Shown here piece after piece: positions 1 to 64,000 of a DNA stretch of 64,000 nt. This stretch comes from Pseudomonadota bacterium (GTDB lineage Bacteria; Pseudomonadota; Gammaproteobacteria; Burkholderiales; Rhodocyclaceae). The translations under genes were made by a program, and so were the position numbers. The DNA is taken from NCBI GenBank assembly GCA_018241725.1, contig JAFEDI010000138.1:174706-238705 (forward strand). Direction: 5' to 3'. Numbering within the stretch: the stretch's first letter is position 1; the number at the start of each line of letters is the position of its first letter. The notes below the pieces were generated by a model. It was not told the origin of the DNA, did no database searches, and worked only from the letters and a program-made list of their open reading frames with translations.

Positions 1-482
1 CTTTCCGCCCAGCTTGGGCTGACGCACAAGAGGCGCACCGCGCCGACGATGGAACGGCGCTCGAGAAAGTCCAGGTGCGCATCGCCATAGCTGTCCTCCA
101 GGTGATGGACGGTGCGCACGTAGCCCGGCAGCACGCCGCGCGCCTGCAGCGCGTACAGCGCGTTGGCACCGATGCCGTCGTGGGCGTGGAAAACGTCGAA
201 GTCGGCGTGGCCGGGCTGGGAAAACCATTCGGTGAAGGTGGCAATGCGCCGCTCGACGCGCTCGCGCAGATCGCCGCCCGCCGGCGCCTCGGGGATCAGG
301 CACAGCTGAGCGGCGGTGCTGCGGAACAGGCGGGCACCGGGCGCCGCCGGCGCATGCAGGGTGACCCGGTGGCCGAGGGCGACCAGCGCGTCGGCCAACT
401 CCAGGCAATGCACGACGCCGCCGCGCGGGTTGGTGGAATGGGTCAGCAGCGCGATGCGCAGCGGGCGGTTCTCGTGCTTCAT
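1..482 (-). CDS. MSMEG_0565-family glycosyltransferase, N-terminal part (runs off the left edge)
   Basis: Translating the minus strand from the ATG at 482 gives an open frame of about 160 residues to the window edge. It begins MKHENRPLRIALLTHSTNP and has a GGVVHCLELADALVALGH segment, the usual start of a GT-B (GT4-type) glycosyltransferase: a first Rossmann strand followed by a glycine-rich acceptor loop. Further on, DVFHAHDGIGANAL and VRTVHHLEDSY fit the donor-independent half of such enzymes. Its start overlaps the stop of the AIR-synthase-like gene by ATGA, so it is the next cistron of the Nit1C operon, where an MSMEG_0565-type glycosyltransferase commonly occurs. Substrate is unknown. The C-terminal nucleotide-sugar-binding half lies outside the window. 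Confidence 0.8.
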   Translation of the reverse strand, partial: MKHENRPLRIALLTHSTNPRGGVVHCLELADALVALGHRVTLHAPAAPGARLFRSTAAQLCLIPEAPAGGDLRERVERRIATFTEWFSQPGHADFDVFHAHDGIGANALYALQARGVLPGYVRTVHHLEDSYGDAHLDFLERRSIVGAVRLLCVSPSWAE

Positions 483-1471
483 GCCTCGCCTCCCTGTGCC
501 GCGGCGTCGGGCTGCGGCCCGACCCCCATCAAGGGCTCGACGGCCAGATCGCGGAACAAGCCCTCGGCCTCGCCCTGGCTCAGCATCAGGCGGCTGCCGT
601 CGGTCAGCGTGCCGATACATGCGGCGGCGATGCCGCGGGCCTGGAAACGCTCGCACAAGGCTTCCCGTTGTGCCGGCTGGCAAGCCAGCACGTAGCCGAA
701 GCTCGGGAAGGAGCGCAGCCAGCGCACGAGATCCACGCCGGCGGGCCGCGGCACGGCGTCCAGGTCGACGCGGGCACCAACCGCGGAACACTCCAGCAGC
801 ATCAGCACGGTACCGAGCAGGCCGGCCTGGCTGATGTCCTTGGCGGCGTGGGCGAGGCCGGCTTCGGCGATCGCCGGCAGCAGCGCCAGGTCGCCGCGCA
901 GGCGGGCGGGGTCGGCGGCGGTGGCCGCGTCCCAGTTGTCGAAGGGTTCCCGGTAGGCGCCGCGCAGGTCCACCGCCATCACCAGCACATCGCCGGGGCG
1001 GCCGGCGAAGCTGGTCAGCAGCCGCGTCGCCTCGCCGAGCACCGCCACCGCCAGCTGGGCGCGGTCGCAGCGGGTGTTGCTGTGGCCGCCCACCAGCGGC
1101 ACGCCGAAGGCCGCCGCCGCGTCGGACAGGCCGCGCATCAGGGCCTGGGCCTGCTGGTGGCCGTCGCTCCACAGGGCGTCCACCACCGCCAGCGGGCGGC
1201 CGCCCATCGCTGCAATGTCGCTGAGGTTGACCATCACCCCGCACCAGCCGGCGAACCACGGGTCGTGGGCGACGAACGCGTTGATGAAGCCTTCGATGGC
1301 GAACAGCAGGTGGCCGTCGCCGCGGGGCAGCGCGGCGCAGTCGTCGCCGAGCCAGGCGCCGGCCTCCGGCAGGTGGCGGCCGGCCAGGGCCGCCAGCACG
1401 CCGTCGATGTCGCGCTTGTGGGCGATGCCCTTGTGACCGCGCAGGGTGTCGATGAGCGCTGTGAGTTCCAT
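479..1471 (-). CDS. nitF: sll0787-family AIR synthase-like protein (Nit1C cluster)
   Basis: A 330-residue protein of the AIR synthase / PurM superfamily (sll0787 family), which bind ATP through a dimeric N-terminal fold. Visible traits are an early acidic segment (GAWLGDDCAALPRGDGHLL), the NLSDIAAMGG motif typical of PurM/selenophosphate synthetase/ThiL-like proteins, GVPLVGGHSNTR, and a later KDISQAGLLGTVLMLLE segment that matches the family's second domain. It is a paralogue of, not a substitute for, purine-biosynthetic PurM. Start and stop overlap its neighbours (TAATG with the GNAT gene, ATGA with the glycosyltransferase), showing translational coupling. In Pseudomonas the equivalent is called nitF; the chemical reaction in this pathway is not known. 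Confidence 0.85.
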   Translation of the reverse strand: MELTALIDTLRGHKGIAHKRDIDGVLAALAGRHLPEAGAWLGDDCAALPRGDGHLLFAIEGFINAFVAHDPWFAGWCGVMVNLSDIAAMGGRPLAVVDALWSDGHQQAQALMRGLSDAAAAFGVPLVGGHSNTRCDRAQLAVAVLGEATRLLTSFAGRPGDVLVMAVDLRGAYREPFDNWDAATAADPARLRGDLALLPAIAEAGLAHAAKDISQAGLLGTVLMLLECSAVGARVDLDAVPRPAGVDLVRWLRSFPSFGYVLACQPAQREALCERFQARGIAAACIGTLTDGSRLMLSQGEAEGLFRDLAVEPLMGVGPQPDAAAQGGEA

Positions 1472-2031
1472 TATGCGCCCCGCTTCACATCGACCCGCAT
1501 GGCCTCACCGGCCGCGAACGACGGATAGTGGGCCAGGTCGGCTTCCATCAGGTGATGAGGGCGGCCGTGCAGCACGATCTCGCCGGTTCTGCGCCAGTGC
1601 AGGCGCTGGAACAGCGGCACGTTGGCGGCCTGCACCTGGGCCACGAAGCGCGTGCAGCCCAGCGTGGCGGCGCTGCGCACGGCGAGCTGGATCAGCGCAC
1701 CGCCGAGGGCGCCGACGCGCCGGTACTCGGCGGCGACGGCCAGCCGCGAGCCCTGCCAGACGTCCGGCGCGAGGCGGTGGATGCGCACCGTGCCGACCAC
1801 CGGCGCCGGCCCGCCGCCATCCACGCCATCCGGGCACGGGCGGGCCACCAGCAGCAATGCATCGGCGTCGATGGCGTCCGCGTCGCTGCCGTCGAACAAG
1901 CCCTGCTCGGCGCAGAACACCGCCCGACGCAGGGCCAGGGCCTCCGTACGGGCCGCGCCGTCGGCATGCTCGACGCGGTAGTGGCGCGACAGGCGCAGAC
2001 GCGCGGCGAGGGCAGGCAGCGGGGCGTTCAT
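1471..2031 (-). CDS. nitE: MSMEG_0567/sll0786-family GNAT N-acetyltransferase (Nit1C cluster)
   Basis: A 186-residue GNAT-fold protein. The start chosen is the ATG at 2031 (MNAPLPALAARL), which overlaps the radical SAM stop as ATGA; the open frame continues upstream but only as a shadow of the radical SAM gene. GNAT features are a central strand VVGTVRIHRLAPDVW, the acetyl-CoA pyrophosphate-loop region LAVAAEYRRVGALGGALIQLA, and a C-terminal LFQRLHWRRTGEIVLHGRPHH. The MSMEG_0567 family is found almost only next to the nitrilase and radical SAM genes seen here, so the call rests on both sequence and context. Acceptor molecule unknown. Confidence 0.85.
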   Translation of the reverse strand: MNAPLPALAARLRLSRHYRVEHADGAARTEALALRRAVFCAEQGLFDGSDADAIDADALLLVARPCPDGVDGGGPAPVVGTVRIHRLAPDVWQGSRLAVAAEYRRVGALGGALIQLAVRSAATLGCTRFVAQVQAANVPLFQRLHWRRTGEIVLHGRPHHLMEADLAHYPSFAAGEAMRVDVKRGA

Positions 2032-3096
2032 GGCCGCGCCTCGTAGCGGGACTGGGCCGAGCAGGCGCCGCACTTGCCGCAGCCGGCCTTCATCGCCGTG
2101 CCGCTGAGTCCGCCGGCGTGGAGCAGCCCGGCCAGCGGGGCCAGCACGGCGTCCATGAAGGCGGCGTCGGGCGCCGGGTGGTCTTCCAGCGGGGTGCCGG
2201 AGATCGGCACGAAGGGCACCACGAAGGGATACACGCCGAGGTCGATCAGCCGCGCGCAGGCCGCCAGGATGGTCTCGCGGCTGTCGCCGAGGCCGGCCAG
2301 GATGTAGGTGGATACCTGGCCGCGGCCGAAGACCTCCACCGCCGCGGCGAAGGCCTCGTCGTAGCGCTCCGGCGGGATCGCCGCCTTGCCGGGCATCAGG
2401 CGCTGGCGCAGGGCCGGGGTGAGCACTTCGAGGTGCATGCCGAGGCTGTCCACGCCGGCCTCCTTGACGCGGCGGAACCACGCGAAGTCGTCGGGCGGCT
2501 CGAACTGGGCCTGCAGCGGCAGATCCACCGCGGCGCGGATCGCCGTGGCGCTGTCGCACATCACGCGGGCGCCGCGGTCGGGGGTCGGCGGCGTGCCGGT
2601 GGTCAGCACCATGTGGCGCACGCCGTCGAGCAGCACCGCCGCGCGGGCCACCTCGGCGAGCTGCTCCGGCGTCTTGTGGGCGATGGTGCGGCCGGCCGCC
2701 AGCGACTGCCCGATGCTGCAGAACTGACAGGCCTTGGCGCGGCTCTGGTAGCGGGTGCAGGTCTGCAGCACGGTGGTGGCCAGCACGTCGGTGCTGTGCA
2801 GCGTGGCGATGTGGCTGTAGGGCACACCGTCCAGGGTCTGCAGGCGGTAGAAGCGCGGTTGCCGTGCGAAGGCGATGCGCGCCACGGGCTGCCCGTCGCG
2901 GCTGAGGGTGGCCTCGCCGGCGGCGTCCGGGCGGGACGCCACGAAGGGCGAGTGCAACGCCCGGCCGGTGTGCAGCGGCACCATCGCCGGCTGGCCGTCG
3001 ATGAGGATGGCCGCGTGGTCCGACGGGCCGGCGCCACCGCGCCGGCTGTGCAGGCCGCCGGCCGCGGCGTCGAGCCGGAAGCCGTGGCTCTGCAGT

Positions 3097-4110
<1,014 letters not shown>

Positions 4111-4132
4111 GCTCGTCTCCTTGGCGTGGCGC

Positions 4133-4615
4133 TCAGAGCGTCCAGCTGTTGATGACGAAGGCGTTGTCGCGCTTGTGCAGGAGCTGGATGTCCATCACGT
4201 CGAGCGGGCTGATCGGGCGGATGCCGGGGATCAGCGAGGGTTCGCCGTGGCCGTACAGGGCCTGCAGCGCGAAGCGGCACGCATAGACCTTGCCGCCCTC
4301 CTCGATGAACTTGGCGAGCTGCTTGTTCATCGCCAGGTGACCCGGGAAGGCCTCGTCGCCGAGGCGCGGGAAGCCGCGTTGCAGGCCGAGGGTGACGCCC
4401 GGGCCGTAGAGCAGGATGGTGGTGTCGAAGCCCTTGCGCAGCAGGCGGGTGGCCTGCAGCAGGTTCACAAGGCCGATGGAGCCTTCGAAGGCGACGGTGT
4501 GGAAGGTGACCAGGGCTTTCTGGCCGGGTTCGGCCTTCACGTCTTCGAAGACCTTCTCTTCGTAGTCGACGAAGAAATCACCGGTGGTGTGGGGGGGCAG
4601 GGTCACAGCGGGCAT
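4133..4615 (-). CDS. nitB: MSMEG_0572-family / Sll0783-type protein (Nit1C cluster)
   Basis: A 160-residue soluble protein of the MSMEG_0572 family, known as a nitrogen-starvation-associated protein encoded directly before Nit6803-type nitrilases. It resembles DsrE-like folds: a [21 protein letters not shown] segment, then [16 protein letters not shown] and a conserved cysteine in [14 protein letters not shown]. The C-terminus holds a [12 protein letters not shown] motif. It is the first gene of the minus-strand Nit1C operon; the operator candidates at 4735-4764 and 4891-4906 lie upstream. No enzymatic activity can be assigned. Confidence 0.85.
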
Positions 4616-4734
4616 GTCGGATTCCTCATTGGTTGGGATTCGAGATGCGCACCGCGGGGTGTCATGGACCTCTGTGCCGATGTAAGCCGCCGGTGGTGCG
4701 CAGCATCAATTCAGCAACAGACGTGCCATCAATT

Positions 4735-4764
4735 TACTTTTATTGTATGCATACAATAAAAGTA
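4735..4764. promoter_or_regulatory. Perfect 30-bp palindrome, Nit1C operator candidate (site A)
   Basis: Fifteen bases (TACTTTTATTGTATG) are followed by their exact reverse complement. The core at 4742-4757 is ATTGTATGCATACAAT, typical of a GntR-family winged-helix operator. It lies about 120 bp upstream of the first nit gene and contains a TACAAT -10-like hexamer on both strands, so it may overlap the promoter. The same core with one base changed recurs at 4891-4906 and 6472-6487. Confidence 0.7.
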
Positions 4765-4890
4765 CGAAGAATCATTTTCTTGGGTTTAAGCGGTGAGTCC
4801 GGAGCACCCTTCGCAAGAGGAAAAACACTTTTGGATCAACGCACTTTGCCAGTGCATCGACGAGACCACGCGCACCCGCGGCGTGCATGC

Positions 4891-4906
4891 ATTGAATGCA
4901 TACAAT
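4891..4906. promoter_or_regulatory. Operator candidate, site B
   Basis: ATTGAATGCATACAAT, one mismatch from the core of site A and identical, on the opposite strand, to site C in front of the regulator gene. It lies 149 bp further upstream of the nit operon than site A, a spacing that would allow looping. Confidence 0.6.
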
Positions 4907-5045
4907 GTCAATTACGCGGATTTTTCCGCGCCAAACGGCCCGTGGGGGAGCGTCGGCAGACAGGGCGTGGAGAAGAGGCGTCCGGATGGACGGCGGAGGA
5001 GCCGCACTACCGGGACGCTGGCGCGTCCACGGCAGGCGGGAGCAC

Positions 5046-6443
5046 TCAGACGATGGAGGAATAGATCGCTGGCGGGTGGGACAGGGCCGCGCCGACCAGG
5101 TCCATGGCGTGCTGCACGTCGTCGCGGCTGGCGGCGCCGCCGAGGCAGATGCGCACCGCCTCCACCGCCGCGCCGCCGACCAGGAAGGCGTCGCTGGTCA
5201 CCACGCCGATGCCGCTGTTGCGCAGGTGGGTCGCGAAGCTGACCCGGCTCCAGCCTTCCGGCAGCGGCAGCCACAGGTGGAAGCCGTCCGGCGACGCCTG
5301 GAAGGTGGCCGGCCCGAGGGCCGCGGCAGCCAGTTGCTGGCGCACCCGCGACTCCTCGCGGATGAAACGGACCAGCTGCTCGGCGGTGCCGTCGAGCACC
5401 CATTCGGTGGCGATGGCCGTCGAGATCGGCGGCGTCATCACCGACACCGCGCGCAGGATGCCGCTGACCCGCGGCAGCTGACGCACGTCCGGCAAGGCCA
5501 GATAGGCCACCCGCAGACCGGCACCGACGGTCTTCGACAGGCCGCAGACGTGGTAGGTGAGCTCCGGCAGCAGGGCCTTGAAGCTCGGCGGCGGCGCCTC
5601 CGGCAGCAGGCCGTAGGGGTCGTCTTCGATCACCGCCACCTGATGGCGGGCCGCAATTTCGGCGATCGCCTCGCGGCGGCCGGCGGGCATCGTGGTGGTG
5701 GTCGGGTTCTGGATCGTCGGGTTGAGGTAAAGGGCCGCCGGCTGGTTGTCGCGGCAGCAACGCTCGAAGGCATCGGGCAGGATGCCGTCCGCGTCTGACG
5801 GCAGGCCGAGCAGGCTGACCCCGTGGATCGCTGCCAGCGCGCGGATGCCCGGATAGGTGATGTTGTCGCAGCAGATGCGGCCGCCACCGGTGCCGACCAG
5901 CGTACTCAGCAGCGCATTGAGCACGCTGTGGGTGCCCGGACAGACCAGCACCTTGTCGCTGCTCGTCGCGATGCCGCGCCGCGCCAGCCAATGCACGGCA
6001 GCCTCCCGGCCCTCGGTGCTGCCGCCGAAGGGCTGGTAGCGCAGCAGTGAATTGATGTCGCCGCACAAGCCGCGCAGGCCGGTTTCCATGCGGGCCAGCA
6101 GCTCGGGCTGGTCGGGCTCAGGCGGCAGGTTCATCGACATGTCGATCAGCCGCGCACGGGCGGCGGCGTGGCGGACCCGCGGACAGGCCTCCGGACGCAC
6201 GCGGGTACCCTGCCCGACCCTGGCATCGAGCAGGCCGCGACGCTGGGCCTCGGCGTAGGCACGACTGATGGTCGTGAAATTGAGGCCCAGCACGTGGGCC
6301 AGCTGGCGCTGCGGCGGCAGCCGGGTGTCCGGAGCTAGACGGCCGTCGCGGATGTCCGTGGCGATGGCGTCGGCGATGGCGATGTAGGCAGGTTTGTGCG
6401 GGTCGAGGTCGATCGGCCGCCACAAAGGCGTGTTGGAGGGCAT
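5046..6443 (-). CDS. MocR-type (GntR/aminotransferase) transcriptional regulator
   Basis: A 465-residue fusion of an N-terminal GntR winged-helix domain (about 10-80; DGRLAPDTRLPPQRQLAHVL, then ISRAYAEAQRRGLL) with a fold-type I aminotransferase-like domain. The PLP-binding lysine is Lys304 in GLSKTVGAGLRVAYL, and NPTIQNPTTTTM is the usual asparagine-containing PLP segment, so it should bind PLP. The start chosen is the ATG at 6443 (MPSNTPLW); an upstream ATG at 6482 lies inside operator site C and no ribosome-binding site separates the two clearly. Gene position and three matching palindromes make it the probable regulator of the Nit1C operon and of itself. In Pseudomonas pseudoalcaligenes the cluster is instead led by a sigma-54 activator (NitA). 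Confidence 0.88.
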   Translation of the reverse strand: MPSNTPLWRPIDLDPHKPAYIAIADAIATDIRDGRLAPDTRLPPQRQLAHVLGLNFTTISRAYAEAQRRGLLDARVGQGTRVRPEACPRVRHAAARARLIDMSMNLPPEPDQPELLARMETGLRGLCGDINSLLRYQPFGGSTEGREAAVHWLARRGIATSSDKVLVCPGTHSVLNALLSTLVGTGGGRICCDNITYPGIRALAAIHGVSLLGLPSDADGILPDAFERCCRDNQPAALYLNPTIQNPTTTTMPAGRREAIAEIAARHQVAVIEDDPYGLLPEAPPPSFKALLPELTYHVCGLSKTVGAGLRVAYLALPDVRQLPRVSGILRAVSVMTPPISTAIATEWVLDGTAEQLVRFIREESRVRQQLAAAALGPATFQASPDGFHLWLPLPEGWSRVSFATHLRNSGIGVVTSDAFLVGGAAVEAVRICLGGAASRDDVQHAMDLVGAALSHPPAIYSSIV

Positions 6444-6471
6444 GGGATCAATCCGGGTCGTCGGAGCGAGG

Positions 6472-6487
6472 ATTGTATGCATTCAAT
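6472..6487. promoter_or_regulatory. Operator candidate, site C (autoregulation)
   Basis: ATTGTATGCATTCAAT, the exact reverse complement of site B, 28 bp upstream of the regulator start at 6443. Its position in front of the regulator and its repetition before the nit operon point to one protein, the MocR regulator, binding all three. Confidence 0.65.
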
Positions 6488-6518
6488 CCACCGCCGTCAC
6501 GACGATGCCTGAGCGGAC

Positions 6519-9500
6519 TCAGCGCGCCGCCAGCCAACGCAGCAATACCGCGTAGAACACCGCCGGCTCGACCGGCTTGGCGACAAAATCGTTCATACCG
6601 GCAGCGAGGCAGTGCGCGCGGTCGTCGGCGAAGGCATTCGCGGTCATCGCCAACACCGGCAACTTGGCCTTGCCCGGCAGCAGGCGGATGCGACGGGTCG
6701 CTTCGAGGCCGTCCATCACCGGCATCTGCATGTCCATCAGCACCAGCGCGAAGTCTTCGACGGCAACGCGGGCCACCGCTTCCGCGCCATCTCCGACTGT
6801 GGTCGTCTGCAGGCCGCATTCGTCGAGGAAGAAGCGGGCGACCTCCTGGTTCAGTGGCTCGTCCTCCACCAGCAGGATTCGGGCTCCTGCGTGATCGCGG
6901 CGCAGGATGGCTTCAGCCGGCAGGTTTTCCCCCGACGCGGCATCGACGGAAGAAACCGCCGACGCGTTCGCGCGGCGGAGGCGGGCCGTGAGCCAGAAAA
7001 TGCTGCCGGCCCCCGGCATACTGCTGGCACCAGCCTCGCCTCCCATCAGGCGGGCCAGACGGCGGGTGATCGCGAGCCCCAGGCCGGTGCCGCCATATTT
7101 GCGCGTCGTCGAATCATCGGCCTGTTCGAAGGCCGTGAACAGGCGCGGCAAGGCCTCGGCGGGAATGCCGATACCGGTGTCCACCACATCGAAGCGCAGC
7201 AGCAACCCCTCGCTGTCCTCCTCCACGATCCGCACGCGCAGGGTGATGCCGCCGCGCTCGGTGAACTTCACCGCGTTGCCCAGATAGTTGAGCAGCGCCT
7301 GGCTCAGACGCACCGCATCGCCGTTGAGCCAGCCGAGCCCGGCGGGTGTGTCGAAGACCAGATCCAGGCCCTTTTCCCGCAGGCGCTCGCCGAGCATCGA
7401 GCGGATGCGCGCCAGGATCGCCTCGAACTCGAAGTCGGCACGCTCGAGGACCAGCTTGTCGGCTTCGATCTTGGAAATGTCCAGGATGTCGTTGATGACG
7501 CCCAGCAGGTGGTCGGCGGAACCCTGGATCTTGTCCAGCATGCCGGCCTGCGCCGCGTCGATGCTGGTACGGCGTAGAGCGTGGGTGAGGCCGATGATGG
7601 CATTCATCGGTGTGCGGATCTCGTGGCTCATGTTGGCGAGGAACACGCTCTTGGCACGGGTGGCGCTCTCCGCCTCGGCGGCGCGGCGGGCAAGCTCCTG
7701 GTTCAGCGCCTCGATCTCGCTCTCCTTCTCCTTGGCTGCGGTGATGTCCGAGGCCAGCGCGAAGAAACCACGCACGACGCCCTCTTCGTAGTCGGGGATG
7801 TACTGCACCTGCGTCCATCGCCGCACGCCGCGGACATCGACCAGCGGGCGCTCGAAGGCGCGCCCTTCGCCGCGCAACACCGCATCCAGGTGGGGGCGGG
7901 TCATCTCGAAGGCCTCGGCGCCGATCACCTGCCGCAGGTGCAGCCCCTTCAGTTCCGGCGGCCTCAGTCCGAACATGGCCTCGAAAGCGTTGTTGGCAAA
8001 CTCGTTATGCAGGTCCCGGTTCCAGTAGGCGATCAGCGCCGGCACGTTGTCGAGCACGCCGTGCAGCAGCGCCTCGCTCTTGCGCAGCGCCAGCTCCAGC
8101 GCCTTGCGCTGGCGGTTGTCGAAAACGGTGGTACGCGACGCCACGAAGCGCCCCGCCGCGTCACGGATCGCCGTGGAATTGATGAGCACCGCCATCGTGC
8201 CGCCATCCTTGCCCCGCAGCTCCCACTCCAGATCCCGCACGAAGCCGTCCCGCTGGAACCTGCCGAAGTAGGCTTCGAAACGTCGCGCCAGCTCGGGGGG
8301 AAGAACGTCGGTCAGGCGCAGCTTGCCGACAACCTCTTTGCGCTGGTACCCCAACCACTCCAGTTCCGTATCGTTGATGCGCTGGAAGACCCCGTCGCGG
8401 TCCACCGAGTGGTAACCGCAGGGCGCCCGGTTGTAGAGGTCCTCCACCTCCGCCGAACGCTGGCTCAAGGCCGCATTGACGGCCCTCAGCTCGGCGGTAC
8501 GCACCGACACCTCCCTCTCCAGGCGATCCCGCTCCTTGCCGATAAAGTCCTGTTGTTCGGCAACCCGCGCCTGCAGCACATTGAAGTTGTGCAGCAACAG
8601 GCGGATCTCCCGGCTGCCGGCCTCTTCCAGTTGCACGGCCGGCAGGTCACCGGCAACGGACTCGCCGATCCGCTGCGTCGCCCGCTCGAGGGGAATCAAC
8701 GCACGGCGCAGGCCAAACCAGATCAGCAGGCCCGCCAGCAGCGCAGCCAGCGCCGCGCCGCCATAGATGCGCGTGTTCGCCGCCCGCAGCGGCGCGAAGG
8801 CTTCGGCGGTAGGCAGGTAGGACACCACCAGCCACTGCCCGTCCATCACCGGCGCCGCAGCGCTGATCAGGTCCACCCCTTTCGAATCCACCGTACGCCC
8901 TGGCGCCAGATAGCCCCTCAAGCGGCGGTCGAGCAACGGATTGACGCCCTCCTCGGGCAAGGGGCGCAGAACCCGGCTCGCATCCGTGCTGGCGGCGAAG
9001 ATGCGCTGCTCCAGGGCATACACGTGAAAGCCGCCGGTCTGCCCGTTGCGGACCTCCTCGGTGAGGTGGAAATGGCTGCCCTTCTCGATCAGTTCCGCCC
9101 CGCACATCGCACCGAGCAGATTCCCGTGGCGATCGATGATCGGAACGACGACCAGCAGCACCGGCTGCTGCGCAAAACGCCCGAACCACACGCGGATCAC
9201 CGGCTTGCGGCTCGCCATCAGGCGGGTGAAATAAGCCGCATCCCGATACTGGCTGCCGACATGCCCACGCACCGGGCTCTCGGCGATACGCTCCCCGTCG
9301 CTCCGGATCACATAGACATCGCGGGTGAACAGGCGGTTGGCCATCGGCTGGGTCAGCAGATAGTCCTGCACTGCGCGGGGAGACGGCTCCGGCAGCGCGG
9401 CGATGTGCTCCGCCATCACGTTGAGCGTATCGAGGCGGAAACGCAGCTCGGCATCCAGCGTACGGGCCAGGAAGCCTGCTGCAGTGGCCTGCTCATGGCC

Positions 9501-9662
9501 GATCAGGGCTTCGAAGTCCTCGTGCAGACCGCGGGCCACATGCCAGGCCAGCGCCCCGATCCCGACAGTGAAGACGAGCACCGACAGCAGCGCAGCCTTG
9601 ATCTTCAACGGCAGGGCCGAGAACGCATCTGTCCAGACGCCGGCTCGCAGATGCATCGACAC
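6519..9662 (-). CDS. Hybrid sensor histidine kinase (dCache, PAS, HisKA, HATPase, REC)
   Basis: A 1047-residue inner-membrane sensor. Order: a transmembrane segment near residues 23-45, a large periplasmic Cache-type sensor (about 50-290), a second transmembrane helix ([20 protein letters not shown], near 300-320), HAMP-like linker and coiled coil, two PAS domains (about 405-640), then HisKA with His680 in [16 protein letters not shown]. The HATPase carries DTGIGIPAE and GGTGLGLAI, and a C-terminal receiver has Asp977 in [13 protein letters not shown]. There is no HPt domain, so an external phosphotransfer protein is needed. It is upstream of, and on the same strand as, the MocR regulator, but operator site C separates them. 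Ligand unknown. Confidence 0.93.
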
Positions 9663-9919
9663 GTTGCGTCACTCCCCCACCTTCGCCTCCGCACGCCTGC
9701 GCCACGGACGGGCTTAGCCAATACAATGCGGAAGCAGCCAAGCCCGCACTTTCATGTGCAGGAAGACTCTCCCAGACGCTCAGCCGACGCTATGCGACAC
9801 TTCACAAACTACCGGGCTGCGACATTTTTTTGCCAGTCTCCTGCGCGAGGATGAAGATTCCACGCACAACCGTGCCAGCACGCCGGTCCCGCCAATCAAT
9901 TCAGATCGACACACAGCCC

Positions 9920-10246
9920 ATGGACCTGCAAAAACAATTTCGCGATGACGAGCTTGAAAAGATCGTCGACGAGGCCACGCTGTATATGTGTGCCTGCCCT
10001 GGGCAGGTAGCTTCGGAACTCTTCAGCCTGCGCGACCTGATCCGCTACCAGCGCAAATGCCTCGAGAACAGCGACACGGCACCAGCGGTCCACCGCACGA
10101 TCGCGGATGCGGCGCTGCAGGCACACCAGTTGATGGAAGACTGTCTTGCACGCGTACTGAAGCTGGAAGGCTGGGACCGGGAAACCCTGACCATGCCGGA
10201 AGGTCTGCGCCAACGCCGCAACGCGCTGATCGACAGCAACGACTGA
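9920..10246 (+). CDS. Small conserved-looking hypothetical protein
   Basis: A 108-residue soluble, acidic protein starting at the ATG at 9920 (MDLQKQFRDDELEKIVDEAT); the longer frame from 9830 is arginine-rich and unlike the rest, so it is rejected. It contains a CACPGQ pair of cysteines near residues 26-28 and is otherwise helical. It is divergent from the hybrid kinase gene and convergent with bacteriohemerythrin. I recognise no domain; similar small proteins occur in Rhodocyclales as far as I recall. Function unknown. Confidence 0.6.
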   Translation: MDLQKQFRDDELEKIVDEATLYMCACPGQVASELFSLRDLIRYQRKCLENSDTAPAVHRTIADAALQAHQLMEDCLARVLKLEGWDRETLTMPEGLRQRRNALIDSND

Positions 10247-10311
10247 CCCTCAGGAGATCATCCGACGCCCAGTACGACAGGGCCCGTCGGTACGAGGCCA
10301 GTCCGACGCGA

Positions 10312-10350
10312 TGTCCATCACGGCGTCAGGGGCGACGGACGTGATGGACA
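10312..10350. terminator. Long hairpin between convergent genes
   Basis: An 11-bp perfect stem (TGTCCATCACG, 10312-10322, with CGTGATGGACA, 10340-10350), with a further GTC/GAC pairing inside. It lies between the ends of the small unknown gene and the bacteriohemerythrin gene. There is no T-run, so intrinsic termination is uncertain; it could block or stabilise either transcript. Confidence 0.4.
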
Positions 10351-10391
10351 CCCCCCTTCGCAGGTCGGGCAGTTCGCCTGCCGGGCTTGTC

Positions 10392-10838
10392 TTACTCGCC
10401 CAGCGTCACCTTCCGCCGCAGCACCACCGGCTTGCCGCCGGCGCTCTTCTTGACCAGCCAGTGGGCCAGCGCGGAATCCAGGTAATCGGCGTGGCCGGGG
10501 AACCAACGCGCCAACTCGGCCGCAAACTCGCGGCCGATCTCCAGGTTGCCTGCCGCCACCAGCGGCTCGACCTCGCGGGCCGAAGCCAGCACCGCGTTGT
10601 GGTCGTCCACGTGGCAGTCGGTAGCCGGGAAATCGCTCGCCTCCATCCACGCTTTCTCGTCGGCAAAGTGTTTCTCTGCATGCTCGACAAAGGCCCGCAC
10701 GCGGCTGGCCAGCTCGGCGTCGGTACAGGTGAGCATCGCGTTCACCACGTCCACGAACTCCCGGTGGGTGTCATCCATCGGCGTGTAGCCGAGCAGGTAA
10801 TTGTCCGTCCAGGGCAGGCCGCCCGTTTCGTCGCTCAT
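10392..10838 (-). CDS. Bacteriohemerythrin
   Basis: A 148-residue four-helix protein that binds oxygen (or nitric oxide) at a diiron site. Ligand candidates are His25 (DDTHREF), His53, His57 and Glu61 (HAEKHFADEKAWME), His76 and His80 (CHVDDH), and a C-terminal histidine and aspartate in FPGHADYLD, which is the family's H...HxxxE...H...HxxxxD order. There is no fused sensor domain, so this is the stand-alone cytoplasmic type common in microaerophilic and denitrifying bacteria. The start at 10838 gives MSDETGGLPWTDNYLLG, the normal N-terminus. Function as oxygen carrier, scavenger or sensor cannot be distinguished. Confidence 0.9.
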   Translation of the reverse strand: MSDETGGLPWTDNYLLGYTPMDDTHREFVDVVNAMLTCTDAELASRVRAFVEHAEKHFADEKAWMEASDFPATDCHVDDHNAVLASAREVEPLVAAGNLEIGREFAAELARWFPGHADYLDSALAHWLVKKSAGGKPVVLRRKVTLGE

Positions 10839-10948
10839 TGCTGTCTCCGTTTGATCTTGTGTTGTGCTTTACGGCCTCAGTATCCCAGAGCGGCCAGTTC
10901 CTTGACCAGTTAGGGCAAGCCTCGACCGCACACAGCGGCCGGCGCCGC

Positions 10949-12409
10949 TCACGGCCGCTGGCCGCCCATGCACAGGTACTTGATCTCCAGGTACTCGTCG
11001 ATGCCGTGGCGAGAGCCTTCCCGGCCGACGCCGGATTCCTTGACCCCGCCGAAAGGCGCCATCTCGTTGGAGATCATCCCCTCGTTGATGCCCACCATGC
11101 CGTATTCCAGCGCCTCGGCGACGCGCCACACGCGGTGGATGTCGCGGGAATAGAAGTAGGCCGCCAGGCCGTAGGGCGTGTCGTTGGCCAGTGCAATGGC
11201 CTCCTCCTCTGTCGAGAAGCGGAACAGCGGCGCCACCGGGCCGAAGATCTCCTCGCGGGCGATGCGCATGTCGGCGGTGATGCCCGCCAGCACCGTGGGC
11301 GTGTAGAACAAGCCGCCGCGCGGGTGCGGCACCCCGCCGGTGACGATGTGCGCGCCTTTGGCAAGCGCATCGCAGACCAGGCCTTCGACCTTGGCAAGGG
11401 CGGCGGCGTTGATCAGCGGGCCGACCTGGGCGCCGGCGGCCAGGCCATCGTCCACCTGCAGCGCGGCGGCGGCCTCGGCCAGGCGGGCCGCAAAGGCGTC
11501 GTAGATGCCGTCCTGCACCAGGATGCGGTTGGCACACACGCAGGTCTGGCCGGCATTGCGGTACTTGGAGGCCATCGCACCGGTCACCGCGGCGTCCAGG
11601 TCGGCGTCGTCGAAGACGATGAAGGGCGCGTTGCCGCCGAGCTCCAGCGACAGCCGCTTGACCGTGTCGGCGCACTCGGCCATCAGGCGCTTGCCGACCG
11701 GCGTGGAGCCGGTGAAGGACAGCTTGCGCACCACCGGGCTGGCGGTGAGCACGCCGCCGACCGCTGCCGGTCGCGCGGTGGTGACAACGTTCAGCACGCC
11801 GGCCGGAATGCCGGCCCGCTGGGCCAGTTCGGCCAGCGCCAGCGCGCACAGGGGCGTCGCCTCGGCCGGCTTGACCACCGAGGTACAACCGGCCGCCAGC
11901 GCCGGCGCCACCTTGCGGGTGATCATCGCGATCGGGAAATTCCACGGCGTGATCGCCGCGGTGACGCCAACCGGCTGGCGGATGGCGATGAGGCGCTTGT
12001 CCGGCGTCGGCGCCGGGATCGTCTCGCCATACACGCGCTTGCCCTCCTCGGCGAACCACTCGACGAAAGACGCGCCGTAGGCCACCTCCCCGCGCGCCTC
12101 GGCCAGCGGCTTGCCCTGTTCGCTGGTCATCAGGAGCGCCAGGTCTTCCTGGTTGGCCAGGATCAGCTCGTACCAGCGGCGCAGCAGCACCGCCCGATCC
12201 TTGGCCGAGCGGGCACGCCAGGCTGGCAGCGCCCGCGCCGCGGCATCGATGGCCTGCTCAGTCTCGTCGGCCCCCATGTCGGGCACCCGGGCGATCTCGG
12301 CGCCGGTGGACGGATTCACCACTGCATGAGTCGCCCCATTGAGCGCATCGGTCCAGGCACCGTCGATGAAAGCCTGCTGACGCAGCAGGGACATGTCCTT
12401 GAGTTTCAT
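10949..12409 (-). CDS. gabD: NAD(P)-dependent succinate-semialdehyde dehydrogenase
   Basis: A 486-residue aldehyde dehydrogenase that oxidises succinate semialdehyde to succinate, the last step of GABA catabolism. Family marks are the cofactor segment ITPWNFPIAMITRK, FTGSTPVGK, the catalytic glutamate region LELGGNAPFIVFDDADLD, and the catalytic cysteine in AGQTCVCANRI; the C-terminal IKYLCMGG is typical of GabD. The start at 12409 (MKLKDMSLLRQQ) has AAAGGA nearby; a longer frame from 12481 is not needed. No GABA transaminase is adjacent, so it may serve another aldehyde. Divergent from the response regulator at 12542. Confidence 0.92.
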   Translation of the reverse strand: MKLKDMSLLRQQAFIDGAWTDALNGATHAVVNPSTGAEIARVPDMGADETEQAIDAAARALPAWRARSAKDRAVLLRRWYELILANQEDLALLMTSEQGKPLAEARGEVAYGASFVEWFAEEGKRVYGETIPAPTPDKRLIAIRQPVGVTAAITPWNFPIAMITRKVAPALAAGCTSVVKPAEATPLCALALAELAQRAGIPAGVLNVVTTARPAAVGGVLTASPVVRKLSFTGSTPVGKRLMAECADTVKRLSLELGGNAPFIVFDDADLDAAVTGAMASKYRNAGQTCVCANRILVQDGIYDAFAARLAEAAAALQVDDGLAAGAQVGPLINAAALAKVEGLVCDALAKGAHIVTGGVPHPRGGLFYTPTVLAGITADMRIAREEIFGPVAPLFRFSTEEEAIALANDTPYGLAAYFYSRDIHRVWRVAEALEYGMVGINEGMISNEMAPFGGVKESGVGREGSRHGIDEYLEIKYLCMGGQRP

Positions 12410-12541
12410 TATTTTCCTTTCGCGAGATGCAAGCGCATTAGCACATGCAGCGAATGTGATACACGCACTCTTTCCGTGCACGTCACCCGGTTAAAATCGG
12501 TGTCGATTGTCCAACGAGAAGAAACGCAAGGAAACAGTGCC

Positions 12542-13744
12542 ATGCACAGATATGCTCCCGGCAGGACCGACGCACAAGGCCAGGTGGTCGATGAAGGCGA
12601 AGAACCCGGCGGCCGCGTGCTGGTCGTGGACGACGAGAGAGTCACCCGTGCCCTCCACCGCGCCATCCTGGCCCAGCAGTTCGACGTGCTGACGGCCTCC
12701 TCCGGCAGCGAGGCACTGGAACTGTGCGCCGGACAGACGCCGGACCTGATCGTGCTGGACGTGGAGATGCCCGGCACCGACGGCTACGAGACCTGCCGCC
12801 GCCTGCGTGCCTTCACCAGCCTGCCGATCATCTTCGTCACCGGGCACCAGTCCCTCGAAGAACACCTGAAGGCCTTCGACGCCGGTGGCACCGACCTGAT
12901 CACCAAGCCGGTGAATGCCGACATCTTCAAGCGCAAGATCGCCGTGGCGATCCGCCAGTACCGCGCCACCATCGCGCTGGCGGAGGAAAAAAAGGCACTG
13001 GAACGGATGGCGATGGGCTTCCTGTCGAGTGTCAGCCAGACGGGCATCCTGCTCGGCTTCATGCGCAAGAGCATCGCCAGCCACGACTACCGCGCGCTGG
13101 CCGACAGCCTGCTGTCCGCGATCCAGGATCTCGGCCTCAAATCCTGCGTGCTGGTCCGTCATGCGGACGGTGCAGCCACTGCGGTCACCGACCACGGCGA
13201 GCCCACCGAGCTGGAGCAGTCCATCCTCGACCACGTCTCCGAAATGGGCCGCCTGTTCCAGTTCAAGCGGCGCATAGTCGTGAACTACGACCGGGTGTCG
13301 ATCATCGTCTCCAACATGCCCGACGAGGCGGAAGAGCCAGAGCGGGCCGGCATCCTGCGCGACAGCCTGGTGATCCTGGCGGAATCGGCGGAAGCCCTGT
13401 CCGTCAATGTGGACATTCGCCAGGAAGGCCAGAAGCGCGCCGAACAGTTGCAGATCGCCCTCAGCGAGGCAGAAGTGGCGCTGACGGACCTCGGCGAACA
13501 GAACAAGGCCGCAATGCGCGACACCCGCCTGCTGCTGCAGGAGATGGTGGACAACATCGAAAAAACCTACGGCTGGCTCAACACCAGCCAGACTCAGGAA
13601 GCGACGATCACCTCTGCGATGGAGCAGGCGATCCAGCGCATCCTCGAACGCCTGGCCAGCGGCGGCGACTTCGACACCCAGTTCGCACAGGTCATGCAAG
13701 CCCTCAACGCCGGCCGCAGCCACAACGCGGTGGAGTTGTTCTAG
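12542..13744 (+). CDS. Response regulator with unassigned GAF-like/coiled-coil output region
   Basis: A 400-residue protein starting at the ATG at 12542 (MHRYAPGRTDAQGQ); the very long frame upstream is antisense to gabD. Residues 25-145 are a CheY-like receiver with phosphoacceptor Asp73 (LIVLDVEMPGTDGYE) and the conserved lysine in DLITKPVNA. A helix joins it to about 150 residues that look GAF-like (LADSLLSAIQDLGLKSCVLV to VSIIVSNMPDEAEE), followed by a long alpha-helical region likely to form a coiled coil (QKRAEQLQIALSEAEVALT). No DNA-binding, GGDEF, EAL or HD-GYP motif is seen. No kinase gene is adjacent. The output may be protein-protein interaction. Confidence 0.8.
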   Translation: MHRYAPGRTDAQGQVVDEGEEPGGRVLVVDDERVTRALHRAILAQQFDVLTASSGSEALELCAGQTPDLIVLDVEMPGTDGYETCRRLRAFTSLPIIFVTGHQSLEEHLKAFDAGGTDLITKPVNADIFKRKIAVAIRQYRATIALAEEKKALERMAMGFLSSVSQTGILLGFMRKSIASHDYRALADSLLSAIQDLGLKSCVLVRHADGAATAVTDHGEPTELEQSILDHVSEMGRLFQFKRRIVVNYDRVSIIVSNMPDEAEEPERAGILRDSLVILAESAEALSVNVDIRQEGQKRAEQLQIALSEAEVALTDLGEQNKAAMRDTRLLLQEMVDNIEKTYGWLNTSQTQEATITSAMEQAIQRILERLASGGDFDTQFAQVMQALNAGRSHNAVELF

Positions 13745-13890
13745 GCGGGCGACACCGCATCATCGCAGGGCCCGGAAGATACGCCTCCATCCCACGGAGC
13801 GTTCCGCACAGCCGTTTTCTCTTACCTGGATCAAACCCGCAGCAGACCTTCCTTGACGGGGGCGCATTAGCATCCTAGCGTTACCCCATC

Positions 13891-14757
13891 ATGACACTCA
13901 GCGTATTTTCGTGGTGGTCGCTGCTGTGCGCAGTGGCCGGGCTCAACATCCTGGCCTGGCTGTGGTCTGCAGCAGCCCTCAACCGGCGCCAGGGCCTGCT
14001 GTCGGCCGAGGCCTATGGCTGGCGACGCTGGCAGTTGCTGCTGTCGGCGGGCTATGTGTTCGGCTGCGCCTACCGCTCCTTCCTGCCGGTCTTCGACGTG
14101 CCACGCCTGTGCCTGTTCGACTCCTGGCTGTCCAGCGTGATCGTCGGCCGCTCGGTGGCGACCATCGCCGAGCTGTGCTTCGTCACCCAGTGGGCGCTGA
14201 TGCTGCGCGAAGCCTCCCAGGCCACCCGCAGTGCGCCCGGCCGGCTGGCGTCGAATGTCATCGTGCCGCTGATCGTGGTAGCCGAAACCTGCTCCTGGTA
14301 TTCGGTGTTGACCACCGCCAACCTCGGCCACGTCATTGAGGAATCCCTGTGGGGCGTCAGTGCGGCGCTGCTGGTAACCGGTCTGCTGGCCGTGTGGCCG
14401 CGCCTGGCCGTGGCGCAGCGGCCGCTGCTGGCCCTGTGGTGCGTGGCCGGCGTAGGCTACGTGTTCTACATGTTCGGCGTGGATGTGCCGATGTACTGGG
14501 CCCGCTGGCTGACCGACGAAGCCCACGGCCGTCCCTACCTGAGCCTCGCCCAGGGCGTGCTGGATGCGTCCAGCCGCTGGGTGGTGTCCCACCGCTGGGC
14601 CGACTGGCACGGCGAGATGGTATGGATGTCCCTCTACTTCAGCGTCGCGGTGTGGCTCAGCATCGCGCTGATCCACGCCCCGACGCCGGCCCCGGCGCGC
14701 GCCCTGCTGCGCCTGGCGGCGAGCCGGCATCCGGTGGGGCGGGCGCTGCGCTACTGA
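13891..14757 (+). CDS. Multi-pass membrane protein, function unknown
   Basis: A 288-residue hydrophobic protein with about seven predicted membrane helices (for example WWSLLCAVAGLNILAWLW at residues 8-25, LLLSAGYVFGCAYRSFL, IVPLIVVAETCSWYSVL, ALLALWCVAGVGYVFYMF, MVWMSLYFSVAVWLSIALI). Conserved-looking polar residues inside or near membranes (Glu in VATIAELCFVTQW and VVAETCSWYS, His in RWADWHGEMVW) hint at a binding site. No recognisable family. No Shine-Dalgarno sequence is clear before the ATG at 13891, so the start is provisional. It stands alone between the response regulator and yjdM (convergent). Confidence 0.65.
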   Translation: MTLSVFSWWSLLCAVAGLNILAWLWSAAALNRRQGLLSAEAYGWRRWQLLLSAGYVFGCAYRSFLPVFDVPRLCLFDSWLSSVIVGRSVATIAELCFVTQWALMLREASQATRSAPGRLASNVIVPLIVVAETCSWYSVLTTANLGHVIEESLWGVSAALLVTGLLAVWPRLAVAQRPLLALWCVAGVGYVFYMFGVDVPMYWARWLTDEAHGRPYLSLAQGVLDASSRWVVSHRWADWHGEMVWMSLYFSVAVWLSIALIHAPTPAPARALLRLAASRHPVGRALRY

Positions 14758-14787
14758 CGGCCGTAACAACCGTCAGTCAAGCCCTGT

Positions 14788-15120
14788 TCAGGCTTTCTTC
14801 ACAAACTCCGACTTCAGCTGCATCGCGCCGAAACCGTCGATCTTGCAGTCGATGTCGTGATCGCCGTCCACCAGGCGGATGTTCTTGACCTTGGTGCCGA
14901 CCTTCACTACCGAGGACGAGCCCTTGACCTTCAGGTCCTTGATCACGGTGACACTGTCGCCGTCCTGCAGCACATTGCCGTTGGCGTCGCGGACGACCTT
15001 CTGTTCCTCGGCGGGCGCCGCCTGCGGCCATTCATGGGCGCATTCGGGGCACACGAAGTTGGCGCCGTCCTCGTAGGTGTATTCGGAGCCGCACTGGGGG
15101 CACTTGGGCAGACTGCTCAT
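14788..15120 (-). CDS. yjdM: YjdM (PhnA-type) zinc-ribbon protein
   Basis: A 110-residue protein of the YjdM/PhnA family. The N-terminal zinc ribbon uses [13 protein letters not shown] and [10 protein letters not shown] (four cysteines, residues 8-29), and the C-terminal half is the SH3-like YjdM domain ([40 protein letters not shown]). Length equals that of the E. coli protein. Although once linked to alkylphosphonate use, its role remains unclear. It is 27 bp from trmA on the same strand and probably co-transcribed upstream of... its stop faces the unknown membrane gene, while trmA ends just upstream in a separate direction-compatible order. Confidence 0.92.
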
Positions 15121-15147
15121 GGAGATTTCCTGTATCGGTTATGGAGT

Positions 15148-16242
15148 TCAGGCGCTGCGCTTCTTCAGCAGCACGCCGCACTCCAGGTGGTGCGTATAGG
15201 GAAACTGGTCGAAGGCCGCGGCGGCGGCGATCGCGTGACTGTCCTGCAGCGCGGCGACATTGTCGCGCAGGGTCTCCGGGTTGCAGGAGATGTACAGGAT
15301 GTTGTCGAAGCCGCGTGCCAGCTCGACGGTCGGCGCGTCGAGACCGCTACGCGGCGGATCGAGGAACAGCGTGGTGAAGTTGTAGCCCGCCAGGTCCACG
15401 TCCTTCATGCGGCGGTATTCGCGGCCGCCGGCCAGCGCGTCGCTGATCTCGTCGCTGGACATGCGCACCATCGCCACCGTGTCGATGGCATTGGCTTCCA
15501 GGTTGTAGTGGGCGGCATGCACCGACGACTTGCTGACCTCGGTGGCCAGCACGCGGCCGAAATGGGGCGCCAGCGCGATCGTGAAATTACCGTTTCCGCA
15601 GTACAGCTCCAGCAGGTCGCCGCCCAGCCCGCGGGCCTGGGCACAGGCCCAGCCGAGCATCTGGCGGTTAACACCGCCGTTGGGCTGCGTGAAGCTGCCC
15701 TCGATCTGCTTGTAGCGCAGCGTGCGGCCGTCCAGCTCGAAGGATTCGAGCAGCCAGTCGCGGCCGATGACGATCTTCTGCTTGCGGCTGCGGCCGATCA
15801 CCTGCACGCCCATGTCGGCGGCCAGCTCGCGGGCGGCGGCTTCCCAGGCTTCGTCGAGGGGGCGGTGGTAAACCAGGCAGATCATCAGCTCGCCGCTCAG
15901 CGTGGCGAGGAAATCCACCTGGAAGATCTTGCGCTTGAGGGCCTCGCTGGCCATCAGGCGCTCACGCAGCACCGGCATCGCACGGGCGATGGGCTCGCAG
16001 GCCGGCGGGAAGTCGTCGATGACCACCGGCACCTTGGGTGCGTCCGGGTCGAACATCGCGTAATCCACCCGCGGCCCCATGTGCCACATGCGGAACTCGG
16101 CGCGCAGCCGGTAGTGCAGCGGCGCGGAGCGGAACACGTCCGGCTCGGGCAGGCCGAAGGGCGCGAAATCCTGCTTGAAGCGCGCGACCTTGGCGGCCAG
16201 CTGGGATTCGTAGTCAGCGGGGTTGAAACTGGGCAAGGGCAT
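15148..16242 (-). CDS. trmA: tRNA (uracil-54-C5)-methyltransferase
   Basis: A 364-residue SAM-dependent RNA methyltransferase that makes ribothymidine at U54 of tRNA. Motifs are LLELYCGNGNFTIAL (SAM binding), FLDPPRSGLDAPT, and the nucleophilic cysteine in LYISCNPETLRDN, followed by the general-base region FDQFPYTHHLECGVLL. The N-terminal FRSAPLHYRLRAEFRMWH fits TrmA rather than RlmC/RlmD, and length matches the 366-residue E. coli enzyme. The start at 16242 (MPLPSFNPADYE) is chosen; the frame extends to 16428 without family resemblance. The gene stops 27 bp before yjdM (transcription runs trmA then yjdM). Confidence 0.95.
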   Translation of the reverse strand: MPLPSFNPADYESQLAAKVARFKQDFAPFGLPEPDVFRSAPLHYRLRAEFRMWHMGPRVDYAMFDPDAPKVPVVIDDFPPACEPIARAMPVLRERLMASEALKRKIFQVDFLATLSGELMICLVYHRPLDEAWEAAARELAADMGVQVIGRSRKQKIVIGRDWLLESFELDGRTLRYKQIEGSFTQPNGGVNRQMLGWACAQARGLGGDLLELYCGNGNFTIALAPHFGRVLATEVSKSSVHAAHYNLEANAIDTVAMVRMSSDEISDALAGGREYRRMKDVDLAGYNFTTLFLDPPRSGLDAPTVELARGFDNILYISCNPETLRDNVAALQDSHAIAAAAAFDQFPYTHHLECGVLLKKRSA

Positions 16243-16408
16243 GGTGTTCGGGCACGTCCAATACGCCCCGGCCATGGGCCGGCCGGTAGCGGAGGACGGA
16301 CTATACGCCTGTACCCCTGCCCAAGGTAGGGTCAGCGAGCAAGCCGAGCGATCAGCCGGCCAACGGCTCACTGACCTTGCGCAACAAGGAATCCAGGGTA
16401 GATAAGCT

Positions 16409-17014
16409 TCAGGCGCGGCGTAGCGCAATATGGGTGCGGATCAGTGCCAACGCACCGGCCCGGAAGCACTCGTCCGGCTCGCTGCACAGCCAGTGCTTGA
16501 TGAGCCCACCGACGAACACGAAGGTATCCTGGGCGACGATCGTCGGATCGAGACCGGCCCGCAGCAGGCCCTTCGCCGCGGCACGCTGGTAGGCCGCAGT
16601 GAGGCCGGCCAGGAACTCCAGTTGGCCCTGCGTGCGCTGGCGCAGACCACTGAACTCGTCCACGTACTCGCACTTGAAACTCAGGATCTCGATGGTCTCC
16701 CGCGTCTCCGGCTCGTCTTCCATGATATGGATCATCTCGCCCAGCGCACGCTCGATGCCCTGCAGCGGATCAACATCAGCCTCGTCGAAGATCATCCGGT
16801 CCACGAAAGGCAGGATGGCCTGCTCGCGCATGGCAAAGAAAAGATCCGTCTTGTTCCTGAAATGCCAATAGACTGCACCACGCGTCACCCCGGCTGCAGC
16901 CGCAACCTTCTCGAGGGTGGTCCGCGCCACACCACACTCAAGAAAAACGCGCCGGGCAGCGTCGAGGATATGGCGTCGGGTGAGCTCCGCTTCTTCTTTT
17001 GTCTTACGAACCAT
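16409..17014 (-). CDS. TetR-family repressor, AcrR/TtgR type
   Basis: A 201-residue TetR regulator. The start at 17014 (MVRKTKEEAELTRRHIL) is the normal family N-terminus; the open frame continues upstream into the operator. The helix-turn-helix is at about residues 30-50 (TTLEKVAAAAGVTRGAVYWHF), followed by NKTDLFFAM, very close to AcrR, TtgR and related repressors of RND pumps. The ligand-binding C-terminal half is variable, as expected. It is transcribed away from the adjacent efflux operon, with an AcrR-like operator between, so it probably represses the pump and itself until a hydrophobic drug binds. Confidence 0.92.
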   Translation of the reverse strand: MVRKTKEEAELTRRHILDAARRVFLECGVARTTLEKVAAAAGVTRGAVYWHFRNKTDLFFAMREQAILPFVDRMIFDEADVDPLQGIERALGEMIHIMEDEPETRETIEILSFKCEYVDEFSGLRQRTQGQLEFLAGLTAAYQRAAAKGLLRAGLDPTIVAQDTFVFVGGLIKHWLCSEPDECFRAGALALIRTHIALRRA

Positions 17015-17053
17015 TCGGGTTATCCGATATCTGAAATGAGACGCGGCGCTATT

Positions 17054-17077
17054 TACATACATCCGTGATTGTATAAA
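17054..17077. promoter_or_regulatory. AcrR-like operator between the TetR gene and the efflux operon
   Basis: An imperfect inverted repeat: TACATACAT, then CCGTGA, then TTGTATAAA. Compared with the 24-bp AcrR operator of E. coli as I remember it, 19 of 24 positions agree. It is 40 bp from the repressor start and 46 bp from the membrane-fusion start, covering the expected divergent promoters. An ATG at 17069 inside it is therefore unlikely to be the start of the pump gene. Confidence 0.7.
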
Positions 17078-17122
17078 CTTTTCACAATCAAGACCAAAAA
17101 TCCAGCCCCCCGGAAATCACCC

Positions 17123-18340
17123 ATGAACGCCACCCCGACCGCTTCCTGTACGTTCGCGCGCCGCGCGACCCTGCCCACCCTCGTTGCCACAGCCCTGCTG
17201 CTGGGCGCCTGTACGAGCAAGGACCAGCAGGCCGGCCCACCGCCGGGTGCCGGCCAAGCCCTGCCGGTAACGGTGCTGGCGGTGCAGCCGACCCGCATCG
17301 AGACCAGCGTCGAAGCGGTGGCGCAGACCGAGGGATCGAAGGAAGTCGAGGTGCGCGCCCGGGTCGGCGGCATCCTGACCAAGCGCATCTATGAAGAAGG
17401 CACTGCCGTGAAGGCCGGCCAACCGCTGTTCCAGATCGACCGCGAGCCTCTCGACGTGGCGGTTGCCCAGGCCAAGGCCCAACTCGCCCAGAACAAGGCC
17501 CGTCTCGAGCAGACCGCCCGCGAAGCGGCCCGCCTGAAGGCCCTGCTCGCCCAGCAGGCGATCAGCCAGCGCGAATACGACACCGCCGCCTCCGACGACG
17601 CAGCAGCCCGCGCCGCCGTCCAGGCTGCCGACGCGGCGCTGCGTCAGGCCGAACTGAACCTCACCTGGTCGTCGGTCACCGCACCGGTGTCCGGCATCAC
17701 CGGCCGCGCCGCGGTGTCTGAAGGCAACCTGATCAGCACCGGCGGGCTGCTCACCACGGTGGTTCAGGTGAACCCGATGTGGGTGCGCTTCTCGGTGGCG
17801 GAGAACGAACTCAACGCGGCGATGCCCGGCGGACGCTTCAAGCCCCAGGCGGTGCGTGGCGTCGAGTTGGTGCTGCCCGATGGCAGCACCTACCCGGTGC
17901 GCGGCAAGCTCAACTTCGCGGCCAGCCAGATCAACCCCGGCCTCGGCACGCTGCAATTGCGCGGCGAATTCCCCAACCCGGACGGCAGCCTGCTGCCCGG
18001 CCAGTTCGTACGCGCCCGCCTGCTTACCGGCGAACGCGACGGCGTCTTCAAGGTGCCGCAGAACGCGGTGGTACAGACCGACAAGGGTGCCGTCGTGATG
18101 CTCGCCGGCGCCGACAACAAGGTCGAGCCGCGCCCCGTGCAGACCGGCGCCTGGAGCGGCAATGATTGGATCATCCTGGGCGGCCTGAAGGCCGGCGACA
18201 AGGTCATCATCGACAACCTGATCAAGGTCCGTCCGGGCGCCCCCGTCGCCCCCCACGCGCCGGGCGAAGGCCCCGGCGCCGCCGGCAAGCCGGGCGCCTC
18301 CCCTGCCGCAGCACCGGCAGCTGCGCCGGCCAAGGGTTGA
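17123..18340 (+). CDS. RND efflux periplasmic adaptor (membrane fusion lipoprotein), AcrA/MexA type
   Basis: A 405-residue lipoprotein that links the RND pump to its outer-membrane channel. The signal peptide ends in a lipobox LLLGAC (Cys about residue 33). Then come a lipoyl/beta-barrel half (VEVRARVGGILTKRIYEEG), a coiled-coil hairpin (about 120-190; AKAQLAQNKARLEQTAREAA), the second lipoyl half (VTAPVSGITGRAAVSEGNL), beta-barrel and membrane-proximal domains. The Pro/Ala/Gly-rich tail is disordered. The start at 17123 is chosen because the earlier ATG at 17069 falls in the operator. The gene is 13 bp before the pump gene. Confidence 0.94.
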   Translation: MNATPTASCTFARRATLPTLVATALLLGACTSKDQQAGPPPGAGQALPVTVLAVQPTRIETSVEAVAQTEGSKEVEVRARVGGILTKRIYEEGTAVKAGQPLFQIDREPLDVAVAQAKAQLAQNKARLEQTAREAARLKALLAQQAISQREYDTAASDDAAARAAVQAADAALRQAELNLTWSSVTAPVSGITGRAAVSEGNLISTGGLLTTVVQVNPMWVRFSVAENELNAAMPGGRFKPQAVRGVELVLPDGSTYPVRGKLNFAASQINPGLGTLQLRGEFPNPDGSLLPGQFVRARLLTGERDGVFKVPQNAVVQTDKGAVVMLAGADNKVEPRPVQTGAWSGNDWIILGGLKAGDKVIIDNLIKVRPGAPVAPHAPGEGPGAAGKPGASPAAAPAAAPAKG

Positions 18341-18353
18341 GGGGGCACGATCC

Positions 18354-21300
18354 ATGTCGCGTTTCTTCATCAGCCGTCCGATCTTCGCATCGGTCATCTC
18401 GATCGTCATCGTGATCGCCGGCCTCATGGCCTCGCTCACGCTGCCGGTCGCCCAGTACCCGGAGATCACACCGCCGACGGTGATCATCTCCGCCACCTTC
18501 CCCGGCGCCAACGCCGAGACCCTGTCGCGCACCGTCGCCGCCCCGATCGAGGAGCAGCTGTCGGGTGTCGAAGGCCTGCTGTACTACAACTCCCAGAGCA
18601 CCTCGAACGGCACGGTCAGCATCACCGCCACCTTCGAGGTCGGAACCAACCCGGACACCGCGCTGATCGCGGTCAATAACCGCGTCAAGGTGGCCGAGCC
18701 GCGCCTGCCGGACGACGTGCGGCGCACCGGCGTGCTGGTGCAGAAGCGCTCCAACAACATCCTGATGTTTGCGGCCCTGCGCTCTCCCGACAACAGCTAC
18801 GACGCCCTGTATCTGGCCAACTACGTCGCCATCAACGTCATCGAGGAAATCCGCCGCATCCCCGGCGTCGGCGACGCCCAGCAGTTCGACCCGCTGTACG
18901 CGATGCGGGTGTGGCTGAAGCCCGACGTGATGGCCAAGCTCGGCGTCACCACCACCGACGTGGCCAACGCGATCAAGGTGCAGAACACCCAGAACGCAGC
19001 CGGCAAGATCGGCGCCGAACCGGTGGTAAACGGCCAGCAATTGACCTACACCGTATCCGCCAAGGGCCGCCTGCTGACGCCCGAGGAGTTCGGCAATATC
19101 GTGCTCAGCGCCAGCGGCCCCAATGGCACGGTACGCTTGAAGGACGTCGCACGCCTCGAACTGGGTGCCGACAACTACGACCGCAATGCCAAGGTGAATG
19201 GCGCACCGGTATCCGGCATGGGCATCTACCTGCAATCCGGCGCCAACGCGCTGGAAACGGCCAAGGCCGTGCGGGCACGCCTGGACGAGATGCAGAAGCG
19301 CTTCCCCAAGGGCGTCGAGTATTTCGTGCCCTATGACACCACCCGCTTCATCCAGGAATCCGCCAAGGAGGTGGTGCACACCCTGATCGAAGCCGCCATC
19401 CTGGTGATCGGCGTGGTCTACCTGTTCCTGCAGAACTGGCGCGCCACCTTGATCCCGATCGTGGCGGTGCCGGTGTCGCTGATCGGCACCTTCGCCGGCA
19501 TGTGGCTGTTCGGTTTCTCCATCAACACCCTGACGCTCTTTGCGCTGGTGCTGGCCATCGGCATCGTCGTGGACGATGCGATCGTCGTGCTGGAGAACGT
19601 CGAGCGCCTGATGAGCGAGCAGAAGCTCGCACCGAAGGATGCCGCCATCGAGGCGATGCGCGAGGTGTCCGGTGCGGTGGTGGCCATCGTGCTGGTGCTG
19701 TGCGCAGTGTTCATCCCGGTGGCCTTCCTTGGCGGCATCGCCGGCAAGCTCTACCAGCAGTTCGCGGTGACCGTCGCAGTCGCGGTGGTGATCTCGGGCA
19801 TCGTCGCACTGACCCTCACGCCGGCCTTGTGTGCGCTGCTGCTCAAGCCGACCCACGAGGAGAAGCCGCTGTTCCGCCCCTTCAACCGGCTGTTCGAGCG
19901 TTTCACCCGCAGCTACACCAACACTGTCGGCCTGACCCTGCGCCATGGCGTCATTGGTGCCCTGGTGTTCGGCCTGACCATTCTGGCCGCCGCCGGCCTG
20001 CTGCGCACCGTACCGGGCAGCTTCGTGCCGGCCGAGGACCAGGGCTATCTGTTCGGCTTCGTGACGCTGACCGACGGCGCCTCGGCGCAGCGCACCGGCG
20101 TGACCGCCGAACAGATGCGCCAGCGCATCATGTCCGACGACATCGAGAACATCTTCTTCATCAACGGGGCCGACTTCATCACGGGTAACAACCGCGCCAG
20201 CGTGGCGACGACCTTCATCGTCTTCAAGCCGTGGGACCAGCGCCAGGCAAGCACCACCGACATGGTCGGCAAGTTCATGGGCATCGGCATGAGCCTGTCC
20301 GACGGCCTGGGCCTGGTCTTCAACCCGCCGCCGATCCAGGGCCTCGGCACCGCCGGCGGCTTCGAGGTGTACGTGCAGAACCGTGCCGACGGCGACCCAC
20401 GGACGCTGGCAGCCGTCAGCGCCCAGTTTGTGGAAGCCCTCAAGAAGCGTCCCGAGCTGACCGGCATCAACACCTTCTTCCGCGTCTCCGCACCGCAGCT
20501 GTACGTGGAGGTGGACGAACCGAAGGCGTTGGCAATGGGCCTTCCGCTCGATTCCATCTATGCCACGCTGCAGGCCAGCACGGGTACCTTGTACGTCAAT
20601 GACTTCAACCGCAGCGGCAAGACCTTCAAGGTCCAGGTGTCGGCCGATGCCGCTTACCGCATGAAGCCGGACGATCTGCTCAAGCCTTATGTGCGCAGCA
20701 CGAGCGGAGCCATGGTGCCCTTGTCGGCGGTGGCCACCGTCAAGACCATCACCGGCCCCGAGATGGTGGAGCGCTTCAACGGCTTCGTCGCCGCCAAGGT
20801 GCTCGGCAACTCCGCTCCCGGCTACAGCTCCGGCGACGCCATCAAGGCGGTGGAGGAAGTGGCGCAGGCCGTCCTGCCCGAAGGCTACCGTGCGGAATGG
20901 GTCGGCCAGGCCTTCCAGGAGAAGCGCACCGGCACGGCCTCGATCATCGCCTTCGTGTTCGGCATCATCATGGTGTTCCTGATCCTCGCCGCCCAGTACG
21001 AGAAGTGGTCGCTGCCGCTGGCTGTGATCATGGCGGTGCCCTTCGCGATGTTCGGCGCGCTGATTGCAGTAATGATCCGCAACATGCCCAACGACATCTA
21101 CTTCCAGATCGGCCTGGTGGTGCTGGTCGGCCTGGCGGCCAAGAACGCGATCCTGATCGTCGAGTTCGCCGCCCAGAAGCAGGCCGAAGGCATGAAGATC
21201 GTCGATGCGGCCATCGAGGCGGCACGCCTGCGCTTCCGCCCGATCGTGATGACCTCGCTGGCCTTCGTGCTCGGCGTGCTGCCGCTGGCCATCTCCTCCG

Positions 21301-21485
21301 GGGCCGGCGCCGGCGCGCGCCGTTCGATGGGTACCGGCGTGGTCGGCGGCATGCTCGCCGCGACCTTCATCGCGACGATCTTCATTCCCCTGTTCTTCAA
21401 GTGGCTCAGCCGCGGCAAGGTCCGCCACCCAGCCGGTGACGTGCCCAAGAACCACTCCAGCCACGATGACGAGGTGAAGCCATGA
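18354..21485 (+). CDS. RND multidrug efflux pump, HAE1 family (AcrB/MexB/TtgB type)
   Basis: A 1043-residue inner-membrane proton/drug antiporter. The start MSRFFISRPIFASVISIVI is the family N-terminus. Twelve membrane helices in two blocks flank two large periplasmic loops. The proton-relay aspartates are in TM4 (LVLAIGIVVDDAIVVLENVE), and TM10 carries the conserved lysine (GLAAKNAILIVEFA). Length matches AcrB (1049). It forms a tripartite system with the adaptor before it and the channel after it; its stop overlaps the channel start by ATGA. Substrates are probably hydrophobic drugs, solvents or bile-like compounds; the exact range cannot be read from sequence. Confidence 0.96.
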   Translation: MSRFFISRPIFASVISIVIVIAGLMASLTLPVAQYPEITPPTVIISATFPGANAETLSRTVAAPIEEQLSGVEGLLYYNSQSTSNGTVSITATFEVGTNPDTALIAVNNRVKVAEPRLPDDVRRTGVLVQKRSNNILMFAALRSPDNSYDALYLANYVAINVIEEIRRIPGVGDAQQFDPLYAMRVWLKPDVMAKLGVTTTDVANAIKVQNTQNAAGKIGAEPVVNGQQLTYTVSAKGRLLTPEEFGNIVLSASGPNGTVRLKDVARLELGADNYDRNAKVNGAPVSGMGIYLQSGANALETAKAVRARLDEMQKRFPKGVEYFVPYDTTRFIQESAKEVVHTLIEAAILVIGVVYLFLQNWRATLIPIVAVPVSLIGTFAGMWLFGFSINTLTLFALVLAIGIVVDDAIVVLENVERLMSEQKLAPKDAAIEAMREVSGAVVAIVLVLCAVFIPVAFLGGIAGKLYQQFAVTVAVAVVISGIVALTLTPALCALLLKPTHEEKPLFRPFNRLFERFTRSYTNTVGLTLRHGVIGALVFGLTILAAAGLLRTVPGSFVPAEDQGYLFGFVTLTDGASAQRTGVTAEQMRQRIMSDDIENIFFINGADFITGNNRASVATTFIVFKPWDQRQASTTDMVGKFMGIGMSLSDGLGLVFNPPPIQGLGTAGGFEVYVQNRADGDPRTLAAVSAQFVEALKKRPELTGINTFFRVSAPQLYVEVDEPKALAMGLPLDSIYATLQASTGTLYVNDFNRSGKTFKVQVSADAAYRMKPDDLLKPYVRSTSGAMVPLSAVATVKTITGPEMVERFNGFVAAKVLGNSAPGYSSGDAIKAVEEVAQAVLPEGYRAEWVGQAFQEKRTGTASIIAFVFGIIMVFLILAAQYEKWSLPLAVIMAVPFAMFGALIAVMIRNMPNDIYFQIGLVVLVGLAAKNAILIVEFAAQKQAEGMKIVDAAIEAARLRFRPIVMTSLAFVLGVLPLAISSGAGAGARRSMGTGVVGGMLAATFIATIFIPLFFKWLSRGKVRHPAGDVPKNHSSHDDEVKP

Positions 21486-22888
21486 ACCGCCCCCGACTGA
21501 CCGGCCTGCCGCCCCTGCTGGCGCTGGCCCTCGCCCTCGGCGGCTGCGCCCTCGGCCCCGACTACGTGCGCCCCGACGCCGCCGTCGCGCTGCCCGAGGC
21601 CTACACCGCCGCCGCACCGCTGGCCCAGAGCCCCAGCGTGGCCAGCAACTGGTGGACCCTGTTCGGCGACAGCCAGCTCGACGAGCTGGTCAAGCAGGCC
21701 CTGGCCAGCAGCCCTGACGCCCGCCTCGCTGCCGCCCGCATCGAGGAGGCCGACGCGGTGCTGGCCCAGGTGGACGCCGCGCTGCTGCCCCAGGTGGACG
21801 GCAACGCGTCGAGCACCCGCAGCCGCACCGTACTGCCCAACACCCACCCGGCCCAGAACCTGACCCGCACGGTCAACAAGCTCGGCCTGTCCACCTCCTT
21901 CGAGCTGGACGTGTGGGGCAAGCTGCGCCGCGCCTCCGAAGCCGCCCGCGCCCAGGCCCTCGGCACGCGCTACGCCAGCGACACCGTATCGCTCAGCCTG
22001 GCCGCCTCGGTGGTGCAGGCCTACCTCAACCTGCGCGCCATCGATGCCCAGCTGCTGGTCACCCGCGACTCCCTCGCCGCCCAGCAGCGCAGCACCGAAC
22101 TCACCCGCAACCGCTTCACCGGCGGCATCGCCTCCCGCCTCGATGTCGAACAGGCCGAAGGCGCACTGGCCAGCTACACGGCCACGCTGGTGCAGCTCGA
22201 CAAGAGCCGCGCCCTCGCCGAGAACCTGCTCGGCCTGCTGGTCGGCCAACCCGGCCTGAAGGTCGCGTCCGGCGATCTGCGCAGCCTGCCGCTGCCACCG
22301 GTGCCGCCGGCCGGCCTGCCGTCGAGCCTGCTCGAAGCCCGGCCCGACGTGCAGCAGGCCGAAACCACGCTGATCGCTGCCAACGCAAAGATCGGCGTCG
22401 CCAAGGCCGCCCTGTTCCCGAGCATCACCCTCACCGGCAGCTTCGGCCGCGAAAGCTCGGACCTCTCCAAGCTGTTCGATGCGCCGGCCTCCGTGTGGTC
22501 CTTCGGTGCCGGCCTGACCCAGCCGATCTTCGAAGGTGGCCGCCTGCGCGCCCAGGTGGATCAGGTCACCGCCCAGCAGAAGCAGAGCCTCGAAAGCTAT
22601 CGCAAGGCTGTACAGACCGCCTTCCGCGAAGTGAACGACGCGCTGGTCAGCGTGCGCCAGAACGGCGAAGCCGAAGACGCCTACACCAAGGCGATGGAGG
22701 CCGCCAAGCGCGCGCTGCAACTGGCCCAGACCCGCTACGAGCACGGCTATTCGGCCTACCTCGACGTGCTGGTCGCCCAGCGCACCGCCAACGACGCCAC
22801 GCTGGCCTGGGTGCAGAACCGCCAGGCCCGCCTCAGCTCGACGGTGGACCTCTTCAAGGCCCTCGGCGGCGGCTGGAAGGCTGGCTGA
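21482..22888 (+). CDS. Outer-membrane efflux lipoprotein, NodT/OprM family
   Basis: A 468-residue outer-membrane channel protein of the TolC superfamily. The signal peptide ends in LALGGCALGPDYVRP, with a lipobox cysteine at residue 20 and the family's GPDY motif. Two repeats each supply coiled-coil helices and beta strands (NWWTLFGDSQLDELVKQAL; LEARPDVQQAETTLIAANAKIGVAKAALFPSITL as separate blocks). It ends in RLSSTVDLFKALGGGWKAG, the usual terminus. It completes the tripartite efflux operon and is followed by a strong terminator. Confidence 0.95.
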   Translation: MNRPRLTGLPPLLALALALGGCALGPDYVRPDAAVALPEAYTAAAPLAQSPSVASNWWTLFGDSQLDELVKQALASSPDARLAAARIEEADAVLAQVDAALLPQVDGNASSTRSRTVLPNTHPAQNLTRTVNKLGLSTSFELDVWGKLRRASEAARAQALGTRYASDTVSLSLAASVVQAYLNLRAIDAQLLVTRDSLAAQQRSTELTRNRFTGGIASRLDVEQAEGALASYTATLVQLDKSRALAENLLGLLVGQPGLKVASGDLRSLPLPPVPPAGLPSSLLEARPDVQQAETTLIAANAKIGVAKAALFPSITLTGSFGRESSDLSKLFDAPASVWSFGAGLTQPIFEGGRLRAQVDQVTAQQKQSLESYRKAVQTAFREVNDALVSVRQNGEAEDAYTKAMEAAKRALQLAQTRYEHGYSAYLDVLVAQRTANDATLAWVQNRQARLSSTVDLFKALGGGWKAG

Positions 22889-22914
22889 CCGCCAGCACCA
22901 AGCCGCACGACGGA

Positions 22915-22945
22915 AAGGCCAGGGCCCGCGCCCTGGCCTTTTTGT
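22915..22945 (+). terminator. Rho-independent terminator of the efflux operon
   Basis: An 11-bp perfect GC-rich stem (AAGGCCAGGGC, 22915-22925; GCCCTGGCCTT, 22930-22940) with a CCGC loop and a T-run (22939-22943), 26 bp after the channel gene. Confidence 0.9.
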
Positions 22946-23011
22946 TGGCCGACGGAGCGCATGCCAGAATGGCATCCCGCCACCGCCACCAACACCCGCT
23001 CAGCCCAGCCC

Positions 23012-23542
23012 ATGTCCGCCGACCGCCCCGCCCTCGTCCAGCTCCACACCGACATCGACACCCGCGTCGCCGGCATCCGGGCCGACCACCCCGACTGGCT
23101 GTGCGCCAAAGGCTGCGCCACCTGCTGCCGGCGCCTCGCCGACGTTCCGCAACTGACCACGGCCGAATGGACTCTGCTGCAGGAAGGCCTCGCCGCCCTG
23201 CCAGCCGAGCGCCAGCAAGGCATCACCACTGCAATCGCCGCCCTCGGCGACCACCCACCGCGCCCCGTCACCTGCCCGCTGCTCGACCCCGCCACCGACG
23301 CCTGCCTCGTCTACGCCCACCGCCCGGTGGCCTGCCGGACCTACGGCTTCTACGTGCAACGGGACAAGGGGCTGTATTGCAAGGACATCGAAACCCGCGC
23401 CACGGACGGTGCGCTCGACGACGTCGTGTGGGGCAACCACGACGCGGTGGACCGGCAACTCACCGCGTTCGGCGAGAGCCGGGGGCTGACGGAGTGGTTC
23501 AGGGAGTGGAGGGACGATTCGGACTACGACACCCCGCGCTAA
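23012..23542 (+). CDS. YkgJ-family cysteine-cluster protein
   Basis: A 176-residue protein of the YkgJ/Fliw-like zinc- or iron-chelating family (CxxxCxxCC). The diagnostic segment is CAKGCATCCRRLADVPQLT near residue 30, followed by CPLLDPATDACLVYAHRPVACRTYGFY. This distribution of eight or so cysteines fits a metal-binding domain. The start at 23012 (MSADRPALVQLH) is chosen over 22961. It follows the efflux operon but after a terminator, so it is likely separately transcribed. Function unknown. Confidence 0.85.
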   Translation: MSADRPALVQLHTDIDTRVAGIRADHPDWLCAKGCATCCRRLADVPQLTTAEWTLLQEGLAALPAERQQGITTAIAALGDHPPRPVTCPLLDPATDACLVYAHRPVACRTYGFYVQRDKGLYCKDIETRATDGALDDVVWGNHDAVDRQLTAFGESRGLTEWFREWRDDSDYDTPR

Positions 23543-24220
23543 GCCCGGCTTGATCATGAAAAACACGGCGGCACTTGGGCTCGCGACCACCGCGGAGGTA
23601 CTCGCGACCCTCCCCGGGGTACTCGCGAGCCCCTCCGAGGAGCTCGCCCTCCCCGCCGGGATGGTCCGTCCTGTATCGGAAGCTCTCGCTTGGGTGTGGG
23701 GGATAGGGCGGGTCTGTCTCCGGGCTCCTCGGGACCCTCTCCCGGACAGTTGGCCCCTATCCCGGTGGGCCTCGCAAGCAGCTTTCGGATAGGGTGGGAG
23801 TATCGGCGGGACAGGGGCGGTCTGTCCCGGAGGTACTCGCGAGGGATTCGCGGATAGGGCAGGACACTCGCCGGGCTCCTCGCGAGGACCTTCCGGATAG
23901 TCGGGACGGCTTCGGCAGGGGTCGGATCGGCTTCCGGGGATGTCTGACGGGACGGAGTGCCTGGGCGGAGCGGCCCGGCGAAGGGCGAGCGGACGTCGCG
24001 GGGGCGCGGCAGAGTGTCGGAGTGCCGCCGGACGGCTGCGGAGAGCGAGCCGGCCGGCAGGCCGAGGGGGCAGGCTTCCAGCTTGGGCCGCCCGCGCCGA
24101 AGCCGCTCAGACCTGCCTTATTCACGGCCGAACATGCAGCCCAACGACGCGCTTGGCTGCGAAGAAGGGCCCGCGAATCGCCCTCGCCCAACACGTCCAC
24201 GCAGAGACCCATCGAAGACC
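23543..24220. other. Gene-free GC-rich tract
   Basis: About 680 bp with open frames on every strand only because GC is high; none has a ribosome-binding site together with protein-like composition. The first part (23585-23905) is built of degenerate repeat modules described separately; the rest (23905-24220) is purine-rich and without recognised elements. Confidence 0.6.
23585..23905. repeat. Degenerate interspersed repeat tract (GGTACTCGCGAG / GGATAGGG modules)
   Basis: The motif GGAGGTACTCGCGA occurs at 23594-23607 and 23829-23843, with GGGGTACTCGCGAG at 23616-23629 and CTCCTCGCGAGG near 23877. A second motif GGATAGGG occurs at 23701, 23787 and 23852, with GGATAG at 23895, and inverted as CCTATCCCGG near 23756. 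Spacing is irregular, and TCGCGA is itself palindromic. No spacer regularity suggests CRISPR. Confidence 0.6.
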
Positions 24221-24250
24221 TTGACCCCCGCCTCCGCCCGAGCCGATACT
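24221..24250 (+). promoter_or_regulatory. Promoter candidate for the structured RNA locus
   Basis: TTGACC (24221-24226), 18 bp, GATACT (24245-24250): a sigma-70-like pair with five and four matches to consensus. The start point would be near 24257, just before a GTCACC/GGTGAC hairpin (24252-24282) and the structured RNA. Confidence 0.4.
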
Positions 24251-24251
24251 G

Positions 24252-24444
24252 CACCCGTCACCCAAACAACGGTGACCGGGTGTGGAAACCCGGAACGACA
24301 TAGGCCGATACGATCAGGCCGCGCCATGCGCGGTCTTCTCATTTCGGCGCATGGCTACGCCTGTTCAATGGCGGTCCGTGCGGGGCAGCCGCGAGGCTGG
24401 CCGGTTCCTATGTCCCGGTATTTCCACCCCCGCACGGTTCCGCC
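24252..24444 (+). ncRNA. Structured RNA candidate resembling phage C4 antisense RNA
   Basis: Three stable elements in 190 bases. (1) CACCCGTCACC (24252-24262) pairs with GGTGACCGGGTG (24271-24282) with one bulge. (2) GCCATGCGC (24323-24331) pairs with GCGCATGGC (24347-24355). (3) A closing stem GGCGG-T-CCGTGCGGGG (24370-24385) pairs with CCCCGCACGG-TT-CCGCC (24428-24444), enclosing hairpin CAGCC-GCGA-GGCTG (24386-24399) and a CCGG/CCGG pairing (24401-24404, 24415-24418). The arrangement, and phrases such as GGTGACCGGGTGTGGAAACC and ACGACATAGGC, are what I remember of C4-type antisense RNAs of P1/P4-like phages and of the ash/icd-like loci that overlap them. Identity is by recall, not by search. 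Confidence 0.5.
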
Positions 24445-24501
24445 GCCCACCGTGGAAAGTGGGTCGCGGAGATGCAGACCGCTGACATAGGAGCCACCAC
24501 C

Positions 24502-24618
24502 ATGCACCACTTCACACCGGACCGAGTTGTCCGGGCCACGTCTCATTGCGCCTGCCAACCTGCCATTGCCGTCCTGGCAGCACCTCGTCCGGCCATCCGC
24601 GGAAGGAGTGCCGCATGA
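24502..24618 (+). CDS. 38-residue leader ORF, translationally coupled
   Basis: An ATG at 24502 preceded at 8 bp by AGGAG (24489-24493) opens a 38-codon frame (MHHFTPDRVVRATSHCACQP...) whose TGA overlaps the ATG of the next small gene as ATGA. The good ribosome-binding site and the overlap argue for translation. Composition is unremarkable and no homologue is recognised. It may exist only to couple translation of the following gene downstream of the structured RNA. Confidence 0.45.
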   Translation: MHHFTPDRVVRATSHCACQPAIAVLAAPRPAIRGRSAA

Positions 24619-24881
24619 GCACCCCGATGCGTTTTCCCGCCACAACCGATCCGCTCTATCTGCTCAACGACGATGTCGGCGCCATGGCCCTCATCGACCA
24701 GCTCTCCGCCCGGCAGATGCAGCTCCAGGCGCTGCTTGCCCGAACCTTCGGTGACTCGGGCGACGCCTTCCGCCGCCTGAATCCCACCCTGCAGGACAAT
24801 TACCTGTGGGCCTGCTTCATGATCGCCGAGGAGATGCGGGGGCTGTCCGAGGCGCTACGGGCACGGAGGCACGGGGCATAG
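24615..24881 (+). CDS. Small helical protein downstream of the C4-like RNA
   Basis: An 88-residue acidic protein (MSTPMRFPATTDPLYLLNDD...). It begins with a proline-containing TTDPLYLLNDDVGAMALIDQL segment followed by helices and ends in DNYLWACFMIAEEMRGLSEAL. The layout recalls small DUF3077/DUF6124-like proteins (TxPLF...A...L, then an IAxEMRxL helix) that are found beside similar RNA loci in Pseudomonas, but similarity is weak. AAGGAG at 24603-24608 precedes the ATG at 24615. It is convergent with the large hybrid kinase gene (16-bp gap). Function unknown. Confidence 0.6.
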   Translation: MSTPMRFPATTDPLYLLNDDVGAMALIDQLSARQMQLQALLARTFGDSGDAFRRLNPTLQDNYLWACFMIAEEMRGLSEALRARRHGA

Positions 24882-24897
24882 GGAGCCCCGCCTGGCC

Positions 24898-27800
24898 TCA
24901 GGCGTAGGCGCGCAGCCGCGCTGCCGCCTCGGCAAAGCGCAGGCTGTCGATGAGCTGGCCGAGCGCATCGACTTCGTCGGCGCCGACGCGCGTGGCGAGG
25001 GCGGAGCGGAGGCCATCGAAGATCCGCAGGGCATCCACATCCTGCTCAGCCAGGGCGGTGAGCAGGGCCTGCAGTGCGTCGGGGTCCAGCCCGGCGGGGC
25101 GCCGCTTCTCCGCCTCGCCGACAAGCTCCGCCGGGGCATCCAGCAGCGGCGCCAGATCCGCCTGCAGCCGGGCCATCTCGCTCTCCAATGCGTCGAGCAG
25201 GGGCGCCGGGTCCGCAGGGGACGCTGCTCTGAAGAGGGATTCCAGCTGCCCGGCCAGTCCGGACACCGCCTTGGCCGCCATGTTGCCGGCCAGGCCCTTC
25301 AGCTTGTGCGCCCGCTGGGCCGCCGCCTCCCGGTCGCCGTGGGCCAGATCGGCGCGCAGCCGGGCGACAACGTCGGAAAACTCATCGCGCAGGCCGCGCA
25401 AGGCCCACAGGAACAAGTCGCGATCGTCGAGGAAGCGGCCTCTGGCCTCCACGTCGTCGATACCGGGAATGACCGGGAAGGCGTCACAGGGCACCAGCGC
25501 AGCCGGCGGCGCGGCGATGGCGGCCGGGGCCGGTCGCTCCCGGCGGACCTTGTCGCCCACGTGGCGCAGGATCGCCGCGACCATCGCGTCCAGCTCGAAA
25601 GGCTTGGTCAGGAAACCCGACATCCCGGCCGCAAAGGCGCGCTCGCGCTGACTGGGCAACACGCCGGCGGTCAGCGCGATGACCGGCAGCTCGGTCAAGC
25701 CGAGGTCGCTACGGATCCGCCGCGTCGCCTCCAAGCCGTCCATGACGGGCATCTGCACGTCCATCAGGACCAGATCGAAGGCGGCCGGCTCGACGCCCAG
25801 CAGGGCGACGGCGGCCTCGCCGTTGTCCATCACCTCCACCGTGGCGCCCTCGAACTCCAGCAGGCGGCGGGCCACGTCCTGGTTCACCGTGCTGTCGTCC
25901 ACCACCAGCACGCGCAGGCCACCCAGCCGCGCATGGGCCGGGCCGCTCGGGCCGGGCTCTTCCAGCACGTCGGCCATTTCGGCGATGTCGAAGGGGAGCT
26001 CGAACCAGAACTCGCTGCCCTCCCCCGGCTGGCTGTGCACCCCGATCTGGCCGCCCATCAACCCCACCAGCTGGCGGCAGATCGCCAGCCCCAGGCCGGT
26101 GCCGCCAAACTGCCGGCTGGTGGACGCATCGGCCTGCATAAAGGCGTCGAACAGGCGCGCAATCTTGTCGGCGGGAATGCCGATGCCTGTATCGCGCACC
26201 GTGAAGCGCAGGCGGACATGCCCGGCGTCCCGGCTGATGACGCCAACCGCCAGCACGACCTCGCCGACGGCCGTGAACTTGATCGCGTTGCCGGCCAGGT
26301 TGTGCAGGATCTGCGACAGGCGCTGGGCATCGCCGACCAGCGCATGCACATCGGCCGGCAGCGGCGCCAGACGCAGAGTCAACCGCTTGCCAGTCGCCGA
26401 GGCGGTGAACACGTCCACCACGTGGCTCATTACATTGGCCAGCACGAAGGGCTCCGGCGCCAGTTCGAAATGGCCGGCCTCGATCTTGGAGAAATCCAGG
26501 ATGTCGTTGATCACGGCTACCAGGCCGCGGCTGGCGGTCTGGACAGTGCTCACCAGATGGCGCTGCTCGGCGTCGAGCCGCCCCCGGGCCAGCACCTGCA
26601 CCGTGCCGACGATGGCGTTGAGAGGGGTACGGATCTCGTGGCTCATGTTGGCGAGGAAGTCGCTCTTCGCCCTGTTGGCGCTCTCGGCCTGCTGCCGCGC
26701 CTCCTGCAGGCCCCGCTCGGCTTCCCGGTGCTCGCTGATGTCGGTATAGGTCAGCAGCGTCCACCCGTTGGGCAGCGGCGTCCCCTCGATCTTCAGCGAC
26801 ACGCCGTTGAACTGGGTCCGCTCGAAGACCACCGGCTGCGCATCCTCCATGGCCTTCACGAAGCCCGCCAGCACCTGCTCCCCATCCGCCTCCCCGTGGT
26901 CGCCGCGGGCCACGTTGAACCGCACGAAATCGTCGAAGCGCACGCCGGCACGCCCGCACAGAGCCGGCGGATAGACCAGCAGCGACGCGAACAAGCGGTT
27001 CTGCAGGACCAGATTGCGCTGTTCGTCGTACACCACCAGACCGAAGGGCAGGCTCTCGATCACGCCCCGCAGCAGGCTGGTCTGCCGCTCCAGGCTGCGA
27101 TTGGCCTCCTCGCTCTCCAGGCCGCGCACGCGCAACTCGGCATTGGCTGCTTCCAGATCCTTCTGGACGTGCTTGAGGTCGCTCACGTCGACGAAGGTTG
27201 CCAGGAAGACGCCATCCAGCGACACGCCCGACACTTCCACGTCGCGCTCGCTGCCATCCAGGCAACGCACGCGGATCTCGAGCGGCGTGGTGGCGCGCTG
27301 CTCGGCGAGGCCCTGCTGCACGGCCGCCGCCCACCTCGCCCGCGCCCAGGCCTGGTAATCGGGATCGGGCACCGCCTGGCGCCACCAGTCGTCGAGGCTG
27401 CGCACCTGCCTCTCGGTGTAGCCGAACAGGCGCATGAACTGCTCGTTGCGCATGGTGATGCGCTGGTCCTCGATCAGACCGATGGCGATCGGGGCGCACC
27501 GGATGAAGTTGCGGAAACGGTTACGCGCGTCCTCCAGCTCCCGGGTCCGTTCGGAGACCCGCGTCTCCAGGCCTGCCGCAGCCTCACGGAGCGCCTCCCG
27601 CCGGGTCAGCAGGCTACGGGTCATCGCCTGTACCGCATCGGCCAGGTGGCGGACCTCTGTGGTGCGCGAACGCACTTCGGGCAGCAATTCCTCCTCGCCC
27701 TGCTGAACGCGCCGGGCAGAATCGGCCAGTTGCTCCAGGGGCTGGCTCAGGCGGCGGGCGAACAGGAAGACGACACCCCCCAGGCCCAGCGTTGTCAGAA

Positions 27801-28692
27801 CGGCCAGCAGCCACTGGGCCTGGCGCAAGGCGGCAACCGGCGCCAAAGCCTTGTCCACCGGCTCTCGCACCACGATCTTCCAGCCGAGGGATGACGCCAC
27901 GGGGCTCGGCAGCAAGGCGGCAGCGGTGAAGAAACGCCCCTCCCCGCCCCACGCCACCTGGGTATAGCCCACGTCCCTGGGCAGCTCCAGCGGCACCTCG
28001 CCGGCACCGACCGCCTGGTAGGGGTACAGCACGGCGTTGCTGCGGCTGAGGACATACACCTCGACCTGATCATTTACGGCCTCCGCCGGCAGGGCCGTGG
28101 CAATGATGTGTTCGACCCAGCTCCAGTGGGAATGGCTGGCCAGAATGCCACGCCACTCGCCCCGTTCGTCATAGATCGGCGCGGCGAAGTCGATGAAGCG
28201 CAGGGGCTCGCCGGAGCGCTGCTGCGGCAGATGCTTGGCCAGCAGCAAGGCTTCGTGGATGTCGCCGATGTAGGCCCGCTTCTGGCCCTCGATGAACCAC
28301 GGGCGCTTCTGCACGTCTGCACCGGCCAGCACCCCATCCGCGGAATTGAGCACGACGCCATCGGGGCTGGCGACGCCGATCCACGCGTACTGCGGGTGGG
28401 AGTGCTTCATGCGCTCCAGCACGCCGCGCAGGTCGCCCGCCTGCAGGCTGCCGCGGGTCATCGCCGGCGACTGGGCCAGCAGGGTGATTTCCCGCGCCCG
28501 CTCCTGGATGTTGCCATCCAGCTGAACCGCGATCGCATGGGCCAGATCGCGCAGCGCAGCACCCCGTTCCCGGGTCAGTGCCGCCGTCGTGATCTGCTCC
28601 AGATAGAGGCTGTGCCCCAGCGCGACGGCCAGCGACAAGCCACCGAACAGCAGCGTCAGACGGACGCGGAAGGAATAGAGCCAGGCTGGCAT
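24898..28692 (-). CDS. Hybrid sensor histidine kinase (Cache, HAMP, PAS, HisKA, HATPase, REC, HPt)
   Basis: A 1264-residue inner-membrane sensor. An N-terminal membrane helix (residues 7-25) precedes a periplasmic Cache domain (about 40-285), a second helix (LLAVLTTLGLGGVVFLFARR), HAMP, and PAS domains (about 395-515 and 545-655). HisKA follows with His685 ([16 protein letters not shown]), HATPase ([19 protein letters not shown]), a receiver with Asp978 (LVLMDVQMPVMDG) and an HPt domain with His1129 (AHKLKGLAGNMAAK). A further C-terminal stretch resembles a degraded second HPt without the histidine. It lies 69 bp after the REC-GGDEF gene on the same strand, so the phosphorelay probably ends on that diguanylate cyclase. 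Ligand unknown. Confidence 0.94.
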   Translation of the reverse strand: MPAWLYSFRVRLTLLFGGLSLAVALGHSLYLEQITTAALTRERGAALRDLAHAIAVQLDGNIQERAREITLLAQSPAMTRGSLQAGDLRGVLERMKHSHPQYAWIGVASPDGVVLNSADGVLAGADVQKRPWFIEGQKRAYIGDIHEALLLAKHLPQQRSGEPLRFIDFAAPIYDERGEWRGILASHSHWSWVEHIIATALPAEAVNDQVEVYVLSRSNAVLYPYQAVGAGEVPLELPRDVGYTQVAWGGEGRFFTAAALLPSPVASSLGWKIVVREPVDKALAPVAALRQAQWLLAVLTTLGLGGVVFLFARRLSQPLEQLADSARRVQQGEEELLPEVRSRTTEVRHLADAVQAMTRSLLTRREALREAAAGLETRVSERTRELEDARNRFRNFIRCAPIAIGLIEDQRITMRNEQFMRLFGYTERQVRSLDDWWRQAVPDPDYQAWARARWAAAVQQGLAEQRATTPLEIRVRCLDGSERDVEVSGVSLDGVFLATFVDVSDLKHVQKDLEAANAELRVRGLESEEANRSLERQTSLLRGVIESLPFGLVVYDEQRNLVLQNRLFASLLVYPPALCGRAGVRFDDFVRFNVARGDHGEADGEQVLAGFVKAMEDAQPVVFERTQFNGVSLKIEGTPLPNGWTLLTYTDISEHREAERGLQEARQQAESANRAKSDFLANMSHEIRTPLNAIVGTVQVLARGRLDAEQRHLVSTVQTASRGLVAVINDILDFSKIEAGHFELAPEPFVLANVMSHVVDVFTASATGKRLTLRLAPLPADVHALVGDAQRLSQILHNLAGNAIKFTAVGEVVLAVGVISRDAGHVRLRFTVRDTGIGIPADKIARLFDAFMQADASTSRQFGGTGLGLAICRQLVGLMGGQIGVHSQPGEGSEFWFELPFDIAEMADVLEEPGPSGPAHARLGGLRVLVVDDSTVNQDVARRLLEFEGATVEVMDNGEAAVALLGVEPAAFDLVLMDVQMPVMDGLEATRRIRSDLGLTELPVIALTAGVLPSQRERAFAAGMSGFLTKPFELDAMVAAILRHVGDKVRRERPAPAAIAAPPAALVPCDAFPVIPGIDDVEARGRFLDDRDLFLWALRGLRDEFSDVVARLRADLAHGDREAAAQRAHKLKGLAGNMAAKAVSGLAGQLESLFRAASPADPAPLLDALESEMARLQADLAPLLDAPAELVGEAEKRRPAGLDPDALQALLTALAEQDVDALRIFDGLRSALATRVGADEVDALGQLIDSLRFAEAAARLRAYA

Positions 28693-28761
28693 GGTGCTCC
28701 GAACATTAAGGGCGAGGCATGGCCGACAACCCGTCGCACCATGATCTCAGCATAGCCTGGA

Positions 28762-29787
28762 TCAGTCACCCGATTCGATCAGGGAATCCGCATCGCAGCT
28801 CCGTCCGACGGTCCCGACCCGGTCGACGACCTGCGCCCGACCCGCGGCCTTGGCGGCGTACAAGGCTTCGTCGGCCAGGGCCAGCAGTGCTTCCGGCCCC
28901 GCCAAGCAGCGGGGCGGCTCCACACCGTCGCAGGGCAGGACCAGCGTGGCGACCCCGACACTGACGGTGACATGCGCAGCAACGGCCGACGCGGCATGCG
29001 GGATCGCCAGCGCCGCCACGCTCTGGCAGAGGCTCTCGCCGAGGCGGAAGGCGTCGGAGGCATTGGTGGCCGGCAGGAACAGCGCGAACTCCTCACCGCC
29101 GTAGCGCGCCACCAGGTCGCCGGCCCGCCGGGCGATGCCCGCCAGCACGCGGGCCACCGCGCGCAGGCAGGCGTCGCCGGCCGGATGCCCGTAAGTGTCG
29201 TTGAAGCGCTTGAAGTAATCCACGTCCACCATCAGCAGCGATAGCGGCGCATGGCTGCGCAGCGCGCGCCGCCATTCCAGCTGCAGACCGTCGTCGAAGG
29301 CGCGCCGGTTGGCGATGCCGGTCAGCGCGTCGGTGGCTGTCAGGCGGCGCAGTTCGTCGCTCTGGCGCTTGAGGGCCAGGTGGGTGCGAACCCGTGCCTG
29401 GACCACCGGCGGGTTGAGCGGCTTGGGGATGAAATCCACCGCACCGATCGTGAGGGCATGGGTCTCCGACGCGGTGTCGGTGTGAGCGGTGACGAAGATC
29501 ACCGGCACGTGAGCCAGCGCCGGATCGGCCTTGATCCGACGGCAGGTCTCGTAGCCGCCCAGACCGGGCATCTCGGCATCCAGCAGTACCAGGTCCGGCG
29601 GGTTCTGGCGGATCTGCAGCAGCGCGTCCTCGCCGCTGGTGGCGAAATGGATGCGCGCCATTCCGGTCAGCAGGCGGCTCAGGAGGCGAACCATGCTCGG
29701 GTCGTCATCGACGACCAGCAGGCGTTGCGCGGGATCAGCGGGTTCCGGGTTCAGTCCATCCACGACCAAGGTTCTCGTCTGGCTCAT
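28762..29787 (-). CDS. Response regulator diguanylate cyclase (REC-GGDEF)
   Basis: A 341-residue protein with a receiver (residues 20-140; Asp70 in LVLLDAEMPGLGGYE, Lys in VDFIPKPLNP) joined by a helix to a GGDEF domain. The active-site loop is RYGGEEFALFLPA, a functional signature, and DALTGIANRRAFDD and FKRFNDTYGHPAGDACL bind GTP and metal. No clear RxxD inhibitory site is found before GGEEF, so product feedback is uncertain. It makes cyclic di-GMP, presumably after phosphorylation by the hybrid kinase encoded 69 bp downstream. Confidence 0.94.
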   Translation of the reverse strand: MSQTRTLVVDGLNPEPADPAQRLLVVDDDPSMVRLLSRLLTGMARIHFATSGEDALLQIRQNPPDLVLLDAEMPGLGGYETCRRIKADPALAHVPVIFVTAHTDTASETHALTIGAVDFIPKPLNPPVVQARVRTHLALKRQSDELRRLTATDALTGIANRRAFDDGLQLEWRRALRSHAPLSLLMVDVDYFKRFNDTYGHPAGDACLRAVARVLAGIARRAGDLVARYGGEEFALFLPATNASDAFRLGESLCQSVAALAIPHAASAVAAHVTVSVGVATLVLPCDGVEPPRCLAGPEALLALADEALYAAKAAGRAQVVDRVGTVGRSCDADSLIESGD

Positions 29788-29873
29788 CGTCAGACATATC
29801 GTAGCGGAAGCGGGGCCTGCCGACAGTCAGGAATATCCGATGTGTCGTCCTCTGCGGCAGGCGGGCACCGACA

Positions 29874-30791
29874 CTAGACAGGTTCGCCCTGCTCGGCGTC
29901 CGGCATCACGGTGACGCGAACTTCCGGCGCCTGGGCCAGGCCGCCGAGGATCACGCCGCGCAGCGGCGACACGTCCTGGAAATCGCGCCCCCAGCCGAGG
30001 GTTACGTGGCGCAGGTCGGGCTGGATGCCGTTGGTCGGGTCGTATTCGACCCAGCCGTTGTGCGGGCACCACACCGCCACCCAGGCATGGGAGGCGTCGG
30101 CGCCGATCAGGCGCGGCTTGCCCGGCGGCGGATCGGTGAGCAGGTAGCCGGACATGTAACGGGCCGGCAAACCGGCGGAACGCAGCGCAGCGATCATCAG
30201 GTGGGCGAAGTCCTGGCACACGCCGCGCTTGCGCAGCAGGACCTCATGGACCGGGGTGTTCACCTCGGTGGCTTTGGCATCGAAGGTAAAGGTCTCGAAG
30301 ATCAGCGCCATCAGCGCCTGCGCGCCGGCGAGCACGGGCACCCCGGGCTTGAAGGCCTGGCCGGCAAAGGCCGCCAGCGCGGCGCTGCACGGAACCCGCG
30401 GCGAGGCGTACAGGTAGCGCAGTGCGTCGAGGGAGTCCGCATCGCGCGGCTCCGGGTGGTAGCGCAGGCTGTCGCGCACCGTCTCCCATGGCGGCGAATC
30501 CTCGGGGTCCGGCAATTCCCGGCTCATCACCGTGACATGGCTTTCGGCGCGCACCAGCAGACCGTCGTGGGGCGTGTCGAGGGACAGCCAGGCGACCGGG
30601 TTGCCGAAGGCGTCCTCGCCCTCGGTCAGGTGGGCCAGATCCGGTTCGACAACGATGCGCCCGGACTCGCGGCTCTGCCACGGCAGTTCGCGGGGAATCA
30701 GGTGCAGCAGGTGCTGGGCCAACGACACCGGCACGCCGCAGGGGGCGTACTCGGTTTCGTGGAGGATGGTGTAGGCGGCGGAACGGGTCAT
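29874..30791 (-). CDS. Transglutaminase-like cysteine protease family protein
   Basis: A 305-residue protein with the transglutaminase N-terminal beta domain (residues 6-90) and catalytic core: Cys in KRGVCQDFAHLMIAALRSAG, His in DASHAWVAVW, Asp in YDPTNGIQPDLRHV. No signal peptide is seen, so it is cytoplasmic. The start at 30791 (MTRSAAYTILHETEY) lies 7 bp after the ATP-grasp gene, and a longer frame is only a shadow. These proteins occur together with ATP-grasp/alpha-E and DUF2126 proteins and are thought to process a peptide or amide made by the ATP-grasp partner. The substrate is unknown. Confidence 0.92.
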   Translation of the reverse strand: MTRSAAYTILHETEYAPCGVPVSLAQHLLHLIPRELPWQSRESGRIVVEPDLAHLTEGEDAFGNPVAWLSLDTPHDGLLVRAESHVTVMSRELPDPEDSPPWETVRDSLRYHPEPRDADSLDALRYLYASPRVPCSAALAAFAGQAFKPGVPVLAGAQALMALIFETFTFDAKATEVNTPVHEVLLRKRGVCQDFAHLMIAALRSAGLPARYMSGYLLTDPPPGKPRLIGADASHAWVAVWCPHNGWVEYDPTNGIQPDLRHVTLGWGRDFQDVSPLRGVILGGLAQAPEVRVTVMPDAEQGEPV

Positions 30792-30798
30792 GGGGCCT

Positions 30799-33327
30799 TC
30801 AGGCGGCAAAGGTGGCCTGGCCGGTCTGGCCGACGTGGCTGAAGAAGCGCATCGCCAGGCGGTCGGACAAGGTGCGGCCGGCGCTGCCGAGACGGTCGAA
30901 GAGCCCGGCCAGCTGCTGGCTGGCATCGACCCGCTCGAGAGCCGGACAGACTGCCTCCAGGCGCCCCCACGGGAAGGCACGGATCGCCGCGAAGCTGGCC
31001 TCCAGCTCGGCCACGCCGAGGTCGACCTTCTCGTCGGCTTCGAAACGGGCCAGGTAATTGCTGGCCATGCGCACCTGGAAGGCCAGCGCATGGGGGTTGC
31101 CGTCGTCCGTCGTCAGCATGTGCAGCGCCGGCAACAGCTCGGGCTGGGCCCGGTAGCGGGTACGGTAGGTGATGATCGAATCGCACAATTCCAGCAAGGC
31201 CTCCACCGCCAGCTCCCGCTGCAGCGGGCCGTTGATGTCGCCATAGGCGCGCAGGAAGCGCGCCAGCGTGCGGGCCAGGTAGTCCAGGCGCTCGACGCGG
31301 CGGCCGACGATGTGCAGGCGCCAGCCGGTGTCGCGGGTCATGTTGTCCATCGCGAAGCCGGACAGGGACACGAAGGTGGTCAGCGCGCCATCGAGGAATT
31401 CGAGCAGCGCCGATACATCGGTGACCGTCGCGCGGGCGGCCTCCAGCTCAGAGGACAGGCGCTTGAGGGCGTGCCAATGATCGAGGGACAGGTGCTCGCG
31501 GGCCTGCGTGGCACACCACATGAGACGTTGCAGGTTGGCTGCCAGGCCGCTGTCGGAGCGGCGATCAAGCACTGCGCGGAACAGATCCAGCTCGGCCTTG
31601 GCGATCGGCAGGCTACCCACTCGGGATTCGATCAGGCCGGCCCCCGCCGCCAGTTCAAGCATCATCGTCAGGGCGCCGGCACGCTCCGAGCGCCGCCCCT
31701 CCGAGAGCCGCGACAAGGCCAGGCGGGCCAGACGTGCGACGGCATCGCAGCGTTCACCGTAGCGGCCGCACCAGAACAGGTTCTCGGCCAGACGCGACGA
31801 CAGGGTGCCGGTTTCCTCGATCAGATCGCCGACGCGGATGTTGTTGTTGAGCAGGCTGAAGCTGGCCACCGGACCGTCGGACAACACCCAGGTGTCCTTG
31901 CTGCTGCCGCCCTTCTGCATGGTCAGGATGCGCGTGTTGTCCACCCCGGCGACGCGCGCCAGCCCGCCGGGCAGCACGTTGTAGCCTTCCGGCGTGATCG
32001 CCGCGTAGACCCGCAGGCCCATCGAACGGGTCAGCAGCTTGCGGCGCTGGCCGCCGCCCCAGGCCGGCGCACGGGACAGCTTGACCAGTTCCTGGGCGAC
32101 GAAGGCCGAGGGTTCGGCCTCGATGCGCCGGGTGACCTCGTCGAACTGGTCCTCGGCGAGCTGGTCGCCGAAGATGACCTCGTTGCCACCGCCTGGAAAG
32201 GTCGGCTTGATGACCAGGCTGCGCAGGTTCTCCAGCACCTCCTTGCGGGCCGGCTCCTCGCCGCACCACCAGGTGGCCACCGACGGCATGGCAATCTCCT
32301 CACCGAGCAGGTGGCGGCAGATGCCCGGCAGGAAGCCCGGCAGCGCCGCCGATTCGAGCAGGCCACTACCCAGCGCGTTGGCCACCAGCACACGGCCGGC
32401 GCGCACCGCACCGAGCAGGCCGGGCACGCCGAGGGCCGAGTCGGCACGAAGCTCGACCGGATCGCAGAAATCGTCGTCGAGGCGGCGCAGGATCGCATGC
32501 ACGCGCTTGAGGCCGGACACGGTCTTCAGGAAGACCGTATCGTTGCGCACTGTCAGATCCTGCCCCTCGACCAGCGGGAAACCCATGTTGCGGGCCAGGT
32601 AGACGTGCTCGAAATAGGTTTCGTTGAACGGCCCCGGCGTGAGTAGTACCGTCAGCGGCGGCTCGCCGTCGGTCGGTGCCTGGTTCGCCAGACTGCGCTG
32701 CAGGCCACGGAAGAAGCCCGACAGGCTGCGCACCTGCATGTCGCGGAACAGGTCAGGGAAGGCCCGCGACACCAGCTGGCGGTTCTCCAGCGCGTAGCCG
32801 GCGCCGGACGGGCTCTGGGTACGGTCGGCGATGACCCACCAGCGGCCGTCCGGCGAGCGGGCCAGATCGGCAGCATAGAGGTGCAGGTAGGCGCCGCCGG
32901 GCGGTTTGAGGCCGGAGCACGGCCACAGGAAGCCCTTGTGGCCATACACCAGCTCCGGCGGCAGCAGGCCCTCGGACAAGGTGGTCTGGGCGCCGTAGAG
33001 GTCGCCGAGCAGCGCGTTGAGCAGGCGCGCCCGCTGCGTGATCGCCGCCGAGATGCCGCGCCACTCGTCGGCGGGCAGGATCAGCGGCAGCAGGTCCACC
33101 GACCACGGGCGGTCGGTGCCGCGAGGATCGGCATAGACGTTGTAGGTGACACCGTTCTGCTGGATGCCGCGGGAGAGCTGGGCAGCACGCAGCTTCAGGG
33201 TGTCGGCACTGGATTCGTCGATGTGATCGAGGAATTCCTGCCAGTGCGGGCGCACGCCATCTTCACCGAACAGCTCGTCGTAGCTGTCGGGTCGATAGGG
33301 GTAATGGGCAAGGATGGAGCTGGACAT
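30799..33327 (-). CDS. Circularly permuted ATP-grasp / alpha-E fusion protein
   Basis: An 842-residue fusion. Residues 1-480 form a circularly permuted type-2 ATP-grasp domain (DUF404/DUF407 type: ILPADEWRGISAAITQRARLL; LVEGQDLTVRNDTVFLKT; VIKPTFPGGGNEVIFGDQL), expected to join an amine to a carboxylate using ATP. Residues 510-830 are the helical alpha-E domain (LSSRLAENLFWCGRYGERCDA, FLDGALTTFVSLSGFAMDNMTR, RDTGWRLHIVGRRVERLDYLA). In many bacteria these are two genes; the fusion is common in proteobacteria. It is co-oriented with the transglutaminase and DUF2126 genes. Confidence 0.92.
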   Translation of the reverse strand: MSSSILAHYPYRPDSYDELFGEDGVRPHWQEFLDHIDESSADTLKLRAAQLSRGIQQNGVTYNVYADPRGTDRPWSVDLLPLILPADEWRGISAAITQRARLLNALLGDLYGAQTTLSEGLLPPELVYGHKGFLWPCSGLKPPGGAYLHLYAADLARSPDGRWWVIADRTQSPSGAGYALENRQLVSRAFPDLFRDMQVRSLSGFFRGLQRSLANQAPTDGEPPLTVLLTPGPFNETYFEHVYLARNMGFPLVEGQDLTVRNDTVFLKTVSGLKRVHAILRRLDDDFCDPVELRADSALGVPGLLGAVRAGRVLVANALGSGLLESAALPGFLPGICRHLLGEEIAMPSVATWWCGEEPARKEVLENLRSLVIKPTFPGGGNEVIFGDQLAEDQFDEVTRRIEAEPSAFVAQELVKLSRAPAWGGGQRRKLLTRSMGLRVYAAITPEGYNVLPGGLARVAGVDNTRILTMQKGGSSKDTWVLSDGPVASFSLLNNNIRVGDLIEETGTLSSRLAENLFWCGRYGERCDAVARLARLALSRLSEGRRSERAGALTMMLELAAGAGLIESRVGSLPIAKAELDLFRAVLDRRSDSGLAANLQRLMWCATQAREHLSLDHWHALKRLSSELEAARATVTDVSALLEFLDGALTTFVSLSGFAMDNMTRDTGWRLHIVGRRVERLDYLARTLARFLRAYGDINGPLQRELAVEALLELCDSIITYRTRYRAQPELLPALHMLTTDDGNPHALAFQVRMASNYLARFEADEKVDLGVAELEASFAAIRAFPWGRLEAVCPALERVDASQQLAGLFDRLGSAGRTLSDRLAMRFFSHVGQTGQATFAA

Positions 33328-33414
33328 CTTGCGAAACTAGCACACACCGACCGGACCTCCGTGCTACGGACGGCACGGAAGTTGTTGATTTTGGTAAAGC
33401 GGGCAGGGGCCACA

Positions 33415-33440
33415 GTGGGAGCGAACGAGTTCGCCCCCAC
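33415..33440. terminator. REP-like palindrome between the DUF2126 and ATP-grasp genes
   Basis: GTGGGAGCGAAC (33415-33426) pairs with GTTCGCCCCCAC (33429-33440) with one mismatch and a tiny loop. No T-run follows. The same core recurs at 50199-50224, suggesting a dispersed element rather than a private terminator. Confidence 0.5.
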
Positions 33441-33475
33441 GTTTGAATCCCCCCGAAGAGACCGGGAAGCCGCCG

Positions 33476-36400
33476 TCAGCGCCGCAGATCAAGCGTGAAG
33501 GGGAACTCCTTCTCCACCGGCGAGACCTGCACCGCCGGTTCGCCCGGCGTGTGGCCCATGCGGAAGAAACGCGCCAGGCGGCGGCTCTCCGCCTCGAAGG
33601 CGTTGATCGGGAAGGTCTCGAAGCTGCGCCCACCCGGGTGCGAGACGTGGTACTGGCAGCCGCCGAGGGAGCGGCCGGTCCAGGTATCCACCAGATCGAA
33701 GACCAGCGGCGCGTGGGACGGGATGGTCGGGTGCAGGCAGGACGGCGGCTGCCAGGCCCGGTAGCGCACGCCGGCGACGTGCTCGCCGACGGTGCCGGTG
33801 GGCTGCAGCGGGATCGTGCGGCCATTCACCGCCAGCAGGAAGCGGTCGTCGGACATGCCGGAAACCTTCACCTGCAGGCGCTCGACGGACGAATCGACGA
33901 AACGCACGGTGCCGCCGATGGCGCCCTCCTCGCCCATCACGTGCCAGGGTTCGAGGGCGCCACGCAGCTCCACGTCAATGCCGCGCACCGCGAAGTCGCC
34001 GATCTTCGGGAAGCGGAATTCCAGATGTGGCGCGAACCACTCCGGCTTGAAGCCGAGGCCGTGGTCCTGCATGTCCTCCATCACGTCGTTGAAGTCCTGC
34101 TCGACGAAGTGCGGCAGCAGGAAGCGGTCATGCAGCTCGGTACCCCAGCGCACCAGCCGCTGCGGCTGGTAGGGGGTTTCCCAGAAGCGCGCCAGCAGGC
34201 CGCGCAGCAGCAATTGCTGGGCCAGCGACATGCGCGCGTGGGGTGGCATCTCGAAGGCACGCAGTTCGAGCAGACCGAGGCGGCCGGTGGGGCCATCCGG
34301 CGAGTACAGCTTGTCGATGCAGAACTCGGAACGGTGGGTGTTGCCTGTTACGTCGATGAGCAGGTTGCGCAGCAGGCGGTCGATCAGCCACGGCGGCACC
34401 TCCTCGCCGGCCTTCGGGAACTGGCGGAAGGCGGTCTCGATTTCATACACCGAGTCGTTGCGCGCCTCATCGATGCGCGGCGCCTGACTGGTCGGGCCGA
34501 TGAACAGGCCGGAGAACAGGTAGGACAGGCTCGGGTGGTTGTGCCAGTACGAGATCAGACTGCGCAGCAGGTCCGGCCGGCGCAGGAAGGGCGAGTCGGA
34601 CGGGGTGGCGCCGCCGAGCACGAAGTGGTTGCCGCCGCCGGTGCCGGTGTGGCGGCCGTCCACCATGAACTTCTCGGTGGTCAGGCGCGAGTAGTGGGCC
34701 GCCTCGTAGAGGTGGGTGGTGCGGTCCACCAGCTCTTCCCAGTTGCTGGCCGGATGGATGTTCACCTCGATCACGCCGGGGTCGGGGGTGATGCGGAAGT
34801 GGGTCAGGCGCGGGTCGGACGGCGGCTCGTAGCCCTCGATGACGACCGGCGTGCCGAGTGCCTCGGCGGTCGCCTCCACGGCGGCGACCAGCTCCAGGTA
34901 CTTCTCCAGGCTCGACAGCGGCGGCATGAAAATGTGCATCGTGCCGTTGCGCGGCTCGGCGCACATGGCGGTGCGGACGATCCAGTCGGCGGACTTGAAC
35001 GGCTCCGGCTTACGGTCGGTGGGGCTGAGCTTCTCGGCGTCGCGGGCGGCCTTCAGCGCGGCGGCGGTGCGCGCCGCGGCGGACGAACCGAAACCGGCCT
35101 CGCCATCCTTCAGCGCATTGAGCACGGCGGTCTGGCCGCCCGGCAGCTGGCGGCGGATCGCGGCGTACTCGGGCAGCGGCGGGAAAACCTGGTGGTGGTC
35201 CGGCGGATTGACGTAAGGGTAGTCGCCCTTGGCCACCCACGGCTGGGAGTCCAGCGGCAGGCGGTAACCCACCGGCGAATCGCCGGGGATCAGGTAGCAG
35301 CGCTCTTCGCGCAGGAACCACGGCCCGGTCTGCCAGTCGCCCGTGTAGCTGTTGAGGCTGACCGGCAGCACGTAGCCGACCGCGTTGGGCAGGCCGTGCT
35401 CGTAGACGCGGCGGATGCGGTCGCGCTCCAGCGGGTCGTCGAGGCGGGCGTCGAAGGGGTCCACGTTGCCCGGCAGGCGGCGCTCCCGCCACAGGTAGTA
35501 GAAGGCATCCTCGTAGGCCGGGAAGACCCGTCGCGGGTCCAGTGCCAGCCGTTCGGCAATGCCGGCCAGGAAAGCGTTGGCCTGGGCGGCATCCACCTCG
35601 CCCGGCGCGGAGGCGTCGGCGATCAGGTCCGGGTTGGTCCACACCGGCTGGCCGTCCTTGCGCCAGAAGCAGGTCAGCGACCAGCGCGGCAGCTGCTCGC
35701 CCGGATACCACTTGCCCTGGCCGAAGTGGGCCAGGCCGTGGGGGCCATATTTCTCACGCAGGCGGTGATAGAGGTCTTCGGCACGGACGCGCTTGGTCGG
35801 GCCCATCGCCTCGGTATTCCACTCGGCGCCGTCCGGATCGTCGATCGACACGAAGGTCGGCTCGCCGCCCATCGTCAGGCGCATGTCGTTGGCGTCGAGA
35901 TCGGCGTCGATGAGATGGCCGAGGGCTTCGATCTCGGCCCACTGCTCCTCGGTGTAGGGCTTGGTGACCCGCGGCGCTTCCTTCACGCGGGTGACCTTCA
36001 TGAGGTGCTCGAACTCGCACTCGCACTCGTCGATGAGGCCGGAGATCGGCGCTGCCGACGACGGATCGGGGGACGCGGCCAGCGGGATGTGGCCTTCCCC
36101 GGCGAACAGGCCGGAGGTCGGGTCGAGGCCGACCCAGCCGGCGCCCGGCAGGTAGACCTCGGTCCACGCGTGCAGGTCGGTGAAGTCCACCTCGGTGCCC
36201 GACGGACCGTCGAGGGATTTGACGTCGGCCTTCAGCTGGATCAGGTAGCCGGACACGAAGCGCGCCGCCAGGCCCAGGTGGCGCAGCAGCTGGACCAGCA
36301 ACCAGGCCGAGTCGCGGCACGAGCCGGTGCGCTTGGCGAGCGTCTCTTCCGGCGTTTGCACGCCCGGCTCCATGCGGATCACGTAGCCGATGTGCTGTTG

Positions 36401-36856
36401 CAGGTCGGCATTGAGCTTGACCAGGAAGTCCACCACCCGGGTCTTGTCGCGGGAGATGCCGTCCAGGTACGTCTTGAATTCGGGGGTGAGTTCTTCCTTC
36501 AGGCGGTACGGGGCCAGTTCGTGGCTGAGGGCACCGGCGTATTCGAACGGGAAGTTCTCGGCCTCAGGCTCCAGGAAGAAGTCGAAGGGATTGATCACCG
36601 ACATCTCGGCGACCAGGTCCACCTCCACGCTGAACTCGGTGACCTTCTCCGGGAAGACCAGGCGCGCCAGGTAGTTGGACTGCGGGTCCTGCTGCCAATT
36701 GATGAAATGGGGCTTGGGCAGCACACGCAGGGAGTAGGACAGGATGCGCGTGCGGCTGTGGGGGGCGGGCCGCAGACGGACGACTTGCGGGCCGAGGTTG
36801 ATCGGCCGGTCGTACTTGTAGGAGGTCAGGTGATTCAGGGCGACATGGATGGTCAC
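33476..36856 (-). CDS. DUF2126 transglutaminase family protein
   Basis: A 1126-residue protein. Residues 1-290 are a transglutaminase-like domain (N-terminal beta domain TIHVALNHLTSYKYDRPINL; catalytic Cys in KRTGSCRDSAWLLVQLLRHL; His in DLHAWTEVY; Asp in GLDPTSGLFAGEG). The remaining 800 residues are the DUF2126 domain (ADLDANDMRLTMGGEPTFVS, GGGNHFVLGGATPSDSPF, HRSEFCIDKLYSPDGPTG, LELRAFEMPPHARM), a glutamine-synthetase-like amidoligase fold according to published analysis as I recall it. It is the first gene of the minus-strand cluster with ATP-grasp/alpha-E and transglutaminase genes. Confidence 0.92.
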   Translation of the reverse strand: MTIHVALNHLTSYKYDRPINLGPQVVRLRPAPHSRTRILSYSLRVLPKPHFINWQQDPQSNYLARLVFPEKVTEFSVEVDLVAEMSVINPFDFFLEPEAENFPFEYAGALSHELAPYRLKEELTPEFKTYLDGISRDKTRVVDFLVKLNADLQQHIGYVIRMEPGVQTPEETLAKRTGSCRDSAWLLVQLLRHLGLAARFVSGYLIQLKADVKSLDGPSGTEVDFTDLHAWTEVYLPGAGWVGLDPTSGLFAGEGHIPLAASPDPSSAAPISGLIDECECEFEHLMKVTRVKEAPRVTKPYTEEQWAEIEALGHLIDADLDANDMRLTMGGEPTFVSIDDPDGAEWNTEAMGPTKRVRAEDLYHRLREKYGPHGLAHFGQGKWYPGEQLPRWSLTCFWRKDGQPVWTNPDLIADASAPGEVDAAQANAFLAGIAERLALDPRRVFPAYEDAFYYLWRERRLPGNVDPFDARLDDPLERDRIRRVYEHGLPNAVGYVLPVSLNSYTGDWQTGPWFLREERCYLIPGDSPVGYRLPLDSQPWVAKGDYPYVNPPDHHQVFPPLPEYAAIRRQLPGGQTAVLNALKDGEAGFGSSAAARTAAALKAARDAEKLSPTDRKPEPFKSADWIVRTAMCAEPRNGTMHIFMPPLSSLEKYLELVAAVEATAEALGTPVVIEGYEPPSDPRLTHFRITPDPGVIEVNIHPASNWEELVDRTTHLYEAAHYSRLTTEKFMVDGRHTGTGGGNHFVLGGATPSDSPFLRRPDLLRSLISYWHNHPSLSYLFSGLFIGPTSQAPRIDEARNDSVYEIETAFRQFPKAGEEVPPWLIDRLLRNLLIDVTGNTHRSEFCIDKLYSPDGPTGRLGLLELRAFEMPPHARMSLAQQLLLRGLLARFWETPYQPQRLVRWGTELHDRFLLPHFVEQDFNDVMEDMQDHGLGFKPEWFAPHLEFRFPKIGDFAVRGIDVELRGALEPWHVMGEEGAIGGTVRFVDSSVERLQVKVSGMSDDRFLLAVNGRTIPLQPTGTVGEHVAGVRYRAWQPPSCLHPTIPSHAPLVFDLVDTWTGRSLGGCQYHVSHPGGRSFETFPINAFEAESRRLARFFRMGHTPGEPAVQVSPVEKEFPFTLDLRR

Positions 36857-37048
36857 GGGATACTCCGTTCTTGGGGCGCGGTTTGCAGACTAGTTGTCTG
36901 AGTTAGCAAGCTTCACGCCAAGCGGTTTACGCCGCTCCTGTTGCGTGGATGTTGCGATCCTGCATCAAACCAAGGCTTTTGGAGTATCAAAACGGGGATG
37001 GGACGTGCCGACCCGGCGACAGCCCACCGTGCACGCACCAGAATGGAC

Positions 37049-37083
37049 ACCGGGATATGCACCAATAATGTGCATATCCCGGT
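37049..37083. promoter_or_regulatory. 14-bp perfect inverted repeat downstream of nirE
   Basis: ACCGGGATATGCAC (37049-37062), a 7-bp loop CAATAAT, GTGCATATCCCGGT (37070-37083). It lies 26 bp after the nirE stop and about 190 bp upstream of the DUF2126 gene. There is no T-run, so it may be an RNA hairpin at the end of nirE, or an operator for the DUF2126 operon. Confidence 0.5.
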
Positions 37084-37108
37084 GAGAAGGTCGCGGAAGC
37101 TTATGGCG

Positions 37109-38014
37109 CTAGGCCACGACCGCGGTCCCGGCATCCGCCATGGCACCGTCGAACCAGGCCAGCTTGCCGGCCAGGCTGACCACCTCGCCGACTATCAGCA
37201 GCGCCGGCGGGCGGATGCCGGCAAGCAGTGCCTTGTCCGGCAGCGTCTCGAGGGTCGCGGTGACGATGCGCTGGCGCGGCGTGGTGCCGTTCTCGACCAG
37301 CGCCGCCGGGGTCTGCGGGGAACGACCGTGGGCGATCAGCGCCGCGCAGTGGGACAGCAGCATGCCGACCCCCATGTAGATCACCGCGGTCTGATGCGGG
37401 CGCGCCAGCGCCGTCCAGTCCAGAGCCGATTCGCCGGCGCGGCGATGGCCGGTGGCGAACACCACCGACTGGGCGTAATCCCGGTGGGTCAGCGGAATGC
37501 CGGCATACGCCGCCACGCCGCAGGCGGCGGTGACGCCCGGCACCACCTCGAAGGGGATGCCGGCGGCCAGCAGTTCTTCCAGCTCCTCGCCGCCGCGCCC
37601 GAAGATGAAGGGATCACCGCCCTTAAGGCGGACCACCCGGCGGCCATCGCGGGCCAGTTCGACAAGCAGGCGGTTGATGTCCTCCTGCGGCAGCGTGTGG
37701 TGGCCGGCCTCCTTGCCGACATAGATGCGTTCCGCCTCGGGGCGCGCAAACTCCAGCACGCCGTCGCCGACCAGGTGATCCACCACCAGTGCGTCGGCCT
37801 CGCCGATCAGGCGCGCAGCACGCAGCGTCAGCAGCTCGGGGTCGCCCGGCCCCGCCCCGACCAGTGCCACGCGACCCGGCGGGCGGATGCCGGTGGCAAG
37901 CGGCTTGAACGTTTCGGCCGGAGCGCTGCCGCGGCCACCGACGAGCTGGTCGACAAAGGCACGCAGGGTGCCGGCGGCAGGCAGGCCGAAGCTGGCGGTG
38001 GCAGATGGAGGCAT
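37109..38014 (-). CDS. nirE: Uroporphyrinogen-III C-methyltransferase (SUMT) of the nir cluster
   Basis: A 301-residue SAM-dependent enzyme that converts uroporphyrinogen III to precorrin-2, the branch point to siroheme and heme d1. Motifs are [57 protein letters not shown] (in two parts) and a C-terminal [11 protein letters not shown]. There is no fused dehydrogenase (CysG) or synthase domain, so it fits NirE. The start at 38014 ([15 protein letters not shown]) is chosen; the frame extends further upstream through the promoter region. It is divergent from nirS, sharing a DNR-type box. Confidence 0.9.
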
Positions 38015-38072
38015 GGCGGAACTCCCGGAATCATGACGACCGCAATCTATCAGCCGGCCACCTTTTTCGAAC

Positions 38073-38086
38073 TTGACCCGAGTCAA
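38073..38086. promoter_or_regulatory. FNR/DNR-type box between nirE and nirS
   Basis: TTGACCCGAGTCAA, a perfect palindrome of the TTGA-N6-TCAA class used by FNR, DNR and NnrR. For nirE a TAGATT hexamer (38044-38049, minus strand) sits at the distance expected for a class II promoter. On the nirS side the -10 is less clear. Confidence 0.75.
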
Positions 38087-38133
38087 GGAAGGGGAATAGC
38101 CCGGAAGCGCACTCTTCGCCGCAAGCGGGATAG

Positions 38134-39888
<1,755 letters not shown>

Positions 39889-39950
39889 GCATCCTGCCCC
39901 ACCGCCCCCGGAGCGTCCGAGGGGCGGAGCCTTCACCAAGGAGACAAGAA

Positions 39951-40265
39951 ATGAAGAAACGCTTCCTGCTGCTCGCCCTGATGGCTACCGCCGCCAGCGG
40001 CAGCGTCTTCGCCGACCCGGCTGCGTCGGCCCAGAAGGCCGGCTGCCTGGCCTGCCATTCGATGGACAAGAAGCTGGTAGGCCCGGCCTTCAAGGACGTC
40101 GCCGCCAAGTACAAGGGCCAGGGCGACGCCATCGCCAAGCTGACCGACAAGGTTCGCAAGGGCGGCGCCGGCAACTGGGGCCAGATCCCGATGCCGCCCA
40201 ACCCGGCCGAGAAGATCAGCGACGCCGAACTGAAGGACGTGCTGGGCTGGGTCCTGAAGGGCTGA
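39951..40265 (+). CDS. nirM: Cytochrome c-551-type electron donor
   Basis: A 104-residue periplasmic cytochrome c. The signal peptide ends near residue 21 (SGSVFA-DPA). The heme site is CLACH (residues 32-36), and the axial methionine is in QIPMPPNP, as in c-551/c8 donors. Length is normal for the family. It lies 62 bp after nirS with AAGGAGA before its ATG and no terminator between, so it is co-transcribed and likely donates electrons to NirS. Confidence 0.93.
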   Translation: MKKRFLLLALMATAASGSVFADPAASAQKAGCLACHSMDKKLVGPAFKDVAAKYKGQGDAIAKLTDKVRKGGAGNWGQIPMPPNPAEKISDAELKDVLGWVLKG

Positions 40266-40324
40266 GCAGGCTCGTAACCAGGGGATGGGGTGACTTGAGG
40301 GGGCGCATTCATGCACCCCCTCAA

Positions 40325-40933
<609 letters not shown>

Positions 40934-41015
40934 CGGACGACAACAAGGGCAGGCACGGGAACGAGGGCGCAAGGATAAGGCCAAGCCCGACCGGGCGCAC
41001 GGCAGCCCGGCCTTC

Positions 41016-41029
41016 TTGACGCCCATCAA
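41016..41029. promoter_or_regulatory. FNR/DNR-type box upstream of nirC
   Basis: TTGACGCCCATCAA, TTGA-N6-TCAA class. TACTGT at 41052-41057 lies at exactly the spacing of a class II activated promoter (box centred near -41.5, start near 41064), 21 bp before the nirC ATG. It is also 83 bp upstream of yigZ. Confidence 0.75.
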
Positions 41030-41084
41030 TGCCCCTGCCGACGGGTCAACCTACTGTGAGGGCGTCGTCAAAAGGAGTTCTGCG

Positions 41085-41432
41085 ATGGACCGCTCGTTGT
41101 TGATCCACGTGGCCGTGCTGCTCGGCCTGACCGCCCTGGCGGTGAGCGCCGCCCCCGCCGCCGAGCCGGCACCGACGCCGGAGCGCCAGCAGACGCTGGT
41201 ACACATGGTCCGCCAGGACTGCGGCTCCTGCCACGGCATGCGCCTGGCCGGCGGCCTCGGCCCGGCCCTGCTGCCGGAACGGCTCGCCGAGCTGCCCGAT
41301 GAAGCCCTGGTCGCCACCATCCTGAACGGCCGCCCCGGCACCGCGATGCCCGGCTGGAACCGCTTCATGGACGAAGCGGAAGCCAGCTGGATCGTCGCAC
41401 GCCTGAAGGAAGGCTTCCCGAGCCTGCAATGA
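41085..41432 (+). CDS. nirC: Cytochrome c NirC
   Basis: A 115-residue periplasmic cytochrome c with a signal peptide (residues 1-25), heme site CGSCH (46-50) in QDCGSCHGMRLAGGLGPALL, and axial methionine in RPGTAMPGWNRFMDEAEA. NirC is a small c-type cytochrome that can reduce NirS and is linked to heme d1 maturation. AAAGGAG precedes the ATG at 41085. The stop overlaps nirF by ATGA. It starts the nirCFDLGH operon. Confidence 0.92.
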   Translation: MDRSLLIHVAVLLGLTALAVSAAPAAEPAPTPERQQTLVHMVRQDCGSCHGMRLAGGLGPALLPERLAELPDEALVATILNGRPGTAMPGWNRFMDEAEASWIVARLKEGFPSLQ

Positions 41433-42613
41433 CCATGCGCCTCCTCTCCTCCCTCAGCACCCTCGCAGCCACCCTCGCCCTCACCGCCTGCGCCAGCGCA
41501 CCCACCGAGCTGCGCGGTACCGGCGACCTCGGGGTGGTCATCGAACGCGCCGCCGGCCGCGTGCAGATCGTCGAACACAGCCATGACAGCAGCCTCGGCA
41601 ACGTGGACGGCCTCGGCGACCTGTCCCACGCCCACGTCGTCTTCTCCCGCGACGGCCGTTACGCCTACGTGTTCGGCCGCGACGGCGGGCTGACCAAGGT
41701 GGATCTGCTGACCCGCCGCATCGCCAAACGCATCATCCAGGCCGGCAATTCCATCGGCGGCTCGGTGTCCCAGGACGGCCGCCTGATCGTCGCCCAGAAC
41801 TACCAGCCGGGCGGCATCAAGGCCTTCGACGCCGACACGCTGGAACTGCTCTCCGAGGTGCCCGCCGAATACGCGCCGGGCAAGTTCTCCCGCGTCGTCG
41901 GCCTGGCCGACGTGCCGGGCCAGCGCTTCGCCTACGCGCTGTTCGACGCGGGCGAGATCTGGGTCAGCGACTTCAGCGACCCGCGCAAGCCGGTCACCAC
42001 CCGCTACCCGGCCGGCAAGCAGCCCTACGATGGACTGGTCACCCCGGACGGACGCTACTTCCTGGCCGGCCTGTTCGGAGAGGACGGCATCTCCCTGCTC
42101 GACCTGTGGCACCCGGAAGCCGGCAGCCGCAAGATCCTGTCCGGCTACGGCCGCGGCGAGGAGAAGCTGCCGGTCTTCAAGATGCCCCACCTGCGCGGCT
42201 GGTCCCTGGCCGCCGGCCAGGCCTGGCTGCCGGCTGTCGGCCATCACGAGGTGCTCGTCGCCGACGCCCGCAGCTGGCAGGAGACGGCGCGCATCCCGGT
42301 CAAGGGCCAGCCGGTGTTCGTGATGGCGCGCCCGGACGGCCGCCAGGTATGGGTGAACTTCGCCTTCCCCGACAACGAGTGGGTGCAGGTCATCGACACC
42401 GTCGAAAAGCGCGTGATCCACACCTTCAGCCCTGGCAAGGCCGTGCTGCACCTGGAATTCACGCCGCGCGGCGAGGAGGTCTGGCTGTCCTCGCGGGACA
42501 GCAACCGGGTCACGGTGGTGGACACCGCCAGCTTCGCGGTGCGCAAGGAGCTGCCGGCCGACGCGCCGTCGGGCATCTTCTTCACGTCCCGCGCCCAGCG
42601 CATCGGCTTTTGA
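41429..42613 (+). CDS. nirF: Heme d1 biosynthesis protein NirF
   Basis: A 394-residue protein with an N-terminal lipobox (LALTACASA), so it is probably an outer- or inner-membrane lipoprotein facing the periplasm, as in other NirF proteins. It folds like the NirS propeller (VVFSRDGRYAYVFGRDGGLT; VSQDGRLIVAQNYQPGGIKA; LTPDGRYFLAGLFGED; FVMARPDGRQVWVNFAFPD). NirF acts late in heme d1 formation as a dehydrogenase-like or intermediate-binding protein. Start at 41429 (overlapping nirC) or 41435 (MRLLSS). It is followed at 14 bp by nirDL. Confidence 0.93.
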   Translation: MTMRLLSSLSTLAATLALTACASAPTELRGTGDLGVVIERAAGRVQIVEHSHDSSLGNVDGLGDLSHAHVVFSRDGRYAYVFGRDGGLTKVDLLTRRIAKRIIQAGNSIGGSVSQDGRLIVAQNYQPGGIKAFDADTLELLSEVPAEYAPGKFSRVVGLADVPGQRFAYALFDAGEIWVSDFSDPRKPVTTRYPAGKQPYDGLVTPDGRYFLAGLFGEDGISLLDLWHPEAGSRKILSGYGRGEEKLPVFKMPHLRGWSLAAGQAWLPAVGHHEVLVADARSWQETARIPVKGQPVFVMARPDGRQVWVNFAFPDNEWVQVIDTVEKRVIHTFSPGKAVLHLEFTPRGEEVWLSSRDSNRVTVVDTASFAVRKELPADAPSGIFFTSRAQRIGF

Positions 42614-42627
42614 CCCGGAGCCTGGCC

Positions 42628-43617
42628 ATGATCGCCGCCGACCCGCGTGACTTCCAGCTCCTCAACGACTTCCAGCGCGGTTTTCCGCTCATGCCCGAGC
42701 CCTGGGCGAGGGTCGGCGCGCAGGTCGGCTGCAGCGCCGACGAAGCCATGGCGCGTCTGGCCTGCCTGCGCAACGCCGGCAAGATCAGCCGGGTCGGCGC
42801 AGTCTTCGCGCCGCGCCGCCTCGGCGCCAGCACCCTCGCCGCGATGGCCGTGCCGGTCGATGAACTGCCCCGCGTGGCACGCATCGTCAGCGCCTTTGCC
42901 GGCGTCAATCACAACTACCGGCGCGAGCACCGCTACAACCTGTGGTTCGTCGCCAGCGCCCACGACGAGGACGCCCTGGCCGCGCTGCTCGCCGAGATGG
43001 GCGCCGCCACCGGCTGTCCACCGATCGCGCTACCGCTGCTCGAAGAATTCCACATCGACCTGGGCTTCGACCTGGCCAGCGGCCGGCGCACCCGCCACGC
43101 CGCAGCGGCCAGCCCGCGCCAGCCGCTGGGCGATGCCGACTGGCGCCTGGTGGACGCCCTGCACGACGGCCTGCCATGGGTCGCCCGGCCCTTCCGCGCC
43201 CTCGGCCACGCCGCCGGCCTCGGCGAAGACGCCGTGCTCGACACGCTCGGGCGCTGGCTCGCCGACGGCACGCTGCGCCGCTTCGGCGTCGTCGTGCGGC
43301 ACCGGGAACTGGGCTGGCAAGCCAATGCGATGTGCGTGTGGGCGGTACCGGAGGCACAAGTCAGCGCCCTCGGCCAGGCCCTCGCCGGCCAGGACGGGGT
43401 CAGCCTGTGCTACCGTCGGAGCACCGCCCCCGACTGGCCCTACAACCTGTTCTGCATGATCCACGGTCAATCCCGCCCCGCCGTCGAAGCGCGCCGCACC
43501 GAGCTGGCCGACGCCGTCGGCCTGGCCGCCTTCCCGCACGCGGTGCTGTTCTCCACCGACTGCTACAAGCAGTGCGGCGCCCGCTACCAGGCGCCGCAGG
43601 GCCTCGCTGCCGCATGA
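42628..43617 (+). CDS. nirDL: NirDL fusion, siroheme decarboxylase subunit
   Basis: A 329-residue protein in which two Lrp/AsnC-like modules are fused: residues 1-155 correspond to NirD (FQRGFPLMPEPWARVGAQVGCS; VNHNYRREHRYNLWFVAS) and 160-329 to NirL (LVDALHDGLPWVARPFRALG; STAPDWPYNLFCMIHG). In Pseudomonas these are separate genes, while a fused NirDL is known from Thauera/Paracoccus-like bacteria. With NirG and NirH it decarboxylates siroheme to 12,18-didecarboxysiroheme. The conserved His/Tyr/Arg region VNHNYRREH is present. The stop overlaps the next start (ATGA). Confidence 0.93.
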   Translation: MIAADPRDFQLLNDFQRGFPLMPEPWARVGAQVGCSADEAMARLACLRNAGKISRVGAVFAPRRLGASTLAAMAVPVDELPRVARIVSAFAGVNHNYRREHRYNLWFVASAHDEDALAALLAEMGAATGCPPIALPLLEEFHIDLGFDLASGRRTRHAAAASPRQPLGDADWRLVDALHDGLPWVARPFRALGHAAGLGEDAVLDTLGRWLADGTLRRFGVVVRHRELGWQANAMCVWAVPEAQVSALGQALAGQDGVSLCYRRSTAPDWPYNLFCMIHGQSRPAVEARRTELADAVGLAAFPHAVLFSTDCYKQCGARYQAPQGLAAA

Positions 43618-44105
43618 ACGCCCCTGCGAGCGCCCCATCCCGCCGCCCGCCGCCGGCCGTCCTCGACGAACTCGACCGGCGCATCATCAACGCGCTGCAG
43701 GGCGGTTTTCCGATCAGCGACGAACCCTACCGGGAGATCGCCGCCCAGCTCGGCACCACCGAGGCCGACCTCCTCGCCCGCCTGCAACGCCTGCTCGACC
43801 AACGTGTGCTGACCCGCTTCGGGCCGATGTTCCAGATCGAGCGCCTCGGCGGGCGCTTCGTGCTGGCCGCGCTGGCGGTACCGGAAGAACGCTTCGACGA
43901 GGTGGCGGCAGCGGTCAATGCACTGCCCGAGGTGGCCCACAACTACCGCCGCGAGCACCACCTCAACATGTGGTTCGTACTCGCCACCGAGACGCCGGAC
44001 GGCATCGCCGCCGCCACGGCACGCATCGAGGCCGCCACCGGCCTGCCGGTGTTCGCCTTTCCGAAACTGCGGGAGTTCTTCGTGGACATGAGGCTGAAGG
44101 CATGA
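43614..44105 (+). CDS. nirG: NirG, siroheme decarboxylase subunit
   Basis: A 163-residue Lrp/AsnC-like protein: HTH (LDELDRRIINALQGGFPISD) and ligand domain with AHNYRREHHLNMWFVLATET, the siroheme decarboxylase signature that also appears in NirD. It resembles the NirD/NirG half more than NirH/NirL. It overlaps nirDL before it and nirH after it, both by ATGA. Confidence 0.9.
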   Translation: MNAPASAPSRRPPPAVLDELDRRIINALQGGFPISDEPYREIAAQLGTTEADLLARLQRLLDQRVLTRFGPMFQIERLGGRFVLAALAVPEERFDEVAAAVNALPEVAHNYRREHHLNMWFVLATETPDGIAAATARIEAATGLPVFAFPKLREFFVDMRLKA

Positions 44106-44599
44106 GCAGCGTCCCACCGCCAGACGATTTCGAGCGCCGCCTGATCATCGCAACCCAGGCCGGCCTGCCGCTGGTACCGCGCCCCTACGACGCGCTGGCC
44201 GAACAGCTCGGCGTCGACGCGGAACGGGTCAAGGCGCAGCTCGCCGCCATGTTGCAGGGCGGCCGCATCCGCCGCATCGGCGCGGTGCCCAATCACTACG
44301 CCCTCGGCTACACCGCCAACGGCATGTCGGTGTGGGACGTGGACGACGCCCGCATCGGCGAACTCGGCGAAGCCGTCGGCCGCTTCGACTTCGTGACCCA
44401 CTGCTACGAACGCCCGCGCGCCCTGCCTGACTGGCCCTACAACCTGTTCGCGATGGTGCACGGACACGACCGCAACACGGTGCTGGCCCACGTGGAGGAG
44501 ATCGCCACGCTGCTCGGCGCCGCCTGCCGCGCCCGCGACGTGTTGTTCTCCAGCGCCATCCTCAAGAAGACCGGCCTGCGCATCGGCGGCGACGGCTGA
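44102..44599 (+). CDS. nirH: NirH, siroheme decarboxylase subunit
   Basis: A 165-residue Lrp/AsnC-like protein of the NirH/NirL type: AGLPLVPRPYDALAEQLGVD at the HTH, IRRIGAVPNHYALGYTANGMSV, and CYERPRALPDWPYNLFAMVHG (compare APDWPYNLF in NirDL). It completes the siroheme decarboxylase set. The next gene is on the opposite strand, so the operon ends here, without nirJ, nirN or nirT. The 150 bp after its stop contain no gene or clear terminator. Confidence 0.91.
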   Translation: MSSVPPPDDFERRLIIATQAGLPLVPRPYDALAEQLGVDAERVKAQLAAMLQGGRIRRIGAVPNHYALGYTANGMSVWDVDDARIGELGEAVGRFDFVTHCYERPRALPDWPYNLFAMVHGHDRNTVLAHVEEIATLLGAACRARDVLFSSAILKKTGLRIGGDG

Positions 44600-44749
44600 G
44601 CCTGTCGACCACGCGGGCGTACCTTCAAGCCCGCCGTCCAGGCATGCCTTCCTGCAAACCGGCCAACCAGGCCGGCATCTCCTGAAGCCCGCCCCGGCGC
44701 TGGCTTGCTCTCGAACCGACCCTGACAGCTGACGCACAGCCAGGCCGGC

Positions 44750-46678
44750 TCAGGGCTGGCGCACTTTCGCACCGACCCGCGCGAGCATTGTCCCGCAGGG
44801 GCTGCTCCCCTTGCCGGTTTCGCCAATCTCGACCAGCGGCAGCAGGGCCAGCGGCGGCAGCACCAGGCCGAGGCCCACGCTGGCCGCAATGCGCCCGCCC
44901 AGCGGCAGCGGCTCCGGCGCCACCGACGGCGCGGCGAAGCTGCCCTCCACCTTCAGCGGCCCGCGCAGGGCCAGCAGGCTGCCGTCCTTGCCGGCGGCGC
45001 GCAGGCGCAGGTCGAGGGCCTCGTCGCGCAGGCTGATCGTGCCCTCGCCGCGGATCAGCATGCGCTGGCTGTCCATCAACAGGTTCTGAGTCTTCAGCAC
45101 GCCGGCCTGGGCGCGGAAGTCGCCGATCACGCAGCGGATGTCCTCCCGCTGGCCACCGGCCAGCCAGGCCATCAGCCCGTTGGCCACGTCCAGGTTGGCG
45201 AGGCGGACCAGCAGCAGGCTGGTGCTGCCACCATCCATCACGAAGGCCGCCTCCCCGTCAGCGCTGCCCAGCAGCTCGGCCACCGACACGCCGCGCATGG
45301 CAAGCTTGGCCCGCCCGCCGAGCAGACCGGTGGTGAGCTTGCGGGTGTCCTCGGCGGGCATCAGGTCGCGCAGGCGCAGACGTGACGCCTGCACGTCGAG
45401 GCGGGCCGACGGCACGGCCTGACGCGTGTCGAGCTCAAGCAAACCCTCCACGCGGCCATGGGCCAGCCCCAGCTTGAGGGGCGACAGGCTGACCAGGCGA
45501 TCGTCGATGCGCAGCCGGCCCGCCGCCGTGTCGAGGGGCAGGCCGCTGCTGCGGATCTCGTCGGCGACGAATTCCACATCCACGTTCGCCGCGGCAATCT
45601 TCTCCAGGCCCAGCGGCCGCGACGGCAGGACCTTGCCCGGCCGCGGCGCGACAACCTGCCCGGATTCGCGGCGGGCGCCGATGAAGCCGGACAGGTCGGC
45701 CAGGTCCAGGCGGCGGAAACGCAGCGTGCCGGCGATGCGCTGGCGCGGCGCGCTGCGGTCGATGTTCAGCGTGCCAGCCATGTCGGTGCGCCCGACCCGC
45801 CCGTCGATGTCGCGGAAGGTCCAGGTCTGGTCCTGATGGAACAGGCGCGCCGCCAGCCGGAACGGCGGCGTGGCCGGCAGCGGCACCCCTGTCGGGGAAT
45901 ACAGCTCCGCCAGGCTGCGCCCGGACAGGCTGAAATCCACGTCCAGCCCGGCCAGCGCGAGCAGGTTGGCGACGCGGCCGTTGAGCGTGAAGCGGGTTTC
46001 CCCCATGCTGCCCTTCGCCTCGACCGGGTAAGGCTGGTCAGCGCGCTCCAGGTCCAGCAGGCTGCCGGCCTGACCCTCGGCCTGCACGGCCTGACCGCGC
46101 CAGTGGCCGGCAAGGCCGAAACGCACGCGGCGGGCCACTACGTCGGAGGCAATGCTCATCTGCAGGTCGGTCTGCAGCGACGGCAGCATCGCCGACACCT
46201 CGCCGTCGCGGATCAACAGCGTGCCGACGCGCAGCCGCGGCGCGACCGGCGTGGCATCGGCATGAGCGCCCAGCCGCCAGTTGCCCTGCCCGTGGGCATC
46301 CTCTTCCAGTTGCAGGCGCGGCCCGTCGATCTCCAGCCGCGGCAACACCAGCTCGCCGCGCAGCAGGCGGATGAGGTCCACGCTCACCGCCAGCTCCCGC
46401 ACCGTCAGCATCTGCGGCGCCTTGCCCCAGCTCGCGTTGTCCAGCTGCACGTTGCCGGCCGACACCGACGGCGTCAGGCTCCACAGTTCCACGTCCAGCG
46501 GCCCGGCGATGCGGAAACCGCGCTGCAAGCGGGCCGACACCATCTCGCCGATGGGCCCGCGCAACATGTTCCAGTCGAACAGGACCATCCCCAGCAGCGC
46601 CGCCGCCAGCACGGCCAGCCCCCACCGGCGGCGCCGTCGGCGCGGTGGCCGCAGATCGTCACGTTCGGCTTCCGTCAT
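44750..46678 (-). CDS. AsmA-family outer-membrane biogenesis protein
   Basis: A 642-residue protein. The ATG at 46678 (MTEAERDDLRPPRRRRRRWG) is chosen because GAGGG lies 8 bp upstream; the ATG at 46684 would be too close. An arginine-rich cytoplasmic start is followed by one membrane helix (LAVLAAALLGMVLFDW) and a long repetitive beta periplasmic region, the AsmA/DUF748 layout (VELWSLTPSVSAGNVQLDN; SAGNVQ, LEIDGPRLQLE; LRLRAAGKDGSLLALRGPLK in separate blocks). AsmA-like proteins are thought to move phospholipid between membranes. It is convergent with nirH and divergent from the NarX-like kinase. Confidence 0.85.
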   Translation of the reverse strand: MTEAERDDLRPPRRRRRRWGLAVLAAALLGMVLFDWNMLRGPIGEMVSARLQRGFRIAGPLDVELWSLTPSVSAGNVQLDNASWGKAPQMLTVRELAVSVDLIRLLRGELVLPRLEIDGPRLQLEEDAHGQGNWRLGAHADATPVAPRLRVGTLLIRDGEVSAMLPSLQTDLQMSIASDVVARRVRFGLAGHWRGQAVQAEGQAGSLLDLERADQPYPVEAKGSMGETRFTLNGRVANLLALAGLDVDFSLSGRSLAELYSPTGVPLPATPPFRLAARLFHQDQTWTFRDIDGRVGRTDMAGTLNIDRSAPRQRIAGTLRFRRLDLADLSGFIGARRESGQVVAPRPGKVLPSRPLGLEKIAAANVDVEFVADEIRSSGLPLDTAAGRLRIDDRLVSLSPLKLGLAHGRVEGLLELDTRQAVPSARLDVQASRLRLRDLMPAEDTRKLTTGLLGGRAKLAMRGVSVAELLGSADGEAAFVMDGGSTSLLLVRLANLDVANGLMAWLAGGQREDIRCVIGDFRAQAGVLKTQNLLMDSQRMLIRGEGTISLRDEALDLRLRAAGKDGSLLALRGPLKVEGSFAAPSVAPEPLPLGGRIAASVGLGLVLPPLALLPLVEIGETGKGSSPCGTMLARVGAKVRQP

Positions 46679-46816
46679 TTGCATTTCCCTCGTCCCGTCC
46701 CACCCGGCCGCGCGGCAGCCCGACAGGAACCGTCACGCCGCCGGTACTGTCCGACATGCACGCGCACGATGGCAGGAAAGCCCGCCCCGCACCTCCTCCA
46801 GCCGGCTGTAGAAATC

Positions 46817-48211
46817 ATGCCCAATCCCCTTTCCAGCGGAAAACCGCGTTTCGCCGACCTGCGCGCGCACATGCGAGCCCTGCGCTACTGGCCCTTCGCG
46901 CTGCTGCTGGCCGGCTGCACCATCGTGCTGACGCTGCTGGCAACCAGCCGCGACCACTCCCGCCTGGGCCTCGAAGCCGTCCACACCGTACAGGAGAACC
47001 GCGCCCGACTGGACCGCCTGGACCTGTTGCTGCTGACCATGGTGGATGCGGAAAGCAGCGTGCGCGGCTACATACTGACCCACAACAACGACTACCTGGA
47101 ACCCTACCGGGACAGCGAAACCCGCGTGGACCATCTGCTGGCCGCGATGGAAGACGACTTTCCAGCCGACAGCGCCGACCGCGACGAGTTCGAGGTACTC
47201 AAAAAACTGGTCACCCTCAAGCGCCAGCACCTCGCCCAGGCCGTCGCCTCGGGCGACATCGAGGACACGGGAAGCCCCGAGCAGGCCGGCCCCGGCAAGG
47301 CCTTCATGGACCAGATCCGCCTGTCGATCGCCACGCTGCACGAGCGCCGCGCGGTCAGCAACGCACAGCTGACCCGCGACTCCCTACAGCGCCTGGAGCA
47401 CATGCAGACGGCCGTCACGGCCCTCTCCGTTGGCGCCCTCGGGCTGCTCATCATGCTGTTCGGCGTCCAGCAGCAACAAGCCCGCCTGCGCGCCCGCATC
47501 GCCCGGCTGCTGGCCGACGAGAACAGCATGCTCGAATCGACGGTCAGCCAGCGCACGCGGGAGCTCAGCGATCTGGCCAGCTACCTCACCAATGCCCGCG
47601 AGGCGGAGCGCGGCCGGTTGGCGCGGGAACTGCACGACGAGCTGGGCGCCCTCCTCACCGCCGCCCGCATAGATGCGGCATGGCTGCTGCGCAGCCTCGG
47701 CCCGACCGCCGGGCAGGACATCCGCGACCGTTTCAAGCGCCTCATCGACACCATCGGCTCCGGCATCACCCTCAAGCGGCGCCTCATCGACGACCTCCGC
47801 CCGCCACTGCTGCAGGGCCTCGGCCTGGTGGAGGCGTTGCGCGCCCTCGCCGACGACTTCAGCCGCGAAGTCCCGGTGGAACGCCTGCTGCCCGACACCG
47901 ATCCCGCCCCGACCGAGGATCAGGCCCTGGCGGTGTTCCGCATCGCCCAGGAAGCCTTCACCAACATCCGCAAGTACGCCCATGCCGCCCACGTGGAGCT
48001 CGGCCTCGACGTGATCGACGGCGAGCTGCAGCTGTGGATCCGCGATGACGGCGTCGGCTTCGACGCCGACTCGCCGATGCTGAACCGCCACGGCCTGGCC
48101 GGCATGCAGCACCGGGTGCAGATGTTCGGCGGCCGCCTGACGGTGACGGCGGCGCCGGGCAAGGGCTGCACCATAGAGGCCAGCATGCCCCTGCAAGCTC
48201 GCCCCGCCTGA
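46817..48211 (+). CDS. NarX-type sensor histidine kinase with CHASE3-like sensor
   Basis: A 464-residue membrane kinase. The first helix (FALLLAGCTIVLTLLATS, residues 32-49) precedes a CHASE3-like helical periplasmic sensor (about 50-200; MVDAESSVRGYILTHNNDYL), a second helix (VGALGLLIMLFGVQQQQ), a coiled-coil and HisKA_3 domain with His273 (LARELHDELGALLTAARID), then HATPase (FRIAQEAFTNIRKYAHA; DDGVGFD; HGLAGMQHRVQMFGG). The start at 46817 (MPNPLSSGKPRFADLR) is chosen over a very long antisense frame. It is paired with the NarL-type regulator encoded convergently at 48239. Confidence 0.92.
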   Translation: MPNPLSSGKPRFADLRAHMRALRYWPFALLLAGCTIVLTLLATSRDHSRLGLEAVHTVQENRARLDRLDLLLLTMVDAESSVRGYILTHNNDYLEPYRDSETRVDHLLAAMEDDFPADSADRDEFEVLKKLVTLKRQHLAQAVASGDIEDTGSPEQAGPGKAFMDQIRLSIATLHERRAVSNAQLTRDSLQRLEHMQTAVTALSVGALGLLIMLFGVQQQQARLRARIARLLADENSMLESTVSQRTRELSDLASYLTNAREAERGRLARELHDELGALLTAARIDAAWLLRSLGPTAGQDIRDRFKRLIDTIGSGITLKRRLIDDLRPPLLQGLGLVEALRALADDFSREVPVERLLPDTDPAPTEDQALAVFRIAQEAFTNIRKYAHAAHVELGLDVIDGELQLWIRDDGVGFDADSPMLNRHGLAGMQHRVQMFGGRLTVTAAPGKGCTIEASMPLQARPA

Positions 48212-48238
48212 CGCGGCAACGTGCCGCAGCGGCACCCG

Positions 48239-48874
48239 TCAGGCCACCATCAGGCCGTGCTGCAGCGCGTAGGCCGCCAGCTCGGCGTTGCTGGCCAGGG
48301 CCAGTTTTTCGAGCAGGCGCGAGCGATAGGTGCTGACCGTCTTGACGCTCAGGTTCAGCGCCTCCGCAATGCCCGATACCGATTCACCGCGGGCCAGCCG
48401 CAGGAAGACCTGCAGCTCCCGCTCCGACAGGCTCTCGTGGGCCGGCGCGGAGGACTCCCCGGCCAGGTCGTCGGCCAGCAGTTCGGCGGTGCGACCCGAA
48501 ATGTAGCGCCGCCCCCGTGCCACCGTCTGGATGGCCTTCAGCAACTCGTCCCGTTCGCAGTCCTTGCACAGGTAGCCGTTGGCCCCGTGGCGGAGCATCG
48601 GCAGCGCGTAGCGCTCCTCCGGAAAACCGCTGAGCACCAGCACCTTCAGGTCGGCATGGCGCTGGCGCACCACGCGCAGCACATCGACACCGCTCTTGCC
48701 GGGCAGGGACAGGTCGAGCAGCAGCACATCGCACTCCTGCTCGCGCAGCTTCTCCAACGCCTCCTCGCCGGAGGCCGCCTCGAAGGCAATTTGGACGCCC
48801 AGTTCGTCCACCAGCATTTCCCGAAAGCCGGCACGCACGATGCTGTGATCATCAACGATGGCCAGGCGGAGCAT
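48239..48874 (-). CDS. NarL/FixJ-type response regulator
   Basis: A 211-residue regulator with a receiver (Asp54 in DVLLLDLSLPGKSG) and a LuxR-type helix-turn-helix (LSERELQVFLRLARGESVSG; VKTVSTYRSRLLEKL). The start at 48874 (MLRLAIVDDHSIV) is the usual one. It is tail-to-tail with the NarX-like kinase (27 bp between stops), so the two form a pair although separately transcribed. Regulated genes are unknown; neighbours with BON domains and stress traits are candidates. Confidence 0.92.
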   Translation of the reverse strand: MLRLAIVDDHSIVRAGFREMLVDELGVQIAFEAASGEEALEKLREQECDVLLLDLSLPGKSGVDVLRVVRQRHADLKVLVLSGFPEERYALPMLRHGANGYLCKDCERDELLKAIQTVARGRRYISGRTAELLADDLAGESSAPAHESLSERELQVFLRLARGESVSGIAEALNLSVKTVSTYRSRLLEKLALASNAELAAYALQHGLMVA

Positions 48875-49092
48875 GGCGTCCTTTCTGCACATTTGACAGC
48901 TTCCATTGTAGTCAGCCCACGCCCGCGGCATAGCTCATGGACTCCGACATGCGTGCCAGCGTAGTCCTACACGGCCTTCCGCCCTTGTCGGACAGCCCAC
49001 CGCACGGCCGCCGCATAGAGTGGGAACCGTGGAAGCGCGGCAGTCCCGGCCGCCTCCCGGACATACCCACCCGATATGCAAGGAGAACCGCC

Positions 49093-49434
49093 ATGTACAG
49101 CAAGCCCTTCACCCGACTGCTCGTCGCCACGACCCTGAGCCTGGCCGCCGCCGGCCTCGCCCAGGCCGCCGAACCCCAGCCGGTCGCCCACGAGACGGAC
49201 AAGTCCGCCACCGCCCAGTTCATCGACGACGCGTCGATCACCGCCAACGTCAAGGCCCGCCACGCCGAGGACAAGGCCGTGCGTGTCACCGCGATCGGCG
49301 TCGAAACCCACAACGGCGTGGTCCAGCTGTCCGGCTTCACGCCGTCGGCCAAGGAGAAGATGCGCGCCGAGGAAATCGCCCGGAGCACCCAGGGCGTGAA
49401 GGACGTCAGGAACGACATCATCATCCAGCGTTAA
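49093..49434 (+). CDS. Periplasmic BON-domain protein
   Basis: A 113-residue exported protein: signal peptide (residues 1-25, cleavage after LAQAA-E) and one BON domain (TAQFIDDASITANVKARHAE; IGVETHNGVVQLSGF; IARSTQGVKDVRNDIII), as in OsmY. BON domains bind phospholipid and often protect during osmotic or envelope stress. AGGAGA precedes the ATG at 49093 (MYSKPFTRLLVATT). It lies upstream of a small membrane peptide and a receiver gene on the same strand. Confidence 0.88.
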   Translation: MYSKPFTRLLVATTLSLAAAGLAQAAEPQPVAHETDKSATAQFIDDASITANVKARHAEDKAVRVTAIGVETHNGVVQLSGFTPSAKEKMRAEEIARSTQGVKDVRNDIIIQR

Positions 49435-49495
49435 ACGCGGCGGCCGGCCAGCCCGGCCGCTTGCCGCCCCCGTCCCATTCTTCCTGGAGACGACC

Positions 49496-49753
49496 ATGAT
49501 CCACGCCACTTTCCCCCGCCTCGAACGCGGCCATGCCTGGGCTCCGCCCGGCGAATGGGACTGGACAGTACACGCCTGCCTGCTCGGCAGCCTGCTACTG
49601 TGCGGCGGCATGTTGTTCGGCAGCAGCCGTCATATGCCCGCCACGAACCCACCGGAGCCCTGCGTGCGTGACATCGGCGCGGTGTACCGCATGCTCGGTC
49701 CATCGGCCTGGAGCGTGCTGCAGGAATGCCGCTCACCTGGGGCCCTTTACTGA
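49496..49753 (+). CDS. Small single-helix membrane protein
   Basis: An 85-residue protein (MIHATFPRLERGHAWAPPG...). One membrane helix (WTVHACLLGSLLLCGGMLFG, about 23-42) is followed by a short soluble tail with two cysteines (EPCVRDIGAVYRMLGP; LQECRSPGALY). TGGAGA lies 7 bp before the ATG at 49496. It sits 61 bp after the BON gene and 9 bp before the receiver gene, so it is probably part of the same transcript. No family recognised. Confidence 0.55.
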   Translation: MIHATFPRLERGHAWAPPGEWDWTVHACLLGSLLLCGGMLFGSSRHMPATNPPEPCVRDIGAVYRMLGPSAWSVLQECRSPGALY

Positions 49754-49762
49754 GCCGCCATC

Positions 49763-50173
49763 ATGGCCAGCGCCCATAGGCCCGTGCGGGTCGTGCTGAT
49801 CGAGGATTCGCTCGCCCTGCGCGACCTGCTCGCCGAGATGCTGGCGGACGCCGGCGGCGTCGAGATCGTCGGCTCCGCCGACAACGAGCCGGCGGCCATC
49901 GACCTCCTGCGCCAGCTCCACCCCGACCTGGCCATCATCGACCTTGAGCTGCGCGGCGGCACCGGCCTGAAGGTGCTCGCGGCGCTGCAGAGCATGCCGG
50001 CCTGCGCGGACACGCCGCGGGCCGTGGTGTTCTCCAACCATACCCATCCCCTCGTCCGCGAGCGCTGCCGCATGCTCGGCGCGCAGGCCTTCTTCGACAA
50101 ATCCTTCCAGCTCGACGAGCTGCTCGCCTACGTGCACGCCACCGCCGACGAGCCCGGCTCCCATCCTGGCTGA
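49763..50173 (+). CDS. Single-domain response regulator (REC only)
   Basis: A 136-residue CheY-like receiver: acidic pocket in VVLIEDSLALRDLLAEML, phosphoacceptor Asp60 (LAIIDLELRGGTGLKVL), Ser/Thr position in AVVFSNHTHP, and lysine in AFFDKSFQLDELL. No output domain; the C-terminus is a short disordered tail. Such proteins relay phosphate or bind a partner. Same strand as the BON and small-membrane genes just before. Confidence 0.85.
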   Translation: MASAHRPVRVVLIEDSLALRDLLAEMLADAGGVEIVGSADNEPAAIDLLRQLHPDLAIIDLELRGGTGLKVLAALQSMPACADTPRAVVFSNHTHPLVRERCRMLGAQAFFDKSFQLDELLAYVHATADEPGSHPG

Positions 50174-50194
50174 TCGACGCATTCTCCCTCGTTC

Positions 50195-50228
50195 CCCTGT
50201 GGGGGCAAGTTCACTCGCCCCCACAGGG
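50195..50228 (+). terminator. REP-like terminator hairpin
   Basis: CCCTGTGGGGGC (50195-50206) and GCCCCCACAGGG (50217-50228) form a perfect 12-bp stem with a 10-nt loop, followed by TCTTTGTT. It follows the receiver gene and shares its core with the palindrome at 33415-33440. Confidence 0.75.
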
Positions 50229-50302
50229 TCTTTGTTCGTAGTCGCCACCTCGGCGCCCTGCGCCGCGCGGGGCCGACCCATGGCACGCCCGTGGCTGCCC
50301 AC

Positions 50303-50390
50303 AAAAAAGCGCCACCGACTCTTCGAGCGCTGGCGTTCTTTTTTTGGGGGCCTTCCACAGCCTGGGGCGGTCAGGCCGCCCCAGGCTGGA
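50303..50390 (-). terminator. Double hairpin terminator region of the BON lipoprotein gene
   Basis: On the minus strand the BON lipoprotein gene (ending at 50395) meets AGCCTGGGGCGG/CCGCCCCAGGCT (50359-50387) and then a CGCCA/TGGCG hairpin flanked by T7 and A6 runs (50303-50345). The second could act in both directions. Confidence 0.7.
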
Positions 50391-50394
50391 AGCG

Positions 50395-50706
50395 TCACGG
50401 CTTGATGACGATGTCGTTGATCACGCCCTTCACGCTCGGCGTACCACGCGCGAGCTCTTCGGCCCGGCCCCGCTCGACGGCGGTTTTGGCGAAGCCGGAC
50501 AGCTGTACGACACCCTTCAGGGTTTCCACCCCGATAGCCATGCCGCTGACCTTCGGATCCTCGGCGAACTTGGCCTTGACGCGGGTGGTGATCGTTGCGT
50601 CGTCCAGGTATTCACCCACGGTGGATTGTTCACGGGTCACCGCGCAACCCACGGCGGTAATACCCAGCAGGCCGGACAGTGCAAGCGTGGCGATGGTGTG
50701 CTTCAT
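50395..50706 (-). CDS. BON-domain lipoprotein
   Basis: A 103-residue lipoprotein: signal peptide with lipobox ITAVGC (Cys about residue 21) and one BON domain (YLDDATITTRVKAKFAEDPK; GVETLKGVVQLSGFAKTAVE; TPSVKGVINDIVIK). It is clearly related to the BON protein at 49093 but membrane-anchored. AGGAGG lies before the ATG at 50706 (MKHTIATLALSGLL). Transcribed alone and convergent with the receiver gene, it is a likely envelope-stress protein. Confidence 0.88.
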   Translation of the reverse strand: MKHTIATLALSGLLGITAVGCAVTREQSTVGEYLDDATITTRVKAKFAEDPKVSGMAIGVETLKGVVQLSGFAKTAVERGRAEELARGTPSVKGVINDIVIKP

Positions 50707-50884
50707 TGCTGCCTCCTTGGAATGTGGCATCGCGGAGCGCCGGGAGACGAATGTACCCGGCACGCGATGCCGGTCAGGGTGACTTGAATATAGGCGCCTG
50801 GCGTAGCAATGCCCTGTCCGACGCAGCCGATAGCGATGTAGGAGGAGTCCTGCCTGCACGGCGGCCACCAGTGGCCCCGGAGAC

Positions 50885-51769
50885 TCAGGAGAACGCCGGA
50901 GGGCGACCTTCGAGGCGCTTCACCAGCGTGAATACCGCCTGATGGGTCGGCACCTGGATGCCTTGTGCCGCCGCCATGGCCAGTAACGTGCCGGTGATCG
51001 CGTCGATCTCGGTGCGCCGGCCGGCAAGCACGTCCTGCAGCATGCTGGCCCGGTTGCCGGCAGTGGCCGTCGCCACGGCGTGGACCCGCGCACGTGCAGC
51101 CGCCGCGTCGAGTTGCAGGCCGACGGCGCTCAGCACCGGCCAGGCTTCGTCCACCAGCGCGTCGAGCAGCACCCTGTGCGGCGCCTCCAGCAGCGCGCCG
51201 TTGGGCACCCGGAACAGGGCTGCCAACGGGTTGATGGCCACATTCACCAGCAGCTTGGCGAGGCGCGCCGCGGCGATGTCCGGCTCGATGCGGGCGCTGA
51301 AGCCGGCTGCCGCCAGCGCCGCCGCGACGGCCTCGAAACCCGGCGGCAGCAGGGTTTCCCCCGCGCCGGACGGCACCACGCGCTGACCGTCGCGGAAGGC
51401 ACCCTCGGTAGTGATGCCCTGATCGGCCGGGATGGCACCGCAGGCGGTGGCCAGCACGTCGCCGGTCAGCCCGTTCTGCAGGGACAGCACGCCGCGCGGT
51501 GTCATCGCCCGCGCCGTGCGGGCGGCGTCCGCCGTGTCGGCAGCCTTGACGAGCACCAGCACCCAGTCGGCCGCGGGCGCATCCTCCGGTGCGAAGACGT
51601 CCGGCACGTAACGCTGCGCGCCGATGTCCACGCCGGCCCGCAACACGGCCGCCCGCTGCTCGTTGCGCGCAACGACGGCGACCGGCCCCTGCGCCACCAG
51701 GCGGGCAGCGAAGTGCAGGCCCAGCGCGCCGGCACCGATGATCGCAAGGGGGAAACGGAATGTGCCCAT
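50885..51769 (-). CDS. 2-dehydropantoate 2-reductase (PanE/ApbA) family protein
   Basis: A 294-residue NADPH-dependent ketopantoate reductase-like protein. The Rossmann motif is LAIIGAGALGLHFAARL; the catalytic lysine region is AARLAKLLVNVAINPLAAL; the C-terminal segment NRASMLQDVLAGRRTEIDAI is the conserved substrate/glutamate region. It could be PanE of pantothenate synthesis, but several PanE paralogues act on other keto acids and no pan gene is near. The gene lies 5 bp from the penicillin-binding protein stop; transcription runs PBP then this gene. Confidence 0.85.
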   Translation of the reverse strand: MGTFRFPLAIIGAGALGLHFAARLVAQGPVAVVARNEQRAAVLRAGVDIGAQRYVPDVFAPEDAPAADWVLVLVKAADTADAARTARAMTPRGVLSLQNGLTGDVLATACGAIPADQGITTEGAFRDGQRVVPSGAGETLLPPGFEAVAAALAAAGFSARIEPDIAAARLAKLLVNVAINPLAALFRVPNGALLEAPHRVLLDALVDEAWPVLSAVGLQLDAAAARARVHAVATATAGNRASMLQDVLAGRRTEIDAITGTLLAMAAAQGIQVPTHQAVFTLVKRLEGRPPAFS

Positions 51770-51774
51770 GCCAC

Positions 51775-54168
51775 TCAGTGCCCGGACGACGGATCGAGGC
51801 TGGGCACCGTCGGCGGCGGCGCTGCCGGCGTGTCGGCAGGCGGCGCGGGCAGTGTGCTGTCGGGCGACGGCTCCGGCAAGGCCGGCACGGGCAGCGGCTC
51901 ATCGGGCGGCGGCACCGCTGGCACCGGCAGCGGTGCCTCCGGCTCGACCGGCTTGATGCGGTGCGGCGGCGCCTCGGGCGCCGGCTCCGGCCGCTTGAAC
52001 AGGCCCTGCCACCAGTCGCGCAGCCCCGTCGACAACCACTCCCAGGCCCGCTCCAGCAGGCCCGGCTGGGCCTTCGACTCGAAGCGCTCCTTGGGATCGA
52101 TGAGACGGCTGCGCAGCGCGTAGCTGAAGGTGTCGCCGACGATCGGCAGCGCGCTGTGGGCACCCTGCCCCCAGTAGTCGCTGCGCAGGGTCACCCGGTT
52201 GTCGTTGAAGCCGACCCAGGCACCGGCCACCAGCTGCGGGTGCATCAGGATGAACCAGCCGTCGGTGTTGTCCTGGGTGGTGCCGGTCTTGCCGGCCACG
52301 TCGGCGCGGATGCCGAACTGGTTGCGGATGCCCACGCCGGTGCCGCGGTTCACCACGCCGCGCATCACGTCGATCAAGGTGTAGGCGGTGGCCGGCGGCA
52401 GCACCTCCTGCGGCGTGGCCGGAGCGAACTCCTCCAGCACCTTGCCTTCGCTGTTCTCGACGCGGGTCACCAGCATCGGCTCGATGAAGCTGCCGCCGTT
52501 GGCAATGCTGCCGTAGGCCGTGACCATCTCCTTCAGCGTCACCGGGCTCGTGCCGAGGGCCAGCGACGGCACCTCTTCCAGCGGGCTCTGGCGCACGCCC
52601 ATCGCCTTGGCGAGCTTGGCGACACGGGCCGGGCCGACCTTCTGCATGAGCTGGGCGGTGATGGTGTTCTTCGAATAGGCCAGACCGTCGCGCAGGCTCA
52701 TGGCCCGCCCGCTCGGTGCCCCGTCGTCGCTGGGCCGCCACACCTCGCCGCCGGGCAGCGGGATCTCGACTTCCTGGTCGACAATGGTGTCGTCCGGGCT
52801 CATGCCCTTGTCGAAGGCCGCGCCATACACGAAGGGCTTGAAGGTCGAGCCGGGCTGGCGGCGCGCCTGGGCCACATGGTCGAAGGGGTCCTGCACGAAG
52901 TCGCGGCTGCCAACCCAGGCGCGCACCTGGCCGTCCCGCGGGTCGAGGGCCATGAAGCCGACCTGCACGCGGGTCTTGTCCCGGCGCAGGGCGTCCATGA
53001 AGGCGCGGTCGGCGCGCAGGCGCTTGAGGGCGTCCTCCGGCGTCTGGCCGGCGGCCAGCGCGCTGCGGTACTCCTTCGACTCCTTGATGAAGGCGTCCAC
53101 CAGCTCCGGGCTGCCGGTCCACCCTCGCCGACCGCTCCAGGCCTGGTCGGCCAGCGCCTGCAACTGGCGACCGCGACGCTGCACAGCCTGGTTGGCCTGG
53201 GCCTGCAGGCGGGAATCAATGGTGGTGCGCACCACCAGGCCGTCGGCGTAGACGTTGTAATCGTTGCGGTCCGCCCAGGCGATCAACCACTTGCGCAACT
53301 GCTGGGCGAGGTGCGGTGCGGCGCCGGGCGCCTCCAGCTGGCGCTCGAAGTCGAGGCGCAGGGGCTTCTTCTGCAGGGCGGCCAGGCGGTTCTCGTCGAG
53401 CTTACCGTGCTTGACCATCTGCGCCAGCACGGTGTTGCGGCGGGTCGCTGCGCGCTCCGGGTTGATCACCGGGTTGTAGTAGCTGTTGCCCTTCAGCATG
53501 CCGACCAGCGTCGCACTCTCGAGCACATCGAGGCTCTTGGCCGACTTGTCGAAGTAGGTCCGCGCCGCCATCTCGATGCCCCACGCGTTGTAGAGGAAGG
53601 GCACGGTGTTGAGATAGGTCTCAAGGATCTCGTCCTTGGAATACAAGGCCTCGATCTTCAGCGCGGTGATCGCTTCCTTCAGCTTGCGGGTCAGCGTCGG
53701 CGCGCGGCCGATGTCGTCGGGAAACAGGTTGCGGGCGAGCTGCTGGGTCAGCGTCGAGCCGCCCTGCTTGTCGCCGGAGAAGGTGCGCAGCGCGGCACCG
53801 CCGAGGCGGTAGAAGTCGATGCCGTGGTGTTCGTAGAAACGGTGGTCCTCGGTGGATATGAGGGCCGCGGTGACCTGCGGTGAGATGTCGGCCAGCCCCA
53901 CCCACTGGCGGTTGGCCCACTTGAACACCGCCAGCTCCTTGCCGTCCGCCGACAGCACCCGCGCCGGCTGCTCCACCTTGGCCTTGCGGATGTCGCTGAT
54001 GCCCGGAGTGAAGGGGATCAGGATCAGCGCGTAGGCCAGCAGCAGCGCCGGCGGTGCAGCCACAGCCAGCAGCACGCCACGACGGGTGGGATGGCGCAGA
54101 CGTTCGACGAGGGGACGGACGCGGGCGACGGCCTGCGTCAGCAAGGCGGAAAGAGCGGGTAGAGGCAT
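51775..54168 (-). CDS. Class A penicillin-binding protein (PBP1A/1B family)
   Basis: A 797-residue bifunctional peptidoglycan synthase. A membrane anchor (about residues 28-50) precedes the GT51 transglycosylase with catalytic Glu107 (ISTEDHRFYEHHGIDFYRL) and GGSTLTQQLARNL, then the transpeptidase with nucleophile Ser441 in GSTFKPFVYG, the YSKNT motif and KTGTTQDNTDGWF. The C-terminal tail after about 720 is Pro/Ala-rich and disordered. No UB2H domain of E. coli PBP1B is seen. It makes and cross-links glycan strands at the inner membrane. Confidence 0.94.
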   Translation of the reverse strand: MPLPALSALLTQAVARVRPLVERLRHPTRRGVLLAVAAPPALLLAYALILIPFTPGISDIRKAKVEQPARVLSADGKELAVFKWANRQWVGLADISPQVTAALISTEDHRFYEHHGIDFYRLGGAALRTFSGDKQGGSTLTQQLARNLFPDDIGRAPTLTRKLKEAITALKIEALYSKDEILETYLNTVPFLYNAWGIEMAARTYFDKSAKSLDVLESATLVGMLKGNSYYNPVINPERAATRRNTVLAQMVKHGKLDENRLAALQKKPLRLDFERQLEAPGAAPHLAQQLRKWLIAWADRNDYNVYADGLVVRTTIDSRLQAQANQAVQRRGRQLQALADQAWSGRRGWTGSPELVDAFIKESKEYRSALAAGQTPEDALKRLRADRAFMDALRRDKTRVQVGFMALDPRDGQVRAWVGSRDFVQDPFDHVAQARRQPGSTFKPFVYGAAFDKGMSPDDTIVDQEVEIPLPGGEVWRPSDDGAPSGRAMSLRDGLAYSKNTITAQLMQKVGPARVAKLAKAMGVRQSPLEEVPSLALGTSPVTLKEMVTAYGSIANGGSFIEPMLVTRVENSEGKVLEEFAPATPQEVLPPATAYTLIDVMRGVVNRGTGVGIRNQFGIRADVAGKTGTTQDNTDGWFILMHPQLVAGAWVGFNDNRVTLRSDYWGQGAHSALPIVGDTFSYALRSRLIDPKERFESKAQPGLLERAWEWLSTGLRDWWQGLFKRPEPAPEAPPHRIKPVEPEAPLPVPAVPPPDEPLPVPALPEPSPDSTLPAPPADTPAAPPPTVPSLDPSSGH

Positions 54169-54484
54169 CAGGGGCGAATCACGGACTGTGCTCGGGTGGA
54201 ACGCGTTTTAACACAGATCGGGCACCCCTTCGCCGCCCATGTGTGGCGGAAATGCGGCGCCGCCGAATTCACTGCCATCCCATGCTGTTGGCTGCCCATG
54301 GCGCGTTCACACGCCGGCAGGCGCCCCGCCCACCGCATTGCAGCACACGTTTTGTTGCAAAACCCATCTTGAGTCCGGCCCCTTGCGTCCTTATTTTGCG
54401 AAATGCACGGTACCGTCGGTCGACGATGCCCTCGGGCGCCACGCTGCGCCCCCGCGAACCCGGAACGACAGGAAGGAAACCTCG
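54169..54484. other. Divergent intergenic region, no gene
   Basis: A 316-bp gap between the divergent PBP and TPR-protein genes. It holds a small TTTTGTTGCAAAA palindrome near 54350 and AT-rich stretches that may carry promoters, but I can fix no -35/-10 pair with confidence. GAAGGAAACCTCG just before 54485 supplies the ribosome-binding site of the TPR gene. Confidence 0.5.
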
Positions 54485-55369
54485 ATGTCCCGAAAAACCC
54501 TGATCGGCCTGATGATGCTTGCCGCCACCACCTTCATGAGTGGCACCGTCCTAGCCGCCGAACCCAGCCTGCACCAGGTTTACCAGGCCGCCGAAGCCGG
54601 CAAGCTGGACGACGCCCAGTCGATGATGCGCGAAGTCCTGCAGGCCCACCCCAACAGCGGCAAGGCCCACTACGTGGAGGCCGAGCTGCTCGCCAAGCAA
54701 GGCCAGCTGCACAAAGCCGAGAGCGAACTGCAGACCGCCGAGAAGCTGGCCCCCGGCCTGCCCTTCGCCAAACCCCAGGCGGTGCAGGAGCTGAAAGGCA
54801 TCCTCGGCGGCAGCCACAAGATGACGGGAGGTGGCGCCAGCGCCGCCCCGTTTCAGCCGGCCGCGCCCGCCGTCGCCCACTCCTCCGTCCCGTGGGGGCT
54901 GCTGCTGACCGGCGTCGGTTTGATCGCCTTCATCGTCTTCGTGGCCCGCTTCATGGCACGCCGCAACGCGGAGCCCGCCATGGGCGGCGCGGCCTACGGT
55001 GGCGGCTTGCAGCCCTATGGCGCAGGTGGCGCCCCCTATGGCGGCGGCGGAGGCTATGCCGGCGGCTACGGCGGTGCCCCGGCACCCAGCCAGCCCGGCC
55101 TCGGCTCGCGGGTCATGGGCGGCCTCGCCACCGGCGCGGCGGTCGGTGCAGGCATGGTGGCCGGCGAGGCGCTGATGCACCACTTCCTCGACAAGGACGG
55201 CAAGCCCGTGTCGCGCGACCCCGCCGTGTCGCCGGACAACAGCAACCTGGGCAATCTGGACCTGGGCACGCCGGAGGTGGACCGCAACGACATGGGCGGC
55301 ACCGACTTCGGGGTCTCCGACAACTCGTCGTGGGACGACAGCTCGGGCGACGACAGCGACTGGAACTGA
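54485..55369 (+). CDS. TPR-containing membrane protein with glycine-rich and acidic tails
   Basis: A 294-residue protein. A signal peptide (MSRKTLIGLMMLAATTFMSG, cleavage after VLAA) precedes a TPR-like helical region (about 25-110; LHQVYQAAEAGKLDDAQSMM; AHYVEAELLAKQGQLHKAES), one membrane helix (WGLLLTGVGLIAFIVFVARF), a Gly/Tyr/Ala-rich segment (about 175-215), a second hydrophobic GGLATGAAVGAGMVAGEALM and a strongly acidic tail ending DDSSGDDSDWN. No family is certain. AAGGAA precedes the ATG at 54485; longer upstream frames are rejected. Confidence 0.75.
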   Translation: MSRKTLIGLMMLAATTFMSGTVLAAEPSLHQVYQAAEAGKLDDAQSMMREVLQAHPNSGKAHYVEAELLAKQGQLHKAESELQTAEKLAPGLPFAKPQAVQELKGILGGSHKMTGGGASAAPFQPAAPAVAHSSVPWGLLLTGVGLIAFIVFVARFMARRNAEPAMGGAAYGGGLQPYGAGGAPYGGGGGYAGGYGGAPAPSQPGLGSRVMGGLATGAAVGAGMVAGEALMHHFLDKDGKPVSRDPAVSPDNSNLGNLDLGTPEVDRNDMGGTDFGVSDNSSWDDSSGDDSDWN

Positions 55370-55568
55370 GCCCCCGTGGGGAGGCAAGGAAACCTGGGGC
55401 GGCCCGACGTTGCCATGAGAGGCATGCGGCCCGCTTATGACGCGATCTGCCATTTCAATGAAAAAACGGCCACATTCGTGTCAACGCCATCCCGCCAGGC
55501 GCGTTTGAACAGGCAGGCACCGCGTTTCGACGGTGCCACAAAAGATCAACCGTTCAAGGAGAACTTCC

Positions 55569-55778
55569 ATGATCAACAAGCTCGTCGCTCTTGCTATCGC
55601 CGCTGCCTTCTCTTCCGTCGCCCTGGCTGAAGCCCCCGCCGCAGCCCCGGCTGCCGACGCTGCCGCCGCCGCTCCGGCTGCTGCCCCGGCTCCGGCCAAG
55701 AAGAAGCACAAGAAGGCTGCTGCGAAGAAGGCTGAAGCTGCTGCCCCGGCTGCCGCTCCCGCCGAAGCTGCCAAGTAA
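55569..55778 (+). CDS. Alanine/lysine-rich exported small protein
   Basis: A 69-residue protein: a signal peptide (MINKLVALAIAAAFSSVALA) then alternating Ala-Pro runs and a central basic block (APAKKKHKKAAAKKAEAAAP). Composition resembles acid-shock (Asr-like) proteins, but short alanine-rich exported peptides are common and this may be convergent. AAGGAGAAC before the ATG at 55569 is strong and a strong terminator follows, suggesting high expression. Longer frame from 55533 rejected. Confidence 0.7.
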   Translation: MINKLVALAIAAAFSSVALAEAPAAAPAADAAAAAPAAAPAPAKKKHKKAAAKKAEAAAPAAAPAEAAK

Positions 55779-55830
55779 GACAGCTTGTACCGCGGGTTTT
55801 GCGGGAGATCCTCCCGGCAAGACCCGCTGG

Positions 55831-55869
55831 AAGAACAAAGGCCCGTCCATTCGACGGGCCTTTGTTCTT
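55831..55869. terminator. Bidirectional terminator between the alanine-rich protein gene and trxA
   Basis: AAGAACAAAGGCCCGTC (55831-55847) and GACGGGCCTTTGTTCTT (55853-55869) form a perfect 17-bp stem with a 5-nt loop and A/T-rich flanks on both sides. It ends both convergent transcripts. Confidence 0.9.
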
Positions 55870-55935
55870 TGTGCTGCCGGCGGCCACCCACGGGTAGCCG
55901 CGATCAGCGGGCCATGGCCCGCCGGCCAGCCAGTC

Positions 55936-56262
55936 TTACAGGTTGGCTTCGATGAAGGCAGCCAGCTGGGACTTGGACAGCGCGCCGACCTTGGTCGCCA
56001 CGACCTGGCCTTCCTTGAACAGCATCAGCGTCGGGATGCCGCGCACACCGTACTGGCTGGGCACTTGCTGGTTCTCGTCGATGTTGATCTTGGCGATGTC
56101 CAGGCGGTCGGCGAAGGTCACGGCCGCATCGTCCAGTGCCGGGGCGATCATCTTGCAGGGGCCGCACCACTCGGCCCAGTAATCGACCAGAACCGGCTTT
56201 GCCGACTGCAGGACATCGGCTTCGAAGGAAGAATCGGTAACGTGCTTGATTGCGTCGCTCAT
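55936..56262 (-). CDS. trxA: Thioredoxin 1
   Basis: A 108-residue thioredoxin. The redox motif WCGPC (residues 32-36), the buried Asp ([13 protein letters not shown]) and cis-proline loop ([14 protein letters not shown]) are all present; length matches E. coli TrxA. It reduces protein disulfides with NADPH/TrxB. Transcribed divergently from the LysR gene at 56381. Confidence 0.96.
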
Positions 56263-56380
56263 GCTGTACTCCGTTGAAGAGGGGGAACCGGTGTCTTGAA
56301 CCGGAAGGCCACCAGTCTATTGTTCGTGTTTTGTCGATTCAACAGGCAAAACCCGAATTGATCATTCAAAATACTGAACA

Positions 56381-57310
56381 ATGAACAAGCTGCAGGCCAT
56401 GGAAGTCTTCGTCCGCGTCGTCGAAAGCGGCGGCATCACCCGTGCCGCCGACAGCCTGCGCCTGCCCAAGGCGACAGCGACGACGTTGATCCAGAAGCTG
56501 GAAGCGACCCTCGGCGTCAAACTGCTCAACCGCACGACGCGCCAGATCAGCGTGACACCGGACGGTGCGGCCTATTACGAACGCTGCGTGGCGATACTCG
56601 CCGCGGTGCGCGAAACCGAGGAATCCCTGGCCCAGCGCCACGCCACGCCGGGCGGGCAGTTGCGCGTCAACGTGCCGACGCTGATCGCCCGCTCGGTGAT
56701 CGTGCCGGCGCTGCCCGGCTTCTTCGAGCGCTATCCGGAGATCGAGCTGGAGCTGGGCTGCAGTGAACGCCGCGCCGACCTGATCGAGGAAGGCATCGAC
56801 TGCGCGCTATGGACCGGCGAACTGGAAGACTCCAGCCTCGTCGCCCGGCGCATCGGCGAACTCTACTTCGCCACCTGCGCCGCGCCGTCCTACCTGGCCA
56901 GGCACGGCACGCCACGCCATCCGGACGACCTGACGCAGCACCGCTGCATCAACCACTTCCTGCCACGCACCGGCAAGATCATCGACTGGGTATTCGCCAA
57001 GGGCAGCCAGCGCATCCAGGTGTCCCTCGATGGCCATATCGCCCTCGACGACGAGAACAGCTACGTGGCAGCCGCCGAGGCAGGCCTCGGGATCGCACAG
57101 ATCCCGGCCTTCGTACTGAAGGACGCGATGGAGCGCGGCAACCTGGAGCTGGTGATGGCCGACTGGTTTCCCGAGCCGGTGCCGCTCAACCTGGTGTATC
57201 CGCAGAACCGCCACCTGTCGGGCAAGATCCGTGTCTTCGTGGACTGGATCGCCGAACTCTTCGGCGAGCACGACGGCATCCAGCTGCGCTCCACGCTGCG
57301 CCGGCCCTGA
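56381..57310 (+). CDS. LysR-family transcriptional regulator
   Basis: A 309-residue LysR regulator. The N-terminal winged helix (MNKLQAMEVFVRVVESGGIT; ADSLRLPKATATTLIQKLEA) precedes a periplasmic-binding-like effector domain, with DCALWTGELEDSSLVARRIG and VAAAEAGLGIAQIPAFVLKD. It resembles the subgroup acting on aromatic or quinone metabolism (GITRAAD...; RRADLIEEGIDC). Targets may be trxA (divergent, 118 bp) or the zinc alcohol dehydrogenase (convergent). Confidence 0.93.
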   Translation: MNKLQAMEVFVRVVESGGITRAADSLRLPKATATTLIQKLEATLGVKLLNRTTRQISVTPDGAAYYERCVAILAAVRETEESLAQRHATPGGQLRVNVPTLIARSVIVPALPGFFERYPEIELELGCSERRADLIEEGIDCALWTGELEDSSLVARRIGELYFATCAAPSYLARHGTPRHPDDLTQHRCINHFLPRTGKIIDWVFAKGSQRIQVSLDGHIALDDENSYVAAAEAGLGIAQIPAFVLKDAMERGNLELVMADWFPEPVPLNLVYPQNRHLSGKIRVFVDWIAELFGEHDGIQLRSTLRRP

Positions 57311-57366
57311 AACGGCGGGAAACGCGACGGCAGTCGCCCGCCACGCGGCGGGCCGGCCTTCCCGCC

Positions 57367-58389
57367 TCAAGCCTCCAGCGACAACACCGCGGCGCCCTGC
57401 AGCTCGCCGCGGCGCAGGCGCGCCAGCGCCGTATTGGCCTCTTCCAGCGGAAACACCGTCACCGCCGTCTTCACCGGGATGCGCGGCGCCAGCTCGAGGA
57501 ATTCGATACCGTCCTGGCGGGTCAGGTTGGCTACCGAACGGATGATCCGCTCGCCCCACAGGTCGGCATACGGAAAGCCCGGGATGTCGCTCATGTGGAT
57601 GCCGGCGCAGACCAGCCGGCCGCCCTTTTCCAGGTGGCGCAGCGCCGCCGGCACCAGTGGCCCGGACGGGGCGAAGATCAGCGCCGAGTCCAGCGGCTCG
57701 GGCGGCATCTGGCTCGCGTCGCCGACCCAGCTGGCGCCGAGCTGGCGCGCGAAAGCCTGGCTGTCCACGTCACCGGGACGAGTGAAGGCGTAGAAGCGGT
57801 GCCCCTGGTGGCGGACCACCTGGGCGATGATGTGGGCCGCCGCACCGAAGCCGTAGATGCCGACCCGCTCCGTGTCGCCGGCCAGGCGCAGCGCCCGGTA
57901 GCCGATCAGCCCGGCACACAGCAGCGGCGCCAGATCGGTGGCTGCCGGCAGCACCGCCGTGTCGGCCAGCGGGAAGCAGTAGCGGGCATCGGCCGCGGTG
58001 TAGTCGGCGTAGCCACCGTCGATCTGGTAGCCGGTGAAGCGCGCCGCGTCGCAGAGGTTCTCGCGGCCGCTGGTGCAGTAGCGGCAGGTGCCGCAGGTCC
58101 ACCCCAACCATGGCACGCCGACCCTTTGGCCCGCCTGGAAGCCCGCCACGCCATCGCCGGTCAGCACCACCCGACCTACGATCTCGTGGCCCGGCACGAT
58201 GGGCAGGCGCGGATCGGGCAGCTCGCCGTCGATCAGGTGCAGGTCCGTGCGGCACACGCCGCAGGCTTCCACGCGGATCAGGATCTGCCCTGGGCCGGGA
58301 CGCGGCACGGGCCGCAGCTCCAGACTCAGCGCCTCGCCGGGACGGTGCAGGACCATGGCGCGCATGGTGGCGGGAAGGGATTCGGTCAT
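57367..58389 (-). CDS. Zinc-dependent alcohol dehydrogenase family protein
   Basis: A 340-residue medium-chain dehydrogenase. Catalytic zinc ligands lie in EACGVCRTDLH and VPGHEIVGRV; the structural zinc site is CGTCRYCTSGRENLC. The cofactor loop is GIYGFGAAAHIIAQV, and CAGIHMSDIPGFPYADLWGE is typical of AdhP/AdhA-type enzymes of proteobacteria. Start at 58389 (MTESLPATMRAMVLH); MRAMVLH is an alternative. Convergent with the LysR gene and 59 bp from the P-type ATPase stop. Confidence 0.93.
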   Translation of the reverse strand: MTESLPATMRAMVLHRPGEALSLELRPVPRPGPGQILIRVEACGVCRTDLHLIDGELPDPRLPIVPGHEIVGRVVLTGDGVAGFQAGQRVGVPWLGWTCGTCRYCTSGRENLCDAARFTGYQIDGGYADYTAADARYCFPLADTAVLPAATDLAPLLCAGLIGYRALRLAGDTERVGIYGFGAAAHIIAQVVRHQGHRFYAFTRPGDVDSQAFARQLGASWVGDASQMPPEPLDSALIFAPSGPLVPAALRHLEKGGRLVCAGIHMSDIPGFPYADLWGERIIRSVANLTRQDGIEFLELAPRIPVKTAVTVFPLEEANTALARLRRGELQGAAVLSLEA

Positions 58390-58448
58390 CGCGATGGCCT
58401 CCAGATCATGAAGGGATAAGACGGACAAGGACGGCACAGGCACGCCAC

Positions 58449-61136
58449 TCAAGGCGACGGCCGGATCGCCAGCCGGCTGCGGACCACGAACTTGCGGACC
58501 TCCTCCACCACCAGCATGCCGGCCGCCCACGGCAGCAGGTCCCGCCACACAGGCCACGGCAACGGCACGGTGCCGAACAGCGCGTTGCCCCATGGCGTGT
58601 AGGCAATCAGCGCCAGCAGGCCGGCCTCCAGCGCCACGCCCCACAGGATCAGCGGATTGCCGCCGAGCCCGGTGGACCACACCGAGCGCACCGCGCTGCG
58701 GCACAGGAAGACGTTGACGATCTGCAGCAGCACGATGGTCGCCAGGCTGGCGGTGGTGGCCTGGCGGTACAGCAGGCTGCCGGCCGGCAGCTCGACGCCG
58801 TAGGTCCATCCACCGCCATGGAGCACCTGGAAGAACACCGTCAGCACCGCCACCGCCTCGAACAGGCCGAGGAACAGGTAGGCGCGCAGCGCCACCGCCA
58901 GGTTCAGCAGGCGCTCCTTGCGGGCGCGCGGTGGGCGCCGCATCAGTTGCGGATCGCCGCGCTCGACGCCGAGGCCCAGCGCGGTCAGCGAGTCGGTGCC
59001 CATGTCCACCGCCAGCGCCTGCACCGGCGTCAGCGGCAGCGGGATGCGGAACAGCGCAAAGGCCAGCGTCGGCACCAGCTCGGCGACGTTGTGCACCAGC
59101 ACGTAGGTGAGGAATTTGCGGATGTTCTGGAACACCGCGCGGCCTTCCTCGATGGCATTCACGATGCTCGCGAAGTGGTCGTCGAGCAGCACCATGTCGG
59201 CGGCCTCCTTGGCCACGTCGGTGCCGCTGCGCCCCATGGCGATGCCGATGTGGGCAGCGCGCAGGGCCGGCGCGTCATTGACGCCGTCGCCGGTCACTGC
59301 CACCACCTGGCCCTTGGCCTTCAGGGCCTCGACGATGCGCAGCTTCTGGTCGGCGGCGACGCGGGCGAACAGGATCTCCGGCGCGTCGAGGGCCAGCTGC
59401 AGCTGGGCCCGGTGCAGGCGGCGCAGCTCGGCGCCGGTGACCACCCGCGGCGCCTCGCCGCGCACCAGGCCGATGCGCCGCGCGATGGCGAGGCCGGTGG
59501 ACGGATGGTCACCCGTCACCATGATCACCTTGATGCCCGCCGCGTGGCAGGTGGCGATGGCACTGTCCACGTCGGCCCGCGGCGGATCGGCGATGCCGGC
59601 CAGGCCGGCAAATATGAGCTGGCTCTCCATCTCGTCCCGCGGGCAATCCGCCGGTGGCCGGCGGAAGGCCAGCGCGATGACCCGCAGGCCTTCGCCGGCA
59701 AGGGCCTCCTGGGCACGCTGTATGGCGGCGCGGTCTGCCTCACCGAGAGGCTGCCCGCCGTCCGCCCCGTGGATCTCCGAGCACAGAGGCAACACGCTTT
59801 CCAGCGCCCCCTTGCACACCAGCAGGCGGCCGTCCGGCGCATCGAACAGCACCGCCTGGCGCATGCGCTCCGAATCGAAGGGCCATTCGTCGCTGCGCAG
59901 CGATGCGGCGGGCTGGGGAGCATGGCGCTCGGCGAGCTCGGCCAGCGCGATCTCCAGCGGGTCGCCGCTGAAGACCGGCACGCCGGCGCCGCGGCTTTCA
60001 CCCAGATCGTTGCACCAGCGCGCAACACGGAAGAACAGCGCATGCCCAGCCACCTGGCCCGGTGTCAGTGCATCCAGCGGGATGATCTGCCCGCCGAGGT
60101 ACAGACGCTCGACACGCATGCGGTTCTCGGTGAGGGTGCCCGTCTTGTCCGTGCAGATCACCGTCACCGAGCCCAGCGTCTCCACCGACGGCAGGTGGCG
60201 GATCAGCACGTTGCGCCGCGCCAGGCGCTGGGCGGCCAGCACCAGCGCCAGGGTCAGCGTCGGCAGCAGGCCCTCCGGCACCAGCGCGATGATGATGCCG
60301 AGGGACAGGATGGTGTCGCGCCAGAAGGGCACCCCGGTGATGCGTCCGACTATAAAGAAGCCGGTGCCCATGGCCAGCGCCAGCAGCGCGATGCCGCGGC
60401 TGAGACGGGCGATCTCCCGGCGCAGTGGCGAATCTTCGCCGACGCCCGACTGGGTCAGGTGGGCGATGCGCCCGAACTCGGTATGCCCGCCGGTCGCGTA
60501 GACCACTGCCCGCCCCTGCCCGGCCACCACCGAAGTACCCGCCAGCAGGATGTTGCGTGCGTCGAAGGCCTGCTCCTCAGCGGACGGCGCCGGCTCGCAG
60601 CTGCGCGGGCGCGACTCGCCGGTCACCGTCGCGCGGTTGAGGCGGAGGCCGAAGGCTTCGATGAGGCGGCAGTCGGCCGGCACGTTATCCCCCTGGGCGA
60701 GGGCGATCACATCGCCGGGCACCAGGCTCTCGGCCGGCTCGCGGACGAGCTGCCCGCCGCGCAGCACATCGACCTGCTGCGGCAGCAGACCCTGCAGCGC
60801 CGCCAGCGTGCGCTCGACACGCAGCTCCTGCCAGAAGGAGAACAGCCCCGACACCAGGATCACCAGCACCACCGCCCAGCCGACGCGGGCCATGCCCTGG
60901 CTCGGGTCGAACCAGTCGGCCAGGAAGGCCAGCCCGGCGGCGACCCACAGGATGATCGAGAACAGGTGCGTGAATTCCTTCAGCAAGCGCAACCAGGCCG
61001 GCTCCGTCGCCAGCGGCTCGACCCGGTTCGGACCGTACTCGGCCAGCCGCAGCGCCGCCTCGGCCGCGTCCAGCCCCTGCGCCGAACTGCGCACACTGGC
61101 AAGGGCATCGGAAACGGACAGTTGATGGATCTTCAT
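58449..61136 (-). CDS. P-type cation-transporting ATPase (P2 type)
   Basis: An 895-residue membrane ATPase. The N-terminal cation-ATPase domain (LRLAEYGPNRVEPLATEPAW) precedes an actuator with VTGES, the phosphorylation site DKTGTLTENRM, a nucleotide domain, VTGDGVNDAPALRAAHIGIA and a C-terminal six-helix block. TM4 has ALVPEGLLPTLTL and TM5-6 have NVAELVPTLAFALFRIPLPL and VDMGTDSLTALGLG. The PEGL motif suggests a Na/K/Ca-like (P2) enzyme rather than a heavy-metal pump. The transported ion is not clear. The ADH gene follows it closely. Confidence 0.9.
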   Translation of the reverse strand: MKIHQLSVSDALASVRSSAQGLDAAEAALRLAEYGPNRVEPLATEPAWLRLLKEFTHLFSIILWVAAGLAFLADWFDPSQGMARVGWAVVLVILVSGLFSFWQELRVERTLAALQGLLPQQVDVLRGGQLVREPAESLVPGDVIALAQGDNVPADCRLIEAFGLRLNRATVTGESRPRSCEPAPSAEEQAFDARNILLAGTSVVAGQGRAVVYATGGHTEFGRIAHLTQSGVGEDSPLRREIARLSRGIALLALAMGTGFFIVGRITGVPFWRDTILSLGIIIALVPEGLLPTLTLALVLAAQRLARRNVLIRHLPSVETLGSVTVICTDKTGTLTENRMRVERLYLGGQIIPLDALTPGQVAGHALFFRVARWCNDLGESRGAGVPVFSGDPLEIALAELAERHAPQPAASLRSDEWPFDSERMRQAVLFDAPDGRLLVCKGALESVLPLCSEIHGADGGQPLGEADRAAIQRAQEALAGEGLRVIALAFRRPPADCPRDEMESQLIFAGLAGIADPPRADVDSAIATCHAAGIKVIMVTGDHPSTGLAIARRIGLVRGEAPRVVTGAELRRLHRAQLQLALDAPEILFARVAADQKLRIVEALKAKGQVVAVTGDGVNDAPALRAAHIGIAMGRSGTDVAKEAADMVLLDDHFASIVNAIEEGRAVFQNIRKFLTYVLVHNVAELVPTLAFALFRIPLPLTPVQALAVDMGTDSLTALGLGVERGDPQLMRRPPRARKERLLNLAVALRAYLFLGLFEAVAVLTVFFQVLHGGGWTYGVELPAGSLLYRQATTASLATIVLLQIVNVFLCRSAVRSVWSTGLGGNPLILWGVALEAGLLALIAYTPWGNALFGTVPLPWPVWRDLLPWAAGMLVVEEVRKFVVRSRLAIRPSP

Positions 61137-61280
61137 CGCAGGCGCACCGGACGGGAGCGAACCAGCGCCTACTTTACGACTGGCCGCACGCGGCCGATAC
61201 GATCTGCGTCAACACCGCAAAGCCTCGCGTACGACATATTCCCGGGCCGCGTGAATTTCCGATAAATACGAAGGAAATGC

Positions 61281-61307
61281 TAAAGGTGACAGTTTCATTG
61301 CCGAAAA
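61281..61307 (+). promoter_or_regulatory. Sigma-28 (FliA) promoter candidate of the chemoreceptor
   Basis: TAAA (61281-61284), a 15-bp spacer, GCCGAAAA (61300-61307): the flagellar sigma-28 pattern TAAA-N15-GCCGATAA with one mismatch. It lies 109 bp upstream of the chemoreceptor ATG and is in the same direction. Confidence 0.75.
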
Positions 61308-61416
61308 AGCGCCGGGCAGTGAGCTTGCGGCAGGTAATCCAGCCGCAGATTCCTGTAGGGGACAGGAATTCGCCATGTAGCGACAGGCACGCCGACAACA
61401 TAGAAAGAACAACACG

Positions 61417-63468
61417 ATGCTTGCACGAATGAGTCTGCGTCAGAAGCTGCTGACGCTCGGGGCGGTGGCCATCGTGGCCCTGATCATCGCGGTCCTGACC
61501 GGCCTGGCAGGTATCCGCGAAGGCGTGAGCGGCGTCAAGGAGCTCGGCCGCCAGCGCCTGCCGGCGGTGATCGCCATCCAGGGCCTGCGGGAGGTCCAGG
61601 TCGCCCTCAAGTCGAGCACCTACGAAGTCGCGCTGTGGGAAAGCGATCCCGACGCCCAGGACCAGTTCGAAGCCATCGCCCGCGACAAGCAGACCCTGTG
61701 GGCCAACGTCGAAGGGGTCTGGAAGCGCTACGAGGCGATTCCCCGCTCAGCCGAGGAAGAAGCCCTGTGGCAGGCCTTCGTGAAGGAATGGACGGCCTGG
61801 AAGAAGGTGGACCAGGACATCATCGAGCTGATCCGCACCCTTGCCGCCAATCACGACGCGGCACGCCAGAAGGAACTCTTCCAGAAGTACTACCTGCTCG
61901 GCGGCGCCCAGCGCAAACCCTATCTCGCCGCCGAAAAAAACCTGATGCAGCTGGTGGACATCAATGCCCGCAATGTCGCCAGCCAGACCGAATCGGCCGA
62001 ACAGGCCACCGAACTGGCCCAGCAAGGCATGCTCGCGGTCGGCGCAGGAGCGACGCTGGCCGTGTTGGTACTCGGCGCGCTGGTCGCCATCAGCATCCTG
62101 CGCCAGATGGGCGGCGAACCGGCATACGCGGCCGAGATCGCCCGCCGCATCTCCGAGGGCCAGCTGGGCGTGGACGTGCAGATCGGCCGCGACGACCGCA
62201 GCAGTCTGCTGTTCGCCATCAAGACCATGCGCGACCGGCTGGCCGGCATCCTGCGCGAGATCGAGGAATGCAGCCGCCACATGGGCCAGTCGGCCTACCA
62301 GATCTCCAAGATCTCCAACGAAATCTCCGGCGTCAGCCGCCAGCAGGGCAGCCGCTCCGACGAAGTGTCCGGCGCCATGCTGCAGCTGCACCAGATTTCC
62401 GCGGAAGTGCGCAGCCAGGCCAGCCAGGCCGCCGAACGCGCCTCGGTGGTCGAAACCCTGTCCCGCGACGGACTGGCCAGCGTGCGCCAGAACATCAGCT
62501 CGATGCAGCAGACCACCGAGCAGGTCAGCCGTGCGGCCGGCGAGATCCTCGAACTGGAAGAATCCGCCCGCCAGATCCACTCCATCGTCAACACGATCAA
62601 GGAAATCGCCGCGCAGACCAATCTGCTGGCCCTCAATGCCGCCATCGAGGCGGCCCGCGCCGGCGAGCAGGGGCGCGGCTTCGCCGTCGTCGCCGATGAG
62701 GTACGCAAGCTGGCCGAGCGCACCACCGCGTCGGCCAGCGAAGTCGGCCTGATCATCGACCAGCTGTCCACCAAGGTCCAGCAAGTGTCGGGAACGATGA
62801 ACGAGGTCGTCCAGCAGGTGGACCTGACCCAGGACGAGGCACACAAGACCAGCGGCTCCATCGAGGGCATGGCCAGCAACGCGGTGGATTCGGCGCAGGC
62901 GATCCAGGGCATCGCGTCGTCCAGCCACCAGCAGCTCGACCGCTTCTCACTGCTCGAATCGACCACCGAGACCCTCTTCTCGACGCTGCGCGAAAGCGCC
63001 ACCAAGGTGGACACCACGGCGGCCATCGGTGAAGACCTCCGCGACGTAACGAGCCGGCTCACCGACATCATGGCCGGCTTCAGCTTCGCCAGCGGTACCC
63101 AGATCCTGCCGGTGGAGAACGAGCAGCGCCGGGCTCCACGCGCACGCCATGGCCTGCTGATCAAGGTCGAACAAAGAGGCGTCCGCCAGGAGGGCGTCTG
63201 TGCCGATTTCTCGCTCGGCGGCCTGCGCCTCAGCCTGAGCCAGGCGGTTGACCCGCAGCAGCCGGTGAGCCTCGGCCTCTTCGTACCCGACGACAACCTG
63301 GAACGCTACGCCAGCCAGGCGCCGGTGCGCCTCACCGGACGCATCGTGCGCAGCGGCCGGGACGGTGCCAAGCACGAGTACGGCATCGAATTCACCGGGG
63401 TCGGCGAAGCGGAACGCAACACCATCCGCCGCTGTTTCGACTTCTTCAAGAAGAACGCCAGTTTCTGA
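61417..63468 (+). CDS. Methyl-accepting chemotaxis protein with C-terminal PilZ domain
   Basis: A 683-residue chemoreceptor. Helix 1 ([17 protein letters not shown]), a four-helix-bundle sensor (about 35-195), helix 2 ([20 protein letters not shown]), HAMP, and signalling helices with the tip [20 protein letters not shown] (part of the invariant hairpin) followed by [16 protein letters not shown]. Residues 565-683 are a PilZ domain: [11 protein letters not shown] (RxxxR) and [12 protein letters not shown] (DxSxxG), both cyclic di-GMP contacts. No CheR pentapeptide is present at the C-terminus. It probably lets c-di-GMP modulate chemotaxis signalling. A sigma-28-like promoter precedes it. Confidence 0.94.
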
Positions 63469-63515
63469 TACCAGCCCGCCCGCACGGGCAACAACAAAGC
63501 ACACAAGGGAGTGTC

Positions 63516-63953
63516 ATGTTTCTAGACGGATTGCAGCGCAAGCTGCAGACGGGCCTGTGCCTGCTGGGCGTTCTTGCCGCCCACGGCGCCGCGGCCGAAA
63601 TGGTGGTGATCGTCGGCAAGGGCGGCCCCGATGCGATGACCAAGGAGCAGGTCGCCGACGTGTTCCTCGGCAAGGCCGCCAGCCTGCCCGGCGGCGCCGC
63701 CGCCGCACCGCAGGACCAGCCCGAGGCGAGCCCGCTGCGCGACGAGTTCTACACCAAGATCACCGGCAAGTCCGCCGCCCAGGCCAAGGCCTACTGGGCC
63801 AAGCTGGCCTTCACCGGCAAGGGCACGCCGCCCCCCGAGGCGGCCAACAGCGCAGCGGTCAAGAAGGCCGTCGCAGCCGCCCCCGGCGGCATCGGCTATG
63901 TCGAGAAAGCCGCCGCCGACGCCACCGTCAAGGTCGTCCTGACCGTCCACTGA
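63516..63953 (+). CDS. PstS-like periplasmic phosphate-binding-type protein
   Basis: A 145-residue exported protein with signal peptide (about residues 1-27, AAHGAAA-EM) and a short version of the phosphate-transporter substrate-binding fold (VVIVGKGGPDAMTKEQVADV; FLGKAASLPGG; EFYTKITGKSAAQAKAYWAK; AAPGGIGYVEKAAADATVK). It is much shorter than PstS and no ABC-transporter genes follow in the window, so transport is unproven. GGGAG precedes the ATG at 63516. The gap of 47 bp from the chemoreceptor suggests an operon, perhaps a ligand-binding partner. Confidence 0.8.
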   Translation: MFLDGLQRKLQTGLCLLGVLAAHGAAAEMVVIVGKGGPDAMTKEQVADVFLGKAASLPGGAAAAPQDQPEASPLRDEFYTKITGKSAAQAKAYWAKLAFTGKGTPPPEAANSAAVKKAVAAAPGGIGYVEKAAADATVKVVLTVH

Positions 63954-63996
63954 GGCCGCGCCGCGTCCCCTTACCGAATTCGCATCTGGAGGTTCC

Positions 63997-64000
63997 ATGT
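63997..64000 (+). CDS. Start of a further gene (cut by the right edge)
   Basis: CTGGAGG (63986-63992) sits 4 bp before an ATG at 63997, so a new gene probably starts here, on the same strand and 43 bp after the PstS-like gene. Only its start codon is in the window. Confidence 0.4.

What the first reader, a model, noticed from the sequence alone, without database searches (positions are those of the whole stretch)
24221..24881. C4-antisense-RNA-like structured RNA locus on a non-prophage chromosome segment
Seen: a promoter-like pair, two stable hairpins and a 15-bp closing stem enclosing two smaller pairings (24252-24444), followed by a coupled leader ORF and an 88-residue gene. Known: C4 antisense RNAs of P1/P4-type phages silence antirepressor genes, and icd/ash-like ORFs overlap such loci. 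Inferred: a phage-derived regulatory RNA has been domesticated to control a small chromosomal protein. No integrase, capsid or other phage gene is within 20 kb.
Basis: partly seen in the sequence, partly recalled or inferred. Interest (0 to 1): 0.72.

Follow-up and report, generated by a model that had tools for sequence, protein, structure and literature searches.

The report
Private antisense locks on small-protein genes
A phage-type silencing RNA sits in front of a small chromosomal gene, and the same bacterium carries about fifteen such locked genes, each with its own matching RNA address, so the lock type is known but the family of individually addressed chromosomal locks is unusual.

Summary
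Window 24364-24450 matches Rfam C4 antisense RNA at 69.5 bits (cut-off 45). Upstream lie a promoter-like pair, an isrK/SeqA-like pair of hairpins and a terminator-like hairpin; downstream a coupled 38-aa leader ORF and an 88-aa gene. No integrase or AlpA gene was found on the contig.

The window is one of 18 C4 loci in this Zoogloea-group genome. Fifteen of the 18 carry a paralogue of the 88-aa protein, and all 15 full-length paralogues found sit behind a C4. Two short C4 words (a, b) match targets on both sides, one covering the leader's Shine-Dalgarno. The words differ between loci and the targets change with them: 0 of 10,000 permutations reach the observed pairing in each of three genomes. 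The protein is under purifying selection (dN/dS 0.06-0.29, 17 pairs).

Best reading: a satellite-phage immunity RNA reduced to a 0.65-kb unit and multiplied into privately addressed RNA locks on a small helical protein. The RNA logic is supported by sequence; transcription, silencing and the protein's function are untested. Multi-copy C4-like RNAs are known in Acinetobacter (PMC5320573), targets left open.

The parts
24221..24250 (+). promoter-like -35/-10 pair (TTGACC-18-GATACT)
   Evidence: Sequence; conserved position in 36 of 41 loci
24257..24304 (+). upstream target segment (isrK / P4 SeqA-like): two hairpins, b1 word GTGGAAA 24282-24288, a1 word GACATAGG 24297-24304
   Evidence: Sub-threshold isrK (40.6 bits, cut-off 50) and c4-a1b1 (29.9, cut-off 46.7) hits; complementarity
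24312..24340 (+). terminator-like hairpin followed by a T-rich stretch
   Evidence: Fold; similar hairpins seen by eye upstream of C4 in other own loci
24364..24450 (+). C4 antisense RNA: loop a TTCCTATGTC 24405-24414; b word TTTCCAC 24421-24427
   Evidence: RF01695 69.5 bits; fold z -4.92
24452..24458 (+). b2 target word GTGGAAA
   Evidence: 7-nt complement of C4 b
24484..24492 (+). a2 target word GACATAGGA, overlapping the Shine-Dalgarno of the leader ORF
   Evidence: 9-nt complement of C4 loop a
24502..24618 (+). 38-aa leader ORF, stop overlapping the next start (ATGA)
   Evidence: 30 of 35 leaders in related loci have the same 4-nt overlap
24615..24881 (+). 88-aa protein gene, predicted helical hairpin; one of 15 full-length paralogues in the genome

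Best explanation
The locus is a self-contained RNA lock. One promoter makes a transcript that runs through an upstream decoy/attenuator segment (b1-a1, then a terminator-like hairpin), the C4 RNA, a leader ORF and the 88-aa gene. C4, probably cut out of the same transcript by RNase P as in phage P1, pairs by its a and b words with the downstream copy b2-a2. This covers the leader's Shine-Dalgarno and so, through translational coupling, shuts off the 88-aa protein. Pairing with the upstream copy should favour termination (P4 logic) or titrate C4 (IsrK logic). The unit derives from the immunity module of P4-like satellites/prophages and was reduced to about 0.65 kb, multiplied and spread over the chromosome. 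Each copy carries its own a/b address, so each is mainly controlled by itself. Shown here: structure, three-way complementarity, coupling layout, copy number, synteny, purifying selection. Inferred: transcription, processing, direction of regulation, origin. Unknown: what the protein does; my guess is a small regulatory or growth-modulating protein released when the C4 balance is broken.
For: C4 hit 69.5 bits. 18 C4 loci in the genome, all over cut-off. 15 full-length paralogues, all behind a C4; 15 of 18 C4 loci have one. Own-genome cognate pairing: a-up 7.5 and a-down 7.9 nt against 4.3 and 4.5 non-cognate; b 7.0 against 4.7-4.8; at least 7 nt for a-up, a-down, b-up and b-down in 16, 16, 17 and 18 of 18 loci. 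Permutations 0 of 10,000 for each element and side in three genomes. Leader with 4-nt overlap in 30 of 41 loci; in 4 of 41 the main ORF itself starts on the target. The window unit lies next to the same kinase gene in two sister species, with a kept and b changed together with both targets. dN/dS 0.06-0.29 over 17 cross-genome pairs. Of the contigs with C4 loci only C128 and C51 carry an integrase; the only paralogue unit among these, C128b, is 60 kb from it. Same order isrK-terminator-C4-like RNA-orf45-anrP in Gifsy-1, with coupling tested by its authors (PMC4825925, section 21 and passages read).
Against: No expression data. The upstream segment is below the Rfam cut-offs for isrK and c4-a1b1. 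One paralogue locus lacks good a-pairing downstream (C29) and one upstream (C91). In two other multi-copy genomes, G438 and G530, only upstream pairing is clearly kept; downstream pairing is weak, so the translational step may not be universal. Between the own units the P2 hairpin, which is no target word, varies as much as the words do, so variability alone proves nothing. Several unit contigs end within 0.5-7 kb of the unit (for example C91, C140, C120, C47, C110), so phage genes beyond those ends cannot be excluded there. The protein has no match in Pfam, NCBIfam or PHROGs or the PDB by sequence, and no significant fold match.
Confidence: 0.78

Rival explanations
1. Type I toxin-antitoxin-like modules: C4 is a labile RNA antitoxin, the 88-aa protein (or leader) a toxin, and private addresses keep paralogous modules from silencing each other.
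For: Antisense RNA with a private target per paralogue; purifying selection. Growth inhibitors are tied to C4-type loci elsewhere: AntQ, induced through the isrK locus (PMC4825925), and P1 icd (recalled).
Against: The protein is predicted to be a helical hairpin, unlike the short hydrophobic peptides usual for type I toxins (recalled). By layout C4 is made from the same transcript as its target, not from an opposing gene. No toxicity data.
Confidence: 0.25
2. Immunity bank: the chromosomal C4 RNAs act in trans on incoming satellites or phages that carry the same a/b words; the downstream gene is secondary.
For: 13 of the 32 C4 loci that the script did not class as units (own genome, genus and outgroups) share the a word with a chromosomal unit. 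Weiss et al. raised this idea for Acinetobacter (PMC5320573, passages read).
Against: The class of 32 is not clean: some of its members do carry a diverged or more distant paralogue (for example L017, L018, L036, G020:C65). Only 2 of the 32 share both words (G020:C71:265477 and L036). The cargo gene is conserved, which a pure RNA shield would not need.
Confidence: 0.15
3. Remnants of decayed prophages or satellites with no present function.
For: Origin fits: in the relative G018 a C4 locus with a paralogue lies about 2.3 kb from three tRNA genes, and the C4 locus L010 of G021 is followed by an AlpA-family gene. Four fragments of the protein gene exist in the own genome.
Against: Purifying selection, conserved leader coupling, and words that change at three sites together.
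Confidence: 0.05

Closest known systems
C4 antisense RNA of phages P1/P7 (RF01695)
   Same: Covariance-model match; three-stem fold; loop a and b complementary to a target over a ribosome-binding site of a leader ORF coupled to the next gene (P1 details recalled and via PMC5320573).
   Different: Chromosomal, about 15 paralogous units in one genome, target gene is not ant/icd by Pfam, extra copy of the target upstream as in P4.
P4 satellite immunity: CI RNA with SeqA and SeqC
   Same: Target copies both upstream and downstream of the antisense RNA, order SeqA-CI-SeqC (as described in PMC4825925, section 21).
   Different: No satellite integrase or AlpA on the contig; the upstream segment is followed by an intrinsic-terminator-like hairpin; the cargo is one small protein.
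Gifsy-1 isrK-STnc1160-orf45-anrP
   Same: isrK-like leader with terminator, readthrough into a C4-like RNA, short ORF coupled to the main gene (PMC4825925).
   Different: Prophage locus, cargo is an antirepressor; there the short IsrK activates translation in trans, untested here.
Acinetobacter baumannii Group 1 sRNAs (21 similar sRNAs in AB5075, all but three with C4-like folds)
   Same: Multi-copy C4-like family in one genome with variable a loop; RNA-seq there suggests processing at the C4 5' end (PMC5320573, section 16 read).
   Different: Their target genes were not identified in the passages read; here nearly every unit carries its own target and a paralogous protein.

Membership tests
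C4 antisense RNA (RF01695) | covariance-model score over the gathering cut-off | tested here: met
   69.5 bits against 45
C4 antisense RNA (RF01695) | a and b words complementary to a target at the ribosome-binding site of the next ORF | tested here: met
   a2 9 nt overlapping the SD, b2 7 nt
C4 antisense RNA (RF01695) | 5' processing by RNase P to a free RNA | not testable with these tools
   A GGC stands at 24370-24372 near the stem start; PMC5320573 reports GGW, or GGC in two cases, at the processed ends. No RNA data here
C4 antisense RNA (RF01695) | located in a phage/satellite and silencing an antirepressor or icd-type gene | tested here: not met
   No integrase or AlpA on the contig; 88-aa protein without Pfam, NCBIfam or PHROG match
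P4-type immunity (SeqA-CI-SeqC) | target copies on both sides of the antisense RNA | tested here: met
P4-type immunity (SeqA-CI-SeqC) | antisense RNA causes premature transcription termination | not testable with these tools
   Only a terminator-like hairpin is seen
isrK (RF01394) | score over the gathering cut-off | tested here: not met
   40.6 against 50 in the window; met upstream of C4 in 5 loci of relatives G004, G009, G018
c4-a1b1 (RF03163) | score over the gathering cut-off | tested here: not met
   29.9 against 46.7
type I toxin-antitoxin | product toxic when not silenced | not testable with these tools
   Needs expression
type I toxin-antitoxin | short hydrophobic/membrane toxin | tested here: inconclusive
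   Predicted helical hairpin, pLDDT 82; no membrane prediction was run

The most novel reading that the evidence does not exclude
Minimal, chromosomal, self-silencing units form a gene family in which each member carries a private two-word RNA address. The addresses work as heteroimmunity groups, so that units with different addresses can coexist while a newcomer with a resident's address stays silent. Similar multiplications occurred in several other proteobacterial lineages with different small proteins.
Probability: 0.3. Interest if true: 0.82.

Novelty: new variant of a known kind. Interest (0 to 1): 0.62.

Why it matters
C4 RNAs are textbook phage immunity switches. Here one genome holds about 15 of them as chromosomal locks, each with an address readable at three places and a conserved protein behind it. 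That gives a multi-copy C4 family a visible set of targets, which were not identified in the Acinetobacter passages read here. It offers a natural set of apparently orthogonal antisense pairs for engineering, and makes it testable how an antisense word can change while its two targets change with it.

Tried and rejected
Uniqueness of the (a,b) pair within a genome: no duplicates among 18, 15 and 16 parsed loci, but shuffling b among loci gives no duplicates with P 0.69, 0.59 and 0.60, so uniqueness alone is not evidence of selection. One of the 17 G020 C4 loci could not be parsed and is not in these counts.

Faster change of the words than of the rest: in G425 the b word differs more between loci than the rest of C4 (mean 0.325 against 0.084 per site), but between the 15 own units words a and b (0.36, 0.385) differ no more than the P2 stem (0.362) and less than the P2 loop (0.674). 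I therefore rest the case on matching at three sites, not on rate. In the own C4 stems, 6 of 26 pairs show changes on both sides, with 16 non-standard cells.

Phage collections: the 88-aa family gave no confirmed relative in viral contigs, and the window protein no tblastn match in the phage or plasmid collections.

Common ancestry with the 92-aa paralogues behind C4 in genome G530: profile comparison not convincing (hhalign probability 6.5).

Fold matches: none at E <= 0.001 in PDB or BFVD; a hit to PA2703 (3stq) at E 2.5 was discarded as a generic helical hairpin.

Clean insertion site with target duplication: not found. At the orthologue of own locus C6, genomes G016 and G021 lack the unit, but the edges are not sharp. 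At the window site, G021 holds a different gene (DUF4382-like by eye, not searched).

Alignment A1 held one wrong-frame row (a wrong reference); it was replaced by A2 and not used. Loci on the minus strand were first read unoriented; corrected. The regular expression that flagged units counts 41 loci and misses some that the profile finds. The class-wide scan scored only 11 candidates per genome, so its copy numbers are lower bounds. Of 49 viral model matches I gave 38 to the word comparison, leaving out repeats and second loci of one contig.

Full report
What is there. The described anatomy is present at the stated place. cmscan gives RF01695 (C4) at 24364-24450, + strand, 69.5 bits against a gathering score of 45, the only Rfam gathering hit in the 64-kb window. 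Weak hits to isrK (40.6 bits, cut-off 50) and c4-a1b1 (29.9, cut-off 46.7) cover the two upstream hairpins. The C4 segment folds far better than shuffles (z -4.92) and the upstream segment with its terminator-like hairpin moderately better (z -2.50); the downstream target region does not (z -0.22). A 38-aa leader ORF (24502-24618) overlaps the 88-aa gene (24615-24881) by ATGA.

The words. C4 loop a (TTCCTATGTC) is complementary to GACATAGG upstream (24297-24304) and GACATAGGA downstream (24484-24492, overlapping the leader's Shine-Dalgarno); the b word (TTTCCAC) is complementary to GTGGAAA at 24282-24288 and 24452-24458 (coordinates read). This is the P4 order SeqA-CI-SeqC and the order of Salmonella isrK-STnc1160-orf45-anrP (PMC4825925, section 21 and passages read).

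Not alone. The genome holds 18 C4 loci, all over the cut-off. A profile of the 88-aa protein finds 19 places: 15 full-length and 4 fragments; all 15 full-length copies sit directly behind a C4 and 15 of 18 C4 loci have one. The other three are C128a, C51 and C127; the first two have an integrase on the contig, at about 6 and 11 kb, and a tRNA at about 0.3 and 4 kb. On the contigs of the 15 units the only integrase is on C128, about 60 kb from its unit; AlpA is on none of them. Several of these contigs end close to the unit, so this is an absence on the assembled stretch. In the genus, 8 of 23 genomes have a match, three of them many (G000 19, G020 20, G016 16, fragments included; G008 a fragment only); in a family sample 5 of 121 do, G000, G009 and G020 among them.

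Private addresses. Longest exact complement, own 18 loci, cognate against non-cognate means: a-up 7.5/4.31, a-down 7.89/4.45, b-up 7.0/4.75, b-down 7.0/4.74; cognate 7 nt or more in 16, 16, 17 and 18 of 18; non-cognate 7 nt or more in 10, 11, 28 and 36 of 306. So cross-pairing is uncommon for a, and commoner for b alone. Permuting loci never reached the observed mean in 10,000 trials for either word on either side in G000 (15 units), G016 (12) and G020 (13). Misses: C128a (poor on three of four), C91 (a-up 5), C29 (a-down 4). No two parsed loci of a genome share both words, but chance would give that often.

Turnover. Of 17 cross-genome pairs compared, 15 have matching flanks (the pairs C140-G016 and C9-G016:C108 do not). 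Word a is the same in 17 of 17; word b differs in 9 of 17, and each new word again has 7-nt complements on both sides. The window itself is such a case: its orthologues G016:C11 and G020:C49 have b TCTCACC instead of TTTCCAC. Both flanks of the window unit match in G016; in G020 the kinase side adjoins directly and the upstream gene is about 12 kb away on the same contig. The neighbours C4a and C4c, 2 kb apart, encode nearly identical proteins (dS 0.03) yet differ in both words. At the C6 site the unit is present in G000 and G020 and absent in G016 and G021, where 45 and 63 bp lie between the matched stretches instead of about 670-690 bp; the match on the right begins inside the last bases of the gene at 73% identity, so the edge is not sharp.

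The protein. dN/dS is 0.06-0.29 over the 17 cross-genome pairs. AlphaFold2 on 29 sequences gives a helical hairpin (helices 23-42, 46-53, 57-86; pLDDT 82). L082, 39% identical, was left out of that alignment because its matched stretch holds a stop; its ORF of 93 aa lies beside a 350-aa ORF that looks like an integrase by eye. No family, PDB or significant fold match. In relatives G018 and G004 some copies lie 0.7-1.1 kb behind C4 with other ORFs between, and isrK reaches its cut-off upstream of C4 there. I take the satellite/prophage operon as the source; this is inference.

Elsewhere. A class sample finds C4 in 24 of 369 genomes, G000 included. Three multi-copy genomes were examined. G425: 6 loci, six different b words, five of six with the same a word, cognate on both sides (permutations reaching the observed value for b: 10 and 12 of 10,000; for the shared a: 1609 and 1669). 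G438: 10 loci, upstream pairing strong (0 of 10,000), downstream not distinguishable (1076 and 495). G530: 6 loci, 92-aa paralogues seen behind 5, upstream pairing supported (148 and 14), downstream weak (522 and 326). So upstream pairing is the commoner feature, which favours a role in termination or autoregulation, with the translational block added in Zoogloea and G425.

Literature. Weiss et al. 2016 (PMC5320573; passages and section 16 read) report 21 similar sRNAs in A. baumannii AB5075, all but three with C4-like folds, with variable a loops, RNA-seq signs of processing, and targets left open. Weinberg et al. 2010 (PMC2864571; two passages seen) list C4 and c4-a1b1. Searches for C4 antisense RNA, RF01695, c4-a1b1, Zoogloea with prophage and antisense RNA, and four term combinations listed no description that I recognised of chromosomal C4 units with paralogous targets; only listings were seen for most papers, and the library lacks most subscription papers.

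Judgement. The RNA lock reading is well supported by sequence and comparison but has no experimental support here. Membership in the C4 family is met by model and pairing. The phage context and antirepressor target are not met, so this is a variant use of a known RNA.

Noticed in passing
window 23576-24100: GC-rich dispersed intergenic repeat of about 400-500 bp just upstream of the unit; 7 further longer copies in the own genome at 75-86% identity and more in relatives.
   Followed up: partly
L049 (own C6 locus), query stretches 1395-1700 and 2400-2706: The C6 unit is flanked by another dispersed repeat; the first stretch is present in dozens of copies in relative G012, often as close inverted pairs.
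   Followed up: no
L488:1201-2593 (G425:C9:1700-3092): Four C4 loci in a row in a 1.5-Mb genome, closely similar apart from the b word and its two targets.
   Followed up: partly
L479, L481, L484, L485, L487 (G438): C4-like RNAs with enlarged a loops (up to about 30 nt), complements upstream and none clear downstream.
   Followed up: partly
L193:7565-7631: Betaproteobacteria toxic small RNA (RF02278, 66.5 bits) near a diverged paralogue of the 88-aa protein in G016 that has no C4 hit over cut-off.
   Followed up: no
L235:3645-3714: int-alpA RNA (RF02996, 62.7 bits) in G008 beside a fragment of the 88-aa protein family.
   Followed up: no
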